A stretch of 64,000 bases of DNA from Kordia sp. TARA_039_SRF (GTDB lineage: Bacteria > Bacteroidota > Bacteroidia > Flavobacteriales > Flavobacteriaceae). The stretch spans positions 383,127-447,126 of the forward strand of contig SMNH02000002.1 in assembly GCA_006383075.2 (NCBI GenBank), read 5' to 3'. Numbering within the stretch: position 1 is the first letter of the stretch; every line of letters starts with the position of its first letter. Below are positions 1-64,000 of the stretch, one piece after another. The notes beneath the pieces were generated by a model. That model saw only the letters and a program-made list of their open reading frames with translations. It was not told the origin of the DNA and made no database searches. Position numbers and translations under genes: made by a program.

Positions 1-2789
1 TTCATCGTGTAATTATTGATCCAACAAATCCTGATATTGTTTATGTAGCTGCCATTGGTTCTCCGTGGGGTGAACATCCAGAACGCGGCGTTTACAAAAC
101 GACTGACGGTGGCGAAACGTGGTCAAAAATTCTATTCGCTAATAACAAAACTGGTGCAGCCGATTTGGTGATGGACCCAACAAATCCAAACAAACTCATC
201 GCTGCCATGTGGGAACACAAACGCGATCCGTGGTTTTTCAAATCTGGTGGTGAAGGTTCTGGATTACACATTACACATGATGGTGGAAAAACTTGGAAAA
301 AACTAACCGATAAAGAAGGATTGCCAAAAGGTGATTTGGGACGTATCGGAGTTGCCATCGCGCCAAGCAGTCCAAACGTAATATACGCACTGATTGAAGC
401 TAAAAAGAACGCACTCTACAAAAGTACGGATGGTGGATTCAAATGGACAAAAGTGAATGACAAATCAGGTATTGGAAATCGTCCGTTTTATTACTCTGAA
501 ATCTATGTCGACCCACAAAACGAAAACAGACTCTATACCATTTTTACGTATGTGAATGTTTCGGAAGATGGCGGAAAAAGCTTTCGTCAATTGATGCCAG
601 CGTATGGCGTAAGCAATGGTGTGCATCCAGATCATCACGCATGGTGGATTCATCCAAACAACGGAAAATTTATGATTGACGGAAACGATGGTGGAATGAA
701 TATTACCAAAGACCGTGGCGAAACATGGCGTTTTATAGGAAATTTGCCTGTCGCGCAATTCTATCACATCAATGTAGACAATGAATATCCGTACAATGTA
801 TATGGCGGAATGCAAGATAACGGTTCATGGCGCGGCCCTGCGTATGTATGGCGTGCGCAAGGAATTCGCAATTCATATTGGCAAGAAATTTCGTTTGGGG
901 ATGGATTTGACGTCGTGCCAGATAAAGACAATTCGCGTTACGGTTGGTCCATGAGTCAACAAGGTTTTGTGTCGCGCTACGATTGGAAAACAGGAAACAA
1001 TTATACCGTGCGACCAACGCATCCAGACCCAGATGTAAAACTACGTTTCAATTGGAATGCAGCGATTAATATTGATCCTTTTGACAATAATACACTCTAT
1101 TTTGGAAGTCAGTTTGTGCATAAAAGTACGGACAAAGGTTTAACATGGGAAGTGATTTCTCCAGATTTATCTACGAACGATCCTGAAAAATTAAAACAAG
1201 CAGAAAGTGGCGGATTGACCATGGATGCTACAGGCGCTGAAAATCACTGTACCGTGTTGGTGATAGAACCTTCTCCGTTAGAACGAAATATGTTATGGGC
1301 AGCTACTGATGACGGACGTGTTCATATAACACGCAATGGTGGACAAGAATGGACAGAAGTGACCAAAAATATTAAAGGATTGCCACAAGGAAGCTGGATT
1401 GTACAAGTAAAAGCTTCCAACAAAAGACAAGGAGAAGCACTATTAGTTGCCAACGATTACCGTCGTTTCAACTACGAACCGTATGCGTACCGAACTACCA
1501 ATTATGGTAAAACTTGGGAGCGTATTGTAGATGCTTCCGATGTAAAAAGCTATACCCTTTCTATTGTGGAAGATCCTGAAAATAGAAACTTACTGTTCTT
1601 AGGAACGGACGACGGTTTGTATATTTCCTTAGATGCTGGAAACAAATGGCAAAAATGGACGGCTGGCTATCCAACAGTTTCTACCAAAGATTTGGTAATT
1701 CAGCCACGTGAGCACGATTTAGTGATTGGAACTTTTGGAAGAGCGGCGTGGGTTTTAGACGATATTCGTCCGTTGCGTGCTATTGCGCGTGATCAGAGTA
1801 TTTTGTCTAAAAACATCGCATTATTTCAACCACCAACTGCTTATCAAGCAGCATATCAACAACCTACGGGAAGTCGTTTTGGTGCTGATGCGATGTATCA
1901 AGGTGAAAACAAACGTGGTGGCGCAATGATTTCGTACTATTTCAACAAAAAAGAAATGTCGAAATCAGATGCGAAAACCAAGAAGAAAGATACAGAAACT
2001 GACAACGTAGCGGATGAAAAGAAAATAAAGTGGGATTCTATTACGCTAGAAGTTTTCGATAATGGAAAGCTCATTCGTACCTTAAAAAGGAAAGCTCCAA
2101 AAGAAAACGGAATTCACCGCATGTATTGGGGAATGGACGAAAAAGGTGTGGACAGACCATCGAGAACGATTCGCAAACGCAGACGCGAACCAAGCGGATT
2201 GGACGTGAAACCTGGAACCTATCAGCTAAAAATCACATACGGCGACCAAACTTCGGAAGCTTCTATCAAAGTAGCAAGCGATCCTCGTTTGAATGTTTCT
2301 CAGAAAAATATTGAAGAAACGTATGCGGCTGGAAAGAAGCTTCAAAACATGACACAAACTGCTGCAGATGCTGTAAAACAATTGGTAGAAAGCAAAAATG
2401 CTGCAACGATGTATCAAAAAACATTGAGCAAATTAGACAAAGAAAAGCACAAAGAAGCCATTAAAGAATCTAAAAATATCATTAAACGCATTGATGAAGT
2501 GATTGCGTTGTATTTAGGAAAAGTGGACAAACGACAAGGAATTACACGAAATCCTGAAGTCAATGTGATGCAACGTTTTGGTACTGCGGGTTGGTATGTA
2601 GGTTCTCGTCAAAACGGAATAACGGATACTGAGCGTCAATTAATAAAGCAAGCAGAAGACGCGCTCAAAGATGCTTTAGACAAAACCAATGCCTTTTTTA
2701 CAGACGAATGGAATGCCTATCGCACAAAAATGGAACAAATTGATATCAAGCCATTTAAAGAAACCCAAACCATCCAACTTAAAAATTAA
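1..2789 (+). CDS. BNR/Asp-box repeat (VPS10/sortilin-like beta-propeller) protein, 5' end missing
   Basis: The frame is open to the left edge, so only the last 928 residues or so are present and the start lies outside the window. At least nine Asp-box motifs of the type S/T-x-D/N-x-G-x-T/x-W recur through the first 1.7 kb (TTDGGETW, THDGGKTW, STDGGFKW, SEDGGKSF, STDKGLTW, TRNGGQEW, TTNYGKTW, SLDAGNKW among them). This is the signature of BNR or sortilin-like beta-propellers. The last third is a charged, Lys/Glu-rich helical region with no motif I recognise. Proteins of this type in Bacteroidota are usually exported and often annotated as glycosyl hydrolase, although no catalytic site is visible here. 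It ends four bases before the S9 peptidase gene and is probably cotranscribed with it, which suggests an extracytoplasmic protein or peptide degradation role (inference). Confidence 0.88.
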   Translation, partial: HRVIIDPTNPDIVYVAAIGSPWGEHPERGVYKTTDGGETWSKILFANNKTGAADLVMDPTNPNKLIAAMWEHKRDPWFFKSGGEGSGLHITHDGGKTWKKLTDKEGLPKGDLGRIGVAIAPSSPNVIYALIEAKKNALYKSTDGGFKWTKVNDKSGIGNRPFYYSEIYVDPQNENRLYTIFTYVNVSEDGGKSFRQLMPAYGVSNGVHPDHHAWWIHPNNGKFMIDGNDGGMNITKDRGETWRFIGNLPVAQFYHINVDNEYPYNVYGGMQDNGSWRGPAYVWRAQGIRNSYWQEISFGDGFDVVPDKDNSRYGWSMSQQGFVSRYDWKTGNNYTVRPTHPDPDVKLRFNWNAAINIDPFDNNTLYFGSQFVHKSTDKGLTWEVISPDLSTNDPEKLKQAESGGLTMDATGAENHCTVLVIEPSPLERNMLWAATDDGRVHITRNGGQEWTEVTKNIKGLPQGSWIVQVKASNKRQGEALLVANDYRRFNYEPYAYRTTNYGKTWERIVDASDVKSYTLSIVEDPENRNLLFLGTDDGLYISLDAGNKWQKWTAGYPTVSTKDLVIQPREHDLVIGTFGRAAWVLDDIRPLRAIARDQSILSKNIALFQPPTAYQAAYQQPTGSRFGADAMYQGENKRGGAMISYYFNKKEMSKSDAKTKKKDTETDNVADEKKIKWDSITLEVFDNGKLIRTLKRKAPKENGIHRMYWGMDEKGVDRPSRTIRKRRREPSGLDVKPGTYQLKITYGDQTSEASIKVASDPRLNVSQKNIEETYAAGKKLQNMTQTAADAVKQLVESKNAATMYQKTLSKLDKEKHKEAIKESKNIIKRIDEVIALYLGKVDKRQGITRNPEVNVMQRFGTAGWYVGSRQNGITDTERQLIKQAEDALKDALDKTNAFFTDEWNAYRTKMEQIDIKPFKETQTIQLKN

Positions 2790-2793
2790 CAAC

Positions 2794-4707
2794 ATGAAAA
2801 AACTAAGCATCCTTTGTATGTTGTGTGTGTTCTTTATTTCGTGTAAAGACGATGCAAAATCTACAAAGAAAGATACAGCGCAATCGGTAAAACAATATAC
2901 GATTGAGCAATTTATGGACAATGAAAGTGTCAATGGCGGCAGCTTTTCGCCGGACAAATCAAAATTACTAGTCACGAGCAATCGCTCTGGGATTTTTAAC
3001 ATGTACACCATTCCAACAAACGGTAGCGAATACACGCCGATTACGCAATCGGATAGCGCTTCTGTCTACGGCGTTTCGTTTTTCCCAGAAGACGAACGTA
3101 TTTTATACCGAATGGACAATAACGGTGATGAAATTTTTCACTTATTCGTGAAGAACACCGATGGAAGTTCTAAAGAATTGACGACTACAGCTGGCGCAAG
3201 AGCTTCGTTTGCAGGTTGGGCAAAAGACAAAAAAAGCTTCTTTTATCAATCCAACGAGCGCGACAAACGTTTTATGGATTTGTATGAAATGGACCTTGCG
3301 ACATTTACACCAAAACTCATGTACACCAATGAAGACGGTTACAGCATTGAAAGCATTTCCGATGACAAATCGCATTTAGCACTTGGAAAAAGTTTGAATA
3401 CTAACGACAGCGATTTGTTTCTCTACAATGTGGCGACTAAAAAAATGACCAAAATCAACGAGCAGCAAAGTGCCAACAGTGCACAAGAATTTTCAAGTGA
3501 TACTTCCGCACTTTTTTATACGACGGATGCTGACGCTGAATTTGCCTATTTGATGAAATATAATATTGCCGATGGAACGCGCGAAAAAGTATTGGAAAAA
3601 TCGTGGGACATCATGGGAAGTTATATTACGGAGGAAGGAACCTATCGTGTGACCTATATTAACGAAGATGCTAAAAACGCTATTGAAATCACCAAAACAG
3701 CTTCGGGTGAAAATTTGGCTTTGCCTGATTTTGGTAACAAAAGCATTACGAGTGTTGGTTTTTCACGTGATGAAAGCATGATGCGAATGTATGTTGGTGG
3801 TTCTAACATGCCATCAAATTTGTATGTGTACGATTTAAAAAGTAAAAAACTCACTCAGTTAACAAATACCTTGAATGACGAAGTTAATCCAGATGATTTG
3901 GTATCCGCAAAAGTGATTCGTTACAAATCGTTTGATGACACGGAAATTCCAGCTATTTACTATTTACCAAAACAAGCATCGGCAACGAATAAAGTCCCTG
4001 CAATGGTTTGGGTACATGGTGGACCAGGCGGACAATCGCGTCAATCGTTTAGCTCGTTGATTCAGTATTTGACCAATCACGGATATGCTATTTTAGCCGT
4101 GAACAATCGCGGAAGTAGTGGTTATGGGAAAACGTTTTATCAAATGGACGATTTGAATCATGGTGAAGGTGATTTGCAAGACTGTGTAGAAGGAAAAAAT
4201 TGGCTGGCAAAGCAACCAGAAATTGACGCGGATAAAATTGGTATCATTGGCGGTTCGTACGGTGGTTATATGACAATGGCTGCTTTGACCTACACGCCAG
4301 AAGAATTTAACGTAGGTGTCAACATTTTTGGAGTAACCAACTGGATTCGCACACTGAGAAGCATTCCACCATGGTGGGAATCATTCAAAGAATCATTATA
4401 CAAAGAACTAGGAGATCCAAATACGAAAGATTCCGTTCGCTTAAAGCGAATTTCACCACTATTCCACACTGATAAAGTGACAAAACCACTCATGGTATTA
4501 CAAGGTGCAAAAGATCCAAGAGTGCTTCAAGTAGAATCGGATGAAATTGTAGCAGGTGTGAAAAAAAATGGAGTTCCTGTAGAATATGTGCTCTTTGAAG
4601 ATGAAGGTCACGGATTCGTCAAAAAGGAAAATCAGATTGAAGCTTACAGCAAAATTCTCCTATTTTTAGACAAACACCTTAAAAAGAAAGAAGAATTTAA
4701 AGATTAA
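2794..4707 (+). CDS. S9 family (prolyl oligopeptidase/DPP-like) serine peptidase, lipoprotein
   Basis: This 637-residue protein starts at the ATG at 2794, which gives a lipoprotein signal MKKLSILCMLCVFFISC with lipobox FISC. An in-frame start 105 bases upstream would lie inside the previous gene and bury the signal. Residues 40-400 look like the beta-propeller of the family (repeated YxxSFFPEDERILY-type segments). The C-terminal alpha/beta hydrolase has the nucleophile in GGSYGGY (Ser488), an Asp in QGAKDPR (Asp574) and the His in DEGHGF (His606), a complete triad. Such enzymes cleave dipeptides or short peptides, often after Pro or Ala; here it would be anchored in the envelope. It follows the BNR protein after four bases. 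Confidence 0.93.
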   Translation: MKKLSILCMLCVFFISCKDDAKSTKKDTAQSVKQYTIEQFMDNESVNGGSFSPDKSKLLVTSNRSGIFNMYTIPTNGSEYTPITQSDSASVYGVSFFPEDERILYRMDNNGDEIFHLFVKNTDGSSKELTTTAGARASFAGWAKDKKSFFYQSNERDKRFMDLYEMDLATFTPKLMYTNEDGYSIESISDDKSHLALGKSLNTNDSDLFLYNVATKKMTKINEQQSANSAQEFSSDTSALFYTTDADAEFAYLMKYNIADGTREKVLEKSWDIMGSYITEEGTYRVTYINEDAKNAIEITKTASGENLALPDFGNKSITSVGFSRDESMMRMYVGGSNMPSNLYVYDLKSKKLTQLTNTLNDEVNPDDLVSAKVIRYKSFDDTEIPAIYYLPKQASATNKVPAMVWVHGGPGGQSRQSFSSLIQYLTNHGYAILAVNNRGSSGYGKTFYQMDDLNHGEGDLQDCVEGKNWLAKQPEIDADKIGIIGGSYGGYMTMAALTYTPEEFNVGVNIFGVTNWIRTLRSIPPWWESFKESLYKELGDPNTKDSVRLKRISPLFHTDKVTKPLMVLQGAKDPRVLQVESDEIVAGVKKNGVPVEYVLFEDEGHGFVKKENQIEAYSKILLFLDKHLKKKEEFKD

Positions 4708-4790
4708 GAAACTTATTTCGTTTGTTTTTGTTTGAATATCTGCTTACCTTGTTAAACAAATTAATAATACTAATAGAAAACCAAAAAATA

Positions 4791-5309
4791 ATGAGAAAAG
4801 GAATTTTTATGATGCTTACAGGATTGTTAGTCATAACTGTAAGTTGTTCATCAAATGATAAAGAATTAACCATCAATTTAGAGTCGAAAAGCGGAAGTGA
4901 TGTATCGGGAACTGTTACGTTTACTGAGGTTGAAGGAAAAGTAAAAATGATTGCTATGATGGAAGGTTTAGAGCCTGGACCACACGCCATTCACATTCAC
5001 GAAAAAGCAGATTGCTCTTCTGCCGATGGAAAGTCTGCAGGTGGACACTGGAATCCGACAGGACAACCACACGGAAGATGGAATGCGCCTGAAGGCTATC
5101 ACAAAGGTGATATTGGAAACTTTGAAGCTGACGATGAAGGAAAAGCAGAAATGGAATTTTCTACCGAACAATGGTGTGTTGGTTGTGACGATGATACGAA
5201 AAATATCGTTGGAAAATCAATCATTGTACATGCTGGTGTAGATGATGGAAAATCGCAACCTTCTGGAAATGCTGGCGCACGAATTAGTTGTGGTGGCATT
5301 ATTAAATAA
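4791..5309 (+). CDS. sodC: Cu/Zn superoxide dismutase, lipoprotein
   Basis: The 172-residue product converts superoxide to peroxide and oxygen in the periplasm. An ATG at 4791 is followed by a lipoprotein signal ending at LVITVSC; the longer frame from 4722 adds an implausible leader. The Cu/Zn ligands are visible as HAIHIHEKADC, GGHWNP, HGRW, HKGDIGN and, near the end, IIVHAGVDD. The closing GNAGARISCGGI contains the conserved Arg and the disulfide Cys. The gene stands alone behind the peptidase gene and is followed by a perfect 9-bp hairpin terminator. Confidence 0.93.
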   Translation: MRKGIFMMLTGLLVITVSCSSNDKELTINLESKSGSDVSGTVTFTEVEGKVKMIAMMEGLEPGPHAIHIHEKADCSSADGKSAGGHWNPTGQPHGRWNAPEGYHKGDIGNFEADDEGKAEMEFSTEQWCVGCDDDTKNIVGKSIIVHAGVDDGKSQPSGNAGARISCGGIIK

Positions 5310-5361
5310 TACCAATTCAATCCTAAAATGGTATAAAAAACATAAAAAATAGCATATTGAT

Positions 5362-5391
5362 AAAGCTACTTTGAAAAAAGTAGCTTTATTT
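5362..5391 (+). terminator. Rho-independent terminator after sodC
   Basis: A perfect 9-bp stem, AAAGCTACT at 5362-5370 and AGTAGCTTT at 5379-5387, encloses an 8-base loop and is followed by ATTTTG. It separates sodC from the LETM1-related gene. Confidence 0.75.
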
Positions 5392-5422
5392 TGTATACAT
5401 CTTTTTGTAATCGAACAAAACT

Positions 5423-6631
5423 ATGAACCCATCTGCCAAAGGCTGGATTAAAAAATTACTATCCGAATTACCACCGAACGAATCTGTGTTTCCATATTCG
5501 CTGGACGATTTGTACAACGAATTGAAAAACTGTGGTTTTATTTACGGAACCAATTTAAAAGCCATCTTTAATAGTGTGGAAGCAACCGATTTGACACACG
5601 AAGAATTGTGTAAGGTCAACATGTTACTTGCGTTCGATTTTATTCATAAAAGCTATGCATCTCAACGCAACTTTGTGGATTCCGTGACAGACTTTTACAA
5701 TATTGTAGATGATTTTAAGAGTTCGTTTTTTCAGGAATTGTTTTTGGGGAAAAAGAAATCGTACGATTTGCTGGAAAGTATGATTAACAAGCGAATCGCC
5801 ATTGACGATAATGTCATTACCAAAAACTTCAATTATCTTATTACCAACACCTTATTGTTTGTTGATGTATTGGCGTATGAAAAGTATTTGCAAACCGGAA
5901 AAGTGACCGATTTGTATTTACGCGATTTGGAAGCTACGATTGAAACCATCATTTTTATTGCTTTGGATGTTAAGAAGGAAAAAACCAAATACGACCAAAG
6001 TTTGATAAAGCTTTTTGAATCTTCTTTCCGTTACGAGCATCGAGAGCGTTTGCATTATGACGATGTTATCAAAAATGTGTCCAATCCGCTGACCAAATAT
6101 TATATTATCGATTTGGTCTGTATGACGTTTTGGACAGATACAGTGATTGATGAAGACGAACAAGCATTTTTACACCAATTGGCAGTCGATTTGAATGTTC
6201 CTGACGAATTGTTACAAAAAGCGATGGACGATATTCGTATGTTTTATGAGCAACACAAGGATGAAGTCGCATTGCTAAAATCGCGCAACATGATTCAGAG
6301 TTTTTACGAAAACTCTAGCAGCATGGTAAAAAAGCTCATCAATCGCAATAAAAAACGTCTGGCAACCGAATTGTACGAAAGCAAAGAATTGATGATTCTA
6401 TTGACACAATCCACCACGCGCTCACTGTCGGATGAAGAACAAAAACGTGTCAAAGAGCAATTGTTAGACATTTTTAAAAGCATTCCAAGTTTGGCGATTT
6501 TTATGTTGCCTGGTGGAATGTTACTGTTGCCAATCGTAATCAAATACATTCCTAATATTTTACCTTCTGGTTTTGACGACAATCGTTTGGAAGAAGAAGA
6601 CGATGATTCAGACAACGCAAAACGCGACTGA
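5423..6631 (+). CDS. LETM1-related (biofilm-associated type) protein
   Basis: The product has 402 residues. The final 60 residues carry the LETM1-like signature IFMLPGGMLLLPIVIKYIP followed by LPSGF, a hydrophobic Pro/Gly-rich segment also found in the mitochondrial LETM1 ribosome-binding-like region. The rest is helical, charged and without a signal peptide or other transmembrane segment. A middle segment, FWTDTVIDEDEQAFLHQLA, is acidic and resembles a TerB-like helical fold only loosely. The tail is strongly acidic (EEEDDDSD). Homologues in Flavobacteriia are annotated as LETM1-related biofilm-associated protein; the molecular function is not established. It is monocistronic, after the sodC terminator. 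Confidence 0.85.
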   Translation: MNPSAKGWIKKLLSELPPNESVFPYSLDDLYNELKNCGFIYGTNLKAIFNSVEATDLTHEELCKVNMLLAFDFIHKSYASQRNFVDSVTDFYNIVDDFKSSFFQELFLGKKKSYDLLESMINKRIAIDDNVITKNFNYLITNTLLFVDVLAYEKYLQTGKVTDLYLRDLEATIETIIFIALDVKKEKTKYDQSLIKLFESSFRYEHRERLHYDDVIKNVSNPLTKYYIIDLVCMTFWTDTVIDEDEQAFLHQLAVDLNVPDELLQKAMDDIRMFYEQHKDEVALLKSRNMIQSFYENSSSMVKKLINRNKKRLATELYESKELMILLTQSTTRSLSDEEQKRVKEQLLDIFKSIPSLAIFMLPGGMLLLPIVIKYIPNILPSGFDDNRLEEEDDDSDNAKRD

Positions 6632-6811
6632 TAGTTTTGTGATGTTTACCCATATTTCCTTGTAAATTCTTGATGAGTTGTACTTTTTTAAGATAGTTTT
6701 ATCAGTCTGATACTACAAATTGCACCCTAGATTTTATAAATTACGATTGCATATTCTTTTCATTTTCAGAAGATGACGATATTTTTGAGAATCAATATAA
6801 AAAATCAATTT

Positions 6812-7492
6812 ATGAAACATTTTAACGTAGTACTTGTATTCGCGTTTATTCTATCTTTTACCTTAGTAAACGCGCAAAACGATGCCGAAACACATGAAAA
6901 CAAAAAAACAGTTTATGATTACAACCAAGACACAACTTCCAAGTTTAGCCTCATCACTTTTGGAGGTGTTGGATACGCAATTATGGACAACGAAAATCAA
7001 CCTGATTATAATTTAGATGCCAGCACGGCAGATATTTTACTGCATTACACCATCGGAAATCGCTGGGGAATTGCTACGGGACTTGGTTTTAATAGACTTT
7101 CAGGAAGCGGTTTTGATAATACAGGAAACAACTTTTACCACACGCGTGGAACGCTTAAAATTCCTGTATTGTTGAGCGGTAATTACAATTTGTCGCAACG
7201 TGTACGTTTGGTAGCCAATATTGGTTTGTATGCACAAACAATCATAAAAGACGAATTTGAGTTTGCAGGCGGTACTTCTGTTGGTGAGGTTTATGAAGGT
7301 TGGGGATTTGGTTTGCAATCTGGAATTGGGCTTTCGTATAATATTGACAGTAAAATCAGCTTGGGAATCATGATTAATACACAAGGCGACTTTAACAGAG
7401 GTTATGATGCGGATACTACAGTAGGTCCGCCAGTATCACAAAGAATCAAAAGCATCAATACGGTTGGGTTGTTATTTAATTGGAATCTTTGA
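6812..7492 (+). CDS. Outer-membrane beta-barrel protein (PorT/OmpW-like)
   Basis: This 226-residue exported protein begins at the ATG at 6812 with signal peptide MKHFNVVLVFAFILSFTLVNA, cut before QND. The upstream in-frame start at 6773 would put 13 extra residues before the signal. The mature part alternates short amphipathic strands with Gly and aromatic residues (FGGVGYAIM, WGIATGLGFNRL, GIGLSYNI, SLGIMINTQG) and ends in NWNL, typical of small Bacteroidota barrels. No enzyme motif is present. The neighbours do not point to a specific role. Confidence 0.82.
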   Translation: MKHFNVVLVFAFILSFTLVNAQNDAETHENKKTVYDYNQDTTSKFSLITFGGVGYAIMDNENQPDYNLDASTADILLHYTIGNRWGIATGLGFNRLSGSGFDNTGNNFYHTRGTLKIPVLLSGNYNLSQRVRLVANIGLYAQTIIKDEFEFAGGTSVGEVYEGWGFGLQSGIGLSYNIDSKISLGIMINTQGDFNRGYDADTTVGPPVSQRIKSINTVGLLFNWNL

Positions 7493-7497
7493 TTATA

Positions 7498-7518
7498 GGT
7501 GTTGGGGTTTGGGTTTTT
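7498..7518 (+). repeat. G-rich intergenic repeat (GGTGTTGGG/GTTTT family)
   Basis: A short copy of the G-rich family reads GGTGTTGGGGTTTGGG, a few bases after the beta-barrel gene. The same words recur at 8311-8369, 11439-11465, 11511-11542 (reversed), 16243-16287 and 46830-46860, always between genes. Confidence 0.6.
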
Positions 7519-7547
7519 CTAAACTTATAAACTCCTAAACTTCAAAG

Positions 7548-8303
7548 CTAACTCAACCAATTTTTAAAATCTTTGACACGCTCGCGACTTACAATGATAT
7601 CTTGCTCACTATAATTGTGTAATTTGATTTGTAAGCGTGAGTTGGTGTAACTTATGATGTCTTTAATGGCGTTGATATTGATGTAAAATTTTCTGCTTAC
7701 GCGATAAAAAACTTCTGGAGACAATTCATCTTCTAAATTTTCCAACGAAGTTTCTAGCAGATAGTTTCTGCCTTCTACTGTGTGTACGTACGTTCCTTTG
7801 TTTTCACTGTAAAAACACTCAATTTCGTCAATAGGAATCATTTTTAAATGCTGTCCGACTTTCACCGTAAACCTTTTTTTGTATGTACGCTCAATCGGAT
7901 TGACCAAGAGTTTTTTTATGTCTTCAAAGTTGAGTTGTACGTTTTGTGCTTTCGGTACGCGCGATTTGTATTTTTGAACCGCAGCAATGAGTTCGTCTTC
8001 ATCAATTGGTTTGAGCAAATAGTCAATACTGTTGAGTTTAAACGCTTGCAAGGCATATTCGTCGTACGCTGTCGTAAAAATAATGGCGGATGTAATATCG
8101 ATAACTTCAAAAATTTCAAAGGACAAGCCGTCAGAGAGTTGAATGTCTAAAAATATCAAATCAGGATGTTCGTTGTTTTGAAACCACTCAATAGATTCCG
8201 CCACAGAGTGCAACATGACTTCCGCCTGTATATCTTCACGCTCCAACATTCGATAAAGTCGTCGTGCAGATGGTTTTTCGTCTTCGATGATGATTACTTT
8301 CAT
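7548..8303 (-). CDS. LytTR-family response regulator
   Basis: The 251-residue protein starts at the ATG at 8303 (MKVIIIEDEKPSARR). The 43 extra residues of the longer frame are translated from a G-rich repeat and are not credible. The N-terminal receiver has the acidic pocket EDE near residue 7, phospho-acceptor Asp53 in LIFLDIQL, a Thr in IIFTTAY and Lys98 in LLKPID. Residues from about 140 to the end form a LytTR DNA-binding domain (FTVKVGQHLKMIPIDEI, then FYRVSRKFYINI). It lies downstream of the kinase and 2TM genes on the same strand and is the likely output of that sensor. Confidence 0.93.
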   Translation of the reverse strand: MKVIIIEDEKPSARRLYRMLEREDIQAEVMLHSVAESIEWFQNNEHPDLIFLDIQLSDGLSFEIFEVIDITSAIIFTTAYDEYALQAFKLNSIDYLLKPIDEDELIAAVQKYKSRVPKAQNVQLNFEDIKKLLVNPIERTYKKRFTVKVGQHLKMIPIDEIECFYSENKGTYVHTVEGRNYLLETSLENLEDELSPEVFYRVSRKFYININAIKDIISYTNSRLQIKLHNYSEQDIIVSRERVKDFKNWLS

Positions 8304-8310
8304 TTTTTTT

Positions 8311-8369
8311 TGGTGTTGGGTTTTTGGTGTTAGGTGTTGGGTTTTTGGTGTTGGGTTTTGGATGTTGGG
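8311..8369 (+). repeat. G-rich tandem repeat array (GGTGTT(G/A)GG + GTTTTTG)
   Basis: About 59 bases of alternating GGTGTTGGG, GGTGTTAGG and GTTTTTGG words lie directly upstream of the LytTR start codon. This is the second-longest uninterrupted copy-rich array of the family in the window. It occupies the region where the regulator's 5' leader would be, on the C-rich (template-like) orientation relative to that gene. Confidence 0.75.
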
Positions 8370-8392
8370 AATGCTGAGCTTGCCGAAGCATT
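8370..8392. repeat. Short hairpin repeat with GAGCTTGYCGA loop (AATGCT/AGCATT arms)
   Basis: Arms AATGCT (8370-8375) and AGCATT (8387-8392) pair perfectly around GAGCTTGCCGA. The same loop occurs with different paired arms at 11320-11341, 39957-39975 and 43394-43414, and with imperfect arms at 46874-46892. Confidence 0.7.
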
Positions 8393-8443
8393 GTTCTTTT
8401 GTTGATTGAAACCAATAACTGAAAACTGTCAACTAACAAAAAA

Positions 8444-8794
8444 CTATTCCCATTTACGGCGATTATCTGACATATATTCTTGAATTTTTCGTTCTTCCCA
8501 CTTTTTTCCTAGTAACATATCAGGTCCAAAGATGCCTGCTGCGTGAAACGCCAATCCGATTCCCCAGAAAAAAGCTGTTGAAAAGTGACCGAATTTCCAA
8601 AACGTTTCGCCTTCATCAATGTTCATCGCGATTAAAATTAATATAAACGTGTTGATGATGACATACGAAGCTAAGTGTCCGTAAAAACCTTTGAGTTTTT
8701 CTACTTTTTTTCGTGCGCGTAAATAGGCTTCTTCCTTTTTATAATCGCGGTTATATTTCTCTGATTCTTTTATATTTGATGGTAATCGTTCCAT
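8444..8794 (-). CDS. 2TM domain-containing protein
   Basis: The product has 116 residues. A charged N-terminus (EEAYLRARKKVEKLKGFYGHL) leads into two membrane segments, about 48-66 and 72-94. The second carries the family signature WGIGLAFHAAGIF, and the protein ends in KKWEERKIQEYM and RRKWE. It is a paralogue of the next gene upstream and of the C-terminus of the kinase. All three are in one minus-strand cluster with a LytTR regulator, so a sensing or membrane-anchoring role is likely but not shown. Confidence 0.88.
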   Translation of the reverse strand: MERLPSNIKESEKYNRDYKKEEAYLRARKKVEKLKGFYGHLASYVIINTFILILIAMNIDEGETFWKFGHFSTAFFWGIGLAFHAAGIFGPDMLLGKKWEERKIQEYMSDNRRKWE

Positions 8795-8830
8795 GATTTT
8801 TCTTTTTGTATTTGTCTAAGTTTTTAAAAA

Positions 8831-9172
8831 TTAATACCAGTCTTGGCGCTTTTCTTCATCCATATATTCTTGAATTTTTTGTTCTTCCCATTTTTTGCCT
8901 AAAACACCATTTTCAACAAATACATTAAATGCATGAAACGCCAATCCAATTCCCCATGCCAACCACACAATGAACGTTCCGAGGTCAAAAAAAGCTTCTT
9001 GAAAGGTTTCCCCATTGTCCATATTTTGCATGATTTTTCGAATGCTAATAAACAAATTCACACAGATATACACCAATAAGTGAATGTAAAATCCTTTGAT
9101 AGCATCTACCTTTTTTTGTGCGCGTACATACCTTTCGGTTTGTTCTCTATCTTTATTGTCCATTAGTTCCAT
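8831..9172 (-). CDS. 2TM domain-containing protein (second copy)
   Basis: This 113-residue protein has the same plan as its neighbour: RAQKKVDAIKGFYIHLLVYI, two membrane segments, WGIGLAFHAFNVF, then KKWEEQKIQEYM and a terminal DWY. Its first ATG overlaps the last 10 bases of the kinase gene; a second ATG three codons in coincides with the kinase stop. Either start implies translational coupling. It is probably a product of local duplication of the kinase's C-terminal domain or the reverse. Confidence 0.88.
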   Translation of the reverse strand: MELMDNKDREQTERYVRAQKKVDAIKGFYIHLLVYICVNLFISIRKIMQNMDNGETFQEAFFDLGTFIVWLAWGIGLAFHAFNVFVENGVLGKKWEEQKIQEYMDEEKRQDWY

Positions 9173-10524
9173 CGTTGACGCTCTTCTTGTTCCATAAACT
9201 CTCGAATCTTGCGTTGTTCCCAGTTTCTTCCAAACTTTCCGCCTTCAAAAAATACACTCATGGCATGAAACGCCAGTCCGATTCCCCAGCCAAACATTGG
9301 GAACCAAAACCATTGGAATTCCCAGCTTGTTTTCCAGTTGACGAATGCTAAAAACGGAATCACTAAACAATAGGATAACAGATTATAATAAAACTCTTTA
9401 AGTTTTTCAACATGCTTTCTAGCTTCGATATATTTATCGTCTAGTCCACTTTCTCGTTGCGGTATGACTTCATTTCTCATAATTTCTCTTTGTTTTGTAA
9501 GCATCGGAATTGCTACTTGAAAGTCCGATGTTGTTTTGTTAATAAATACTTCGCGATGTGTGAGTAAATCGTATCGTTGTCGGATATTATTGAGTCCTAC
9601 ACCACTACTCTTTTTTACGATTTGTTTTTCTTGAAGATTGTTTTCAATCACCAAATTTCCACGATCTTCATATATTTTAATGTGTAACGGATTTGACGGC
9701 GTTACCATATTGTGTTTTACAGCATTTTCTAAAAGCAGTTGTAACGACAAGGGCACTACTTTACTTTCTGGATTGCTTGCCTTTTCGGGCGCTTCAAAAA
9801 TGATACTATCTTCAAAACGCATTTTAAGTAAACTCATATAGGTTTTGGCAAACTGCAATTCTTCATCAACCGTAACGAGCTCTTTGTTTTTCTGTTCTAG
9901 CACATAACGATATACTTTGGAAAGTCCAGAAGTAAATTTCTGCGCCTGACGCGGATTTTCATCAATTAAAGAACTTAATACGTTTAAGCTGTTGAACAAA
10001 AAATGTGGATCCAATTGATTTTTTAACGCATCAAACTGTGCCGAAGCGGTTCCTGCAATGATTTTTTGTTCGGTAACTTTCTTTTTTTGTAATTCTTTAT
10101 AGAAAAACAACGCGTGAAAAAACACTGAGAAAAAGATGGTGATTAACAGAATGTTAAGATATTCGGCAGGATTTTCTCCTTGAATAAATTCTTCATACGT
10201 TTGTCCATTAATGAGTATTTCATGTACCATTCGCACTAAAAACACCGTAAAAATGGTCAATAAAATAGAGCCTATAATTCCAATCAACAGTCGATAATGT
10301 TGTGTTTTTTTATTCCAAACAATGCCTTTATCCAAATAGTCAAAATAATAGGAATTCACTACACTTATCGGAATGGAATACAAGCATATCACTCCTAATC
10401 GAATGAGCAATCTTTGATTGAATTGCACCGTATTTCCACTCGCATACGCTGAAATAATTTGCACTCCGCATATAATAAATCCGATGACAATTCCGATAAA
10501 AATGACTTTGCTAAATGCTTTCAT
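9163..10524 (-). CDS. LytS-type sensor histidine kinase fused to a C-terminal 2TM domain
   Basis: In this 453-residue protein, four hydrophobic segments lie in the first 145 residues. They are followed by the His_kinase core with phospho-acceptor His174 in NQLDPHFLFNSLN, and an ATPase part with LLENAVKH (N-box) and SGVGLNNIRQRYD (G-box). After about residue 350 comes a complete 2TM domain with GWGIGLAFHAMSVFF and RNWEQRKIREFM, homologous to the two small genes downstream. A -7-like box, TATATTTG on the minus strand, lies at 10550-10557. The gene heads the minus-strand cluster that ends with the LytTR regulator and would phosphorylate it. Confidence 0.92.
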   Translation of the reverse strand: MKAFSKVIFIGIVIGFIICGVQIISAYASGNTVQFNQRLLIRLGVICLYSIPISVVNSYYFDYLDKGIVWNKKTQHYRLLIGIIGSILLTIFTVFLVRMVHEILINGQTYEEFIQGENPAEYLNILLITIFFSVFFHALFFYKELQKKKVTEQKIIAGTASAQFDALKNQLDPHFLFNSLNVLSSLIDENPRQAQKFTSGLSKVYRYVLEQKNKELVTVDEELQFAKTYMSLLKMRFEDSIIFEAPEKASNPESKVVPLSLQLLLENAVKHNMVTPSNPLHIKIYEDRGNLVIENNLQEKQIVKKSSGVGLNNIRQRYDLLTHREVFINKTTSDFQVAIPMLTKQREIMRNEVIPQRESGLDDKYIEARKHVEKLKEFYYNLLSYCLVIPFLAFVNWKTSWEFQWFWFPMFGWGIGLAFHAMSVFFEGGKFGRNWEQRKIREFMEQEERQRWN

Positions 10525-10549
10525 GATGCTGTGTTTGGTTGACGTTTCC

Positions 10550-10557
10550 CAAATATA
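10550..10557 (-). promoter_or_regulatory. -7 box of the kinase/2TM/LytTR cluster
   Basis: CAAATATA on the plus strand reads TATATTTG on the minus strand, an exact TAnnTTTG element 26 bases before the kinase start. No clear TTG is seen at the expected upstream distance. Confidence 0.5.
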
Positions 10558-10580
10558 CTAAGGATTTTTAAACGACTGTT

Positions 10581-11207
10581 TTAGCTTTTGCATTCTTCTA
10601 CCAGTTGTTCTGCGCGCTCTTTTCCCCAATTAGGACTAAAATCATCCTTTTTGCTAGCTGCTTCAAATAAGGTTTTGGCTCTTTCTAATTCTTTGCAAAA
10701 CGGTGCTGTATCTTGTCCGAAGTACCGAGCGCTTCCAATTTCCCACTCAGTCTTGGTAAGCACTACACGTGGATTGTTTTTGTCGATGGCATACGCTTTC
10801 GCGTAAATTTCACTGACTTTTGGCGCATACTGCATTCCGTACGTGGCGCCGTCATACGCAACCCAAACTGTGTATAACATGGCTTGTAAAATCATAATTT
10901 CTGGATTGTTGGGCGAAATACTAGCGGCATGGTCAATTTGTTTTTGTGCTTTTTCTAGCTGTTGTGCAAGCTTACTTTTGTCTTTAATAGCAAATCCACG
11001 CATAACATTGATACGCGCTGCATGATACGATGGCAACCATTCCTTTGGTGAAGCAGCAGCAATACGCTCAAATAAATTGGCAGCTTCTACCGTTTTCTTT
11101 TCTTTCAATAGAGAAAATGCTTTCTCCATACCTTTCTCATACTTGCTTTGCGCGATTGCCAAACTTCCGATGAGCATAAAACTTACTAGTAAAACTACTT
11201 TTTTCAT
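10581..11207 (-). CDS. Exported TPR-like protein
   Basis: A signal peptide MKKVVLLVSFMLIGSLAIAQ is followed by about 190 helical residues arranged like tetratricopeptide repeats (KGMEKAFSLLKEKKTVEAANLF; PSYHAARINVMRG; NPEIMILQAMLYTV; YAKAYAIDKNNPRVVL). I start at the ATG at 11207, which gives a standard MKK signal; one at 11219 adds MNNT. The C-terminus EERAEQLVEECKS-like segment keeps the helical pattern. No catalytic motif is seen. The gene lies upstream of the kinase on the same strand, with the kinase's own -7 box inside the gap, so it need not be cotranscribed. Confidence 0.85.
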   Translation of the reverse strand: MKKVVLLVSFMLIGSLAIAQSKYEKGMEKAFSLLKEKKTVEAANLFERIAAASPKEWLPSYHAARINVMRGFAIKDKSKLAQQLEKAQKQIDHAASISPNNPEIMILQAMLYTVWVAYDGATYGMQYAPKVSEIYAKAYAIDKNNPRVVLTKTEWEIGSARYFGQDTAPFCKELERAKTLFEAASKKDDFSPNWGKERAEQLVEECKS

Positions 11208-11611
11208 GGTGTTGTTCATTTTTTGTTGATTGACTTTTTTTTAATGGATTCTCAAATGATTGAAAAAACATACTCGATAATAATAAATGCGATACTGATC
11301 ATTTTTTGATTGATTTTATACACTGAGCTACGCCGAAGTGTGATTGATTGATGATTCAAATATCCAATAAACCGTTAGGACATAAAAAAAGAAACTACTG
11401 AATTGTAATTTTTGATGGATGAACTGTTTTTTTAGATAGGTTTTGGGTGTTTGGTGTTGGATTTTAGATGCTAAAAGCTTTGTTGATCATATAAAATAAA
11501 AAGCAAAGCGTCCCAACACCCAAAACCCAACACCTAATACCTATATCTAGGTATTTCATAGCGTTGTGGTTTGTGTACTTTTAAAATAACAGAACCCAAA
11601 ACACTTTTTCC
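11208..11611. other. 404-bp intergenic region with three repeats
   Basis: No gene is supported here. It holds a hairpin repeat at 11320-11341 (arms ACACT/AGTGT around GAGCTACGCCGA), a G-rich repeat at 11439-11465 and the same G-rich words in reverse orientation at 11511-11542. The last two face each other across 45 bases and could fold on each other. Confidence 0.7.
11439..11542. repeat. Inverted pair of G-rich repeats
   Basis: GGTTTTGGGTGTTTGGTGTT (11439-11458) is answered at 11511-11542 by CCCAACACCCAAAACCCAAC on the same strand. The two copies are therefore in opposite orientation, with AAGC-rich sequence between them. Confidence 0.65.
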
Positions 11612-12079
11612 ATGCAGTTTTCAACCTTTTTAGCATATAGTATCACAATTGTGACGTATGCGCTTTTAGTGTATCATTTTTTGAGAATAGTTCTTTTTAA
11701 CCTGCGGAGTGAATCACTTAGCAGACAACAAAAGATGTTAAAAGTACAGCAAGTTTTGCTTTGTTTGGTGTTGGTTGGTATGCTTATTTTTCACTATACT
11801 ACCGGTGATGAAATGACGAAAGTTTCTATCATTCCGTGGATTTGGGGATTTTTGGCAGGACATGTATGCTTCACCCGAAAAAAACGTTTATTGAATGAGT
11901 TGTTGGGCTTTGGTATGCTACTCGCCATGACCATTATTTTGTTTTTTAAACAAACAGAAATCATTCAATTCATTACACAACAAGACATTACACATATCAT
12001 TACCGAAATTCATCTTGCGTATATTGTTGCTGGATTTGTGTTAGGAATGCTTCTTTGGACAAGAACATCTTCGTCGTAA
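11612..12079 (+). CDS. Small membrane protein, unrecognised
   Basis: This 155-residue protein has four probable membrane segments, about 5-27, 48-66, 72-88 plus 100-115, and 130-150, with a basic cytoplasmic stretch RSESLSRQQKMLKVQQ and a second, TRKKRLLNELL. I recognise no family. The first ATG is used; it is the only Met before the first membrane segment. It is followed 60 bases later by another small membrane protein on the same strand, so the two may be cotranscribed. Confidence 0.72.
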   Translation: MQFSTFLAYSITIVTYALLVYHFLRIVLFNLRSESLSRQQKMLKVQQVLLCLVLVGMLIFHYTTGDEMTKVSIIPWIWGFLAGHVCFTRKKRLLNELLGFGMLLAMTIILFFKQTEIIQFITQQDITHIITEIHLAYIVAGFVLGMLLWTRTSSS

Positions 12080-12140
12080 GCGTATAACAGCATTTATTTA
12101 AAAAAAACTGTATTTTAGCTGCTTTCTTAAAAAGCTACGC

Positions 12141-12584
12141 ATGACATTTAAAAAGTTTAAGGAGTTACCTATTGAAATCATATTTGTGACATTATACAAT
12201 TTGGTGCAAACTGGAATAGTCATGTATATTTTCATATTGGCGTTTCCTGTTGGTTGGTTTTTTGGAAGCTTTATTGTGTTAGTGCTTACGCTGAATTACT
12301 TTTTACTACTGAAAAGAAAAATAGCTTGGAAACTGTTACTCATCTGGTATATTATAATTACTCTTTCATTTAGTCTTAACAGTGAAGCAATTAGCTTGTG
12401 GTTTAGTATAAACTACGGAATAGATTTCACATTAAGTTTGACCATTAGCGAAACTTTTCAAATTGGCGTTGATGTAATCGCATTAATTCCGCTTATAGTC
12501 CATTATTCTGCGCGAAAACATTTTAAAAAGAAAACGGCTATTGATGAAATTGACGATATCGCAAAAAATCCTGATATTCAATAA
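12141..12584 (+). CDS. Small membrane protein, unrecognised
   Basis: The product has 147 residues with four hydrophobic segments (about 12-32, 36-55, 62-80, 95-125), a basic segment YSARKHFKKKT and an acidic tail DEIDDIAKNPDIQ. No conserved catalytic or binding motif is visible. It ends 58 bases before the convergent decarboxylase-like gene, and a hairpin sits between them. Confidence 0.72.
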   Translation: MTFKKFKELPIEIIFVTLYNLVQTGIVMYIFILAFPVGWFFGSFIVLVLTLNYFLLLKRKIAWKLLLIWYIIITLSFSLNSEAISLWFSINYGIDFTLSLTISETFQIGVDVIALIPLIVHYSARKHFKKKTAIDEIDDIAKNPDIQ

Positions 12585-12619
12585 AAAAAAACACCACAAC
12601 ATTCACGTTGCGGCGTTTT
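12583..12619 (-). terminator. Terminator of the decarboxylase-like gene
   Basis: On the minus strand, AAAACGCCGCAAC pairs with GTTGTGGTGTTTT using two G-U pairs and a 6-base loop, and runs into ten T residues. On the plus strand the same positions are A-C mismatches, so it works best for the minus-strand gene. Confidence 0.8.
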
Positions 12620-12642
12620 CCATTGTAAATAATTCTGATAAA

Positions 12643-13950
12643 TTACTGTACGTATATTGCCGTTTGTCCAAACTGGAAGTGAATTGGCACATGTCCTGGA
12701 TCTCGTTTAAACATATATAAATCCTTCACTGGCTTTTCAAAAACCATGATGATATCCGAACCTCCAAATCTGAATTTCCCAAATTCTTGTCCTTTGACAA
12801 CTGTATCGCCTTTTCCAATGAGTCTTTCTGCTGGAACACCTGCTGGTGGATTGTCTTTCGTATACATCATCACACCCGAAACTTGCGCCATTCCGATAGG
12901 TAAAATAGCTACTTTCCCTACTTTTTCGCCACCATCAACAATAATTAATCCACGTGCTTGATTGAATTCATACCCATCTTCAGCGCCGTCTGGTGCATCC
13001 CATTGTCCATCAATCATTTCTACATTCAAATACACTTTTCCTTGAATGTCTTGTATTTCCAACACTTCTCCGCTTACTGGCGTATGGAAACGGTGATAAT
13101 CGTACGGCCCTAAAAAGTAATGCACAAAAGTTCCGCCGTAAAAATCGCTTGCGTATTCGCTATTTGCCAATAATTCTTCAATTGTTCCAATGGCATGTGT
13201 ATGTTTTAAACGATCTTGCGTAATGGTTCCTTCTTTGTCTAACACATTTCCTTCAGAATCTATCATATAGTCTTGCTTAAAAGTACAATCTGCAGGAGCG
13301 ACTACAGTAGTATTATCATTTGGCGCGGCAATTGGTCGCAACGGCGTGATTCCTGTTTTGGCATCTGCATGATTAAATTCTCTGTAAAAGAACTGATTAA
13401 AAGTTGTCCAAGAAGCCGCATTGTCAGCATACAGCGGATAGTTATACATCGGATTGTGCTTAAACGAATACAAACTTTCTTTCGTTAACGAAGCTGTCGT
13501 ATCTAAGAAACTTCCCCAAGCAATGGCAAACGTTACCAACCAATCTGCGAATTCTGGAAAGCTCTGCATTGATAAATCAGAATCTGGCACTTTTTGGTCG
13601 ACCAACCAATAGAATTGACAGAGTAAATCGTATACTTTTTGATTGTAACCGTTGGACGTATCGGTACTTTTCCAAGCATTTGGATAGTTTGGATCATCGC
13701 TTTCGTCTGGCACCAAACGTACGTACATGTCTAAATAATCATAATAATGTTCAATCGTAATTGGCCATGCATTTCCGTTAAACACATCGTTATACGCATT
13801 GTATAAATCTGAATTTAACTTTGTTTCTGCTGAAATTCGCGCCGCTAATAACGAAGCTTCCAAAGCTATTTTCATTGGCGGATTGGCATCCAATAATGTT
13901 TTTAAATCTTGCACAACGGCATCGTGTGTGTGAACTGAGGTATTTTTCAT
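12643..13950 (-). CDS. Phosphatidylserine decarboxylase family protein with N-terminal associated domain
   Basis: The product has 435 residues. Residues 40-190 match the all-helical domain found fused to some decarboxylases (YYDYLDMYVRLVPD, TFNQFFYREF). Residues 200-435 are the decarboxylase domain, with GPYDYHRFHTPVSGEV carrying the conserved His residues, and GGS (Ser398) near the end. In this family that Gly-Ser is self-cleaved to give the pyruvoyl group. Unlike the membrane enzyme there is no transmembrane segment or signal. Canonical enzymes make phosphatidylethanolamine, but this soluble subgroup may act on another amino acid or metabolite (inference). It is monocistronic. Confidence 0.88.
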   Translation of the reverse strand: MKNTSVHTHDAVVQDLKTLLDANPPMKIALEASLLAARISAETKLNSDLYNAYNDVFNGNAWPITIEHYYDYLDMYVRLVPDESDDPNYPNAWKSTDTSNGYNQKVYDLLCQFYWLVDQKVPDSDLSMQSFPEFADWLVTFAIAWGSFLDTTASLTKESLYSFKHNPMYNYPLYADNAASWTTFNQFFYREFNHADAKTGITPLRPIAAPNDNTTVVAPADCTFKQDYMIDSEGNVLDKEGTITQDRLKHTHAIGTIEELLANSEYASDFYGGTFVHYFLGPYDYHRFHTPVSGEVLEIQDIQGKVYLNVEMIDGQWDAPDGAEDGYEFNQARGLIIVDGGEKVGKVAILPIGMAQVSGVMMYTKDNPPAGVPAERLIGKGDTVVKGQEFGKFRFGGSDIIMVFEKPVKDLYMFKRDPGHVPIHFQFGQTAIYVQ

Positions 13951-14049
13951 TGTAATGAAGGTTTAAGTTTTATACTCTCAAATATAGTTTCTAAATAGTG
14001 TTCATATAAGCGTAGAACTATCGTGATTTTAAAAGCACGTAGATTTGCG

Positions 14050-14057
14050 TATTTTTG
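14050..14057 (+). promoter_or_regulatory. -7 box of the GNAT gene
   Basis: TATTTTTG is an exact TAnnTTTG element and ends 17 bases before the start codon at 14075. Confidence 0.45.
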
Positions 14058-14074
14058 CCTTACAGCAATAACCA

Positions 14075-14590
14075 ATGATACACATACGCAGCGCAACAGT
14101 ACAAGATATTGAACGTATTTCCACAATTGGCACAACTACATTTTTAGAAACGTACTTGCCCAATACGCCTAAAGAAGCCGTGGAGTCTTTTATTGAAAAA
14201 GCGTTTGCTTTGGAAACGCTTCGCGCAGAATTTAACGACGAAAATATTCACTATTTTTTAATTTTTCTCGAAGAAACGCTGGCTGGTTATGTGAAAATTG
14301 TACTGAATACCACAAACGAAGTCATACACCAAACCCAACTCGCAAAGCTTGATCGTTTTTATGTTTTAAAAGCATTTCACGGAAAACAACTTGGCGCAGC
14401 ACTTTTCAATCATATTGTGACATTTTCTAAAGAAAAAGAACAACACGGAATGTGGTTGTATGTCTTGATTACGAATGAACGTGCCTTGCGTTTTTATCAA
14501 AAAAACGACTTTCAAATTGTAGGCGAATATGATTTTAAGATTTCTGAAACACGTTACAATCCAAATTATGTGATGTTTTTGGCGTTTTAG
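14075..14590 (+). CDS. GNAT family N-acetyltransferase
   Basis: The protein has 171 residues. The fold is recognisable from an N-terminal IHIRSATVQDIERIS, a central strand AGYVKIVL, and the acetyl-CoA binding motif LDRFYVLKAFHGKQLGAALF (the Q/RxxGxG/A loop here as H-G-K-Q-L-G). After it come WLYVLITNERALRFYQKNDF and a closing VMFLAF. Substrate is unknown. It is divergent from the decarboxylase-like gene and precedes an FPVKK-family membrane protein by 50 bases. Confidence 0.9.
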   Translation: MIHIRSATVQDIERISTIGTTTFLETYLPNTPKEAVESFIEKAFALETLRAEFNDENIHYFLIFLEETLAGYVKIVLNTTNEVIHQTQLAKLDRFYVLKAFHGKQLGAALFNHIVTFSKEKEQHGMWLYVLITNERALRFYQKNDFQIVGEYDFKISETRYNPNYVMFLAF

Positions 14591-14640
14591 TATTATATTT
14601 TGTTTCTCTATTTTACTACTTTTAATCTACAAAATAAAAT

Positions 14641-15123
14641 ATGAAAATTTTCCCTGTAAAAAAGCGCTATTTTACACTTCACGATACACAGGCTGAAACG
14701 CTAGAACGTTTGAAACGCAGAACTGAAAAATCACAAAGTCTGACTTCTAACTTTACTGATAAATCGTTTAGAGGAATTATTGACAGAAATACATTCAAAC
14801 TTATTTCTTCCAAAATTGGCAAAGGTGCGTTTTGTGTGATGAAAGGTACCATTGAAACGCATACAGGATATGTAACGGTAGAAATTCACAAAGCCTTCAG
14901 AATACCTTTAAGTATTATGTTTTTATTTCCGCCTGTCGGAATTACAATTGCTATTCTGATAGATATGGAAAAGTTTCATCCTATTTTGATTATTGTTGGT
15001 ATTGTACAAATGCTTATCATTTGGTTTATTTTTACACGAGTTGTTTTCAAATTTTTATCCAAACAAAGTTTACAGCGATTACGTGATGTGTTGGATGTAG
15101 AGTGGACAAACCGAAACCAGTAA
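14641..15123 (+). CDS. Two-TM membrane protein of an FPVKK paralogous family
   Basis: This 160-residue protein has an N-terminal block FPVKKRYFTLHDTQAETLER, then TEKSQSL, TDKSFRGIIDRNTFKL. Two membrane segments follow, about 88-108 and 115-135, and a short cytoplasmic tail. A clear paralogue lies at 19535-20014 with the same order of motifs (FPVKK, Q-TL, KS-S, KSF-GIID, FKL). No named domain is known to me. The soluble part may bind a lipid or peptide, but that is a guess. The ATG at 14641 directly precedes the conserved block. Confidence 0.8.
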   Translation: MKIFPVKKRYFTLHDTQAETLERLKRRTEKSQSLTSNFTDKSFRGIIDRNTFKLISSKIGKGAFCVMKGTIETHTGYVTVEIHKAFRIPLSIMFLFPPVGITIAILIDMEKFHPILIIVGIVQMLIIWFIFTRVVFKFLSKQSLQRLRDVLDVEWTNRNQ

Positions 15124-15129
15124 ACAATC

Positions 15130-15699
15130 ATGAAAAAAGCTGTAATTTTTCTATTTATCACTGTCTGCTTTTTTTCTTGTAAAGAATCACCTGCAACGCA
15201 ATTTGTATTGTTTGATGAAGAATTTACTTTTACATATGAAGATGCGCTGAATTCTTCGCCGAGCAAATCGCATTACTATGTCACCAACGAAATGCTGTCG
15301 CCAACGGTTCCAAAAAATTGGACAAGTCCCGTTGATTTTAGAAACGGAACGGTTCACATTCGCATTGAAGTGTTGGAAAAACCCGCAGGAAACGCTCCTA
15401 CCAAATGGACGCTTTGTTATATTCCGAACAAAGGAAAAAACAATATGTACGGTTGTACTTCTACAGCTATTTTTACGACAACAGGAGTTTACGAAAAAAC
15501 GGTTTCCATGAATGAGTTTTGGGAGAATGAATCCATTATTTGGTCAGAAGGCATCAAACAAATGGATTTGGTGATAAAAGATGACAGCGGCGGACAAGGA
15601 CATGCACACAAACGTTCGGATTATGAAAAGTTCTTTCCCACGAAAGTGCGAATCACCATGACGCAAGTAGCCAAAGGCGAAACTTATACTCCAAATTAA
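15130..15699 (+). CDS. Lipoprotein, unrecognised
   Basis: A lipoprotein signal MKKAVIFLFITVCFFSC precedes about 170 residues rich in beta-strand pattern (FVLFDEEFTFTYEDA, VHIRIEVLE, KWTLCYIPN, VRITMTQVA). It contains two further Cys, in KWTLCYIP and MYGCTST. It starts seven bases after the stop of the previous gene and is probably translated with it. No family is recognised. Confidence 0.82.
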   Translation: MKKAVIFLFITVCFFSCKESPATQFVLFDEEFTFTYEDALNSSPSKSHYYVTNEMLSPTVPKNWTSPVDFRNGTVHIRIEVLEKPAGNAPTKWTLCYIPNKGKNNMYGCTSTAIFTTTGVYEKTVSMNEFWENESIIWSEGIKQMDLVIKDDSGGQGHAHKRSDYEKFFPTKVRITMTQVAKGETYTPN

Positions 15700-15762
15700 T
15701 AATGATTCCATAATCAATTTTAGATGTATATTGTACGTTCAAAGCGAATTAAAATCTAAGCA

Positions 15763-16242
15763 ATGTCACAAAAAAATTTAGCCAAAAACCTAGCAAACCG
15801 ATTGCGTGAAGTCTACACCGAAGGAAAATGGGTAACAGGCACGAACATAAAGGAAGAAATTCAAGATGTTTCTTGGCAAGACGCAATACAAACCGTTCAC
15901 AACCTAAATTCCATTGCTGCGTTAACGTTTCACTTGCACTACTATATTGCTGGAGTTTTGCAAGTTTTGGAAGGTGGCACTTTAGATATTAAAGACAAAT
16001 ATAGCTTTGATGCGCCACCAATTACTTCACAAGAAGATTGGGAAAATCGTATTCAAAAGTTTACGGAAGACACGGAAAAATTTATTTCTTTAGTCGAAAA
16101 TATGTCTGAAAATCAATTATTTGAAAGTTTTGTTGTTGAAAAATACGGTACGTATTATCGAAACATAGATGTTCAGATTGAACATGCGTATTACCATTTA
16201 GGACAGCTAGTTTTAATCAAAAAGATGATAGGTATTTTGTAG
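15763..16242 (+). CDS. DinB-like (DUF1572-type) four-helix protein
   Basis: The product has 159 residues. The three metal-binding His of DinB-like proteins are suggested by LTFHLHYYI near residue 56 and by EHAYYHLGQL near residue 145. The sequence is helical throughout and the tail ends LVLIKKMIGIL. Members include thiol-dependent transferases and proteins of unknown role; nothing here fixes a substrate. The G-rich repeat begins straight after its stop. Confidence 0.85.
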   Translation: MSQKNLAKNLANRLREVYTEGKWVTGTNIKEEIQDVSWQDAIQTVHNLNSIAALTFHLHYYIAGVLQVLEGGTLDIKDKYSFDAPPITSQEDWENRIQKFTEDTEKFISLVENMSENQLFESFVVEKYGTYYRNIDVQIEHAYYHLGQLVLIKKMIGIL

Positions 16243-16287
16243 AGGTGTTGGATTTTGGGTGTTAGGTGTTAGGTGTTAGGTTTTGGG
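16243..16287 (+). repeat. G-rich repeat filling the gap between convergent genes
   Basis: The whole 45-base gap between the stop of the DinB-like gene and the stop of the AraC gene consists of this family: GGTGTTGG, TTTTGGGTGTTAGG, then GGTGTTAGG twice and TTTTGGG. There is no other sequence between the two convergent genes. Confidence 0.75.
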
Positions 16288-17211
16288 TCATTTGGCTAAT
16301 ACAGATTTTACAAATTGCGTTGGTGTGATCATTTCGTGTTTTTTGAATTGACGGTTGAAATAACTCGTATTATTGAATCCTGATTTGTAAGCCACTTCCG
16401 AAATTCGAAGATTTTTAGACTCCTTGATGAGTTTTTTCGCAAACTTAATTCGCTCCGAATTGATATAATCTATCGGAGAAATGCCCAGCGTGTTTTTAAA
16501 TTGCTTATGAAAGTGCGAAGTACTCATATACGCCTGCTTTGCCAACGCTTCCACGTTGATATCTTTATTTGTTAAATGTGTTTTGATATATTTTATAACA
16601 GAACCAATGCGCGTATCGTTAAAAACATCAGTATCGTTGATGATGAGCGACTTTGCTTTGGTTTGCAATAACCGTACAATTAATTCTTGAATCATCAAAT
16701 CGAGCAACACATCTTTGGAAGTAGTATCGTTCGTAAACGTGTGTGTAAGTCGTTGCACCAAATGATTTACATCTGCATTATTGATTAAGTGAGAGGCTGT
16801 TTCGTCTAACTTCCAATTATTATTTTCATTTTCAATTTGCACAACTTGATTAAACTTTCCCACAACTTCTTCAATTTTAGAAGCGTCAATTCCCAAAGCC
16901 AAACATTGCGTTGGCGATTCTTCTGTCGCTAACGGAAAATCAATCACCATTTCTTTATTCGTCGGCATCACAACCGATTCGCCAGGAAAAAAATCAAACG
17001 CTTCAAAACCGTCTAAATACATCACTTTCTTTCCTGTCAACATACTTGCAATAATTGGAAAATCGAACGTTAACGAGACTTTTTCCGCGAAAGCGTACGT
17101 TTCGTAAATATTCAACTCGGCATATTCTGCACTATACGTAGTTCTATTTTCAACCAACGTAGTGAGTTTTCGGTGCTTTTTATGTTGACTTAACAATGGT
17201 TTCATACTCAA
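16288..17211 (-). CDS. AraC-family transcriptional regulator (AraC_N type)
   Basis: The protein has 307 residues. The first 190 fit the AraC_N cupin-like domain (TTLVENRTTYSAEYAELNIY, FDFFPGESVVMP). The C-terminal 100 residues contain two helix-turn-helix units, VEALAKQAYMSTSHFHKQFK with LGISPIDYIN, and LRISEVAYKSGFNNTSYFNR. Regulators of this subtype often lie beside aldehyde or alcohol dehydrogenase genes. It is divergent from the aldehyde dehydrogenase gene across 154 bases, which hold an 11-bp inverted repeat and a 10-bp direct repeat that are its likely binding sites. Confidence 0.9.
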   Translation of the reverse strand: MSMKPLLSQHKKHRKLTTLVENRTTYSAEYAELNIYETYAFAEKVSLTFDFPIIASMLTGKKVMYLDGFEAFDFFPGESVVMPTNKEMVIDFPLATEESPTQCLALGIDASKIEEVVGKFNQVVQIENENNNWKLDETASHLINNADVNHLVQRLTHTFTNDTTSKDVLLDLMIQELIVRLLQTKAKSLIINDTDVFNDTRIGSVIKYIKTHLTNKDINVEALAKQAYMSTSHFHKQFKNTLGISPIDYINSERIKFAKKLIKESKNLRISEVAYKSGFNNTSYFNRQFKKHEMITPTQFVKSVLAK

Positions 17212-17234
17212 TAATACAAAAATTTACGACTTGA

Positions 17235-17291
17235 TTCTCATTATAATAGATATGTTCAAAAATTTAAGATATATGTTCAATATAATGAGAA
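17235..17291. promoter_or_regulatory. Nested operator between AraC regulator and aldehyde dehydrogenase
   Basis: TTCTCATTATA at 17235-17245 is the exact inverse of TATAATGAGAA at 17281-17291. Inside lie two direct copies of ATATGTTCAA at 17250-17259 and 17271-17280, 21 bases apart, two helical turns. Downstream at 17302-17309 is TAACTTTA, one base from the TAnnTTTG box. This puts the repeats just upstream of the dehydrogenase promoter, where an activator would sit. Confidence 0.65.
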
Positions 17292-17365
17292 TATGACAAA
17301 CTAACTTTATAAAAATTAATAAATCGTAAAAAAATTAACCCTTAAAAAATCAAATCAACAACAAT

Positions 17366-18865
17366 ATGAGTTATTCAAAACCAACATTTAAAGAGAAATA
17401 TCACAACTTTATCAATGGTGAATTTGTAGCACCAATTGATGGACAATACTTTGACAATACATCTCCCATTGACAATAGTTTGATAGCAAAATATCCACGT
17501 TCGCAAAAGGAAGATGTTGAACTTGCCTTAGATGCAGCCAATGCAGCGAAAGAAGCTTGGGGAAATACCTCTGCCACTGAAAGAGCAACATTACTGAATA
17601 AAGTAGCAGACATTATTGAAGCAAATTTAGAAGAATTTGCCCTTGTAGAAACCTGTGATAATGGAAAACCAATCCGTGAAACCTTAAATGCCGATATTCC
17701 ACTATGTGTAGATCACTGGCGTTATTTTGCATCGTGTATTCGTGCCGAAGAAGGAAGCGCAACAGAGCTTGACCAAAATACACTTTCCATGAATATTAAA
17801 GAGCCGTTAGGTGTTGTGGGACAAATTATTCCGTGGAATTTTCCATTGTTAATGTTATCATGGAAATTGCCGCCAGCGTTAGCCACAGGAAACTGTGTAG
17901 TATTAAAACCTGCGGAGCAAACGCCTTCTACAGCAACGCTATTGATGGAAAAAATTGCAGATGTATTTCCTCCAGGTGTCATTAATATTGTACACGGTTT
18001 TGGCCCAGAAGCAGGAAAACCATTAGCTTCAAGCTCGCGTGTAGATAAAGTTGCCTTTACAGGAGAAACGACTACGGGACAATTAATCATGCAATATGCC
18101 TCTAAAAACCTAAATCCTGTAACGATGGAGTTGGGTGGAAAATCACCGAATATCTTTTTTAACAGTGTAATGGACGAAGATGATGCCTTTTTAGACAAAG
18201 CGATTGAAGGTGCGGTATTATTTGCTTTTAATCAAGGGGAAGTATGTACCTGTCCGTCGCGAATTTTAGTGCAAGAGGACATTTACGATGCATTTATGGA
18301 AAAAGTAATTGAGCGCACAAATGCCATTATTCAAGACAATCCGTATGATACCAATACGATGGTTGGTGCGCAAGCGTCGAACGACCAATACGAGAAAATT
18401 CAATCATACTTGAAAATTGGTGTGGAAGAAGGAGCCAAAGTCTTAGCTGGTGGAGAAGCTAACAAGCTTGATGGCGATTTGGCTAACGGATTCTACATTA
18501 AACCGACATTATTAGAAGGACATAACAAAATGCGCGTATTCCAAGAAGAAATTTTCGGTCCAGTTGCTTGTGTCACAAAATTTAAAGACGAAGCAGAAGC
18601 GTTGGAAATCGCGAATGATACCCTGTACGGTTTAGGAGCTGGTGTTTGGACGCGTGATGCGCATCAATTATATCAAATTCCGAGAGCTATCAAAGCTGGA
18701 CGTGTTTGGGTAAATTGTTATCATGCATATCCTGCACATGCGCCGTTTGGAGGCTACAAAAAATCAGGATTTGGTAGAGAAAATCACGTGATGATGCTAG
18801 ATCACTATCGTCAAACAAAAAACATGTTGATTTCTTATGATAAGAACAAATTAGGATTCTTTTAG
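17366..18865 (+). CDS. Aldehyde dehydrogenase, AldB/ExaC type
   Basis: The 499-residue enzyme oxidises small aldehydes, such as acetaldehyde, to acids with NAD(P)+. The family marks are complete: [18 protein letters not shown], the general base Glu in [10 protein letters not shown], and catalytic Cys294 in [11 protein letters not shown]. The second Cys two residues on is typical of the AldB/ExaC subgroup. EEIFGPV and the C-terminal [15 protein letters not shown] are also present. It is divergent from an AraC regulator, and the DUF779 gene that often accompanies this subgroup follows. It is the first gene after the divergent operator. Confidence 0.94.
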
Positions 18866-18878
18866 GATGACAAGTTTT

Positions 18879-19010
18879 GTCATTCCTGCGTGGTCGCTGA
18901 ACTTATTGAAGTGAAGGCAGGAATCCATTTAACTTCGAAGTGGATTCCCGTCTTCACGGGAATGACACATTGTTTGATTTCAAAGTTAGCGCGAGTTTTA
19001 GACTCGCGCT
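18879..19010. repeat. Composite hairpin element (GTCATTCC...GGAATGAC plus GCGAGT hairpin)
   Basis: An outer inverted pair GTCATTCC (18879-18886) / GGAATGAC (18959-18966) encloses GCAGGAATCC and a perfect hairpin ATTCCCG-TCTTCA-CGGGAAT (18944-18963). A second perfect 9-bp hairpin, AGCGCGAGT-TTTAG-ACTCGCGCT, follows at 18988-19010. A short relative of the first, ATTCCTGC-CTGC-GCAGGAAT, lies at 20086-20105. These resemble widely distributed bacterial intergenic palindromes (REP-like). Confidence 0.75.
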
Positions 19011-19076
19011 ATCCTTTGTATCTTTATAGAAAAATCTAAGTACTCAACTCTAAAACCTAAATACCAACTTCTAATC

Positions 19077-19433
19077 ATGAAAAGAATCGCAATCACAGAA
19101 AAAGCTGCCAAAATCGTCAACCAACTGAAAGCACAGCATGGAAACCTTATCTTTCATCAAAGTGGTGGTTGTTGCGATGGCTCTGCTCCTATGATTTTGC
19201 CTGAAGAAGATATGTATTTGGACGAAAGTGATATTCTTTTAGGCGAATTGGAAGGTGTAAATTTCTACATGAATCAAGATCAATTTAAGTATTGGAAACA
19301 TACACATTTAACTGTAGATATTACCGAAGGCAGAGGTGCAAGCTTCTCTTTAGAAATTCCATTAGGACTGCGATTTATTATTCATTCCAGATTATTGACA
19401 GAGGAAGAAAATGCAGTTTTGAATCCGAAATAA
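19077..19433 (+). CDS. DUF779 domain protein
   Basis: This 118-residue protein has the family centre QSGGCCDGSAPMI with its paired Cys, followed by ILLGELEGVNFYM and KHTHLTVDITEGRGASFSLE. DUF779 proteins are frequently encoded beside AldB/ExaC-type dehydrogenases; their biochemical role is not established, though the Cys pair suggests metal binding or redox activity (inference). Here it is separated from the dehydrogenase by 211 bases filled with hairpin repeats, so the pair may have been one operon later split by repeat insertion. Confidence 0.9.
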   Translation: MKRIAITEKAAKIVNQLKAQHGNLIFHQSGGCCDGSAPMILPEEDMYLDESDILLGELEGVNFYMNQDQFKYWKHTHLTVDITEGRGASFSLEIPLGLRFIIHSRLLTEEENAVLNPK

Positions 19434-19502
19434 CGATGTACGATGTACGATTGTAGATTTTTGATGGACGATTTTATGAATGCTGAATTTTAAATTATTG
19501 AA

Positions 19503-19510
19503 TATCTTTG
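19503..19510 (+). promoter_or_regulatory. -7 box TATCTTTG before the second FPVKK gene
   Basis: TATCTTTG matches TAnnTTTG exactly. It overlaps the TTG at 19508 that opens the longest reading frame, so that codon should lie upstream of the transcript start and cannot be the initiation codon. Confidence 0.5.
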
Positions 19511-19534
19511 GGTTGTCAAAATATCCAATTTAAT

Positions 19535-20014
19535 TTGTTTCCAGTCAAAAAATATTATCTCAAACTTTCTAAAAATCAAGAAGGAACATTACATCTTCTT
19601 GAGAAAAACACCAAGAAATCTCATAGTTTTCGACTCAGTACAACGAATAAATCTTTCTTAGGAATTATTGACGGATATGCTTTTAAATTAGTTTGTCCAC
19701 ATTCGCATTTTGCAACGCTTTGCAGCATGCGTGGACAAATTCGTAAAGATGAAATTCATGTTGTATTCAAACTCAGACGTGTTCCTAAAATAATCATGGT
19801 GATTCTTTTGTTAATCTTCAGTCTAACATTCATTAGCCATCTTTTTAGAAAAACGACCGATGTTTTTAGTTCTCAAACATTAGGAGGGTTGATGCTTGTT
19901 TTGATGTTAGCTTTTGTTATCCCAAAAATGCTTTTTATCATGTCATCAAGAAAGTGTCTAAAAATTCTAACAAAAACGTTAGAACTTAAAGAGGAAAAAG
20001 AAATGCTGTTTTGA
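19535..20014 (+). CDS. FPVKK-family membrane protein, second copy, non-ATG start
   Basis: About 159 residues aligned with the protein at 14641: FPVKKYYLKLSKNQEGTLHL, KKSHSF, TNKSFLGIIDGYAFKL, then two membrane segments (near residues 90-110 and 115-135) and a basic helical tail. No ATG precedes the conserved block. The longest frame opens with TTG at 19508, but a -7 box covers that codon, so I place the start at TTG 19535, next to the block where the paralogue has its ATG. It may have lost its ATG and be decaying, or use TTG. Confidence 0.6.
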   Translation: MFPVKKYYLKLSKNQEGTLHLLEKNTKKSHSFRLSTTNKSFLGIIDGYAFKLVCPHSHFATLCSMRGQIRKDEIHVVFKLRRVPKIIMVILLLIFSLTFISHLFRKTTDVFSSQTLGGLMLVLMLAFVIPKMLFIMSSRKCLKILTKTLELKEEKEMLF

Positions 20015-20186
20015 ATCCGAAATGACGATTTACGATTTTTGATTTTTAGTCAGTGATTTATATCAATTGCTACTTCCAAGTTTGGATTCCTGCCTGCGCA
20101 GGAATGACAAAAGCGAAATAAAAAATCAAGTAAAAGCAAGATTATGACTTCAAAATTCATAATTCTGCATTCTACATTCTGAATTC

Positions 20187-22340
20187 CTATAACGTATCCA
20201 ACTGATTACTCTTCCCATCATCACTGATGGTCCAAAAGAAACCGATAAAGAAAAATTGATCTTGCGCTGGACGTAGCGTTCTTCTTTGAAAAACGCCGTT
20301 CATATCTGGCTGATTTGCGTATTCGTAGCCGAAAACGTTTCGCACACCAACCGCGTTTGACAACGAGAAATACAAGATTTTTTGCTGCGAAATCAAATAT
20401 GCCCAATTCACGCTTACACTGTGGAAATCTTTAGTGCGCTCATTTAAAAATCCTCCGACATTTGGGTTTGTGTATGGTCGCCCAGAAGCATAGTTATAGC
20501 TAAATCCTACCTGACTTTTCAACGAATCTACCCAATATTTTGTGACTACTGAAAAGTTATGCTTTGTGGCAAAATTTGGCATGGCTTCCGTTGGGAAGTT
20601 TTCAAATTTTCGCGAAGTGTCTAAATACGAATACGAAACCCAATAATCTACATTTTTGATGCTTTTATTATCTCGCCAAAAAAGATCCAATCCTGTGGCG
20701 TGACCGAAACCATCGTTTCCAAAATCGCTTCCAAATTGTGGAATATCGCCTGAAAAGGTCACCAAATCATTATATTTTTTGTGATACGCTTCCGCGCGAA
20801 ATGTTTTTCCATCATGTACATATTGATAATTGAGTATATAATGTGTTGCATTTTCTGGAATGAAATCGCTATTGAATTTTAAATAGTTGTTGTTTGGATT
20901 TTGGTAAAATTGCCCGAAAGCAAACGATACTTGGTCTTTTTCAGAGATTTTGTACGCTACGGATAATCGTGGTGAAATGGTGGTTTTGTCCAACAACGAA
21001 GCATGATCTAAACGTACACCAACTTTTGCAGCGAAGTTTTTAGAGAAGAAAATGTCCGATTCCGCGAAAGCGCCAAACAAGTTGTTTTTAAAACCATATT
21101 CCACGTTGGAAACCGTTGAATTTTCAAATTCTTCATCGAAATCCGTAGAAAAATATTCTGCACCAAAATTGAGTTTGAAACGATTGCTAAATTTCTTTTT
21201 CAACTTCGCTTTTACATGTATAGAATTTTCCAAACTGTTGATGCGGTCTTCTATGATGCGAAGCTTGGTTCGATCGCGCGTGTAACTCAATCCTGTGGCA
21301 ATTCCCCAATCGTCACTTAGCGTTCCTTTGTATGACGCGTTCATGTACAAGTTATTGTTATTCAGCTTAAAACGAACCAATTCATCAAAATTGATACTTT
21401 CTTGGTCGAGTTCAAAATCGGTAATGTCAAAAGCCGTGTAGAATTTCAAGGTTCCATTCTCAAAATGATGACGAAATACACTTTCGCCTTGTCCGCCTTG
21501 AAACGGTTTTATCCAATCATTTCGGTCTGGAAACAATGCTAAATATGGTGCCAAATTGATATACGACGTACTGAAACTCACAGAACCTTTTTCCCACTTT
21601 TCGGTATGTCCCACGCCGCCACCAACTGTCATGATGGAAATATCTGTTTTTTCTTGATCGGGTTCGTTAATCGTATTCAATTCCAATACGCCCGACAATG
21701 CTTGTCCATATTCGGCAGAATATCCACCCGTAGAAAACGTAATTCCTTTAAACAAAAACGGCGAATAGCGACCGCGCGTAGGAATGTTGTTGGTAGTATT
21801 GCTATACGGCGTAAACACACGAATGCCATCAATAAAGATTTGGGTTTCTTCCGCACGTCCACCACGCACAAACAAACGTCCGTCTTCCGCAACTGTACTT
21901 GTTCCTGGCAAGGTTTGCAAAGCGCCTACAAAATCGCCCAGCGCACTTGCAGTTGTAACAATGTCTAGTGGTTTCAACGCAGTTACTTTGGCATTTTCTC
22001 CAGCTTCAAACGAACCTGCGCTTAACACAACGGCGTCGAGTGCGTCTACATTTTCGCGCAATTGAATGGTGATGTTTTGCATGTTGGACACTTCCAAAGA
22101 CACTTCTTTCGTTTCAAACGACACAAACGAAATGACCAAAGTTTGCATTCCTTTTTCTTCCGTAGTAAAGCTAAATTCACCTTTTTCGTTGGTTGATGCG
22201 CCGTCATACGTTCCTTTTAAATAGACATTCGCACCAAAAATTGGTTCGTTTTTAGCATCCGTAATACTTCCTGAAACGGTAGTTTGCGCCATTATAAAAC
22301 TGCAACAAAAAAAGGTAAAAAGTGTGATTATTTTTTTCAT
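20187..22340 (-). CDS. TonB-dependent outer-membrane receptor with carboxypeptidase-like N-domain
   Basis: The protein has 717 residues. A signal peptide ends at FIMAQT. Residues 22-100 form a carboxypeptidase regulatory-like fold (TVSGSITDAKNEPIFGANVY), followed by the plug (PLDIVTTASALGDFVGALQTLPGT, GGRAEETQIFIDGI) and a 22-strand-type barrel with repeated aromatic strand ends. There is no SusD partner beside it, so it is not a SusCD pair; the ligand is unknown. The last residues SNQLDTL do not end in an aromatic, but the strand FFWTISDDG lies close by. It is monocistronic in the minus direction. Confidence 0.93.
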   Translation of the reverse strand: MKKIITLFTFFCCSFIMAQTTVSGSITDAKNEPIFGANVYLKGTYDGASTNEKGEFSFTTEEKGMQTLVISFVSFETKEVSLEVSNMQNITIQLRENVDALDAVVLSAGSFEAGENAKVTALKPLDIVTTASALGDFVGALQTLPGTSTVAEDGRLFVRGGRAEETQIFIDGIRVFTPYSNTTNNIPTRGRYSPFLFKGITFSTGGYSAEYGQALSGVLELNTINEPDQEKTDISIMTVGGGVGHTEKWEKGSVSFSTSYINLAPYLALFPDRNDWIKPFQGGQGESVFRHHFENGTLKFYTAFDITDFELDQESINFDELVRFKLNNNNLYMNASYKGTLSDDWGIATGLSYTRDRTKLRIIEDRINSLENSIHVKAKLKKKFSNRFKLNFGAEYFSTDFDEEFENSTVSNVEYGFKNNLFGAFAESDIFFSKNFAAKVGVRLDHASLLDKTTISPRLSVAYKISEKDQVSFAFGQFYQNPNNNYLKFNSDFIPENATHYILNYQYVHDGKTFRAEAYHKKYNDLVTFSGDIPQFGSDFGNDGFGHATGLDLFWRDNKSIKNVDYWVSYSYLDTSRKFENFPTEAMPNFATKHNFSVVTKYWVDSLKSQVGFSYNYASGRPYTNPNVGGFLNERTKDFHSVSVNWAYLISQQKILYFSLSNAVGVRNVFGYEYANQPDMNGVFQRRTLRPAQDQFFFIGFFWTISDDGKSNQLDTL

Positions 22341-22439
22341 GAGATGCTAGATTTTCTTGATTGATGATGGTACAAATCTCTAGTAATTTGAAGAGACACA
22401 AAAAACCAAACGACTCAATTGTCGTAATTTGAGGATGAA

Positions 22440-22469
22440 TTGTATTTCGGGAGATTTATTGTAAATTTG
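22440..22469 (+). promoter_or_regulatory. Promoter TTG-N19-TAAATTTG of the 22.5-24 kb membrane operon
   Basis: TTG at 22440-22442 and TAAATTTG at 22462-22469 are separated by 19 bases, a full Bacteroidota promoter. Transcription would start near 22476, which excludes the upstream ATG at 22470 and points to ATG 22500 for the first gene. Confidence 0.65.
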
Positions 22470-22499
22470 ATGGTTAAAAATCGCGACTCGTACGGACTT

Positions 22500-22760
22500 A
22501 TGGACATCATGCTTTATATTTCAATTGCCGTTATTGGTATTTTTATTTATATCAAATTTTTTAAATCAAATACAGAGAGTACAGGAATTCCAAAGCGTTC
22601 CGCACAGAAGTATCAAACGATTGACGACGAGTTCAACGCCAAACGCAAAGCCAAACAAGAACGTATTGACCGTATTTTGGAAAAGATAAATGAGAAAGGT
22701 GTTGATAGCTTAACTTCGAAAGAAAAAGCTTTGCTGGACGAATATTCAAACGCAAATTAA
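22500..22760 (+). CDS. Small single-TM protein with DUF6576-like tail
   Basis: This 86-residue protein runs from the ATG at 22500 and has one membrane segment (MLYISIAVIGIFIYIKFF). A basic linker and a conserved-looking tail follow: AKQERIDRILEKINEKGVDS and TSKEKALLDEYS. That tail resembles the C-terminal helical hairpin of Bacteroidota rhomboid-family proteins. The start is set by the promoter just upstream. Its TAA overlaps the ATG of the next gene by one base. Confidence 0.75.
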   Translation: MDIMLYISIAVIGIFIYIKFFKSNTESTGIPKRSAQKYQTIDDEFNAKRKAKQERIDRILEKINEKGVDSLTSKEKALLDEYSNAN

Positions 22761-23299
22761 TGGCGTCCGTTTTTAGTCATGCGTTGGTAGCTTATACCAT
22801 CAAAAAAGTGGCAAATGTGTCGCTACATCCTGTAAAATTATCCTTGCTTGCTATTTTTTGTGCTGTTATTCCTGATGCGGATGTGATTATGTTTCAGTTT
22901 GGATATTCGTATGCGCATCCGTTAGGACATCGCGGATTTACACACAGCATTCTTTTTGCCATTTTGCTGGCTTTTGTAATTCGATGTGTGTTTTACAGAA
23001 AAGTGAAATTCTTTTCCAAACTAGGAATCACACTTTGTATCATTTTCTTTTTGGCAACAATCTCACACGGATTGCTAGATGCGCTGACGAATGGCGGAAA
23101 AGGTGTTGGTTTTTTTATTCCGTTTGACGATACACGTTATTTTTTTCCGTGGCGACCGATTTTGGTTTCTCCATTAGGTGCTGCTCGATTTTTTAGTGAA
23201 TGGGGATTGCGCGTGTTGCAAAGTGAAGCTTTGTATATTGGAATTCCCTGCGGAATTGTATTAGTTTTGAATGTATTCCTAAAAAAGAAAACTACATGA
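22760..23299 (+). CDS. YdjM-type membrane-bound metal-dependent hydrolase family protein
   Basis: The product has 179 residues and multiple membrane segments. Conserved metal-site-like features are SHALVAY with the first His, IPDADV, HRGFTHSIL, SHGLLDALTNGG and PFDDTRYFFPWRPI. This matches the inner-membrane YdjM/DUF457 family, for which hydrolase activity is predicted and which in E. coli is induced by DNA damage. It overlaps both neighbours by one to four bases, so the four genes are one operon. Confidence 0.9.
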   Translation: MASVFSHALVAYTIKKVANVSLHPVKLSLLAIFCAVIPDADVIMFQFGYSYAHPLGHRGFTHSILFAILLAFVIRCVFYRKVKFFSKLGITLCIIFFLATISHGLLDALTNGGKGVGFFIPFDDTRYFFPWRPILVSPLGAARFFSEWGLRVLQSEALYIGIPCGIVLVLNVFLKKKTT

Positions 23300-23973
23300 A
23301 AACAACCCTATTTACCATCATTTTCATCATTATAGTAACGCTTGAACTTATTTTTGGAAGCTTTGAAAGTTATACTACGTGGCATTATTTTACAAAACCT
23401 GCTATTGTCATTTCGCTACTATTATTTTTTATTTTGAATGCAGACCATCTTCGTTTAGCTATCAAAATAACTACAATTTTAGCACTGCTTTTTTCACTAT
23501 TTGGGGATTCTTTACTGATGTTTGTTAGTAATGATGAAGGCTTTTTTATTGCTGGTTTAGTTGCTTTTTTGTTAGCGCATGTTATGTATATTCTTGTTTT
23601 TCTGCGCGATTACAATGGAAAAAAAGTAAATGCGCTTCCATTAATTGCATTGCTTTTAGCGTATGCTGCTGGATTATTTTGGTATATCAAAGACGGTTTG
23701 GGCGATTTATTAATTCCTGTATTAGTGTACATGACTGTTATTCTTACCATGGCTGTAACGGCTTACATGCGAAAAGGAATGGTGTCGCAACAAGGATTTA
23801 AGTTTGTCTTTATTGGAGCGGTTTTCTTTGTGCTGTCAGACAGTCTTTTGGCAATCAATAAGTTTTATGAAGCACTTCCCTATTCCAACCTTAGTATTAT
23901 GACTACGTATGCTGCCGCACAGTTTTTAATTGTTTTAGGAATCATCAAAAGTTATCAAAATTCAACTACTTAG
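23296..23973 (+). CDS. YhhN (lysoplasmalogenase) family membrane protein
   Basis: The protein has 225 residues and seven or eight membrane segments. It carries the family's spaced features: TKPAIVISLLLF in the second segment, SLFGDSLLMF in the third, LVAFLLAHVMYILVFL, and PVLVYMTVILTMAV. Eukaryotic members (TMEM86) hydrolyse the vinyl-ether bond of lysoplasmalogens. Bacterial substrate use is not established. ATGA overlap with the upstream gene indicates coupling. Confidence 0.88.
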   Translation: MKTTLFTIIFIIIVTLELIFGSFESYTTWHYFTKPAIVISLLLFFILNADHLRLAIKITTILALLFSLFGDSLLMFVSNDEGFFIAGLVAFLLAHVMYILVFLRDYNGKKVNALPLIALLLAYAAGLFWYIKDGLGDLLIPVLVYMTVILTMAVTAYMRKGMVSQQGFKFVFIGAVFFVLSDSLLAINKFYEALPYSNLSIMTTYAAAQFLIVLGIIKSYQNSTT

Positions 23974-24112
23974 CGGTAAACTAACAAATTATTCCGTAGC
24001 AACTAATAAAACATTTTAGCATAAGAGACGAAGTATTTTAAATCTCGATTATCGAGTGAAAACGTACTATTTTTTTTGTTAATTTGTGGTGCTTTTTGAA
24101 AAAGCATACTAT

Positions 24113-24814
24113 ATGAAGTTTTTTAAAGTTTTCATTATCATATTCTTAGCGAATCTTTCTTTAGATATTTATTTTAACAATACTAAAGAATTGTACGAAT
24201 ATAGAATTATTACCAAACCGCTGATAACCATTTTATTGGCTATTTTTTTCTATGTGAATAGTCAAATGATGCTATTTCGACAACGATTGATTATTCTTGG
24301 TGCGCTGGCAACCTTGTGCATTGGAGATATTCTTTTGTTGGAAGAAAAATCGTTTTATTCGTTTATTATGGGACTTGTGTTATTTTTAGCTTCAATGCTG
24401 TTGTATTCGCTCTATTTTTACAAGCAAATTCGGTATGATATTGATCGCTTGATTCCATTTTTAGCAGTTTCTTTGTTGTTATCACTCTCGTTAATTTATC
24501 TGATTTATGACAAGTTGGATAATTTATTAATTCCCGTGATGATTTATTTTATTACAGTATTGAACTTTTTAAAGATTGGATATTTGCGTTATAAAAGTGT
24601 AAATACAAAAAGTTATCGTCTTGTTTTTTTGGGCGTTTCTTGCTTTACCGTTGCGCAAATTGTGATTGGCTTGAACCAGTTTTATCAAGCGTTACCGTAT
24701 AAAGATGTGTACATTATGCTTTTTTATGGAACGTCGCAATTGCTCATTATTTTGGGAATTTTGGCAGTCAATTGCCACACCACAGAACATACGGAAGATA
24801 CGCTATTACTGTGA
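24113..24814 (+). CDS. YhhN-like membrane protein, divergent second copy
   Basis: This 233-residue protein starts at ATG 24113. An upstream GTG at 24086 lies next to TTAATTTGTGG and is probably untranslated. The layout is as in the previous gene: ITKPLITILLAIFF, TLCIGDILLL, LIPVMIYFITVLNF, FLGVSCFTVAQIVIGLNQFY, and the end segment LLIILGILAV. It is a tandem duplicate that has drifted; the G-D in GDILLL is kept where the first copy has GDSLLM. Its end overlaps the convergent NADH dehydrogenase by nine bases. Confidence 0.82.
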   Translation: MKFFKVFIIIFLANLSLDIYFNNTKELYEYRIITKPLITILLAIFFYVNSQMMLFRQRLIILGALATLCIGDILLLEEKSFYSFIMGLVLFLASMLLYSLYFYKQIRYDIDRLIPFLAVSLLLSLSLIYLIYDKLDNLLIPVMIYFITVLNFLKIGYLRYKSVNTKSYRLVFLGVSCFTVAQIVIGLNQFYQALPYKDVYIMLFYGTSQLLIILGILAVNCHTTEHTEDTLLL

Positions 24815-26098
24815 CGACATATGCTTTCGTTTTTTGTACGGACGAATGATTAATCGTGCTTCTCTATCAAAACGGATGTAATTGTATACCCAATTGATAA
24901 AAACAACCAATCTGTTACGAAATCCGATTAAGAAGAATAAGTGAACAAACATCCACACAAACCACGCAAAAACACCTTGAAACTTAAACTTTGGCAAATC
25001 GACCACCGCTTTGTTTCTTCCTATAGTTGCCATGGAGCCTTTGTCAAAATAACTAAACGGTTTCATCTCTTTGCCTTCTATTTTACGAATCAAGTTTTTT
25101 CCTAAATGCTTTCCTTGCTGAATGGCTGGTTGCGCCATCATTGGATGTCCGCTGGGATATTCATCACTTTGCATCGCGGCAATATCGCCTAACGCATAGA
25201 TATCATCAAAACCTTTTACTTGATTGAATTCGTTCACCAAAATCCGATTGCCTCTTGTGATAAGTTCCTCTCCATCAACACCTGGAATTGTAGCGCCTTT
25301 TACACCTGCCGACCAAATGACCGTAGCGGTTTTAAAATTAACAGCTCCGTTGGTTTGTACCCAATCGCCGTCATAGGTTGTTACGCGTAAATTTTTCCAA
25401 ACATCGACGCCCAATTTTTGCAAATAATCTTCTGCCTTTTCGGAAGCAACTTCGCTCATAGCGGGTAATACACGATCTGAACTTTGTACCAAATTGATTT
25501 TCATCCGACGAATATCTAAATCGGGGTAATCTTTTGGTAAAATTCCTTTTTTAATTTCTGCCAAAGCACCTGCCAATTCAACGCCTGTTGGACCAGCACC
25601 GACAATTACGAAATTCATCAATGCGTTTCTGTCTGCCAAATCGGAGGTTAAAATTGCTTGTTCAAAATTTTCAAGAATCAAACTACGGAGATTCAACGAT
25701 TCTGGAATCGTTTTCATAACCATGCTATGCTTCTCTATTTCGCTATTGCCAAAGAAGTTTGTTTTGGAGCCCGTAGCTATCACCAAATGGTCATACGCTA
25801 AATCGCCAATATCCGTACAAACACTTTTATTTTCTGTGTCGATAGCTTCTACATTTGCCATTCGGAAATAAAAATTGGGATAGTCTTTTACAATTTTTCG
25901 AATTGGATATGCAATAGAGTCTGGCTCCAATCCGCCTGTAGAAACTTGGTATAGTAAAGGTTGAAAGGTATGGTAATTATGTTTATCAATTAAAACGGCT
26001 TGTACTTCTTTCTTTCCTAATTTTTTTGCCAGCGAAATTCCCGCAAATCCGCCACCAATAATCACTACTCTGGGATAGCTTGTTCGTGGTATGTTCAT
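24806..26098 (-). CDS. ndh: Type II NADH dehydrogenase (NDH-2), FAD-dependent
   Basis: The 430-residue enzyme passes electrons from NADH to quinone without pumping protons. The ATG at 26098 gives MNIPRTSYPRVVIIGGGFAG; the 28 upstream residues of the longer frame reach into the sigma promoter region and are not credible. FAD-binding GGGFAGISLAKKL and the NADH-binding GAGPTGVELAGALAE are visible. GIYALGD-type FAD contact appears as DDIYALGDIAAM. The C-terminus has a membrane-associated hydrophobic helix pair (WFVWMFVHLFFLIGF). Confidence 0.94.
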   Translation of the reverse strand: MNIPRTSYPRVVIIGGGFAGISLAKKLGKKEVQAVLIDKHNYHTFQPLLYQVSTGGLEPDSIAYPIRKIVKDYPNFYFRMANVEAIDTENKSVCTDIGDLAYDHLVIATGSKTNFFGNSEIEKHSMVMKTIPESLNLRSLILENFEQAILTSDLADRNALMNFVIVGAGPTGVELAGALAEIKKGILPKDYPDLDIRRMKINLVQSSDRVLPAMSEVASEKAEDYLQKLGVDVWKNLRVTTYDGDWVQTNGAVNFKTATVIWSAGVKGATIPGVDGEELITRGNRILVNEFNQVKGFDDIYALGDIAAMQSDEYPSGHPMMAQPAIQQGKHLGKNLIRKIEGKEMKPFSYFDKGSMATIGRNKAVVDLPKFKFQGVFAWFVWMFVHLFFLIGFRNRLVVFINWVYNYIRFDREARLIIRPYKKRKHMSSQ

Positions 26099-26166
26099 AA
26101 AAAATCCTTTACAGGGTAAAAATACGGCTTTCTTAATTTTTTTTTGAAAATTTATGTAACATATTT

Positions 26167-26700
26167 GTGATAAGAAACACATATAGGCAAATTAACCATC
26201 AAAAATTGAATAAACAGCTCGAACATAATTTTGTTACCGAACTAGAACGCAACCAGAATATCGTTCATAAAGTATGTCGTATATATACCTCAAACAGAGA
26301 TCAACATAACGATTTGTTTCAGGAAATTACCATACAATTATGGAAGGCATATCCAAAGTTTAGAGGCGATTCTAAGTTTAGTACTTGGATGTATCGTGTG
26401 GCATTAAACACTGCCATTACACTATACAGAAAGTCGAAACGAAGGGTAAAGACACAAGATTATGAAAGTGTTATTTTTAAAATAAAATCCGAGGATTATG
26501 ATGACACTGAAGAAGAACAATTAAAGTTAATGTACAAAGCAATCAAGCAATTATCAGATATTGAAAAAGCGTTGATTTTCTTATACCTAGAAGATAAAAA
26601 TTATAAAGAAATAGCCTCAACAATTGGGATTACAGAAGTAAATGCTCGTGTGAAGATGAACAGAATTAAGACCAAATTGAAAAAGATTTTAAATCCATAA
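26167..26700 (+). CDS. ECF-type RNA polymerase sigma factor
   Basis: The protein has up to 177 residues. Region 2 is seen as DLFQEITIQLWKAYPKF with FSTWMYRVALNTAI. Region 4 is seen as LSDIEKALIFLYLEDKNYKEIA with TEVNARVKMNRIKTKLKKIL. No ATG precedes region 2. GTG 26167 opens the longest frame but sits on a CATATTTG box (one base from TAnnTTTG), so TTG 26206, which gives LNKQLEHNF, may be the true start. The next gene encodes a membrane protein of anti-sigma size, and the third gene a small exported peptide. Confidence 0.88.
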   Translation: MIRNTYRQINHQKLNKQLEHNFVTELERNQNIVHKVCRIYTSNRDQHNDLFQEITIQLWKAYPKFRGDSKFSTWMYRVALNTAITLYRKSKRRVKTQDYESVIFKIKSEDYDDTEEEQLKLMYKAIKQLSDIEKALIFLYLEDKNYKEIASTIGITEVNARVKMNRIKTKLKKILNP

Positions 26701-26703
26701 CTT

Positions 26704-27330
26704 ATGGAAGAATTAGATTTATTAAAAAAAGACTGGAAAAAGCAAGAAGCGCATCAGCCGAAGCTATCCTACAACGATATTGATAACATGATGCTGAAGA
26801 AATCCTCTTCACTTGTAAAGTGGGTTTTTTACGTCAGTTTATTAGAACTTGGCTTTGGAATTGCCGTTGTGCTCCTAGCCTTATTGATACAACCCGATTT
26901 GCTAAATGATTCAAGCATGCCATCTTGGCTCAATTGGTTCTTTTATGCCTCTTCTGCGGTTGTATTTTACTTTATTTACAAGTTTTTCATCAATTACAAA
27001 AAAATATCTACAACAAGTTCTGTAAAAGATTTGATGAAAAATATTATGACTACACGAAGAACCGTGAAACATTATGTAATGTATAGCTTAACTATTATTG
27101 CTATGACGGTTTGTATTGCGTTTCCAACAGGATATATTGAAAGAGCTGGCGGCATGGACATGTTTAAGGCAGAAGCAACACTTTCACAGTATTTAATGCT
27201 TGCCGTTGGTACTATTGTAGCGGCTTGCTTGGTTGTAGCATTATTCTACGGAATTTATTATTTGATATACGGTTTACTCACCAAAAAACTCAAAAAGAAT
27301 TACAAAGAGTTGAAACAATTAAAATCATAA
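26704..27330 (+). CDS. Membrane protein, probable anti-sigma partner
   Basis: This 208-residue protein has a charged cytoplasmic N-terminus, MEELDLLKKDWKKQEAHQPK, about 40 residues long, and then four membrane segments (about 41-65, 76-96, 118-135, 155-185). It follows the ECF sigma gene after three bases. In ECF operons this position commonly holds an anti-sigma factor, with the soluble N-terminus binding the sigma. There is no zinc-binding anti-sigma motif, so the assignment rests on context. Confidence 0.7.
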   Translation: MEELDLLKKDWKKQEAHQPKLSYNDIDNMMLKKSSSLVKWVFYVSLLELGFGIAVVLLALLIQPDLLNDSSMPSWLNWFFYASSAVVFYFIYKFFINYKKISTTSSVKDLMKNIMTTRRTVKHYVMYSLTIIAMTVCIAFPTGYIERAGGMDMFKAEATLSQYLMLAVGTIVAACLVVALFYGIYYLIYGLLTKKLKKNYKELKQLKS

Positions 27331-27363
27331 AAACCATTTTACCAAACTAAAAATTAAAGCATC

Positions 27364-27618
27364 ATGAAACATCTCTTTTTACTTATAGCTGCACTTATGT
27401 TTACGGTTTCCGTAAGCGCCCACGAGCAAACCAAGAGTTTTCAAAAACAATTTGGAACTTCGTTAGTACCTCCGACTACAGCATATACTTCTGTATATAC
27501 GATGAATCACGGCGGATTGATGCAGTTTATTTACAATGTTTTTCATAAAGTTGGGCAAGCTTTTTACACCACCGTAAATGAGCCTAAAGAAAACACAACT
27601 ACAGAAAATAATTCCTAG
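27364..27618 (+). CDS. Small exported peptide, last gene of ECF operon
   Basis: The product has 84 residues. A signal peptide MKHLFLLIAALMFTVSVSA ends before HEQTK, leaving a 65-residue mature peptide rich in Thr, Tyr and His (TTAYTSVYTMNHGG, FHKVGQAFYTT), with a charged Asn/Thr tail and no Cys. I know of no family. It is followed by a strong terminator, so it closes the operon of the ECF sigma factor. It could be the sigma factor's target or a sensed substrate, which is inference. Confidence 0.75.
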   Translation: MKHLFLLIAALMFTVSVSAHEQTKSFQKQFGTSLVPPTTAYTSVYTMNHGGLMQFIYNVFHKVGQAFYTTVNEPKENTTTENNS

Positions 27619-27630
27619 TTTATCTATACA

Positions 27631-27667
27631 AAAAAGGACTCATACATATTTAGATGAGTCCTTTTTT
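27631..27667. terminator. Bidirectional terminator after ECF operon / PlsC gene
   Basis: Perfect 13-bp stem AAAAAGGACTCAT / ATGAGTCCTTTTT (27631-27643 and 27654-27666) with a 10-base loop and T-tracts on both strands. It serves the exported peptide gene and the convergent acyltransferase. Confidence 0.85.
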
Positions 27668-27686
27668 ATATCTATTATAATAAGAA

Positions 27687-28490
27687 TTAATATTCCCATT
27701 TCCGCTTTTCATTGAGTTGTTCCATTGCTTCTAATTCTTTTTGCGGAATTACTTTTAAAAACGATGGATGTTGCTCAATAGCATATTCTATTTTTTCAAT
27801 AATTTCATCAACACTTTCGTTGTCGTAATCAATTTCTAAAGGCTCTTTAATCTCCATCGATTGTAAAATTCCTTTCTTTTTGATACGCAATCCTTTTCTA
27901 TCAAACGAACGTCTAAAGCCATCAATAACAATTGGGACAACAATAGGTTTGTAACGTTTTATAATATGAGCTGTTCCTTTTCGGATGGGTTTCCAAGGTC
28001 GCGTTGTTCCTTGTGGAAATGTAATAACCCAACCATCATTCAGCGCAATTCCAATATTGGAAATATCGCTCATTTTTACTTGTCTATTGATATCTTCACC
28101 GTTGGCACGCCACGTACGCTCAATACTTACCGAACCTGCATACGCTAAAATTTTTGGCAGAAAACCTGATTTCATGGTTTCTTTTGCGGCAACATAGTAT
28201 AAATTTAACTTCGGATTCCACAAATAACCTACATTTTTGATATTATCATCGCGTCCTTTTAAACTAGCGTTAAACACGTGAAACATCGCTACAACATCAG
28301 CAAAATAGGTTTGGTGATTGGAAACAAACAGTACTTTTTTATCGGGTAAAGAGCGTAAAACATCTGAACCCTCAATTTTTAATTCATTAAATCCACGATA
28401 GCGTTTATGTGTCATAACGCCCGCAATTCTAATCAACCATTTTTTCAAAAAGAGTATATGTCCGAAAGGATTTCTTTTGAATAATCCCAT
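27687..28490 (-). CDS. 1-acylglycerol-3-phosphate O-acyltransferase (PlsC) family
   Basis: The 267-residue protein acylates a lysophospholipid or related acceptor. It contains the catalytic NHQTYFADV, an H-x4-D motif, the acceptor-site block FPQGTTRPWKPIRKGTA and a third block IVVPIVIDGFRR. A hydrophobic N-terminal segment suggests membrane association. It follows the Nudix gene on the same strand after about 38 bases and shares a terminator with the ECF operon. Confidence 0.9.
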   Translation of the reverse strand: MGLFKRNPFGHILFLKKWLIRIAGVMTHKRYRGFNELKIEGSDVLRSLPDKKVLFVSNHQTYFADVVAMFHVFNASLKGRDDNIKNVGYLWNPKLNLYYVAAKETMKSGFLPKILAYAGSVSIERTWRANGEDINRQVKMSDISNIGIALNDGWVITFPQGTTRPWKPIRKGTAHIIKRYKPIVVPIVIDGFRRSFDRKGLRIKKKGILQSMEIKEPLEIDYDNESVDEIIEKIEYAIEQHPSFLKVIPQKELEAMEQLNEKRKWEY

Positions 28491-28528
28491 GTATGTTCAA
28501 TTTTTTACGAATTACAAATCTACAAAAA

Positions 28529-29176
28529 CTAATTTGAAATGGCTTTAGAAATGATGTCTTTAACTTCGCTTAACATCATCGCCGTTGCGCCCCAAACTAC
28601 GTGATTGTTGAGGTAAAACGCAGGAACCTGCACTTTTTTCATATAGGAGGTTGTCAGTTCTCGTTGAATCACAGCGTGTTCCGATAAAAAGTCGGTCAAT
28701 GTTACTTCTATGATGTCTTCTACTTCGGAAGGCTGTGGAATGAATGTTGGTGTTTCGTGCACAATTCCGATAAAAGGATGTACTACAAAATTGCTTGGCG
28801 GAATATATGTTGCCGTAATTTTTCGAACAATTTCTATGCGTTGACCATCTACACCAACTTCTTCTTCAGTTTCACGTAATGCTGTTGCTTCATGATTGGT
28901 ATCATCTGGTTCTGTTTTTCCACCAGGAAATCCAACTTGATTGGAATGCACACCGCGATACGTTTTACGAAGAATCAAGACAAAATTAGTTTCTCCATTG
29001 GTATCTGGATAAAATAACGCCATCACCGCGGAAGTACGTGCGTTTTTCATACGAATTTCCATACTTTCCAATTCCTTTTCGCGCATAGCAGGAGCCATTT
29101 TCAACTGCGAAGAAATGCCTGGAAGCGGGATTTTTGTTATTTTTGGTAGGATTTTTTTAAAATTATCAAAATTCAT
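28529..29176 (-). CDS. Nudix hydrolase, CoA pyrophosphatase type
   Basis: This 215-residue protein has the Nudix box GFPGGKTEPDDTNHEA followed by LRETEEEVGVD, and upstream PLPGISSQLKMAP and YRGVHSNQVGFPGG, the CoA-specific extension. Members cut coenzyme A or its derivatives to 3',5'-ADP and phosphopantetheine. Its start codon is only two bases from the start codon of the divergent cyclophilin gene, so promoters must sit inside the opposing genes. Confidence 0.92.
   Translation of the reverse strand: MNFDNFKKILPKITKIPLPGISSQLKMAPAMREKELESMEIRMKNARTSAVMALFYPDTNGETNFVLILRKTYRGVHSNQVGFPGGKTEPDDTNHEATALRETEEEVGVDGQRIEIVRKITATYIPPSNFVVHPFIGIVHETPTFIPQPSEVEDIIEVTLTDFLSEHAVIQRELTTSYMKKVQVPAFYLNNHVVWGATAMMLSEVKDIISKAISN
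29138..29145 (+). promoter_or_regulatory. -7 box of cyclophilin gene inside the Nudix gene
   Basis: TATTTTTG, an exact TAnnTTTG element, is within the first codons of the divergent Nudix gene and 34 bases before the cyclophilin ATG at 29179. Confidence 0.4.
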
Positions 29177-29178
29177 CT

Positions 29179-29889
29179 ATGAAAAAGATTTGTCTCGTAT
29201 TAATTGCTACGTGCCTTTTATTTGCTTGCGAAGATACTAAAACTTCTACACCCAAATTGAATGCTTCTGAAAAAACAGATACCACAAAAACAGTAGCAAA
29301 AACACCCAAAAAAACGAAGAAGAAAAAAGAAAAAGAAGTCAAAATCACCAATGATAACGTGCTCGATTATATGCTTAAATACGGTAAAAACAATCCTGAG
29401 CGAAAAGTACGTATCAAAACAGATTTTGGAAATATTGACTTAGAATTATACGAAGAAACGCCCTATCACAGAGCCAATTTTATCATGCTTGCCAAACGGA
29501 ATTATTTTGAAGGCACACAGTTTCATCGAGTGGTTAAAAATTTCATCATTCAAGGTGGAAATTCAGATGGTTGGAGCATTGCCAAAAAACGTCAGAAGAT
29601 TGGAAAATATTTGCTTCCGCCAGATACAAAAAAAGGATTTAGACACGATAGAGGCGTCATTTCCATGCCAAGTGGCGACATTGACCGCGCCTACAAATTT
29701 GCATCTCCTTATGAGTTTTTTATCGTTCAGCAACAAGGAGGCGCACAACATTTAAATGGCGAATATACCGCGTTTGGTAAAGTGACTTCAGGAATGGATG
29801 TTGTGGACGAAATTGCCAATCAGCCAACAGATAAAGGTGAATGGCCTAAGAAAAACATCATGATTCGCGGTGTGGAAGTGCTTGATTAA
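29179..29889 (+). CDS. Cyclophilin-type peptidyl-prolyl isomerase, lipoprotein
   Basis: The protein has 236 residues. A lipoprotein signal ends LLFAC; then there is a Lys/Thr-rich linker (KTPKKTKKKKEKE) and the isomerase fold from about residue 65. Conserved parts are FEGTQFHRVVKNFIIQGGN, SMPSGDIDRA, FFIVQQQGGAQHLNGEYTAFG and GMDVVDEI. It would speed proline isomerisation of proteins in the periplasm. The divergent Nudix gene begins two bases away. Confidence 0.93.
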   Translation: MKKICLVLIATCLLFACEDTKTSTPKLNASEKTDTTKTVAKTPKKTKKKKEKEVKITNDNVLDYMLKYGKNNPERKVRIKTDFGNIDLELYEETPYHRANFIMLAKRNYFEGTQFHRVVKNFIIQGGNSDGWSIAKKRQKIGKYLLPPDTKKGFRHDRGVISMPSGDIDRAYKFASPYEFFIVQQQGGAQHLNGEYTAFGKVTSGMDVVDEIANQPTDKGEWPKKNIMIRGVEVLD

Positions 29890-29959
29890 TCTATCTAATA
29901 CGCTTATGAATTTTTTTATACGCTTATAAAGTTTTTTATGGTCTTGCGTGATATTTTGA

Positions 29960-29967
29960 TAGCTTTG
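29960..29967 (+). promoter_or_regulatory. -7 box TAGCTTTG of the 30-kb beta-barrel gene
   Basis: TAGCTTTG matches TAnnTTTG and lies 24 bases before the ATG at 29992. It excludes the longer frame that begins at 29938. Confidence 0.5.
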
Positions 29968-29991
29968 CGCAAAATTAATGTTAATATATTT

Positions 29992-31200
29992 ATGAAAAAC
30001 TACACAAGTGTATTGCTCATCATCTTCATGATGGCTACCTCTGGACTTTTTGCTCAAATTAAATTTGAAAAAGGCTATTTTATTACTGAAAACGGTCAAA
30101 AAACCGACTGTTTTATTAAAAATGAAGATTGGATTAACACGCCTTCAAAATTTGAATACAAACTCACCCAAAATGGCGAAACACAAATTTTACGAATGCC
30201 AAACTTAAAAACGGTTGTGATTGAAAATGCATTTAAGTTTGAAAAGTATACCGTTCCTTATGACAATTCGGATAGAGCTGTTGCGAATTTAAAATTTGAT
30301 AGAAGTCCTGACTATAAAGACACTACTTTGATGCTAAATGTTTTATTGGAGGGAAAAGTAAATTTATACGGCTACAGAGATCAAGATAAAAGAGCGTATT
30401 ATTATAAGAAACAAGATGAAACGCTTGAACCGTTAGTTTATAATGTATACACCAATGAAAATCGTGACATTTTATATAACAATCGCTACCAACAACAGTT
30501 ATTGACTGAATTTCCATGTACAGGAATTACGGAAAAAAGAGTTGTTCGAGTGGATTATAAGGATGGCGATTTAAAATCATTTTTTAAAGACTATAGCGAA
30601 TGTAAAGGAGGAACTGTCGTAGAATTCAGCAAGCCTAAAAAAGGAGCATTACATTTAAAAGCCTTTGCAGGTGCGTACAGTAGCAAAGCTGTAACTGATT
30701 TAGGAATCTCTGCTTTTTTTGCAAAAGGTGTTGAAACAGGTCCTTCTTGGTCTCCAACTTTTGGAGTAGAACTAGAGTATGTTCTTCCTTTTAATAAAAA
30801 CAAATGGGCTGTATTTATAGCGCCTAATTACAGTTCTCACGAAGGTGAAAGTGAGTTTCTAGATTTATCAGTAAGAAGAAAATACAAAGTTGAATATAGC
30901 GCAATCCAAATTCCTATTGGAGCTCGCCACTACATGTTTATAAATGATATGTCAAAATTATTTTTAAGTGGTGCTGTTGTTGTTGATTATTTACTTAATG
31001 GAGAAGGAAGTGGGAATATTACAATTGAAGAAGATTTATTTAAAACTGCTGTTGGTGTATCCTTTGGTCTTGGATATAGCTATGACAAATATTCTATTGA
31101 AGCTAGATTTATTCCTAGTAGAGATCTTTTGGAAAATAGTTCATTATCAACTATTGATTTACAACAATTTTCTCTTACTATCGGATATACTATTTTCTAA
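29992..31200 (+). CDS. Exported protein with C-terminal beta-barrel, family copy 1
   Basis: The protein has 402 residues. The signal peptide is followed by QIKFEKGYFITENGQKTDCF and a domain of about 180 residues with TLMLNVLLEGKVNLYGY. The last 200 residues resemble an outer-membrane barrel (LHLKAFAGAYSS, IPIGARHYMF, FSLTIGYTIF, ending in Phe). A paralogue begins at 62822 with the same FEKGYYIN, DCYIKN, PTEFQYKLSKN and LLEGKVSLY blocks. I know no function. It is monocistronic between hairpins. Confidence 0.85.
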   Translation: MKNYTSVLLIIFMMATSGLFAQIKFEKGYFITENGQKTDCFIKNEDWINTPSKFEYKLTQNGETQILRMPNLKTVVIENAFKFEKYTVPYDNSDRAVANLKFDRSPDYKDTTLMLNVLLEGKVNLYGYRDQDKRAYYYKKQDETLEPLVYNVYTNENRDILYNNRYQQQLLTEFPCTGITEKRVVRVDYKDGDLKSFFKDYSECKGGTVVEFSKPKKGALHLKAFAGAYSSKAVTDLGISAFFAKGVETGPSWSPTFGVELEYVLPFNKNKWAVFIAPNYSSHEGESEFLDLSVRRKYKVEYSAIQIPIGARHYMFINDMSKLFLSGAVVVDYLLNGEGSGNITIEEDLFKTAVGVSFGLGYSYDKYSIEARFIPSRDLLENSSLSTIDLQQFSLTIGYTIF

Positions 31201-31225
31201 AAAAACAGAGAAAGTTTATAAATAG

Positions 31226-31303
31226 AAACTGTTTGGGATTTATTTGATGAGATGCTGAATCAAGTTCAGCATGACGTTGTAAAAGTCTTAAACAGTTTTT
31301 TTT
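31226..31303 (+). terminator. Nested hairpin and terminator after the beta-barrel gene
   Basis: An outer stem AAACTGTTT (31226-31234) / AAACAGTTT (31290-31298), followed by more T residues, encloses an inner perfect 8-bp hairpin ATGCTGAA-TCAAG-TTCAGCAT (31252-31272). The inner part is an intergenic palindrome of a type repeated in related genomes; the outer part is a plausible terminator. Confidence 0.6.
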
Positions 31304-31908
31304 TATGCTTGATAAATAGTTGGTAATTGTATTTTGAATTTTACCACAATCAAACGAATTGAAATCACCATTGCCGCGGTAAAAATATAGATTAAATCTT
31401 CTTCGAGTCCTAAATATTTCAATGCAAAAAAAGTGGCACCACCTACAAGACACGCTGTAGCATAAATTTCTTTTCGGAAGATAACGGGAATTTCGTTACA
31501 TAGAATATCACGAATCACACCACCAAAACTCGCGCTCATTGTTCCTAAAGCAATACAAATAATAGGATGTAAATCGGCAGAAATCCCTTTTTCCACACCA
31601 ATAATGGTAAATACGCCCAATCCGATGGTATCAAATAAGAAGAGTGATTTTCGGAGACGGTTTAATTTTTTTCGAAAGATAACCGCAAATACTACCGCAA
31701 ATCCAATAGCGTGTACGTAATTCAAATCGTTCATCCAGCCCACTGGAGTTTGTCCAATAAGTACATCGCGTAAAGTTCCACCGCCAACAGCTGTCACAAA
31801 AGCGATGATAAAAATTCCAAACGGATCCATACGTTTTTGCATCGCTACCAAAACGCCTGAAATCGCAAAAGCGAAAGTTCCTATAATATCAATTGCGTAA
31901 AAAAGCAT
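31303..31908 (-). CDS. TRIC-type cation channel family protein (UPF0126/YadS-like)
   Basis: This 201-residue protein has seven membrane segments arranged as two similar halves. Each half has a Gly-rich signature: TAVGGGTLRDVLIG near residue 40 and MSASFGGVIRDILCNE near residue 125. The K-x-G-G-G-x-x-R-D pattern is typical of bacterial TRIC potassium-type channels. Its ATG overlaps the TAA of the upstream RDD gene by one base, so both are cotranscribed. Confidence 0.92.
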   Translation of the reverse strand: MLFYAIDIIGTFAFAISGVLVAMQKRMDPFGIFIIAFVTAVGGGTLRDVLIGQTPVGWMNDLNYVHAIGFAVVFAVIFRKKLNRLRKSLFLFDTIGLGVFTIIGVEKGISADLHPIICIALGTMSASFGGVIRDILCNEIPVIFRKEIYATACLVGGATFFALKYLGLEEDLIYIFTAAMVISIRLIVVKFKIQLPTIYQA

Positions 31909-32648
31909 TACATATTTTGTGTATAGAAGTTATAATCTTTTATCACAATGTCGATAAAAGGAATGGTAGCTTTCTCTGATTTGGTTTCCATTACTTGTTC
32001 AACCTTTGCGCGTAATTTGTTCAATGTTTCAAAATCTCTTGACTTTTTGGCAATGAGATACGTTTCTTTAATGATTCGCATATCATTATCAGAAAGATTA
32101 ATCACAGAAGGATATTGTGGTTTGTATCCTTCTTGTAAATCTTCGAGAATGGTATGAGAGATTGAAATTTTATTTTTTCGTGAAATTACGGCAGTTCCAG
32201 CACTCATATCGCCCAAACGTTGACCTTTATCACTCATAATTACACTGATTAATGCAACAAAACCAAAAAGTAGATTCAAATCTACAATTCTAAAAATCCA
32301 ACGAATAAAATAATCGAGAAATGACGCTTGAAAGCCATCAATTTTCACCACTTTTATTTTCATGATTTTTTTTCCAACCGTTTGTCCTTCCCACAAAGAT
32401 TCTAACACCAAAGTGTAAATTAATGCTGGAAAAACTAACATGGTATAAATGGCAACTTCCGACCAGTAGTCCAAACTTCGAAACCAATCTTCGTTGCCAA
32501 ACATCAACTCAAAACACCAAATAATTCCAAAAGCATACGCGATTTTAATCACCCAATCAATGACACATGCCAAGACACGTTCGCCCACAGATGACAATGT
32601 AAAATCGATATTTACATTTTGCGTAGTATTAATTTGTATCTCTGACAT
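31908..32648 (-). CDS. RDD-family membrane protein
   Basis: The product has 246 residues from the ATG at 32648 (MSEIQINTTQNVNIDFTLSS); the 46 extra residues in the longer frame overlap the divergent gene and are rejected. RDD features are GERVLACVIDWVIK (the Arg-Asp pair), WEGQTVGKKIMKIKVV, and SVIMSDKGQRLGDMSAGT. Three membrane segments are seen. It is divergent from SpoIIM across 24 bases; RDD-SpoIIM adjacency is usual in this gene cluster. Confidence 0.9.
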   Translation of the reverse strand: MSEIQINTTQNVNIDFTLSSVGERVLACVIDWVIKIAYAFGIIWCFELMFGNEDWFRSLDYWSEVAIYTMLVFPALIYTLVLESLWEGQTVGKKIMKIKVVKIDGFQASFLDYFIRWIFRIVDLNLLFGFVALISVIMSDKGQRLGDMSAGTAVISRKNKISISHTILEDLQEGYKPQYPSVINLSDNDMRIIKETYLIAKKSRDFETLNKLRAKVEQVMETKSEKATIPFIDIVIKDYNFYTQNM

Positions 32649-32672
32649 ATTATGTATTATTTTAGCGTATCT

Positions 32673-33650
32673 ATGAGAGAAGTTGCATTTATCAAGCAAA
32701 ATAAAGAAAAATGGTTGAACTTTGAAAAAACCATTTATAATAATCAGTTTAAAAATCCCGATGAACTTTCGTCTTTGTATATACAATTAATGAATGACTT
32801 GTCGTATGCACAAACCTATTATCCTAAGAGTAAAACCATTAGCTACTTAAATCAGTTAGCTGCAGCAGCTTTTCAACGTATTTATAGAACCAAACGCACC
32901 AAAACCAATCGCATAGTTTCGTTTTGGAAAACAGAAGTTCCACTCATTGTATACGAATATCGTCGTTATGTAATGTATGCATTTATCATTTTTGGTGTTT
33001 TTATTACGATTGGAGCCGTTTCTGCCGCGTATGATGATTTGTTTGTTCGATTTATTTTGGGAGATGGATACGTAAACGAAACTTTAGAAAATATTCAAAA
33101 CGGCGATCCTGTGGCTATTTATAAAAGTGGTAGTAATTGGGGAAGTTTTATCGGTATTACTATCAACAACCTGCGTGTTGGCATGCTTTGCTTTATTTTA
33201 GGCGTGTTTGGCGGCATTGGAACAGGTTATATTCTTCTAGTGAATGGCACTATGTTGGGCGCTTTTCAATACTTTTTTTACCAACAAGGCGTATTGTGGG
33301 AAAGTGTACGCGGTATTTGGATTCACGGTGCGATGGAGATTTTTGCAATTTTCATAGAAGGTGCCGCAGGATTCATCTTAGGAGCTAGTATTTTGTTCCC
33401 TAAAACATATTCGCGGATGGCATCGTTTAAAATTGGCTTAAAAACAGGAATCAAAATCCTAATTAGTACATTTCCGTTTACCTTTGCCGCTGGTGTTTTG
33501 GAAGGCTATGTCACGCGTTATTCCAATATCATGCCCAACTGGCTTTCGGTAGGCATCATTTTAATTACCTTAGGAATCATATCTTATTACTATTTAATAT
33601 ATCCACATATTGTACATAAAAAACTAAAAAATCATGTTGCAACTATATAA
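32673..33650 (+). CDS. Stage II sporulation protein M (SpoIIM) family membrane protein
   Basis: The protein has 325 residues. The ATG at 32673 begins MREVAFIKQNKEKW; seven more residues upstream are unlikely. A soluble N-part of about 85 residues is followed by six membrane segments. The signature is NNLRVGMLCFILGVFGGIGT and HGAMEIFAIFIEGAAGF. In non-sporulating Bacteroidota it accompanies the MoxR-DUF58 cluster, as here, so it is part of that envelope module rather than sporulation. Confidence 0.9.
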   Translation: MREVAFIKQNKEKWLNFEKTIYNNQFKNPDELSSLYIQLMNDLSYAQTYYPKSKTISYLNQLAAAAFQRIYRTKRTKTNRIVSFWKTEVPLIVYEYRRYVMYAFIIFGVFITIGAVSAAYDDLFVRFILGDGYVNETLENIQNGDPVAIYKSGSNWGSFIGITINNLRVGMLCFILGVFGGIGTGYILLVNGTMLGAFQYFFYQQGVLWESVRGIWIHGAMEIFAIFIEGAAGFILGASILFPKTYSRMASFKIGLKTGIKILISTFPFTFAAGVLEGYVTRYSNIMPNWLSVGIILITLGIISYYYLIYPHIVHKKLKNHVATI

Positions 33651-34581
33651 ATCGAGAGACTTCGCACTGTTTTTTAAAGACACGTTTGCGTTTATAAAAA
33701 CACATGGAAAGCATTTCTTTAAGAATTACTTTTTAGTAAACGGACTTTTTTTGCTAGTACTCATTATCATGGGCTTTATTTTGTATGCAGAACTTGCTGA
33801 ATTGCAAGCGTTGGGTTTATTGGACGAGCGCAATCAAAGAGAGTTTTTTAGATATCTTAGTGACAATTCAAACATTTATGTGCCGTACGGAATTCTATAC
33901 ATTCTAATCAGTGCTTTTGTTGGTATCTTAAATTATGCCTACATTCCATTCTATTTTAAACTCTACGAAAAACACAAAGGAGCCAATTTCTCTAACAAAG
34001 AAATTTCGAAAGAGCTATTTGCCAACTTCGGTAAAATCGTGAAGTTTTTACTAATAACAATTTTAATATCCATTCCGCTTCTAATTGCAGCCGCTATTGT
34101 GATGGGAATTATGGCAATAACTATCATCGGATTTCCTTTTGTCATATTTGTGGTGGCTTTAATTTCATTATTTTACCATTCTGCACTTATGGAATATCTC
34201 AAACACGATGACAAAAGTGTATTTGATTGTTATGGATACAGTTTGCAACTATGTTTTCAACAATTCTTCCCTTCTATCGGAGCTGTTGGAATCTTCATGC
34301 TGATTATCATTATTGTACAATATGTACTTTCCTTCCTTCAAGGAACTATACTATACTTTTTAGGGATTCCTATTTTAGAAAATCCAACGTATTTAAGTGA
34401 TTTAGAAAAAACATCATTGTTATTTATCATTGCTTTTGCAATGCAAGTTGCCATTTATATATTCAATTTTTTAACTTCGGCTGCGCTACAAATTCACCAA
34501 GCAATTGTGTATTACAGTTTAAAAGAAGACCGCGAAAACATTCACACACAAGATACTATTGACGATATCGGGAGAGACTAA
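33634..34581 (+). CDS. Multi-pass membrane protein of the SpoIIM-MoxR cluster, unrecognised
   Basis: This 315-residue protein has six to eight membrane segments. It overlaps the end of the SpoIIM gene by 17 bases and precedes the DUF4129 gene by five. The sequence contains FLLITILISIPLLIAAAIVM and a soluble loop LKHDDKSVFDCYGYSLQL. No catalytic motif is seen. Position in the cluster suggests that it forms a membrane partner of the SpoIIM protein. Confidence 0.8.
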   Translation: MLQLYKSRDFALFFKDTFAFIKTHGKHFFKNYFLVNGLFLLVLIIMGFILYAELAELQALGLLDERNQREFFRYLSDNSNIYVPYGILYILISAFVGILNYAYIPFYFKLYEKHKGANFSNKEISKELFANFGKIVKFLLITILISIPLLIAAAIVMGIMAITIIGFPFVIFVVALISLFYHSALMEYLKHDDKSVFDCYGYSLQLCFQQFFPSIGAVGIFMLIIIIVQYVLSFLQGTILYFLGIPILENPTYLSDLEKTSLLFIIAFAMQVAIYIFNFLTSAALQIHQAIVYYSLKEDRENIHTQDTIDDIGRD

Positions 34582-34586
34582 TATTC

Positions 34587-35354
34587 ATGCCACAACTTTT
34601 TAGAAACATATTTTTTATTTTTTTCCTTTCGGGAATATGCTCTCTGTCACTGCATGCGGAACATATTGCTACGGCAGAAACTACCTTCATACAGCAAAAA
34701 TCTGTACAAGAAGATGACTCGTACATTGAGCCAAAAGAATATGATGGCAATTTTAAAGAACGATATTCCAGTGAAGAATTTGAGTACGACCAAGAAAAGC
34801 AAGAAGCAGGTTGGATGTCAAATTTTATAGATTGGATTGAAACTACCGTCCAAGATTGGTTTGACTTTGGTACACGAAAAGAAGCGTCTGAGTTCGTACA
34901 AAATGCGCTCAACATTTTCTATGTCATCATCATCATTGTAGTGGTATTTTTTATTGTAAGAACCATGATGAATGGCGAAGGACGCTGGGTTTTTGGTAAA
35001 CGATCTGACCGACGCATCATACGTCACGAAGATATTGACACGAATATTCACAGTGCCGATTTCAACAAATTAATTCAAGAAGCTGAAACCAACGGAAATT
35101 ACCGATTGGCAATTCGATTCCAATACCTCAACATGTTAAAGCAATTAAGTGATTCCGAAATCATTTCGTTTGATCCTGAAAAGACAAATCTCGATTATAC
35201 CTACGAAATTAAAGAGGAAGCCTTACGCGAGCAATTTCAATATACTTCGTACGTATACAACTATGTGTGGTATGGTGAATTTGACATCAACCAAGCGCAA
35301 TACCAAAAAGCGAAAGAATCATTTACTGTTGTACTTAAAAAAGCTGCCGCATGA
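34587..35354 (+). CDS. DUF4129 domain membrane protein
   Basis: The product has 255 residues. A signal-like N-terminus (FFIFFLSGICSLSLHA) is followed by an acidic external region, one membrane segment (FYVIIIIVVVFFIV) and a cytoplasmic DUF4129 domain. That domain has NKLIQEAETNGNYRLAIRF and YVYNYVWYGEFDINQAQY. Related proteins, some fused to transglutaminase domains, accompany MoxR and DUF58 proteins. It overlaps the next gene by four bases. Confidence 0.86.
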   Translation: MPQLFRNIFFIFFLSGICSLSLHAEHIATAETTFIQQKSVQEDDSYIEPKEYDGNFKERYSSEEFEYDQEKQEAGWMSNFIDWIETTVQDWFDFGTRKEASEFVQNALNIFYVIIIIVVVFFIVRTMMNGEGRWVFGKRSDRRIIRHEDIDTNIHSADFNKLIQEAETNGNYRLAIRFQYLNMLKQLSDSEIISFDPEKTNLDYTYEIKEEALREQFQYTSYVYNYVWYGEFDINQAQYQKAKESFTVVLKKAAA

Positions 35355-36574
35355 GTAAACAGTTAAAAATATATCTCGGTATTTTAATTGCAATCATCAT
35401 TATAGCAGGGTTTGTAGGTGTTTCCAAACCAACGCCTATCGATTGGCGAGAAACTTTTGATGAGCGACAAACCAAGCCGTACGATTTACAAGTATTTCAC
35501 AAAGAATTGGAAAACCTCCTTCCAAATGGAGAAATTACCAATGTTTACAGGTCTCCTTACGAGTTTATCTATAACAATTACGATTTTGATACCTACGAAT
35601 ATAAAATCAACGGAACCTATATGAAGGTTGCGGATGATTTTTTTACGGACTACAGTTCTGTGAATGAAATGCTCGATTTTGCTAACGAAGGCAACACCAT
35701 ATTTGTATCTGCGAGAGAAATGCCAGAGTATCTGCTAGACACTTTAGGACTTTACATAGAATATGAATTCCGTTCAGAAAGTAAGGCAACTTTATCATTC
35801 GCCAATAATCGTTTGCGCGATAAAGACATCTCCATTGAAAAAGGCATCAAAAACCACCATTTCTTATACATTGATTCCTTAACCACTACCGTTTTAGGAT
35901 ATCAGCAATTTGAAGATGATTCTACACAAACCAAGTATACCAACTTTGTCAAAGTTCCTGTAGGTAAAGGCTCGTTTTTATTGCATACGCAACCGTTGGC
36001 GTTTACAAATTATACTCTTTTAAAAGACAATCAACACCAATATTCGGAAGGTGTGTTGGCGTATATTCCAAATGAAGATGTCTTTTTTGATTCTGCGTAT
36101 AAAATTACTACTGCCGATGGCACCAACGAAGATTCAAGATTGCGCTTTATAAAATCGCAACCACCATTGCAATGGGCATGGTATTTATCGTTGATTTTCT
36201 TGTTGATTTTTATTCTGTTTAATGCGAAACGAAAACAACGCATCGTAAAAATTGTAAAACCGTTGGAAAATACAACTGTAGATTTTACCAAAACCATTGG
36301 AAATTTATTCTATGAAACGAAAGATCATCAAAATGTGGTTCACAAAAAAATCACCTATTTCTTAGAATATTTACGAACCGAATACTTTTTAAACACACAA
36401 GTGCTTGACGAACAATTTTGCAAACGCTTGCATCAAAAATCAGGAAAATCATTAGAAGAAACCGAACGACTCGTCAAACTCATCAACATATTGCAAAAGA
36501 AACTCTTTTTTGATGAAGAGGACGTATTAAGAATCACCGTTGCCATTGAAAAATTCCGCAACAAAAACAATTAA
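35351..36574 (+). CDS. DUF4350 domain membrane protein
   Basis: The protein has 407 residues. One membrane segment at the N-terminus (IYLGILIAIIIIAGFVGV) precedes a GATase-like external domain (RQTKPYDLQVFHKELENLLP, EGNTIFVSAREMPEYLLDTL, VGKGSFLLHTQPLAFTNY). A second membrane segment lies near residue 275-293 (WAWYLSLIFLLIFILFNA), followed by a cytoplasmic helical tail. DUF4350 proteins belong to this MoxR-linked cluster; the precise role is unknown. Confidence 0.87.
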   Translation: MSKQLKIYLGILIAIIIIAGFVGVSKPTPIDWRETFDERQTKPYDLQVFHKELENLLPNGEITNVYRSPYEFIYNNYDFDTYEYKINGTYMKVADDFFTDYSSVNEMLDFANEGNTIFVSAREMPEYLLDTLGLYIEYEFRSESKATLSFANNRLRDKDISIEKGIKNHHFLYIDSLTTTVLGYQQFEDDSTQTKYTNFVKVPVGKGSFLLHTQPLAFTNYTLLKDNQHQYSEGVLAYIPNEDVFFDSAYKITTADGTNEDSRLRFIKSQPPLQWAWYLSLIFLLIFILFNAKRKQRIVKIVKPLENTTVDFTKTIGNLFYETKDHQNVVHKKITYFLEYLRTEYFLNTQVLDEQFCKRLHQKSGKSLEETERLVKLINILQKKLFFDEEDVLRITVAIEKFRNKNN

Positions 36575-36604
36575 ATTAGTAACTTACAGAAGTAAAAAAC
36601 ATAT

Positions 36605-37627
36605 ATGGACTTTACAGGAGAAACGAACGAACACGAAGCACAGTCAGAAAATACGCCGTTGTCATTTACCAACCGAATTGATCTGACCGAACTGCAAGAA
36701 GGCATTCAAAAAATACGAGAAGAACTCTCAAAAGTCATCGTAGGACAAAAAGGAATGATTGACATGCTCATCACCGCACTCCTTGCCAAAGGACATGTGC
36801 TAATTGAAGGTGTGCCAGGTGTCGCCAAAACGATTACGGCAAAACTATTGGCAAAATCGCTCACTGTAGACTTTGGACGTATTCAGTTTACGCCCGATTT
36901 AATGCCAAGTGACATTTTGGGAACGTCTATTTTTGATATGAAAAAATCGGAATTTGAATTCAGAAAAGGACCTGTGTTTACCAACATGTTACTCATTGAC
37001 GAAATCAACCGTGCGCCAGCCAAAACCCAAGCTGCTTTATTTGAAGTGATGGAAGAGCGACAAATTACAATGGATGGCACTAAATACAATTTAGACGCGC
37101 CGTTTATGGTCTTAGCCACGCAAAACCCAATTGAGCAAGAAGGAACCTATCGTTTGCCAGAAGCGCAATTGGACCGTTTTCTATTTAAAATCAACGTGGA
37201 ATATCCAAACCTAGAAGAAGAAATAGAAATCATTGCCCGCGAACACGATTTAAAAGATGATAAAAAAGTAGACAAAATCAACGCGTTTCTAAATCAGGCA
37301 CAAATCACCAAATACCAAGCATTGGTCAATGATATTGTGGTAGAACCACATTTGTTAAAATACATTGCTGAAATCATCATCAACACGCGAAGTAATCAAT
37401 TCCTATACATGGGCGCTTCTCCGAGAGCTTCTATTGCTATTTTAAAAGCATCGAAAGCGTATGCTGCTATCAACGGACGCGATTTTGTAACGCCTGAAGA
37501 TATTAAAAGTGTATCGGTACCTGTGTTACAACATCGTATCATTGTAACGCCAGAACGCGAAATGGAAGGAATGACATCCAAGCAAATCATCAATCAAATC
37601 ATACAAACTATTGAGATTCCTCGATAA
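36605..37627 (+). CDS. MoxR-family AAA+ ATPase
   Basis: This 340-residue ATPase has Walker A GVPGVAKT near residue 70, Walker B LLIDEINRAPAK, sensor 1 VLATQNPIEQEGTYRLPEAQ and an arginine finger in LDRFLFK. MoxR ATPases act as chaperones that help assemble or activate DUF58/VWA partner proteins. The DUF58 partner follows after 25 bases. Confidence 0.94.
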   Translation: MDFTGETNEHEAQSENTPLSFTNRIDLTELQEGIQKIREELSKVIVGQKGMIDMLITALLAKGHVLIEGVPGVAKTITAKLLAKSLTVDFGRIQFTPDLMPSDILGTSIFDMKKSEFEFRKGPVFTNMLLIDEINRAPAKTQAALFEVMEERQITMDGTKYNLDAPFMVLATQNPIEQEGTYRLPEAQLDRFLFKINVEYPNLEEEIEIIAREHDLKDDKKVDKINAFLNQAQITKYQALVNDIVVEPHLLKYIAEIIINTRSNQFLYMGASPRASIAILKASKAYAAINGRDFVTPEDIKSVSVPVLQHRIIVTPEREMEGMTSKQIINQIIQTIEIPR

Positions 37628-37652
37628 GTTATAACCTGAAATTAGGCAGCAA

Positions 37653-38996
37653 GTGCAAGTCATCAAAGATTTTTTTAAATCCTTATACATCAGAGATCGT
37701 TTCTTTTACGTTTCGCTCGGAATTATCATGTGCTTTATTATCAGCTTTATTTTTCCGAAGCTTTTCTATGTTTCAAAACTGTTACTGCTTGTTTTTTGTA
37801 CGTTTACCTTACTGGATATTTTCATTTTATATCTCGCCAAAACGGGAATTTCAGCCACACGACAATTACCCGATAAATTCTCCAACGGTGACGAAAATGA
37901 TATTTTTTTACGATTGGAAAATTATTATACGTTTCCGATATCTGTACGAATCATTGACGAAATACCTGTGCAATTTCAAGTGCGTGATTTTTCTATAGAA
38001 AAAAAGATAAAAGCATCCAGCGTTATTGATTTAAAATACAAATTACGACCAACCGAACGCGGCGAATATGTTTTTGGAAAACTCAATGTATATGTACAAT
38101 CGGTCTTGGGATTGGTAGCACGTCGTTTCTACTTTGATAATGAAGCAATGGTGCCGACGTACCCTGCGTTTTTACAATTAAAAAAGTACGATTTGCTCGC
38201 CATTGGAAACAACTTGACGATGTACGGCATCAAGAAAATTCGTCGTATCGGACACACAATGGAGTTTGAGCAAATTAAAGAATATGTGATTGGCGACGAT
38301 TTGCGAACGATTAACTGGAAAGCAACGGCAAAACAGCGACAATTGATGGTGAATCAATACCAAGATGAAAAATCGCAACCTGTGTATTCGGTGATTGATA
38401 AAGGTCGTATGATGAAAATGCCGTTTAACGAACTGAGTCTGCTCGATTATGCCATCAACGCAACGTTAGTGATGAGCAATGTGGTGTTAAAAAAGCAAGA
38501 CAAAGCGGGCATGTTTACCTTTTCTAAAAAAGTTGAAAACACGGTGATTGCCGAAAAGCGCAGTTCGCAAATGAACCTTATTTTGGAATCGTTGTACAAT
38601 GTTAGCACAGACTTTTACGAATCTGATTACGGACGTTTGTACGGACATATCAAACAAACACTCAAACACCGAAGTTTGTTATTGTTATACACCAACTTCG
38701 AAACTATGGACGGACTCAACCGTCAGTTGCCGTATTTAAAAGGAATTTCCAAAAGTCACTTGTTAGTTGTAGTTTTCTTTAAAAACACCGAACTTGACGA
38801 ACTCATCCACAGCGAAGCAACCACCATTCAAGAAGCGTACGACAAGGTCATCGCAGAAAAATTCTCTTTCGAAAAACGCTTAATCGTCAACGAACTCAAG
38901 AAATACGGAATTCATTCTATATTAACGACTCCAGAGAATTTAACAATTGATGCGATTAATAAGTATTTGGAGATGAAGGCGCGTGGGTTGGTATAA
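37653..38996 (+). CDS. DUF58 domain protein (MoxR partner)
   Basis: The product has 447 residues and starts with GTG at 37653; the next Met is 26 residues in and would remove part of the first membrane segment. Two membrane segments near residues 18-62 precede the DUF58 domain, with GDDLRTINWKATAKQRQLMV, YSVIDKGRMMKMPFNELS (a VWA-like metal site region) and AGMFTFSKKVENTV. It is the last gene of the cluster and its stop runs into a hairpin terminator. Confidence 0.92.
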   Translation: MQVIKDFFKSLYIRDRFFYVSLGIIMCFIISFIFPKLFYVSKLLLLVFCTFTLLDIFILYLAKTGISATRQLPDKFSNGDENDIFLRLENYYTFPISVRIIDEIPVQFQVRDFSIEKKIKASSVIDLKYKLRPTERGEYVFGKLNVYVQSVLGLVARRFYFDNEAMVPTYPAFLQLKKYDLLAIGNNLTMYGIKKIRRIGHTMEFEQIKEYVIGDDLRTINWKATAKQRQLMVNQYQDEKSQPVYSVIDKGRMMKMPFNELSLLDYAINATLVMSNVVLKKQDKAGMFTFSKKVENTVIAEKRSSQMNLILESLYNVSTDFYESDYGRLYGHIKQTLKHRSLLLLYTNFETMDGLNRQLPYLKGISKSHLLVVVFFKNTELDELIHSEATTIQEAYDKVIAEKFSFEKRLIVNELKKYGIHSILTTPENLTIDAINKYLEMKARGLV

Positions 38997-38999
38997 AAA

Positions 39000-39021
39000 A
39001 AAGCGAACCGAAGTTCGCTTT
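39000..39021. terminator. Bidirectional terminator between DUF58 and the small precursor
   Basis: Stem AAAGCGAAC (39000-39008) / GTTCGCTTT (39013-39021). On the minus strand the loop is C-TTCG-G, an extra-stable tetraloop, followed by seven T residues. Confidence 0.85.
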
Positions 39022-39040
39022 ATACATACAATGCTCATCA

Positions 39041-39262
39041 TTATTCTATTGGACAAAGTTGACCTCCCCACCATGAAGCACAAATAAACGTTTCACATAC
39101 TCCTGATGGACAGTAATCACAAGAATTAAAAATAGTTGGAGGTTGACATGGCTCTCCAATCATTGTTTGGTCTCCTCTACCTCCTACTAACCCTGATTTT
39201 TGATCAAAACTAGAAATAGACTTCTTGTTAAGTTTTAAACTCTTCAAATTCTTTTTTTTCAT
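39041..39262 (-). CDS. Class I lanthipeptide-type precursor (Cys-rich), orphan
   Basis: The product has 73 residues. The leader MKKKNLKSLKLNKKSISSF is near-identical to that of the gene at 49324. It has the K-L-x-L-x-K-x-x-I pattern of Bacteroidota natural-product leaders, and a Gly-Gly at 27-28. The core has six Cys at positions 39, 48, 51, 56, 61 and 70, plus a few Ser/Thr. I see no LanB, LanC, radical-SAM or export gene in the window. A promoter on the minus strand is not obvious; a terminator with a C-TTCG-G loop follows. This could be a lanthipeptide, a disulfide-rich peptide, or a peptide modified by enzymes elsewhere. Confidence 0.78.
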   Translation of the reverse strand: MKKKNLKSLKLNKKSISSFDQKSGLVGGRGDQTMIGEPCQPPTIFNSCDYCPSGVCETFICASWWGGQLCPIE

Positions 39263-40020
39263 AATTGTATAATTTTAAATGTAAAATGAAATTACTCAGA
39301 ATACGTAGATATAGAAAACAATGTATCTCGATATTTATGAATTCAGAGCTCTAATAATCAGGCAAAACATGATCTTATAGTAAAAGCATACGGAAGCTAC
39401 ATCCTTATTTCTCAAACAACTAAAAAGTAAAAATGTGTTGATTACTGTATTTTTTTTAGATGTTTCGCTATTATTATAACTACATCTATTATTTTTTCAA
39501 TGATTTAATTTAACGCAAAATATTTTCATCCCTATGAGTTATATAAAACATCAAGTACATACAATTAATTTGTCTTGATGTTTCAATCAAAACCTCATGA
39601 CCTTTTTAAACTTTACTACCTATCAAAAATAAGTTTAATACGTAGTAAACTTTATTTTAATAAGTATTAAAAAATTATATCCTACTCACAAGAGAAATTA
39701 TTTCTTTTGAGAAAAAAGAAAAAAGTACAAGATGTTTTCTAAAAAATCATACAGTAGAGCAAGAGAAAACTTTCCGCTCAAAAACCAATTCTACAATTCA
39801 TCCCCAAAAAACAACAATCCAGTATTTTATTTTGTGTCACGAAACACATTCTTCGCACTTTTGAACTGTCGCTAGGATAATAAAGTAATTAGCTAATAGT
39901 CAAGAACCAAGAGTCATGAATCAAGACCAAAAAGCAAAGCGACCTAAAACCTGTTATACTGAGCTTGTCGAAGTAAACAACTAGCAAAAACAAATCATTA
40001 ATCAATAAACAATTACTATT
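39263..40020. other. 758-bp AT-rich intergenic region
   Basis: I find no convincing gene in this longest gap. It contains a 10-bp perfect inverted repeat AAACATCAAG / CTTGATGTTT (39546-39555 and 39574-39583), another pair TTTACTAC / GTAGTAAA further on, and a hairpin repeat at 39957-39975. The A+T content is clearly above that of the neighbouring genes. Confidence 0.65.
39957..39975. repeat. Hairpin repeat with GAGCTTGTCGA loop (TACT/AGTA arms)
   Basis: TACT (39957-39960), GAGCTTGTCGA, AGTA (39972-39975). The C-G outer pair seen in other copies is replaced by T-A on both sides. Confidence 0.65.
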
Positions 40021-40446
40021 ATGAAAAATGTATTTTTAATCGCCGTTTTTATCGCAGGACTTTTTACTAGCAATGCGCAAACTACTTCTGAAGAAGGCGT
40101 CACTATTACTGTTACCATCGATAAAGTGAAAAGCAATAAAGGAAAGGTATTGTTTGCCTTGCATACGGAAGATACCTTTATGAAAACAAAACCTGTACAA
40201 TCTGCAGCTGGAGAAATTGAAGATAATAAAGTCAAAGTTACGTTTAAAAATGTACCGAAAGGAACGTATGCCATTACGTGTGTGCATGACGAAAATGACA
40301 ACGGACAAATGGACTTCGAAGATAGCGGAATGCCCAAAGAAGATTACGGAATTTCAAACAATCCGATGAGCTATGGACCTCCACAATTTGACCCAGCTAA
40401 GTTTGAAGTAAAAGATGCAGATGTCTCTTTAAAAATTGTATTATAG
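40021..40446 (+). CDS. DUF2141 domain exported protein
   Basis: The protein has 141 residues. A signal peptide MKNVFLIAVFIAGLFTSNA precedes QTTSEE. The DUF2141 fold is recognised by VTITVTIDKVKSNKGKVLFA, NVPKGTYAITCVHDENDNGQ and a short Asp/Asn-rich turn (DENDNGQMDFED), followed by GYPKEDYG-like and SNNPM motifs. Function is unknown. The start follows an A-rich leader with a repeat 40 bases upstream. It is monocistronic. Confidence 0.88.
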   Translation: MKNVFLIAVFIAGLFTSNAQTTSEEGVTITVTIDKVKSNKGKVLFALHTEDTFMKTKPVQSAAGEIEDNKVKVTFKNVPKGTYAITCVHDENDNGQMDFEDSGMPKEDYGISNNPMSYGPPQFDPAKFEVKDADVSLKIVL

Positions 40447-40483
40447 TAGCGAGCAAAACTTTTGTCAATCAACCATAAAAGAG

Positions 40484-40517
40484 AAAAGCGACACCAAATT
40501 GGCGTCGCTTTTTCGTT
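40484..40517. terminator. Terminator between DUF2141 and dps
   Basis: AAAGCGACACC / GGCGTCGCTTT with loop AAATT. On the minus strand the single mismatch becomes a G-U pair and the hairpin is followed by TTTTCTCTTTT, so it fits dps best. Confidence 0.75.
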
Positions 40518-40597
40518 AAAACTAACCTTATACTTATATATTATGAAGTTTTTGTTATACAGCGAGCTACCTCAAAAACTCTAAAACTAATAACTTC

Positions 40598-41068
40598 TTA
40601 TCCTAACCAAGCACGCATCATCCAAACGGTTTTTTCTTGTTCGGAAATGAAATCGCTCATCATCGCAACGGTTCCTTCATCGTTTGCATCTGCGGCTTTT
40701 TCTAATAGATTTCGTTCCAATTGCAATAATTCTGAAATAGAAGCTACGATTAATTCAACCGCTTTTTCATCTTTCGAAATGTGTTTTCCCACAGGAACTT
40801 TTGCATTGGCGATATAATCTTCAAACGTGTGTAAAGGTTCTGCGCCTAATGTTAAAACACGTTCCGCGATTTCGTCAACTTTTACTTGTGTATCATTGTA
40901 CAATTCTTCAAATTTTGCGTGTAGTTCAAAAAATCCTTTTCCTTTAATATTCCAGTGAATTCCACGTAAATTCTGATAATACACTTGAAAATTTGCCAAT
41001 AAAACGTTTAAGTCTCCTGCCAATTTTTCTGTTTTTTGGATGTCTAATCCTAATATATTTAATGCCAT
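40598..41068 (-). CDS. dps: Dps/ferritin-like DNA-protection protein
   Basis: The 156-residue protein forms dodecamers that oxidise iron with peroxide and can bind DNA. The ferroxidase residues are visible as NLRGIHWNIKGKGFFELHAKFEELYND, with the His, then D in EIAER, in the usual Dps order. The end MMRAWLG is typical. A -7 box, TAATTTTG on the minus strand, lies at 41106-41113. It is divergent from oxyR, and OxyR is the likely regulator. Confidence 0.94.
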   Translation of the reverse strand: MALNILGLDIQKTEKLAGDLNVLLANFQVYYQNLRGIHWNIKGKGFFELHAKFEELYNDTQVKVDEIAERVLTLGAEPLHTFEDYIANAKVPVGKHISKDEKAVELIVASISELLQLERNLLEKAADANDEGTVAMMSDFISEQEKTVWMMRAWLG

Positions 41069-41105
41069 TTTGTGTGTGTTTTGATGTTGTTAATTTTTGA
41101 TAAAA

Positions 41106-41113
41106 CAAAATTA
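41106..41113 (-). promoter_or_regulatory. -7 box of dps
   Basis: TAATTTTG on the minus strand is an exact TAnnTTTG element 37 bases before the dps start and inside the dps/oxyR divergent region. Confidence 0.5.
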
Positions 41114-41185
41114 CCGAACATTTTCGTGGAATTATTATAAGTTTTATTGATTGTTTTTATATTTTTATCACTCAAAACTATACTA

Positions 41186-42124
41186 ATGACAATTACACAA
41201 TTACAATATGTGTTGGCAGTTGCCGAACACCAAAATTTCACCTTAGCTGCTCAAAAATCGTTTGTGACACAACCCACGTTGAGCATGCAAATTCAAAAGT
41301 TGGAAGACGAATTAGAAATTCAAATTTTTGATAGAAGTAAAAAACCGATTCAACTCACCGAAATTGGCAAAAAAATAGTAGAACAAGCCCGAAACATCGT
41401 CAACGAATCGGGCAGAATGCAAGACATCGTCGATCAACAAAAAGGATTTATCGGTGGCGAATTTAAGTTGGGAATCATTCCAACCATTATGCCAACGTTA
41501 TTGCCAATGTTCTTAAAAACGTTTATAAAAAAGTACCCAAAAGTCAATTTAAAAATAGAAGAACTCACGACCGAAACGATTATTAAAAGACTGAATGAAG
41601 GACATTTAGATGCCGCAATTGCCGCAACGCCACTAGGTTACGAGCAAATTAAAGAACGTGTGCTGTATTATGAACCGTTTGTTGGATATATTACAGAAAA
41701 TCACCGATTATTCCACAAAAAAGAACTGGAAACGAGCGACTTAGATATTGATGATATTTTATTATTGGAAGACGGACATTGCTTTAGAGACGGCGTGATT
41801 AATCTCTGCAAAACACCAAGAGCCATAACTGACGACCATTTTCAATTGGAAAGTGGAAGCTTTGAAACCCTAATAAAACTATCGAATGAAGATTTGGGCA
41901 TGACGCTTCTTCCCTACTTACATACGATGGATATTAAAGAGTCGGAACGTAAATATTTGCGTCATTTTGCAGAACCTAGACCTGCTAGAGAAGTAAGTTT
42001 GCTATTTCACAAAAGCGAATTGAAAATGCAAATTATTGAAGCCTTGCGAAATGTAATTATGGGAATTGTACGTGGTGCCATTGCGTTTCACAATGTACAA
42101 ATTATCAGTCCAGTACAATCATAA
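41186..42124 (+). CDS. oxyR: OxyR, hydrogen-peroxide-sensing LysR regulator
   Basis: This 312-residue protein has its start at ATG 41186 (MTITQLQYVLAVAEHQNFT); a longer frame from 41147 is rejected. An N-terminal helix-turn-helix (FTLAAQKSFVTQPTLSMQIQ) is followed by the effector domain. The redox pair lies in DGHCFRDGVINLC, and with this start the two Cys fall at residues 199 and 208, the same numbers as in E. coli OxyR. It should activate the divergent dps gene on oxidation. Confidence 0.94.
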   Translation: MTITQLQYVLAVAEHQNFTLAAQKSFVTQPTLSMQIQKLEDELEIQIFDRSKKPIQLTEIGKKIVEQARNIVNESGRMQDIVDQQKGFIGGEFKLGIIPTIMPTLLPMFLKTFIKKYPKVNLKIEELTTETIIKRLNEGHLDAAIAATPLGYEQIKERVLYYEPFVGYITENHRLFHKKELETSDLDIDDILLLEDGHCFRDGVINLCKTPRAITDDHFQLESGSFETLIKLSNEDLGMTLLPYLHTMDIKESERKYLRHFAEPRPAREVSLLFHKSELKMQIIEALRNVIMGIVRGAIAFHNVQIISPVQS

Positions 42125-42142
42125 GGAAACATTAAATACTAA

Positions 42143-42168
42143 AAAAGCCGCGACGTATCGCGGCTTTT
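42143..42168. terminator. Bidirectional terminator of oxyR and the small gene
   Basis: Perfect 11-bp stem AAAAGCCGCGA / TCGCGGCTTTT with a CGTA loop, flanked by A and T tracts. Confidence 0.85.
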
Positions 42169-42169
42169 C

Positions 42170-42367
42170 TTATGGTTTTAAATAGATTAAACATTGATCT
42201 AATTGTGGATTTGCTGTGACGAGAGAATTGATCCATATTTTCAATTCTTCAATCTCGTGAGGGAGCAATCGCTGCAAAGCTTTTTGTAATTCTTTACAAA
42301 ATAAGGATGGATCGAAACTTACTTTTCTAAGTATAGTTTTGGTGTAATCGAACATCGCTCTTGCCAT
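42170..42367 (-). CDS. Small conserved cytoplasmic protein
   Basis: The product has 65 residues: MARAMFDYTKTILRKVSFDP, then LFCKELQKALQRLLPHEIEEL and a C-terminal QLDQCLIYL. No signal, no membrane segment. I recall similar short proteins in Flavobacteriia of unknown role, which together with its own terminator supports it as a real gene. Its own leader contains an AT-rich stretch with no clear -7 box. Confidence 0.72.
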   Translation of the reverse strand: MARAMFDYTKTILRKVSFDPSLFCKELQKALQRLLPHEIEELKIWINSLVTANPQLDQCLIYLKP

Positions 42368-42536
42368 ATTTAACGAGTATTAGGGTTAAAAATTTCTAAG
42401 AGTAGTTTTCGTGTATACGCATTCAGTTTTTAGTTTTTTAAAAATAGTAAAAAATTTAATGTTTACCATTTTTCAGTTGAACTTTAACAGAATTTGAATG
42501 AAATTTTAAGTTTTTATTAAGTCTAAATACGGGCTT

Positions 42537-43337
42537 TTAAAAACGATTATCGCCATCTAATAAATCGCCAATACTCCCTAAAATGCTGCCTTCGCCTTTG
42601 CTATTCCCTCTATTTGGTAAAGCAGAAATGACTCTTCCCGCCAAACGGCTAAATGGTAAGGATTGAATGTATACAATTCCAGGACCTGTCAAGGTTGCAA
42701 AAAACATTCCTTCGCCACCAAATAAGGTATTTTTGATACCGCCAACAAATTCAATATCGTAATCTACTTCTTGGGTAAATCCGACAATACAGCCAGTATC
42801 AACGCGCAAGGTTTCGCCAGGCGCTAATTGTCGCTGCGCCATCGTACCGCCAGCATGTACAAATGCCATTCCGTCGCCTTCTAGCTTTTGCATGATGAAT
42901 CCTTCTCCACCGAAAAATCCACGTCCTAGTTTTTTTGAAAATTCAATTCCAACAGTAACCCCTTTTGCGGCGCATAGAAAAGCATCTTTTTGACAAATAA
43001 ACTTGCCGCGATACTCCGTTAAATCAATAGGAATAATTTTTCCCGGATACGGCGATGCAAAACTTACTTTTCGTTTCCCAAAGGCTTTTTCATTAAGAAA
43101 AGACGTCATAAACAAGCTTTCGCCTGTGAGTATTCGTTTTCCAGCAGAAAATAATTTACCTAAAATTCCTTTCTCCTGATTGCCGCCGTCACCAAAAATG
43201 GTATTCATTTTAATGCCTTCGTCCATCATCATAAAACTGCCTGCTTCCGCAATAACGGCTTCATCGGGATCGAGTTCAATTTCTACATATTGCATTTCTT
43301 CACCATAAATATGGTAGTCAATTTCGTGTGCTGTCAT
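42537..43337 (-). CDS. AIM24/TIGR00266-family protein
   Basis: The protein has 266 residues and is beta-rich and Gly-rich, with MTAHEIDYHIYGEEMQYVEI, EAGSFMMMDEGIKM, KLGRGFFGGEGFIMQKLEG, FVHAGGTM and GPGIVYIQSL. Members have unknown function; they are related to mitochondrial AIM24. The acidic N-terminus and lack of signal suggest a cytoplasmic location. It ends soon after FSRLAGRVISALP and a Ser/Gly tail. Confidence 0.88.
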   Translation of the reverse strand: MTAHEIDYHIYGEEMQYVEIELDPDEAVIAEAGSFMMMDEGIKMNTIFGDGGNQEKGILGKLFSAGKRILTGESLFMTSFLNEKAFGKRKVSFASPYPGKIIPIDLTEYRGKFICQKDAFLCAAKGVTVGIEFSKKLGRGFFGGEGFIMQKLEGDGMAFVHAGGTMAQRQLAPGETLRVDTGCIVGFTQEVDYDIEFVGGIKNTLFGGEGMFFATLTGPGIVYIQSLPFSRLAGRVISALPNRGNSKGEGSILGSIGDLLDGDNRF

Positions 43338-43374
43338 AGTTTGTTCGTTTTTTTATATTGATTTTGTCGTGTTT

Positions 43375-43414
43375 ACACTGAGCCTGTCGGTTTACACTGA
43401 GCTTGTCGAAGTGT
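43375..43414. repeat. Two adjacent hairpin repeats with GAGC(C/T)TGTCG loop
   Basis: A degenerate copy (ACACT-GAGCCTGTCGG, 43375-43390) and, four bases on, an intact one with ACACT / AGTGT arms at 43394-43414. They share the TTTACACTGAG lead, so this looks like a local duplication. Confidence 0.65.
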
Positions 43415-43453
43415 GTTTGATGAATTAGATGTGAAAAGATGAGATTTGTTACA

Positions 43454-43921
43454 CTACTTCTTCTTTCGTAGTTTGATTCCCCATTCGTATTCGAAATGAG
43501 AAACGCTTTCGCCAGAAGCGTCAAAACCTTCGGCAAATAATGTCAAACTTTGTCCTTCGCCTGTTTTGATGGCTTCGTCAATGGCAGCTTTTACTTTGCC
43601 ACCATCTTTACATACAAACCGAATACGTCCTGTGGCTTTTTTGGTAAACGTTCCTTTTTGTGAACGTACTAGCATAGAGAGTTTTTCTTCCGAATTTTCA
43701 ATGCCTTGAATTACGAGTACACCTGTTGCCAATTCGGAAGCCATTCCTTGCGTTGCCCAATACAATGATTTAAAAGGATTTTTATTGAACCAATTATGCT
43801 TCACGGTTACGGTAGCTATTTCGTTAGTAATTTCCTTTAATCGCACACCTGAAAAGTATGCCGATGGAAGCTTAAAAAGTGTATAGGTATTAATTTTTGA
43901 TGGAGTCAGTTTTTTTGCCAT
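43454..43921 (-). CDS. DUF4442 (hotdog-fold, thioesterase-like) protein
   Basis: The product has 155 residues. The hotdog pattern is TYTLFKLPSAYFSGVRLKEI, VKHNWFNKNPFKSLYWATQG, ELATGVLVIQGI and a beta-hairpin KGTFTKKATGRIRFVC. DUF4442 members are related to PaaI thioesterases but the substrate is not known. No catalytic Asp is obvious. It is separated from the AIM24-type gene by 116 bases holding two hairpin repeats. Confidence 0.86.
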   Translation of the reverse strand: MAKKLTPSKINTYTLFKLPSAYFSGVRLKEITNEIATVTVKHNWFNKNPFKSLYWATQGMASELATGVLVIQGIENSEEKLSMLVRSQKGTFTKKATGRIRFVCKDGGKVKAAIDEAIKTGEGQSLTLFAEGFDASGESVSHFEYEWGIKLRKKK

Positions 43922-44132
43922 TTGTCGTTTTTCACGTTACTATCTGATAGCCAAAATACAAAAAAATCAGGATTTTAAAGAAAAGTTGAAATTTTGATTC
44001 TTTTTTCTATCGAAAGACCTAAAAATTACTTAATTAAATATAAAATACTGTATTTCAGCTTATTAAATAATAATTAAAAACATTTTAAACTTTTTTTAAA
44101 TGTTAATTTATTGTTAATTTTTAGTACTATGT

Positions 44133-44165
44133 TTTGCATAATACCTTTTTTTAGACATATATTTG
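44133..44165 (+). promoter_or_regulatory. Promoter TTTG-N21-TATATTTG of the DUF4870 gene
   Basis: TTTG at 44133-44136 and TATATTTG at 44158-44165, spaced by 21 bases, 19 bases before the ATG at 44185. Both parts match the Bacteroidota consensus. Confidence 0.65.
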
Positions 44166-44184
44166 CATAAGAAAATAATATGCA

Positions 44185-44649
44185 ATGGAATCAACATTAA
44201 CAAATCACGATAAAAATGTAGCGACAGTTTTACACGTTTCAGCGTTTAGTAAATACTTTTTTCCGTTTGGAAATTTTATACTTCCTATCATTTTTTGGAC
44301 GATGTATAAAAAGGATTCTGAGTTTATAGATCACCACGGAAAAGAAGTCATCAACTTTCAGTTGAGTCTACTTTGCTATAAAATCGCTGCCGTTGTGTTG
44401 AGTATTCCTTTTTTTATTGCCTTTGGCATTCACAATGTAAATACGTGGGATTTGTTTTGGTTTCATGATATTGATATCAATGTGGAAAACGGCATTCGAA
44501 TTTTTGGAATGTCACTTGTGGGAATTATTACAGGACTCGGCGCATTATTATTTTTTGCGGTAAATATTACCTATACCATTGTGGCAGCAATGAAAGCAAA
44601 CGAAGGTGAACGTTATAAATACCCTTTTACCTATCGATTTATTAAATAA
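44185..44649 (+). CDS. DUF4870 (Tic20-like) membrane protein
   Basis: This 154-residue protein carries the family core FSKYFFPFGNFILPIIFWTM, IDHHGKEVINFQLSLL and a final TIVAAMKANEGERYKYPFTYRFIK, with four membrane segments. Function is unknown. A good promoter precedes it and it leads the PadR-PspC-GIN cluster, 139 bases upstream of PadR. Confidence 0.9.
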   Translation: MESTLTNHDKNVATVLHVSAFSKYFFPFGNFILPIIFWTMYKKDSEFIDHHGKEVINFQLSLLCYKIAAVVLSIPFFIAFGIHNVNTWDLFWFHDIDINVENGIRIFGMSLVGIITGLGALLFFAVNITYTIVAAMKANEGERYKYPFTYRFIK

Positions 44650-44788
44650 TTGTCAGTTGTCAGTTATCATTTTGAAAATAGAAAATTCAACAGAGAACAG
44701 AAAACGAACAACAGACAACAAAAAACCATCATCAATCAATCATCATCAATCAAAAAACGAACAGAAACATTAAAAGACACATGAAAAC

Positions 44789-45133
44789 ATGAAGATAGAA
44801 AACACAAAAGCACAAATGCGTAAAGGCGTGTTGGAGTATTGCATCCTATCTATTTTAAAAGATCGAGATGCCTATGTAGCCGAAATACTAGAAACGCTAA
44901 AAGACGCAAAAATGCTTGTCGTAGAAGGAACGATTTATCCACTATTGACAAGATTGAAAAATGCAGGTTTATTGAGTTACCGCTGGGAAGAATCAACTTC
45001 TGGACCACCTAGAAAATACTACGGACTCACAGAGACGGGAAAGTTATTTTTGAAAGAACTGAATACCACTTGGAACAATTTACAAAACGCAGTATCACTC
45101 GTAACACGACAAAAAAGCACTAGCAATGAATAA
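44789..45133 (+). CDS. PadR-family transcriptional regulator
   Basis: The 114-residue protein has a winged helix: RKGVLEYCILSILKDRDAYV, LKDAKMLVVEGTIYPLLTRL, AGLLSYRWEESTSGPPRKYY and LTETGKLFLKEL. Members usually repress an adjacent gene. Its stop overlaps the start of the PspC gene by eight bases, so that gene is the probable target. Confidence 0.93.
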   Translation: MKIENTKAQMRKGVLEYCILSILKDRDAYVAEILETLKDAKMLVVEGTIYPLLTRLKNAGLLSYRWEESTSGPPRKYYGLTETGKLFLKELNTTWNNLQNAVSLVTRQKSTSNE

Positions 45134-46817
45134 AACCATAAATATAAACTTAGCAAATATGTTTTTTCATATAGATGAAGATGCATATAAAGCCTTACAG
45201 CGTTATTTGAACGCCATAAAACGCTCCTTTACAGACTCGCAAGGAAGAGATGAAATTTTAGCCGATATAGAAGCCAGAGTTGCCGAATTGTTTTCAGAAC
45301 GTATGAAATCAGAGCGACAAGTAGTTGGCATGAAAGAAGTACAAGAAGTTATTGAAATTATGGGACAACCTGAAGATTATCTCGTTGACGATGAAATTTT
45401 TGAGGATGAACCTAAAACCAAAACCCACTATCAACCAAAAACGGAAACAGGAAACTACCGAAAACTCTACAGAGATTATGACAATAAGTTTATTGCCGGA
45501 GTATGTGCAGGTTTAGCACAATATTTTGGTGTAGATGCGCTCTGGATTCGATTGTTAGCAATCATCATTGTTTTTGCAGGAGTTGGTTCACCAATTTTAG
45601 TATACTTTATTTTATGGGTAATTATCCCAAAAGCAACCACCACTAGCGAAAAGTTAGCCATGGCGGGAAAGCCCGCGAACATCAGCAATATTGAACAAAA
45701 AATCAAAGAAGGATTGGATGATGTTCACGAAACTATTAAGGATGTAAATTTTGAACAAGTTGGTCAAAAAGCCAAAAAAGGCGCATCTTCCTTCTTTGAT
45801 TCTATCGGACATATTATAGAAGCATTTATCAAAGTATTTGGTAAGTTTTTTGGTGTAATTTTCATCATTGTGGCAGCTTCTATTTTGATAAGTATTTTAA
45901 TGTCCACGCTTGGATTTAGCTTCTTTAATTTTCAAGTATTTGACGGAGGAGAATTCTTCTATTATGAAGATTTAGGCATCTTGAATGAAATCTCACCTTG
46001 GATTTTAGGATTGTTAGCTTTGGTTGCTGTGGGAATTCCTGCAATTGTATTGTTCATCTTGGGAATGAAGATTTTAGTAAAAAATTCAAAACCAATAGGA
46101 ACATCAGCAAAAACGATTTTAATTGTATTGTGGATTGGCGCTTGTATCGGAATTGCATACATCGCTTCAAATGCTGCAATGCATCAAAATATTGAAGCAA
46201 CAGTTTCTGATAAAAAAGAATTGCCCATTGTAAAAAATGATACAATCACGGTAAAAATGGTCAGAAATGAATATTATGACGAAAGCTTGTACAGTTACGA
46301 TCATGATTACTCGGTAAAATATGATGAAAACGGTGATGTCATTCTGTTTTCTAGCTCTGTGAAGTTGATTGTACGACCAACAGAAAGAGAAAATGCCAGA
46401 ATCCGTATCAGCAAAAGCGCTAGAGGTATTTCTTTCCAAAAGGCAAAACAACGCGCACAAGGAATTGAGTATAACTATGTTTTTGAAGATAATACCTTAA
46501 AACTTGACGGTTATTTTCTGTTTGATGAAGAAGACAAACATAACAATCAGTTGGTAGAAGTTGTATTGTTTTTACCAGAAGGCGCTATCATTTATCCTGA
46601 TAAAAATACGAGGTCTTTCCACAGAAATAGTAGAAGTTCTGGAGACATCCTACCAAACAATTCTGATACGGAAGAACATTACCATCAAGTAGTAGACGAT
46701 GAATTGGAATGCTTAGACTGTCCATCATCAAAAAAAGAAAGAAGAAAAAAAAGCAGTCAAAAAACAGCAGATACTGATAAAAAGGAAACTGAAGTTACAA
46801 AGGATTCTGTAAATTAA
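45126..46817 (+). CDS. PspC-domain membrane protein with N-terminal helical domain
   Basis: The protein has 563 residues. The N-terminal segment (MNKTININLANMFFHIDEDA, LADIEARVAELF) is typical of the PadR-linked group. The PspC domain follows near residue 110 (AGVCAGLAQYFGVDALWIRL then LVYFILWVIIPKA). More membrane segments lie at about 235-255 and 290-345, and a basic/acidic tail follows. PspC proteins respond to envelope stress. The GIN-domain lipoprotein downstream is the usual neighbour, but here 136 bases of repeat sequence separate them. Confidence 0.92.
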   Translation: MNKTININLANMFFHIDEDAYKALQRYLNAIKRSFTDSQGRDEILADIEARVAELFSERMKSERQVVGMKEVQEVIEIMGQPEDYLVDDEIFEDEPKTKTHYQPKTETGNYRKLYRDYDNKFIAGVCAGLAQYFGVDALWIRLLAIIIVFAGVGSPILVYFILWVIIPKATTTSEKLAMAGKPANISNIEQKIKEGLDDVHETIKDVNFEQVGQKAKKGASSFFDSIGHIIEAFIKVFGKFFGVIFIIVAASILISILMSTLGFSFFNFQVFDGGEFFYYEDLGILNEISPWILGLLALVAVGIPAIVLFILGMKILVKNSKPIGTSAKTILIVLWIGACIGIAYIASNAAMHQNIEATVSDKKELPIVKNDTITVKMVRNEYYDESLYSYDHDYSVKYDENGDVILFSSSVKLIVRPTERENARIRISKSARGISFQKAKQRAQGIEYNYVFEDNTLKLDGYFLFDEEDKHNNQLVEVVLFLPEGAIIYPDKNTRSFHRNSRSSGDILPNNSDTEEHYHQVVDDELECLDCPSSKKERRKKSSQKTADTDKKETEVTKDSVN

Positions 46818-46829
46818 TTTTATTCTTAC

Positions 46830-46894
46830 TGGGTTTTGGGTTTTAGGTGTTGGGTTTTAGACAGCACGAACAACTCTTCGACAAGCTCAGTGTA
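46830..46894. repeat. G-rich repeat plus reversed hairpin repeat inside the PspC-GIN gap
   Basis: GGGTTTTGGGTTTTAGGTGT (46830-46849) runs to 46860. It is followed at 46878-46888 by TCGACAAGCTC, the reversed GAGCTTGTCGA loop, with partly paired arms. Confidence 0.65.
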
Positions 46895-46953
46895 AACGAA
46901 TAACGAAAATAATCATCAATCAAAAAACGAACGAACAAAAAACACTAACTATT

Positions 46954-47676
46954 ATGGTCACAATTGCACGATTTATCGCCATTGCTATTTTAAGTCTATT
47001 CATGACTTCATGCAACTTCAATTTCGGATCGGGAATTAAAGGAAATCGAAATGTAGTCTCAGAAGAAAGAGACGCTGAGGAAAGTTTTACAGTTATCAAA
47101 GCTTCCGAAGGCTTAGACGTTTATATCACACAATCGGAAACTGCTTCTATTGAAGTGGAAGCCGATGAAAATGTGATAGGATTAATCGCCACAGACATCA
47201 ACAACGGCGTTTTAAAGATTCACACCGAAAAAAATATCGGGCGTTGTAAGTCGAAAAAAGTACATGTCAGTTTGCCCGTTATTGAAAAAATTATCAGCAC
47301 AAGCGGCGCAGATGTATTTAGTACATCAATCATTATCGCCGAAATGCTGGAAGTAAAAAGCAATAGCGGCGCTGATGTAAAATTGGAAGTAGAAGCCGAA
47401 AGCATCATTTGCTCAACTTCAAGCGGTGCAGATATTAAAATTGCGGGAACCGCAGATTCGCTAGAAGCAACGGCAAGTAGTGGAAGTGATATTATTGCAA
47501 AAGATTTAACCGTAAAAAATTGTAATGCTTCGGCAAGCAGCGGCGCAGATGTTACGGTGTATGTTACGGAAAAATTAGTCGCAAGCAGCTCTAGTGGCGG
47601 CGATGTCAATTATTACGGAAATCCACCATCGGTTGCGAAAAACAAATCGTCTGCTGGCGGCGTGAACAAGAAGTAG
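46954..47676 (+). CDS. GIN-domain (DUF2807) lipoprotein with SSGAD beta-solenoid repeats
   Basis: The product has 240 residues. A lipoprotein signal ends FMTSCNF. The body is built from repeated short turns reading S-S/G-G-A/S-D-V/I (TSGADVFS, NSGADVKL, SSGADIKI, SSGSDIIA, SSGADVTV, SSGGDVNY), spaced about 20 residues apart. That fits a beta-solenoid. DUF2807 is linked to head-GIN putative autotransporter adhesins. It is encoded with PadR and PspC, which suggests an envelope-stress or surface role. Confidence 0.9.
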   Translation: MVTIARFIAIAILSLFMTSCNFNFGSGIKGNRNVVSEERDAEESFTVIKASEGLDVYITQSETASIEVEADENVIGLIATDINNGVLKIHTEKNIGRCKSKKVHVSLPVIEKIISTSGADVFSTSIIIAEMLEVKSNSGADVKLEVEAESIICSTSSGADIKIAGTADSLEATASSGSDIIAKDLTVKNCNASASSGADVTVYVTEKLVASSSSGGDVNYYGNPPSVAKNKSSAGGVNKK

Positions 47677-47837
47677 TTTTTTAATGTAACAATTACTTAA
47701 TGTAATAATGTAGCAATTTTTTAATTTGAAGATTTGATAATTGGCTTATTTGAAAATTGACTTACTTGAAAATGCTTTCGCTAATCAACCACAACCATAT
47801 CAATCAAAAAGCGAATATCAACCAAACCAATAACCAA

Positions 47838-47880
47838 AAAACCGCATGAGAACTGAGTTTCATGCGGTTTTGATTTTTTT
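47838..47880 (+). terminator. Terminator of the GIN-domain gene
   Basis: Perfect 12-bp stem AAAACCGCATGA / TCATGCGGTTTT (47838-47849, 47860-47871) followed by GATTTTTTT. Confidence 0.85.
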
Positions 47881-47912
47881 ATCTTTCAAAGATTCCTTTT
47901 GCGACTCATACC

Positions 47913-48030
47913 TGTTCTCGATACAACAAATCTCAGATTTGCCACTCGAACTGACGCATGATGTTTCAGATTCAATTTCAAAACCGTCACTTCGAGTGTT
48001 TTTCTGAAAGAAAAATGTATCGAGAAGTAC
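47913..48030. repeat. Nested inverted-repeat element with TTCTCGATAC ends
   Basis: TTCTCGATAC (47915-47924) is the exact inverse of GTATCGAGAA (48019-48028). Inside, CACTCGAACTGACG and CGTCACTTCGAGTG form a second, nearly perfect 14-bp inverted pair. The element is about 115 bp long with no reading frame. A smaller relative, TCTCGAGCAAAGTCGAGAGG, lies at 56262-56281. Confidence 0.75.
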
Positions 48031-48152
48031 TTTGAAGTTTTAAATGCTGAGTTTTGAATTGTTGTGAACTAAACTCTTTATCAAAATCACTTGCTTTTGT
48101 CACAGAAATCGTGCTGACATTTAAAAAAGTAAGAGATTTTCAAAATTAAATT

Positions 48153-49124
48153 TTACGCTTCAATCATATCTTCTACAGAAGCTAAATAACGTTCTGCATC
48201 AAGCGCAGCCATACATCCTGTTCCGGCAGCTGTAATTGCCTGACGGTATTCTTTATCTTGCACATCTCCAGCAGCAAATACACCAGGAATGTTTGTTTTG
48301 GTAGATTTTGCGCCTGTGATTAAATATCCTGTGTCATCCATGTCTAAAATTCCTTTAAACATGTCTGTATTTGGTTTGTGTCCAATCGCGATGAAAACGC
48401 CTGTTACATCCAATTCACGCTTTTCTTGCGTTTGATTGTTTACAATTCGAACTCCTTCAACTACCATATCACCCAAAACTTCATCCAATTCCGTGTTGAA
48501 TAATACTTCTAAGTTTTCTGCACCATGTACACGGTGTTGCATTGCTTTACTCGCGCGCATTTCATCTTTACGAACCAACATGGTTACTTTTCTACACAAT
48601 TTTGCCAAGTAGGTTGCTTCTTCTGCAGCAGTATCACCACCACCAACAACAATCACATCTTGACCTTTATAGAAAAATCCGTCACACGTAGCACAGGCAG
48701 AAACGCCGCCACCAATAAGGCGTTGTTCACTTTCCAATCCTAAATATTTTGCGGAAGCTCCTGTAGAAATAATAACCGTTTTTGCCAACAATTCCTGCTC
48801 CGCTGCTCCATCACTGACATATACTTTGTGAATACCACCAATTTCTTTCGACAAATCTACTTTTGTTGCAATTCCGAAACGCACATCAGTTCCAAAGCGC
48901 GTTGCTTGATTTTTCAAATCTTCCATCATTGCAGTTCCATCTGTTCCGTTTGGATATCCTGGAAAGTTATCTACTTCGGTTGTGGTTGTTAACTGTCCTC
49001 CTGGCTCCATTCCTGTGTACATTACAGGATTCATATCTGCTCTAGCTGCGTAAATTGCTGCGGTGTATCCTGCAGGACCGCTTCCTATAATTAAACAATC
49101 TAAGGCTGTATTTGTATCTGACAT
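48153..49124 (-). CDS. trxB: Thioredoxin-disulfide reductase
   Basis: The 323-residue FAD/NADPH enzyme reduces thioredoxin. FAD binding is seen as IIGSGPAGYTAAIYAARADM, the redox pair as CATCDG, NADPH binding as VVGGGDTAAEEATYLA and the C-terminal FAD motif as GVFAAGDVQDKEYRQAITAAGTGC. A -7 box with an overlapping 6-bp inverted repeat (CTTTTG-TAA-CAAAAG) lies upstream, at 49150-49166. Confidence 0.95.
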   Translation of the reverse strand: MSDTNTALDCLIIGSGPAGYTAAIYAARADMNPVMYTGMEPGGQLTTTTEVDNFPGYPNGTDGTAMMEDLKNQATRFGTDVRFGIATKVDLSKEIGGIHKVYVSDGAAEQELLAKTVIISTGASAKYLGLESEQRLIGGGVSACATCDGFFYKGQDVIVVGGGDTAAEEATYLAKLCRKVTMLVRKDEMRASKAMQHRVHGAENLEVLFNTELDEVLGDMVVEGVRIVNNQTQEKRELDVTGVFIAIGHKPNTDMFKGILDMDDTGYLITGAKSTKTNIPGVFAAGDVQDKEYRQAITAAGTGCMAALDAERYLASVEDMIEA

Positions 49125-49149
49125 ATTCTTTTATCTTAAGTATTAAACG

Positions 49150-49166
49150 CTTTTGTAACAAAAGTA
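49150..49166 (-). promoter_or_regulatory. -7 box of trxB with inverted repeat
   Basis: TACTTTTG on the minus strand (49159-49166) is a TAnnTTTG element. It lies within the palindrome CTTTTG-TAA-CAAAAG at 49150-49164, a possible operator. Confidence 0.45.
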
Positions 49167-49263
49167 GTTTTTTATATGTATTCCTTACATAAAATTTATC
49201 AACAAAAACTATACAGGTGTTTGATATCTTTATACTATTTCGTTTTTAAAATGAAGTGGATTT

Positions 49264-49304
49264 AAAAAAAGAAAGCAACATCACATATTTGTAATATTGC
49301 TTTC
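49264..49304 (-). terminator. Terminator of the second precursor
   Basis: On the minus strand GAAAGCAATATTAC pairs with GTGATGTTGCTTTC using two G-U pairs, and seven T residues follow. The strand bias of the G-U pairs supports transcription of 49324-49560 on the minus strand. Confidence 0.8.
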
Positions 49305-49323
49305 ATTCATGCTTGTTCGCTTG

Positions 49324-49560
49324 TTATTTTTTTCCTTTAGGATCGGTCAAATTACAAACAACACCACCTTCGCAGTGCGTTTCAATACAAGTTCCGCAGG
49401 TATCGTGCGTACAGTACGTGACAGATTCTATACAATTTCCCGCAGGACAAGAAACACCGCAAGTAATAGTGTCTTCCGTGCCTCCTTTTCCTTTTATAAA
49501 ACTAAAATTGGAAATTGATTTTTTGTTCAGTGCTAATGCTTTTAAATTTCTTTTTTTCAT
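49324..49560 (-). CDS. Class I lanthipeptide-type precursor (eight Cys), orphan
   Basis: The product has 78 residues. The leader MKKRNLKALALNKKSISNF matches the precursor at 39041 in 15 of 19 positions; LNKKSIS is unchanged. Gly-Gly occurs at 26-27. The core carries eight Cys at 34, 38, 43, 50, 55, 58, 63 and 69, interspersed with many Thr/Ser (TEDTITC, THDTCGTC, ETHC). No modification or transport enzyme is nearby. It lies between trxB and a module of unknown genes, with its own terminator. Confidence 0.78.
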   Translation of the reverse strand: MKKRNLKALALNKKSISNFSFIKGKGGTEDTITCGVSCPAGNCIESVTYCTHDTCGTCIETHCEGGVVCNLTDPKGKK

Positions 49561-49687
49561 GATTTAAAATTTTCTTTAAGATACGAAAAATAGCAGCATC
49601 CACTGAATATGCTAAAAACGAAACGTCTTTACAAACGATGACAACTCGTTGATATTAGCTTTTTTATGGCACAGTGAAAAGCGTTAA

Positions 49688-49957
49688 TTAGACAATCTTA
49701 TTTGCCATACTTACCAAAAACTTCACGCCGTTATCTATATTGGCAATGGCGTCTGCCTTTGCCGTATTGGAAGCCGCTGCATCATTAATTTCTTTTAAAA
49801 CTTTAATTGCATTGGCATTGGTGATTTGACTTTCTTTGATGAATTGATCAATTTCTGTGATATTCATTCGTGTCAAACTTGCAATAGTTGTTTGAAATTC
49901 TGCATCGGTTTGTGCCGCTGCTTGGTTTGCCAAGTTATCCCAATCTATTCCACTCAT
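49688..49957 (-). CDS. Small helical protein of a three-gene module, unrecognised
   Basis: The protein has 89 residues, begins MSGIDWDNLANQAAAQTDAE, is predicted helical and alternates Ala/Ile with acidic residues (TEIDQFIKESQITN, KADAIANIDNGVKFL). It has no signal peptide and no Cys. It follows the lipoprotein gene by 24 bases and the membrane gene is upstream of that, so it is the last of three probably cotranscribed genes. Confidence 0.72.
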   Translation of the reverse strand: MSGIDWDNLANQAAAQTDAEFQTTIASLTRMNITEIDQFIKESQITNANAIKVLKEINDAAASNTAKADAIANIDNGVKFLVSMANKIV

Positions 49958-49981
49958 AGTGTTTCTATTTAGTTGTTTCCT

Positions 49982-50578
49982 CTAGTTTCTTAGTGTTGTC
50001 TCTACATTCAAAAGTTTGTTAAAACCACTTCCTGTTTTAATTAACAAACTATCTAAGTGACTTTGAATTTTGCCTACGTTTAAGTTGGTATTGGTTAAAT
50101 TTTGTATTTCTGCCAAGGTATTTGCTTCTGATTGTTTAAGCTTTACCGCTGAACTTATCAAATTTTGCAAAGTTGAACTCGCTTGCTGATAGTTTGCGTA
50201 GCTGTTGTTTAAAGACGTAATCATTTCGTTGCGTTGCACATCGAGCAAGCCTTGTAGCGAATCGCGTTTTCTGTTGATAACAGGCATGATGCTTTTTAAA
50301 ATATTTGGTAATTCAGCATTGACATCTACGCCTGCTGGAATTTTCGATTGAAAATTTTTAACGAATCTCGGAATGTACTGATTGTTGATAAAATCGTTTA
50401 CCTTATCTTTTCGTTCGTCAAAAAGTTTATTCACCAATGCAATATTCAGTTGATGCATAGAATTGGCTTCTGCAATCACTTCTTGGGATAAGGTTGCCGT
50501 TGAAGCGGGAATGGACGCACAAGCATACAAACTAAGTACTACTAAAAGTACGCTGCTACTTCTTATTAAAAATTTCAT
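49982..50578 (-). CDS. Lipoprotein with coiled-coil region, second gene of module
   Basis: The product has 198 residues. A lipoprotein signal ends LSLYAC-ASIP. The mature part is helical, with QLNIALVNKLFDERKDKVNDF, SLQGLLDVQRNEMITSL, NYQQASSTLQNLISSAVKL and a Leu-rich tail. That fits a long coiled coil reaching from the membrane. I know no named family. Within the module it separates a multi-pass membrane protein from a small soluble protein, and is a candidate bridge. Confidence 0.78.
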   Translation of the reverse strand: MKFLIRSSSVLLVVLSLYACASIPASTATLSQEVIAEANSMHQLNIALVNKLFDERKDKVNDFINNQYIPRFVKNFQSKIPAGVDVNAELPNILKSIMPVINRKRDSLQGLLDVQRNEMITSLNNSYANYQQASSTLQNLISSAVKLKQSEANTLAEIQNLTNTNLNVGKIQSHLDSLLIKTGSGFNKLLNVETTLRN

Positions 50579-50616
50579 CTGCTGGTCTTTTATAAATGAG
50601 GTTGTATTGATTTTTT

Positions 50617-51423
50617 TTATTGAAAAATGGACTTTATCTTATTGATGATTCCTTGTAAAATACTAAAAATGGCATCAGAGGAAAATCCGCCAATTAATGC
50701 TAAAACGGCGTTGTTAAATACACTTAAGTCTTTCCCTATATTGTATGATGAAACGATTTCGGAAAGAATTAATCCTGAAATAATTCCCAAAATAATTAAT
50801 GCGACATAATAAATGGATTGTTCAGGCATTAACGTTGCATTTTTGACGCCTTCGCTAATATCTCGCAAGAGAAAAAACATTACTCCCAATCCAGAAATAG
50901 CACATAAAAACAGCATATTATACAACAATGATTTTCCGCTATTGCTCAACACTCCTTCTGCTAAAGAATTGGTATTGACTTCTTTTGAAAGCGACGTTCC
51001 AATAAAAATCAACAAGAAAACTACCGCTAAAATGATGAGATTTCGAATCATAGGCAATCGCTGAAAAATATTCTTTTTCCCAACATCTTTTGAAACCAAA
51101 TTCAAATACGCGATAGACTTTGGCGTGGCTGGCTCAATATTTTTAATAAGAATATTGTGTGCAATAATCAAATCGCTGATATTATTGCTTTCAATTAACG
51201 AATTGATGTCAGTGTCTATCGTTTTTCCATTGCCCATTGCAAACAGCAGCATATTTTCCAGTTCTTTCTTAAAATTTATCATCGTTTCATCTGAAACGCC
51301 TTTAGAAATTCCTTTTGGTGGCTCGTTTGCGGTTTGTTTTTTAGAAGTTGAGTTTGCTTTCTTCTTCGATGTAGAAGTGCTTTCAGGCGTAGTACTTGTG
51401 GGTTTTGAATCTGAAGTAGCCAT
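50617..51423 (-). CDS. Multi-pass membrane protein, first gene of module
   Basis: The protein has 268 residues. A Ser/Thr/Lys-rich disordered N-terminus (first 40 residues) is followed by a helical soluble part (DETMINFKKELENMLLFA, TDINSLIESNNISDLII). Four membrane segments follow at about 127-145, 165-188, 203-222 and 234-250. The C-terminal stretch ALIGGFSSDAIFSILQGI with IINKIKSIFQ is amphipathic. No channel selectivity motif or enzyme site is visible. A -7 box, TATGTTTG on the minus strand, is at 51450-51457. Confidence 0.78.
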   Translation of the reverse strand: MATSDSKPTSTTPESTSTSKKKANSTSKKQTANEPPKGISKGVSDETMINFKKELENMLLFAMGNGKTIDTDINSLIESNNISDLIIAHNILIKNIEPATPKSIAYLNLVSKDVGKKNIFQRLPMIRNLIILAVVFLLIFIGTSLSKEVNTNSLAEGVLSNSGKSLLYNMLFLCAISGLGVMFFLLRDISEGVKNATLMPEQSIYYVALIILGIISGLILSEIVSSYNIGKDLSVFNNAVLALIGGFSSDAIFSILQGIINKIKSIFQ

Positions 51424-51449
51424 GTAATGAATAATTTTGGTCAGTTATT

Positions 51450-51457
51450 CAAACATA
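51450..51457 (-). promoter_or_regulatory. -7 box of the three-gene module
   Basis: CAAACATA on the plus strand is TATGTTTG on the minus strand, an exact TAnnTTTG element 27 bases before the start of the membrane gene. Confidence 0.45.
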
Positions 51458-51580
51458 CAATTTAAAATGCGTATTTGAAAGCAAAGCTAAAAATCGAGGG
51501 TTTGTACGTAGTTTTCAATGGATACGGAAAAACATAAATTGCTTAGGACTTATTAAGTTTAAATTTAAAAGTGTTTTTAT

Positions 51581-51632
51581 TTGGAACAATCGTTCTGTTA
51601 TTTATATATTTGTAATCGGAATGAACGTTCCA
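51581..51632 (+). promoter_or_regulatory. SDR promoter with two GGAA-N6-TTCC/T operators
   Basis: TTG (51581-51583), 21 bases, then TATATTTG (51605-51612) is a complete promoter. A GGAA-N6-TTCT site (GGAACAATCGTTCT, 51583-51596) overlaps the TTG and a GGAA-N6-TTCC site (GGAATGAACGTTCC, 51618-51631) follows the -7 box. They have the form expected for a TetR repressor, encoded downstream at 52495. Confidence 0.7.
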
Positions 51633-51664
51633 AAATAAAATTTAATTATAAAAAAATATAAAAA

Positions 51665-52420
51665 ATGAGTTCATTACAAGGAAAAATCGCCGTAGTTACT
51701 GGCGGTAATAGTGGAATTGGTTATGCTTCGGCTGCAAAATTAAAAGCAAATGGTGCTACCGTTATCATCACGGGAAGATCTGAAGAACGCGTTACAAAAG
51801 CCGCAAACGAATTAGGCGTATTGGGAATTGTAGCAGATGTTACTTCACTTAGCGCAACTGATAATTTGGTTGAAAAAGTAAAAAGTTTGCATGGAAATGT
51901 GGACATTTTATTTGTAAATGCTGGAATTTTCACACCAGCTCCTATCGGACAAATCACTGAGGAAGTATATGACACCCAATTCGGAATCAACGTAAAAGGT
52001 GCTATTTTTACCGTTGAAAAGTTTTTACCTATCCTAAATGATGGCGCATCTGTCATTAATTTATCATCAATTAATGCTTATACAGGAATGCCTAACACTG
52101 CAATTTATGCAGCTACGAAAGCCGCTTTAAATTCATTTACAAGAACGGCTGCTACAGAACTGGCTTCTAGAAAAATCCGTGTCAACGCTGTAAATCCTGG
52201 ACCAGTTGAAACGCCTATTTTTGCTAAAACCGGAATGCCTGAAGAACAGCTTAATGGCTTTGCTGCAGCTATGCAAGAGCGCATTCCATTAAAACGAATT
52301 GGAAAACCAGAAGATATTGCCAATTTGGTTGCCTTTTTAGCATCTGATGAAGCTTCTTTCATTACTGGTGGCGAATATAATGTTGACGGCGGAATGAATA
52401 TTAACCCTTTACTAAGCTAA
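51665..52420 (+). CDS. SDR-family oxidoreductase (glucose/3-oxoacyl reductase type)
   Basis: The protein has 251 residues. The cofactor motif TGGNSGIG begins at residue 12, NAG at about 90, and the active site is Ser in INLSSINAY plus YAATK near residue 150. The PG motif is NPGPVETP and the end NVDGGMN is typical. It reduces or oxidises a small carbonyl or alcohol with NAD(P)H. The TetR gene lies 74 bases downstream, and the promoter carries paired operators. A toxic aldehyde or ketone inducer would be plausible. Confidence 0.93.
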   Translation: MSSLQGKIAVVTGGNSGIGYASAAKLKANGATVIITGRSEERVTKAANELGVLGIVADVTSLSATDNLVEKVKSLHGNVDILFVNAGIFTPAPIGQITEEVYDTQFGINVKGAIFTVEKFLPILNDGASVINLSSINAYTGMPNTAIYAATKAALNSFTRTAATELASRKIRVNAVNPGPVETPIFAKTGMPEEQLNGFAAAMQERIPLKRIGKPEDIANLVAFLASDEASFITGGEYNVDGGMNINPLLS

Positions 52421-52446
52421 TAAGTAAGCATTACAGTATAAATACG

Positions 52447-52480
52447 TATTTTTGTAGCGATAGGTAATTACTATCGCTAC
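52447..52480 (+). promoter_or_regulatory. TetR promoter -7 box and 10-bp palindrome
   Basis: TATTTTTG (52447-52454) is an exact TAnnTTTG box. It is overlapped by GTAGCGATAG (52454-52463) and, seven bases on, its exact inverse CTATCGCTAC (52471-52480). The palindrome covers the predicted transcription start and differs from the GGAA-N6-TTCC sites. Confidence 0.6.
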
Positions 52481-52494
52481 AATTGTTTAAAATT

Positions 52495-53076
52495 ATGCCA
52501 AGAGTTAAGAAATTTGATGAAAAAGAAACCCTCAAAAAAGCTATGTGTTTGTTTTGGCGAAATGGCTTTCACGCAACTTCTATGCAGGATTTAGTGAATC
52601 ATTTAGGCATCAATCGTGCAAGTATTTACGATACTTACGGAGGAAAAAAAGAACTGTTCGACAAAGCCTTTGCACAATATAGAACAGAAAACAGAATGCA
52701 ATTAGAAGCATTTTTAAAGACACAAAACAGTGTCAAAACAGGATTTCGAAAACTATTTCAAAATGCTATTTCAGAAGCTATTTCTGACACAGAACGAAAA
52801 GGTTGTTTTGTGGTAAATGTTGCTACTGAATTAGTACCAAACGACGACGAAATGTTGAGCGTTATTCAAGAGAATAAAGTATATATAGAAGAAACCTTTA
52901 AAGCGTTTTTACAATCGGGAGTAAATTCAGGAGAAATTTCAGCAGATAAGAATATTCAAAACATCGCTTCACTCCTACACACTTTTTTGAATGGCTTAAA
53001 AATAGTTTCCAAAACAAATTTTGATGAAGAAAGCCTATTAAATTCAGTGGACACTATATTAACGTTATTAGATTAA
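52495..53076 (+). CDS. TetR-family transcriptional regulator
   Basis: The product has 193 residues from ATG 52495 (MPRVKKFDEKETLKKAM); an ATG at 52483 would add four residues. Its helix-turn-helix is CLFWRNGFHATSMQDLVNHL followed by GINRASIYDTYGGKKELF. The C-terminal ligand domain holds two Cys (CLFW, KGCFVVN). It most likely represses the upstream SDR gene through the GGAA-N6-TTCC/T sites. Confidence 0.93.
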   Translation: MPRVKKFDEKETLKKAMCLFWRNGFHATSMQDLVNHLGINRASIYDTYGGKKELFDKAFAQYRTENRMQLEAFLKTQNSVKTGFRKLFQNAISEAISDTERKGCFVVNVATELVPNDDEMLSVIQENKVYIEETFKAFLQSGVNSGEISADKNIQNIASLLHTFLNGLKIVSKTNFDEESLLNSVDTILTLLD

Positions 53077-53129
53077 AAAAACTACCCATTACTCTTATCG
53101 CAATGGTTTTATGGCGTCGCAACCCATGT

Positions 53130-53507
53130 TTATCTTTCTTTTCGATAAGTTAACGTACTTCCACGATTCAAATAACTCAACACCATCGTATCTTCTGAAT
53201 ATTCGAGCAAACCGTAAATAATTTCTTCTCCTTCGTTATTTTTCAAATGCAGATATTCAATACCATCTTTCTCCGTCAATTCATAGGCATACACACTGTT
53301 TGTTGCTGTTTCGGTTCCTTTGTAAAACATGATAAAGGTTCCGTCTTTTATTTCCACACCAGCATTTGCATCGCTTGTACTAATCCAACGTCCGTTATCC
53401 AAGCCAATTTCTGTGGTTTCTGAGGTGTTTTGAGTTTTCTTTTGATTGCTCTCGCAAGAAAAGAAAAAAGAAATAATAATGATAAATACAATAATTTTTA
53501 GTCTCAT
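53130..53507 (-). CDS. Small lipoprotein, unrecognised
   Basis: The product has 125 residues from ATG 53507. The longer frame from 53531 is rejected because its leader is not signal-like. The signal ends ISFFFSC-ESNQ. A beta-rich domain follows (RWISTSDANAGVEIKDGTFI, YAYELTEKDGIEYLHLKNNE, MVLSYLNRGSTLTYRKE). That pattern fits an 8-stranded lipocalin-like fold. It ends 53 bases after the convergent TetR gene. Confidence 0.82.
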   Translation of the reverse strand: MRLKIIVFIIIISFFFSCESNQKKTQNTSETTEIGLDNGRWISTSDANAGVEIKDGTFIMFYKGTETATNSVYAYELTEKDGIEYLHLKNNEGEEIIYGLLEYSEDTMVLSYLNRGSTLTYRKER

Positions 53508-53700
53508 GTAGAAGGATATTGTTGGCAACAAGATATTGATTTTTTACCACACAGATACTACAAAATAGTTGTACAATACTACTTTTTCACCATGCTAAAT
53601 TTAGGCATTTCACTCAAAAAACACTGAAAATCATAAAATTGGCAACGTTTTTGAAAATATATAATTCTATATTTACAACTTAGAAAACAACTTTTTCCCG

Positions 53701-55851
53701 ATGATACGACTTTCCTTTACGCTTAAAAAATACAGTGTAGCACTTTTATTTTTCATGATTTTCACATCAATCTATACACAAAATCCTGTACAAAAAGGAC
53801 AATGGTATATTATTGAAAGTTATCAAAAAGGACGTGTACTACAAGTACAACCGCCATACGAAAACAATGGTGTTGCTGTAACTTTAGCACAACGCACCAA
53901 TCAAAACAACCAACTTTTTCGCTTTGAAGAAATTGGTAATGGATTTTACATCATTCGTTCCAAAGAACAAAATAAAGTATTGGACATTCGTGGAGGAAGT
54001 CAGGAAAATAATGCAGTACTTCAAGTTTGGAATCAGGCAAATGTGGAAAATCAAAAATTCAAACTTAACCTTGCTACGGGAGACAATCAATATTACATCA
54101 CGGCAAAACACAGCAATAAGTCCATTTCCGCCGCAGCGGGATTCCCTATCGGAAGTACTATTGTTCAAAAATATGCTGACGGACTCGCCAATGCGATGTT
54201 TAAGTTTATACCGCAAAATTCACCAAAACCAAAACCTGTTGTAAAATCGACCAAACCAACGTTGCTTTCGCCTGCTTCGGGACAGGTTGTTGAAAATAAA
54301 AAAGGAAACAGTATACAATTTAGTTGGAATCGCGTCCCGAACGCTACTTCTTACCAGCTAATTGTACAGCATACCAATCAAAAAAACACATTATTTGATT
54401 ATGCAATAAACGGAACATCTTACAAATATGTCATTGCAAAACCTATTGATGCCAAACTTACAAAAGGCGATTGGAGATGGTGGATTCGCGCAAAAATAGG
54501 AAACAAATGGGGCGAATGGAGCAAACCCAATTTAATATCCTTCACAACGCCCATACGAGCAGACATTACATTGTACGCTCCGCAGACAAATGCTTTACTA
54601 GCAAATGGTAATGAAAATAAAAGAACGAGTTACACTTGGAATTTTGACTGGGCAGATGTACCCAATGCAGAACAATATGAAATTTACATCATACATCCCA
54701 ACGATAACAGAAAATCCTTTATCCTAAATACGCCTACGTCTAAATATCAATTAGTCCAGCGTCAACCTCGAACCAATACTGAGCTCAATGGTTGGAAATG
54801 GAAAGTGCGTGCTTTTATTAACGGTTCGTACCGAGAATGGTCTGCCACTAGAACTTTTAATGTAGCATCCGCAACGAAGAGGAATAAGCCAAAAACGCCG
54901 CCGCCAGTAGTTACGGATAATTTTAAAACGCAGAGCGCTGCTGATTTTAATAAAGCTCTAAAAAATAATTTTGCTTTTGAATTAACCAATAAAGTGAACA
55001 ACAGAAGTACCGCTTTGGGATTCAACGTGCAAAAAAAACATTTTAAAATGGGCGAATTTTTCAAAAATTGGCGTGTTAAATATGTACGACCTGGCATGTA
55101 TCAACTACAAGTTGAAATTGATGGTAAATTTTGGTCGCTAGCTTCGGAAGGGAATGAAAGAGGCGATGTAAAACTTGCGGTTGATGATAGAAATGATACA
55201 TATCAACTTTGGAAAATAGAACAACAATCAGACGGTTATTACAAAATTATAAATGTTGGAAATAAAAATAATGATAGAATTTACGCTGACACTCTTTTTT
55301 ACAACACCAAAAATGAGGACTTCTTTTTATCAGTTTGGAAACCTGAAAAATCTAAAAACGGGCGTTGGTATTTTGATGCCAAAAAACCTGTATATATTAA
55401 ACGAACGACCTTGGAAAGCAGAACGTTTGGTATGAATGCTCCCAACGGAAAGCGTGTTTGTTTAGCGTATGTATGGACATCTGATGCTACAGGACATTAT
55501 ACTTTGTCTTTTTGCAGGAATGATGAAAATACGCGTTTTAAATTTGAAAGAACGACCAATGGATTGTATATGATTAAAATAAAAACGTCAAATACAGTAG
55601 ACAAAAAATGGTTTTACCTAAACGAAAATTTAGAATTGCTTGAAATTGAAAAATACAAAGATGCACCTATCAATCGTGAATACGGAATGTATTGGAACAT
55701 CATCAACAAAGGAAATGGCGAATATTCCTTTCAAAATGTAGATACGAAAAGAGCGTGGGAATACAAAACGCGCAACTATGGAACGCAACGAGAATATATA
55801 GAATTCAACAAATTAGCGAATAAGCGAGAACAGTATTTTAAGTTGTATTAA
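53701..55851 (+). CDS. Large secreted protein with ricin-like trefoil and Fn3-like domains
   Basis: This 716-residue protein has a signal peptide ending SIYTQ. Residues 25-180 form a ricin-type beta-trefoil (GQWYIIESYQKGRVLQVQ, LFRFEEIGNGFYIIRSKEQN, DIRGGSQENNAVLQVWNQAN, QKFKLNL, YYITAKHSNKSI). Two Fn3-like domains follow (TLLSPASGQVVENKKGNSIQ, FSWNRVPNATSYQLIV; then ADVPNAEQYEIYIIHP), and the C-terminal third is again trefoil-like (VDTKRAWEYKTRNYG). No catalytic motif is seen. It could bind a glycan or host surface. It stands alone. Confidence 0.85.
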   Translation: MIRLSFTLKKYSVALLFFMIFTSIYTQNPVQKGQWYIIESYQKGRVLQVQPPYENNGVAVTLAQRTNQNNQLFRFEEIGNGFYIIRSKEQNKVLDIRGGSQENNAVLQVWNQANVENQKFKLNLATGDNQYYITAKHSNKSISAAAGFPIGSTIVQKYADGLANAMFKFIPQNSPKPKPVVKSTKPTLLSPASGQVVENKKGNSIQFSWNRVPNATSYQLIVQHTNQKNTLFDYAINGTSYKYVIAKPIDAKLTKGDWRWWIRAKIGNKWGEWSKPNLISFTTPIRADITLYAPQTNALLANGNENKRTSYTWNFDWADVPNAEQYEIYIIHPNDNRKSFILNTPTSKYQLVQRQPRTNTELNGWKWKVRAFINGSYREWSATRTFNVASATKRNKPKTPPPVVTDNFKTQSAADFNKALKNNFAFELTNKVNNRSTALGFNVQKKHFKMGEFFKNWRVKYVRPGMYQLQVEIDGKFWSLASEGNERGDVKLAVDDRNDTYQLWKIEQQSDGYYKIINVGNKNNDRIYADTLFYNTKNEDFFLSVWKPEKSKNGRWYFDAKKPVYIKRTTLESRTFGMNAPNGKRVCLAYVWTSDATGHYTLSFCRNDENTRFKFERTTNGLYMIKIKTSNTVDKKWFYLNENLELLEIEKYKDAPINREYGMYWNIINKGNGEYSFQNVDTKRAWEYKTRNYGTQREYIEFNKLANKREQYFKLY

Positions 55852-55882
55852 ATTCTGGTATTGATTTTTTTTTGAAAGAATT

Positions 55883-56110
55883 ATAGGATTACTGGCGTGA
55901 TTCTGAGTTTGGACTCGTTGCAAAGTCAAAACCCCGCATTTGCTATCGTTAATCAGTTCTTTTTTGTAGAATACATTCTTGAGCGAGCTCAACATTTTAA
56001 AAATAGGATTACTGGCGTGATCCTGAGTTTGGGTTCGTTGCAAAGTCAAAGCCCTGCATTTGCTATCGCAAATCAGTTCTTTTTTATAGAATACATTCTT
56101 GAGCGAGCTC
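55883..56110. repeat. Two-copy tandem repeat, 120-bp period
   Basis: ATAGGATTACTGGCGTGA begins at 55883 and again at 56003, and the following 108 bases match apart from about ten differences. The unit contains GAGTTTGGACTCGTTGCAAA, ATTTGCTATCG, AATCAGTTCTTTTTT and GAATACATTCTTGAGCGAGC. The second copy runs into the terminator of the tRNA gene. It is on the downstream side of tRNA-Pro. Confidence 0.85.
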
Positions 56111-56123
56111 AAATGTATTCTAT

Positions 56124-56151
56124 AAAAAAAGCCCTGCGGAAGCAAGGCTTT
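56124..56151 (-). terminator. Terminator of tRNA-Pro
   Basis: On the minus strand, AAAGCCTTGC-TTCC-GCAGGGCTTT is a near-perfect 10-bp stem followed by a T-tract, eight bases after the tRNA 3' end. Confidence 0.8.
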
Positions 56152-56158
56152 AATTTTG

Positions 56159-56233
56159 TCGGGGTGGCAGGATTCGAACCTGCGACCTCCGCGTCCCAAA
56201 CGCGGCGCGATAACCGGGCTACGCTACACCCCG
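56159..56233 (-). tRNA. tRNA-Pro (anticodon TGG)
   Basis: The minus strand folds as a complete cloverleaf: acceptor CGGGGTG / CACCCCG, D-arm GTAGCCCGGTTATCGC, anticodon stem-loop CCGCG-TTTGGGA-CGCGG, and T-arm AGGTTCGAATCCT. The anticodon TGG reads proline. Discriminator is A and no CCA is encoded. A terminator lies eight bases downstream, and a 13-base piece of its 5' end is repeated at 56281-56293. Confidence 0.95.
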
Positions 56234-56293
56234 AAAAGTGTTAAATTCTTAGTGTAGTTTATCTCGAGCAAAGTCGAGAGGCTACACCCCGAA
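56223..56293. repeat. 13-bp duplication of the tRNA-Pro 5' end flanking a hairpin repeat
   Basis: GCTACACCCCGAA occurs at 56223-56235, at the tRNA gene's 5' end and first flanking bases, and again at 56281-56293. Between them is the short hairpin repeat TCTCGAGCAAAGTCGAGA (56262-56279). Confidence 0.75.
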
Positions 56294-56392
56294 TTGGTTA
56301 CCCAAATTTGGACTGCAAATATATAGCTTTTCTTGAAACATAAAAGCAAAAACAATTTATTTTTTGAAAATAATTTTCATCAATAAATTACT

Positions 56393-56400
56393 TAATTTTG
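56393..56400 (+). promoter_or_regulatory. -7 box of udk
   Basis: TAATTTTG is an exact TAnnTTTG element 25 bases before the udk ATG at 56426. Confidence 0.45.
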
Positions 56401-56425
56401 TCCTGCAATTCAAAAGACAAACAAT

Positions 56426-57034
56426 ATGCTTATTATTGGTATTGGTGGCGGAACTGGAAGCGGAAAAACAACCGTTGTCAACGAAATTATCAAACAACTT
56501 CCTGAGAATGAAGTCGGGATTATTTCTCAAGATTCGTATTACAACGATACATCGCATTTAAGTTACGAAGAACGTACACGCATCAACTTTGATCATCCAC
56601 GTTCAATTGATTTTGACCTGATTTGTCAACATTTGCGCGAGCTTAAAAAAGGAAATCCTATCGATCAACCTGTTTATTCGTTTGTAAAACACAATCGCAC
56701 AGGCGATACCATTCATACCTTGCCAAGAAAAGTAATGATTGTGGAAGGCATTTTGATTCTTACAAATCCAGAATTGAGAGATATGTTTGATATCAAAATT
56801 TTTGTACATGCCGATTCTGACGAACGTCTTATCCGAAGAATCAAACGCGATATTACCCAACGTGGACGCGATATCGACGAAGTTTTAGCGCGATATCAAA
56901 CCACACTCAAACCGATGCATGAACAATTTATTGAGCCCACAAAAGAGTTCGCCGACATCATCATTCCAAACAATCGCTACAACACAGTCGCTGTCGATAT
57001 TGTTCGTACGATTATTAGTGAGCGATTAGCCTAA
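56426..57034 (+). CDS. udk: Uridine kinase
   Basis: The 202-residue enzyme phosphorylates uridine and cytidine. Its P-loop is GGTGSGKTTV; further marks are SQDSYYND, FDHPRSIDFDL, QPVYSFVKHNRT and FVHADSDERLIRRIKRD. It is the first gene of a udk-divIC-mutAB cluster that is conserved in Flavobacteriia. The start follows a -7 box closely. Confidence 0.94.
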   Translation: MLIIGIGGGTGSGKTTVVNEIIKQLPENEVGIISQDSYYNDTSHLSYEERTRINFDHPRSIDFDLICQHLRELKKGNPIDQPVYSFVKHNRTGDTIHTLPRKVMIVEGILILTNPELRDMFDIKIFVHADSDERLIRRIKRDITQRGRDIDEVLARYQTTLKPMHEQFIEPTKEFADIIIPNNRYNTVAVDIVRTIISERLA

Positions 57035-57080
57035 TATTTAGTACATTTACACATAAAAATTTTGCATCGCGTTCAAAAGC

Positions 57081-57389
57081 ATGAAACTAGAAAAGTTTAA
57101 AAACATATATATCATCACCTCTGCCATATTTATTATATGGATGCTCTTTTTGGATGCAAATTCGTGGTTTTACACACACAGAGAACTCAACAAGCAAATT
57201 GAGCTTTTAAAAGACGAAATTGCCACGCTAAAACGCGATATCAAAAAAGACAAAATAAGTATCAAACGTTTTTCGAACCCAGAAGAAATCGAAAAATACG
57301 CGCGTGTTCACTACTTTATGAAGAAAGAAAACGAAGAAATTTATATTATTGAATACGCCGATAGCCTAAAAACATCTGACAATGAGTAA
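57081..57389 (+). CDS. Septum formation initiator (DivIC/FtsB-like) protein
   Basis: The product has 102 residues: a single membrane segment near 10-25 (YIITSAIFIIWMLFLDA), then a coiled coil (RELNKQIELLKDEIATLKRD), then a conserved C-terminal EEIEKYARVHYFMKKENEEI. FtsB/DivIC proteins organise the division site. It overlaps the following mutase gene by eight bases. Confidence 0.9.
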   Translation: MKLEKFKNIYIITSAIFIIWMLFLDANSWFYTHRELNKQIELLKDEIATLKRDIKKDKISIKRFSNPEEIEKYARVHYFMKKENEEIYIIEYADSLKTSDNE

Positions 57390-58743
57390 TTCATTATTTG
57401 ACGAATTTGATTCCGTTTCCGCAGCACAGTGGAAACAAAAAATACAAGTCGATTTGAAAGGAGCCGATTACAACCAAACACTGGTCACGGCTACGCAAGA
57501 AGGCATTGACATCACTCCTTTTTACCATCGTGAAAATTTTGGAAACGTCCACAAAATCGCTACCAAAACCACCGAATGGAAAGTGACGCAACGCATTGTA
57601 GTGACTGATACTAAAGAAGCGAACACAAAAATAAAAGACATCTTACAACGAGGCGCAGAAAGCATTGTACTATTCATTACGGATGAAAAAATTGAGTTTG
57701 CAGATATTCTCGCGGATGTTGATATCAACGTGCCAATGCATGTCGAAATGGACTTTTTATCGGTTTCGTATTGTGAAACTGTTCACGCTTTCGCGAAAGC
57801 AAATGCAGCAAGTATCACGCTTGGAATTGATTTGATTGGAAACCTAGCGTCCACAGGAAATTGGTTCGATAATCTTACGTCAGATCATGAAGCATTAGCA
57901 GAAATCCTCAAGTTTGATGGTTTTAAAAGTGTATTAACTGTACGATTGGATGTCTACCAAAACGCAGGTGCAACCATGGTGCAACAATTGGCGTACGCGC
58001 TCGCGCATGTGAATGAATATTTGAATCATTACGGTGCTGCAATTGCAAATACCATCACGTTTAAAGTAACGGTTGGTTCGCATTATTTCTTTGAAATTGC
58101 CAAACTCAAAGCCTTGCGATTATTATGGAATACCTTGGCAAACGAATACAATGTTGCTGCTGACTGTATCATCATAGCATCTCCTTCTACGCGAAACAAA
58201 ACTTTGTACGATTACAATGTAAATATGCTCCGAACAACGACAGAATGTATGAGTGCTGTGTTAGGTGGCGCTGATTTTGTGTACAATCTTCCGTATGATG
58301 CCTTGTACCATCACACAAACGAATTTGGTGACCGCATTTCTCGAAATCAATTGCGTATTTTAAAAGATGAAAGCTATTTTGACAAAACGGACAATCCCAC
58401 AGAAGGCGCGTATTATATTGAAAGTATCACACAACAATTAGCCGAAAAAGCATTGGCACTTTTTAAAGATATTGAAGCGAATGGCGGATTCCTTAAGCAA
58501 CTAAAAGAAGGTACCATTCAGCGAAAAATAAAAGAAAATGCTGCCAAAGAGCAAGCGTTATTTGATGAAGGAAAAGAAGTCCTTTTAGGAACAAACAAAT
58601 ATCCAAATCCTGAAGATTGTATGAAAAACGATTTGGAAATTACGCCTTTTCTCAAAAAAGAAACACGCAAAGTGTTATTAGCACCTATTTTACCAAAAAG
58701 ACTCGCGGAAACGCTAGAAAAAGAACGACTTGACAATGAGTAG
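57382..58743 (+). CDS. mutA: Methylmalonyl-CoA mutase, small (alpha-like) subunit
   Basis: The protein has 453 residues and is shorter than the large subunit, as is usual for MutA. It has family features ([69 protein letters not shown]) but lacks a B12-binding domain, which is normal for the non-catalytic subunit. It precedes mutB with an eight-base overlap. The pair interconverts methylmalonyl-CoA and succinyl-CoA. Confidence 0.93.
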
Positions 58744-60862
58744 AAAAAATATTCAACATATCACGCTCAACCCAACTGCGAAAACGTTTGAAGATAAGCA
58801 AACAACAGCTTTCAACACCGCAGAAGATATCAAAGTACAATCGTCGTACAGCAAAGCAGCTATTGAAAACGTAGAACACCTGGATTTTGTGGCGGGAATT
58901 GCGCCCAATCTTCGCGGTCCGTATTCTACAATGTATGTACGCAGACCGTGGACGATTCGCCAATACGCTGGATTTTCAACGGCAGAAGAAAGTAACGCCT
59001 TTTACCGAAGAAATTTAGCTGCAGGACAAAAAGGCTTGTCCGTCGCGTTCGATTTGGCAACGCATCGCGGTTATGACAGCGACCACGAACGTGTAGTTGG
59101 TGATGTTGGAAAAGCAGGTGTTGCGATTGATTCGGTGGAAGACATGAAAATTCTCTTCGACCAAATTCCGCTTGATAAAATGTCGGTTTCCATGACCATG
59201 AATGGCGCTGTGTTACCCATTATGGCGTTTTATATTGTTGCTGCTGAAGAACAAGGCGTGAAACCTGAACAATTAGCAGGAACCATTCAAAATGATATTT
59301 TAAAGGAGTTTATGGTTCGAAATACCTACATATATCCGCCAACGCCTTCTATGAAAATTATTTCGGATATTTTTGAATATACTTCGGCAAACATGCCAAA
59401 ATTTAATAGTATCAGCATTTCTGGCTATCACATGCAAGAAGCTGGTGCTACCTGCGATATTGAACTCGCTTATACACTTGCAGATGGTTTGGAATACATC
59501 CGCAAAGGACTCGCTGCAGGCATGGATATTGATACCTTTGCACCTCGCCTATCGTTTTTCTGGGCAATTGGCATGAATCACTTTATGGAAATTGCCAAAA
59601 TGAGAGCCGCACGTATGTTGTGGGCAAAATTGGTAAAACAATTTAATCCAAAAAATCCAAAATCGTTGTCGCTTAGAACACATTGTCAAACCAGTGGTTG
59701 GAGTTTGACAGAACAAGATCCGTTTAACAATGTCGCTCGTACTTGTATAGAAGCAGCCGCAGCCGCTTTTGGCGGAACGCAAAGTTTGCATACCAATGCC
59801 TTAGATGAAGCCATTGCGTTACCCACAGACTTTTCGGCACGAATTGCTCGAAATACACAAATTTATCTTCAAGAAGAAACAAAAATTACCAAAACGGTAG
59901 ATCCATGGGCGGGAAGTTATTATGTGGAAAAATTGACACATGAAATCGCGCACAAAGCCATGAAACTCATTGAAGAAGTAGAAGAATTGGGCGGAATGAC
60001 CAAAGCGATTGAAGCGGGAATTCCGAAGATGCGTATTGAAGAAGCGGCAGCACGAAAACAAGCACGTATCGATTCTGGACAAGATGTGATTGTAGGCGTA
60101 AACAAATACCGACTCAAAAAGGAAGATCCGTTACATATTTTAGAAGTAGACAATCAAACTGTTCGCAATGCACAATTGAAGCGTTTGGACGAATTGAAAA
60201 AGAACCGAAACGCTTCCGAAGTCAAAGAAGCATTGGCAAAATTAACAGCCGCAGCAAAGTCCGGAGCAGAAAACCTCTTAGCATTAGCTGTTGACGCAGC
60301 GCGTAAACGTGCTACTTTGGGAGAAATTTCAGATGCTTTAGAAGCTGTTTTTGGAAGATATAAAGCACAAATTAAATCATTTTCAGGCGTGTATAGTAAA
60401 GAAATTAAAGACGATAGTTCATTCCAAAAGGCGAAGGAATTAGCGGCAAAATTTGCAGAAATGGAAGGTCGTCAACCGCGAATCATGATTGCTAAAATGG
60501 GGCAAGACGGACACGACCGTGGTGCCAAAGTTGTGGCAACAGGCTATGCCGATGTAGGTTTTGATGTAGACATCGGACCGTTATTCCAAACGCCTGCAGA
60601 AGCTGCCAAACAAGCCATGGAAAATGACGTGCATATTTTGGGCGTTTCTTCGTTGGCTGCAGGACATAAAACGCTCGTTCCACAAGTCATTTCGGAGTTA
60701 AAAAAATACGGACGTGAAGACATTATGGTAATTGTTGGTGGCGTAATTCCACATCAAGATTACGATTTCTTGTTTGAAGCTGGTGCCGTAGCTGTATTTG
60801 GTCCTGGAACTAAAATTAGTGAAGCCGCAATTCAGTTATTGGAGATTTTGATTGATGAGTAG
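58736..60862 (+). CDS. mutB: Methylmalonyl-CoA mutase, large subunit
   Basis: This 708-residue protein starts at ATG 58736 (MSRKNIQH); an upstream TTG at 58730 opens the longer frame. The barrel shows [20 protein letters not shown] and [16 protein letters not shown]. The C-terminal B12 domain carries the cobalamin ligand motif DGHDRGAKV, then GFDVDIG and [11 protein letters not shown]. It is catalytic and is the last gene of the operon before a near-perfect 18-bp terminator. Confidence 0.95.
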
Positions 60863-60923
60863 TTTTTTTAGAATCAAAATTCTAGAGTCAAGAGTCTAGA
60901 CTTTTTTAAATATCAACTTAAAA

Positions 60924-60963
60924 AAAACAGAAAAATAAAATCTTCATTTTATCTTTCTGTTTT
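60924..60963 (+). terminator. Terminator after mutB
   Basis: An 18-bp stem with one mismatch (AAAACAGAAAAATAAAAT at 60924-60941 with ATTTTATCTTTCTGTTTT at 60946-60963) and a CTTC loop. Confidence 0.75.
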
Positions 60964-61011
60964 CCGCGTGGGATTCCTAAAAATCTATATGTGTAGCTAT
61001 TTTAGCATTTT

Positions 61012-61590
61012 CTAAAATACGCCTGTAGCAACATCGCCAATGTCACTAGTACTGATATCTGTTTTGGTACATTTTCCGCCGTTATTACATGGTGAACAAT
61101 ATGGCAAATCATTATTATCATGATCGTATTTTACAGCGCATCCTGTAGATTCGTCTGCGCAATCAGAAGTTGTACATGTTATTCTTCGGTTGGCAACTAA
61201 GACATGCGAAGCAGACGCAGTAGCTTTTGCATTGGATTTTATCGCCTCTACATAAAACGAAGTACGATACATTTTTCCTTCAAACAATAAATTGTATGCA
61301 CCATCATCAATACTCACTACATATACATTTGTATAGTTTTCTTCAATACCTGCATAGGTTTTCATATTCTGACTCAGTGCATTTACTGCCTTTTTTGTGT
61401 CAATAGTAAGCACAGGCGTTCCATCTTTGATGTGCCCAATTTCAACCCAATTGGCATCTGTTACTGTCAATTTTGATTTTGCCGAATTTGCATCGGTAGC
61501 TTTTGTGGTTTCTTGATCACTTGTACATCCGATTAGTAAAAAACTACATACAAGCGCGATTACGGATAGGTTTTTAAATCTTTTTTTCAT
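61012..61590 (-). CDS. Cys-rich lipoprotein, unrecognised
   Basis: The product has 192 residues. The signal ends CSFLLIGC-TSDQ. The middle is beta-rich (VTDANWVEIGHIKDGTPVL, YTNVYVVSIDDGAYNLL, EGKMYRTSFYVEA). The last 55 residues contain seven Cys in a C-x5-C-x6-C..C-x2-C-x5-C style pattern (ITCTTSDCADESTGC; YCSPCNNGGKC). That resembles metal- or disulfide-stabilised small domains. No family is recognised and it is monocistronic. Confidence 0.8.
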   Translation of the reverse strand: MKKRFKNLSVIALVCSFLLIGCTSDQETTKATDANSAKSKLTVTDANWVEIGHIKDGTPVLTIDTKKAVNALSQNMKTYAGIEENYTNVYVVSIDDGAYNLLFEGKMYRTSFYVEAIKSNAKATASASHVLVANRRITCTTSDCADESTGCAVKYDHDNNDLPYCSPCNNGGKCTKTDISTSDIGDVATGVF

Positions 61591-61927
61591 TGGTTGGTAG
61601 ATTAATGCCCTTATTTTTTTGATAAGTTGACATATTGATATTCAACTCACTACGCATTTTCAGAATATACTTAAAGCTCGGAATACTTTTTAGTTTTACT
61701 TGGTGCTGAATTCATTTCCACCATTTTTCATACTGTGAGGCGTCAACACACGTATTCCGACAGTTATTGTACTTTAAGTTTATAGAAGTTTTAATATTCA
61801 AATTACACTTTGAATACTCTTAAAGCTACAAAATATACACTAATAATCAAACAGTTACGCAAGAATTAACGTTTACACTTATGATTATTTCCATTAAAAT
61901 TTGTGAAGATGTATTTAAAAAGCAGTC
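61591..61927. other. 337-bp AT-rich intergenic region
   Basis: I see no gene, tRNA or repeat of the families described here. It lies between two minus-strand genes and presumably holds the promoter of the lipoprotein gene, but I could not identify an exact -7 box. Confidence 0.6.
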
Positions 61928-62482
61928 TTATCCCGAATACCCAAAACTCTTTTCTGGAATTTTACCGACTACTCCTTCGTAGAATTTGTGAATGTACGCA
62001 AAGTCAGCTTTGATATTGTCCGTAGGATAAAAAGGCGTGTCAATTTTGACTTCTTTTTTCCCAAAATCGAAAGCTACTAACGTAATAGGCACTTTAGCTT
62101 CTTTGGCAATATAATAGAATCCCGTACGAAGTTCAGTAACGAGATTTCGTGTTCCTTCGGGCGCTAGCGTCAGACGAAACTCTTTTTTTTCTTTAAATAT
62201 AGAAGCAATCGCTTGTACTTTGTTTTGTCCTGGTGTTCTGTCAATAGGCGCGCCACCTGTCCAACGAAAATACCATCCGAACGGAAACTTAAAAAGCTCT
62301 TTTTTAGCGATGTAATTGATTTTTGTTTTGGTGATGCTTCTAATCATTAAGCCAATATAGAAATCGTGCCAACTTGTGTGTGGAACTACCGCAATGATGC
62401 ATTTTTTAACTTCTTTAGAAAAAGAACCTTTAATTTTCCAACCAAGAAGCTTAAAGTAAATAAATTTATAGATAGTACGCAT
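61928..62482 (-). CDS. Lysophospholipid acyltransferase (PlsC-like), short form
   Basis: This 184-residue protein carries the catalytic HTSWHDFYIG (H-x4-D), the acceptor region APEGTRNLV and VPITLVAFDF. It is shorter than typical PlsC and lacks an N-terminal membrane helix of the usual length. A second, longer family member is at 27687. It probably acylates a phospholipid precursor, but the substrate is uncertain. Confidence 0.87.
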   Translation of the reverse strand: MRTIYKFIYFKLLGWKIKGSFSKEVKKCIIAVVPHTSWHDFYIGLMIRSITKTKINYIAKKELFKFPFGWYFRWTGGAPIDRTPGQNKVQAIASIFKEKKEFRLTLAPEGTRNLVTELRTGFYYIAKEAKVPITLVAFDFGKKEVKIDTPFYPTDNIKADFAYIHKFYEGVVGKIPEKSFGYSG

Positions 62483-62821
62483 AGTTTGGGGATTTAGTTT
62501 TTAGGCGATTGATTTTGCCGTAAAGGTACGGAAGTTTGCAAGATTGAACTATTTTATTACTGTACTTTTTAAAAGTAGAAAATTTAAACATGTAGTATTT
62601 TTACTATTTTTATTAAAGAAAATTTTTAATTTTAAAATATTATCCTATTTTTGTCACTCATACAATTCTTAAATAAATAAATAAATGCTATTTTCCGTTT
62701 TTGATGATTGTACTCCCCAAAATTACAATACTTCTACGCGATTTTTTATTCATTTAGGTATTTAGTAGCCTATACAATCTCCCGCTGAATACTAATATTA
62801 ATTTTTAACAAATACCTACTT
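62483..62821. other. 339-bp leader region of the final gene
   Basis: It contains an exact -7 box TATTTTTG (62646-62653), about 170 bases before the final gene. A 26-codon open frame with an A-rich upstream sequence lies at 62685-62765. Otherwise it is AT-rich without repeats. Confidence 0.55.
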
Positions 62822-64000
62822 ATGAACAAACAAACATTGACTATGCTAATTTTATTAATTAGCGCGTATTCTTTTGGGCAAATTTCCTTTGAAAAAGGCT
62901 ATTACATCAACGATTCGGGAGCTAAAATTGATTGCTATATTAAGAATATGGATTGGAAAAACAATCCTACTGAATTTCAGTACAAATTATCCAAAAATTC
63001 AGAAAAACAAACCGCTACCATGAATACCGTAAAGTCTTTTGAGATTTTTAACGGTCCCAAGTACGAACGCTTTTTCTTAGCGATTGATACTTCCAAACAA
63101 GACTTGGATGATATGGACACTGCCGAATTACCAAAATATGAAAATAAAGAACTCTTTTTAAAAGTGTTATTAGAAGGAAAAGTATCCTTGTATTCGTATG
63201 TGAATGGTAACATGCGAAAGTATTTTATACAGAAAGATGATGGCAAAGTGAAACAATTAGTCTACAAAAAGTATATGGCAACCAATTCGCGAATAGCAGA
63301 AAATACTACCTATAAAAAGCAGTTGTGGGACATGCTAAAATGTGGAAATCTTACTAAAAAGGCAAAAACCGTTTCGTATACTAAAAACAGTCTTTTAAAA
63401 ATCATAAAAGCGTATAACAATTGTGAAAACAGTAAAATTGTGAATTATGATGAACGAACGAAAATAGATCCCTGGAATATTTCCGTAAAACCAGGAATTA
63501 ATTTTTCTCATGTTGAAATTAAGAATTCTAATCTTGTAGAATTTGATCCTTCGTTTGGAAATCAAACTAATTTCCAACTAGGTGTAGAATTTGAATATAT
63601 TTTTGGTTTCAACAGAAACAAATGGTCTATTGTTGCCGAACCAACCTACGTTTCATCATTTAGTGCCGACCAAGAAGTTGTGTATCTTGAAACGTCTTCA
63701 GGACAGCTTTCAACCAAAGCAGTTATAGAAAACTATTCAAATATAGAGATTCCATTAGGGTTTCGATATTATTCGTTTTTGAGCAATTCTTCTAAATTGT
63801 TTTTTAATGCTTTTTTTATGTTAAACATTAAACTTGATGGCGCATTATATGCAGAACGAAGAGAATTGCTAGATGACGAATTGGAGCCTAAAGGAAATTT
63901 AGCGTTTGGCATTGGCTATAAATATAAAGATACGTATAGCATTGAATTTAGATACCGAGCACCAAGGCAATTATATCAAACAAATTCAATATTTGGAACT
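62822..64000 (+). CDS. Exported beta-barrel family protein, copy 2, 3' end missing
   Basis: The frame is open to the window's end, giving 393 residues so far. The signal MNKQTLTMLILLISAYSFG precedes QISFEKGYYIN. Paralogous blocks shared with the protein at 29992 are FEKGYYIN, IDCYIKNMDW, PTEFQYKLSKN, LLEGKVSLYSY and later IPLGFRYYSF. The downstream part resembles an outer-membrane barrel. The two loci probably belong to one expanded family. Confidence 0.87.
   Translation, partial: MNKQTLTMLILLISAYSFGQISFEKGYYINDSGAKIDCYIKNMDWKNNPTEFQYKLSKNSEKQTATMNTVKSFEIFNGPKYERFFLAIDTSKQDLDDMDTAELPKYENKELFLKVLLEGKVSLYSYVNGNMRKYFIQKDDGKVKQLVYKKYMATNSRIAENTTYKKQLWDMLKCGNLTKKAKTVSYTKNSLLKIIKAYNNCENSKIVNYDERTKIDPWNISVKPGINFSHVEIKNSNLVEFDPSFGNQTNFQLGVEFEYIFGFNRNKWSIVAEPTYVSSFSADQEVVYLETSSGQLSTKAVIENYSNIEIPLGFRYYSFLSNSSKLFFNAFFMLNIKLDGALYAERRELLDDELEPKGNLAFGIGYKYKDTYSIEFRYRAPRQLYQTNSIFGT

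Follow-up and report, generated by a model that had tools for sequence, protein, structure and literature searches.

Results

Two precursor genes with a common leader

The window, a 64,000-nucleotide stretch of the Kordia sp. TARA_039_SRF genome, carries on its minus strand two genes for short Cys-rich peptides that share their N-terminal part and differ in the remainder. Bit scores in the following list refer to the leader model described below.

49324–49560, minus strand: precursor peptide gene, 78 aa, ATG start; 41.9 bits (place C2:432606-432686)
49480–49560, minus strand: leader of this precursor by leader alignment, residues 1–27, Gly-Gly at its end
49327–49479, minus strand: core of this precursor, from the sequence; 51 aa with 8 Cys and 11 Ser/Thr
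49271–49304, minus strand: intrinsic terminator whose 15-bp stem includes two G-U pairs and has a T run behind it
39041–39262, minus strand: sister precursor gene, 73 aa, with a core of 45 aa and 6 Cys; 39.4 bits (place C2:422305-422388)
39179–39262, minus strand: leader of the sister precursor, residues 1–28, Gly-Gly at its end

The leader of the 49324–49560 ORF (minus strand) reads MKKRNLKALALNKKSISNFSFIKGKGG, and we infer that leader and core are divided after Gly26-Gly27. The initial annotation had described this ORF, its eight-Cys core, a near-identical leader but unrelated core in the 39041 ORF, and a strand-specific terminator with two G-U pairs, and all of these were recovered. Residues 1–19 of the two ORFs are identical at 15 of 19 positions, with mismatches at 4, 8, 10 and 18. 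Identity between the two cores was 0.27, below the 95th percentile of shuffled cores (0.34; median 0.22), and the cores are therefore unrelated by this test. The terminator (minus strand 49304–49271; G-U pairs taken from the fold) has a loop of 4 and a T tail, and its folding energy of −21 kcal/mol (z −5.1) was equalled in 0 of 200 shuffles.

On the same strand, the 49324 gene is neighboured by an ORF at 48153–49124, which we take to be thioredoxin-reductase-like from its motifs, and by an 89-aa ORF that matched no Pfam family over the cut-off. The ORF list of the window also holds a lipoprotein-like ORF at 61012–61590 (minus strand) with a Cys-rich C-terminal stretch. A zinc finger was considered for the 49324 core and rejected, since the match to PF00097 (E 0.28) stayed under the cut-off and Cys-Cys spacings of 1–3 are depleted across the cores of the family.

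The leader family in the genome

The best match of both window proteins was NF038153 (NCBIfam lant_leader_L1a), a class I lanthipeptide leader, at 9.2 and 11.2 bits, under its cut-off of 22 bits. At E ≤ 10 this model hit 117 own-genome places, of which 26 exceeded the cut-off. A leader model was built from 29 leaders (the two of the window and 27 taken from among the best NF038153 places), which favours the own genome; it gave at least 145 own-genome matches at E ≤ 0.01 among the best 150 of 272 first-look candidates. Applying our own threshold of 14 bits to 101 stretches (100 from the genome plus the window) yielded 156 precursor ORFs; 145 of these reached 20 bits, and 127 of the 156 were absent from the training set of the model. 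Four of the 101 stretches (L105, which reaches a contig end, L109, L111 and L124) yielded no ORF at 14 bits.

The pattern that the initial annotation had seen in two genes thus stood as to the shared leader and fell short as to scale, with 2 seen of about 156, and the reading that only these two genes carry the leader was ruled out by the genome-wide matches. The genome-wide search recovered 156 precursors, mostly with GG-ended leaders and with differing cores rich in Cys and Thr. Its suggestion of a fixed leader with a variable core, served by one enzyme, is supported by inference from the 145 leader matches at E ≤ 0.01 and the single LanB of the genome, a candidate recognition protein whose predicted fold is nearest to class I dehydratases.

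The 156 precursors form 101 groups over 18 contigs; 65 genes are solitary and 91 lie in groups of 2 to 5. Only 4 of the 156 are located within 15 kb of LanB and 152 lie beyond this distance; the 49324 gene itself is on contig C2 and LanB on contig C1, outside the usual clustering with lanB and lanC. The 49324 precursor is assigned, as a probable member of the class I system, through its leader. Leaders end in GG in 149 of the 156 precursors. The exact motif LxLxKx5L is present in 100 leaders and the relaxed form LxLxKx5[LF] in 119; both window leaders contain L9xL11xK13x5, and at position 19, where the exact motif has its final Leu, both carry Phe.

Features outside the coding sequence were also shared. 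A stable hairpin ahead of a T run was found within 90 bases downstream of 77 of the 156 precursors, versus 5 in one shuffled set, and ATC immediately precedes the ATG in 38% of precursors versus 8% of 99 long ORFs. The upstream stretches contain more A at −12 and −11, forming a common start context. TAnnTTTG, the Bacteroidetes −7 promoter motif, gave no signal upstream of the precursors (20 of 155, versus 21.5 in shuffles). Recent copying of leader DNA was rejected, with codon identity at identical leader residues just slightly raised (0.58 versus the 0.51 that codon usage predicts).

Composition and selection of the cores

The 156 cores have a median length of 39.5 aa and contain 11.6% Cys, 12.3% Thr and 6.7% Ser. 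Cys and Ser/Thr are both present in 154 of them, the remaining 2 having no Cys, and 153 have a Ser/Thr 2–7 residues before a Cys. In lanthionine rings the usual direction is from an earlier dehydro residue to a later Cys. Among 124 cores left after removal of similar ones, Ser/Thr 3–6 residues before Cys was strongly enriched (554 versus 401 in shuffles, z +8.8) and Ser/Thr 3–6 residues after Cys was depleted (342 versus 402, z −3.3), a bias that fits rings which would be closed in this direction. Two observations speak against such rings: Ser/Thr was also raised at +2 after Cys in the full set, similar cores included, and 2 cores have no Cys. The number of Cys is odd in 72 of the 156 cores, and Cys-Cys spacings of 1–3 are depleted.

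Comparison with the genus genome G064, sampled as 17 stretches from its best leader matches with 30 precursors, showed an own-genome core of more than 0.5 identity for 21 of the 30 and none among the 156 for the other 9. Cores therefore seem to be both retained and turned over, and our own list may be incomplete. For the 21 ortholog pairs, which were picked by core similarity so that the ratios are biased downward, dN/dS was 0.105 for the cores and 0.141 for the leaders, at dS values of 0.55 and 0.44, respectively; these cores are under purifying selection.

A single split LanB, with LanC and an exporter

The own genome contains one Lant_dehydr_N (PF04738, 503 bits) and one Lant_dehydr_C (PF14028, 245 bits), the glutamylation and elimination domains of a class I LanB, encoded as adjacent separate proteins of 751 and 302 aa. 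They are adjoined by a stand-alone LanC of 405 aa, in which WCYG and CHG, the zinc-binding motifs of LanC, are kept and align to the same sites in solved LanC-like proteins. About 7 kb from LanB lie a C39-peptidase ABC exporter and an HlyD-like protein; the genome as a whole gave five C39 matches that exceed the cut-off. Two regulator-like ORFs are located between LanB and the exporter, one of which was scanned and contains TPR and helix-turn-helix matches; an ECF-sigma-like gene lies on the other side. The predicted LanB structure (mean pLDDT 76.8, 19 sequences) best matched class I dehydratases, with TM-scores of 0.82 to MadB-substrate and 0.75–0.77 to NisB-leader. If NisB anatomy, as we take it, applies to the model, residues about 151–235 would form the leader-binding winged-helix part.

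Other lanthipeptide-like genes were observed elsewhere. Two precursors adjoin LanC-like genes, at L141:852-1094 (C1:445789) and at L133:1949-2218 (C1:578878; weak, 24 bits). A LanM-like class II synthetase (DUF4135 + LANC_like) is encoded at L033:190-2562 (G000:C5). Kinase (APH-like), HopA1 and LanC-like genes stand in a row at L168:9662-14123 (G000:C3:470001-490000), which we take to be a class V-like lanthipeptide set, and a 290-aa ORF beside them with repeated GPTGxxGC/TIGITGWQGC-like units is perhaps a multi-core precursor. Of the 11 genus genomes, all but G062 have LanC-like frames of 426–427 aa.

Distribution in Kordia and other genera

Each of the 11 Kordia-genus genomes has exactly one PF04738 LanB and between 111 and at least 150 scored leader matches (five genomes at 150 or more), at least 1,550 in total. 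The own LanB is 88–98% identical to LanBs in eight Kordia records. The single-contig genome G062, with a LanB island similar to the own one by ORF reading, contains 124 leader matches and one LanC-like protein at E ≤ 0.001, which is located beside LanB. A divergent leader-like ORF (MK..LKL.K.KIS..., 5.8 to 14.3 bits) occurs near the LanB island of five Kordia genomes (L125:8678-8917; L147:13477-13698; L148:15162-15404; L149:15236-15457; and, at 5.8 bits in G062, L191:6610-6873) and is perhaps an old local precursor.

Outside the genus, the same search at E ≤ 0.01 gave 1 match over 59 other-genus genomes of the family versus 137 in the own genome. That one match, in G018, lies about 1.6 kb from its LanB; the other 58 genomes gave none, and chance Lys-rich N-termini were rejected on this ground. 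Of 20 relative LanB loci, 19 have a leader match of more than 7 bits no farther than 10 kb from LanB, as do 11 of the 12 outside Kordia. LanB was present in 7 of the 60 family genomes and leader matches at E ≤ 0.01 in 2 of these 7, the own genome included, and LanBs of this kind are therefore also found together with different leaders, or with ones that the model missed.

Discussion

Proposed pathway and competing explanations

We consider it likely that the product of the 49324 gene is a class I lanthipeptide precursor with a leader akin to the Bacteroidetes LxLxKx5L type. It would be one of about 156 precursors that have this leader in common and are recognised through it by a single set of enzymes acting in trans. 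LanB would bind the common leader of the dispersed precursors, glutamylate Ser and Thr of the core using Glu-tRNA and then eliminate glutamate to leave dehydro residues, to which LanC would join later Cys residues as lanthionine or methyllanthionine rings. A tRNA requirement has been reported for the LanBs of Chryseobacterium and Runella (PMC9993889). Cleavage after Gly-Gly and secretion of the product would fall to the C39-peptidase ABC exporter, together with its HlyD-like partner. The LanB and LanC set, encoded once in the genome, would act in trans on precursors from 101 places. For the 49324 peptide, leader binding, dehydration, cyclisation and export are predicted, and we likewise infer that one enzyme set acts on all precursors.

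The GG ends of 149 of the 156 leaders and the five C39 matches would also be expected if the leader were a signal for C39-type ABC export alone, with cores secreted unmodified or as disulfide peptides. We regard this as quite improbable: the Ser/Thr-before-Cys signal is directional, the Cys number is odd in 72 of 156 cores with spacings of 1–3 depleted, and other genera place leader matches beside LanB. None of the 53 LanB-less family genomes matched at E ≤ 0.01 either, a weak argument with just 2 of the 60 genomes matching and the genomes being related. It is still less probable that another enzyme, namely a radical-SAM/SPASM maturase, a LanM or the kinase/HopA1/LanC set, modifies most of the peptides. 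The own genome does hold a LanM-like protein and the kinase/HopA1/LanC set, and a 2024 survey (PMC11118758) mentions Kordia in connection with both lanthipeptides and rSAM-modified peptides. However, the two SPASM matches found in a SPASM-domain search (C10 and C6) both lie more than 35 kb from any recovered precursor, which weakens the maturase. Frames of LanM size were present in no more than 3 of the 11 genus genomes; G062, where none was seen, has just the LanC-like protein of its island and yet carries 124 leaders. This weakens LanM as an enzyme for the family at large.

An intermediate arrangement, in which more than one enzyme set draws on the common leaders so that LanB/LanC modify most peptides and stand-alone LanC-like proteins or others a few, is unlikely but deserves more weight. 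Two precursors, in L141 at C1:445 kb and, with the weak 24-bit match, in L133 at C1:579 kb, do have a LanC-like gene directly beside them; against it, the sole PF04738 dehydratase of the genome sits in the LanB island, and the one LanC-like protein of G062 is that of the island. A single LanB/LanC set that reads the common leader remains our preferred explanation.

Relation to known systems

Several elements are already in print: the leader type, the link between GG and C39, the richness of Kordia in RiPPs, and the dispersed design for ProcM and SyncM. Bacteroidetes class I LanAs with an LxLxKx5L leader have a GG end, a C39 protease in the cluster and a split LanB (Walker 2020, PMC7268733). 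The Kordia system shares the Gly-Gly end, C39 and the split LanB with them and has a similar leader, although both window leaders carry Phe for the final Leu and stay under the NF038153 cut-off; those LanAs were, moreover, gathered within 7 genes of a LanC, in contrast to Kordia with its 4 of 156 within 15 kb of LanB. Pinensins of Chitinophaga, a Bacteroidetes class I lanthipeptide encoded in a gene cluster (PMC7268733), also have a split LanB, whereas a large dispersed precursor set is not mentioned for them in the relevant part of that paper. A lanthipeptide cluster is named among the clusters of Kordia genomes in the corresponding passage of PMC7477175. Up to 176 RiPP precursors were reported in a Bacteroidota genome, with Kordia as an example, and section 7 of that survey makes no mention of one common leader, dispersal or a single LanB for the Kordia precursors (PMC11118758).

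The dispersed one-enzyme design is described, in the portion of PMC10783134 that bears on it, for ProcM with 29 precursors and SyncM with 79, both exceeded by the number in Kordia. Like the Kordia precursors, prochlorosins and synechococsins combine one enzyme with a conserved GG-ended leader, diverse cores and scattered genes, and gene counts and places in Kordia likewise give many dispersed precursors per enzyme set. They differ in that prochlorosins and synechococsins depend on a class II LanM and Nif11-family precursors, whereas Kordia has a class I LanB pair with LanC and a different leader, and a frame of LanM size is present in just 3 of the 11 genomes of the genus. By analogy, the Kordia system would work like these class II systems, and is not a member of them. 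Searches of the open PMC literature, supplements aside, turned up no class I LanB/LanC for which scattered substrates in such numbers are described.

Implications

On balance we favour the view that Kordia holds a class I counterpart of the prochlorosins, in which one split LanB with LanC, encoded apart from nearly all of its substrates, modifies 111 to more than 150 leader-matched peptides per species. New cores would emerge while the leader in front of them stays fixed, and would then be kept by purifying selection. The most likely role, as a best guess, is a secreted peptide library for microbial interactions. Mining restricted to the surroundings of LanB would presumably overlook the 152 of 156 precursors that are located beyond 15 kb from it. 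Dispersed many-substrate lanthipeptide making is known, in the text on this point, from picocyanobacterial class II LanM enzymes (29 and 79 precursors; PMC10783134). If true, the Kordia set would be an unusually large natural library made by one enzyme with many products; a class I LanB/LanC that broad would add a new promiscuous engine with uses in building peptide libraries, and would allow tests of how a tRNA-dependent dehydratase accepts more than 100 unrelated cores.
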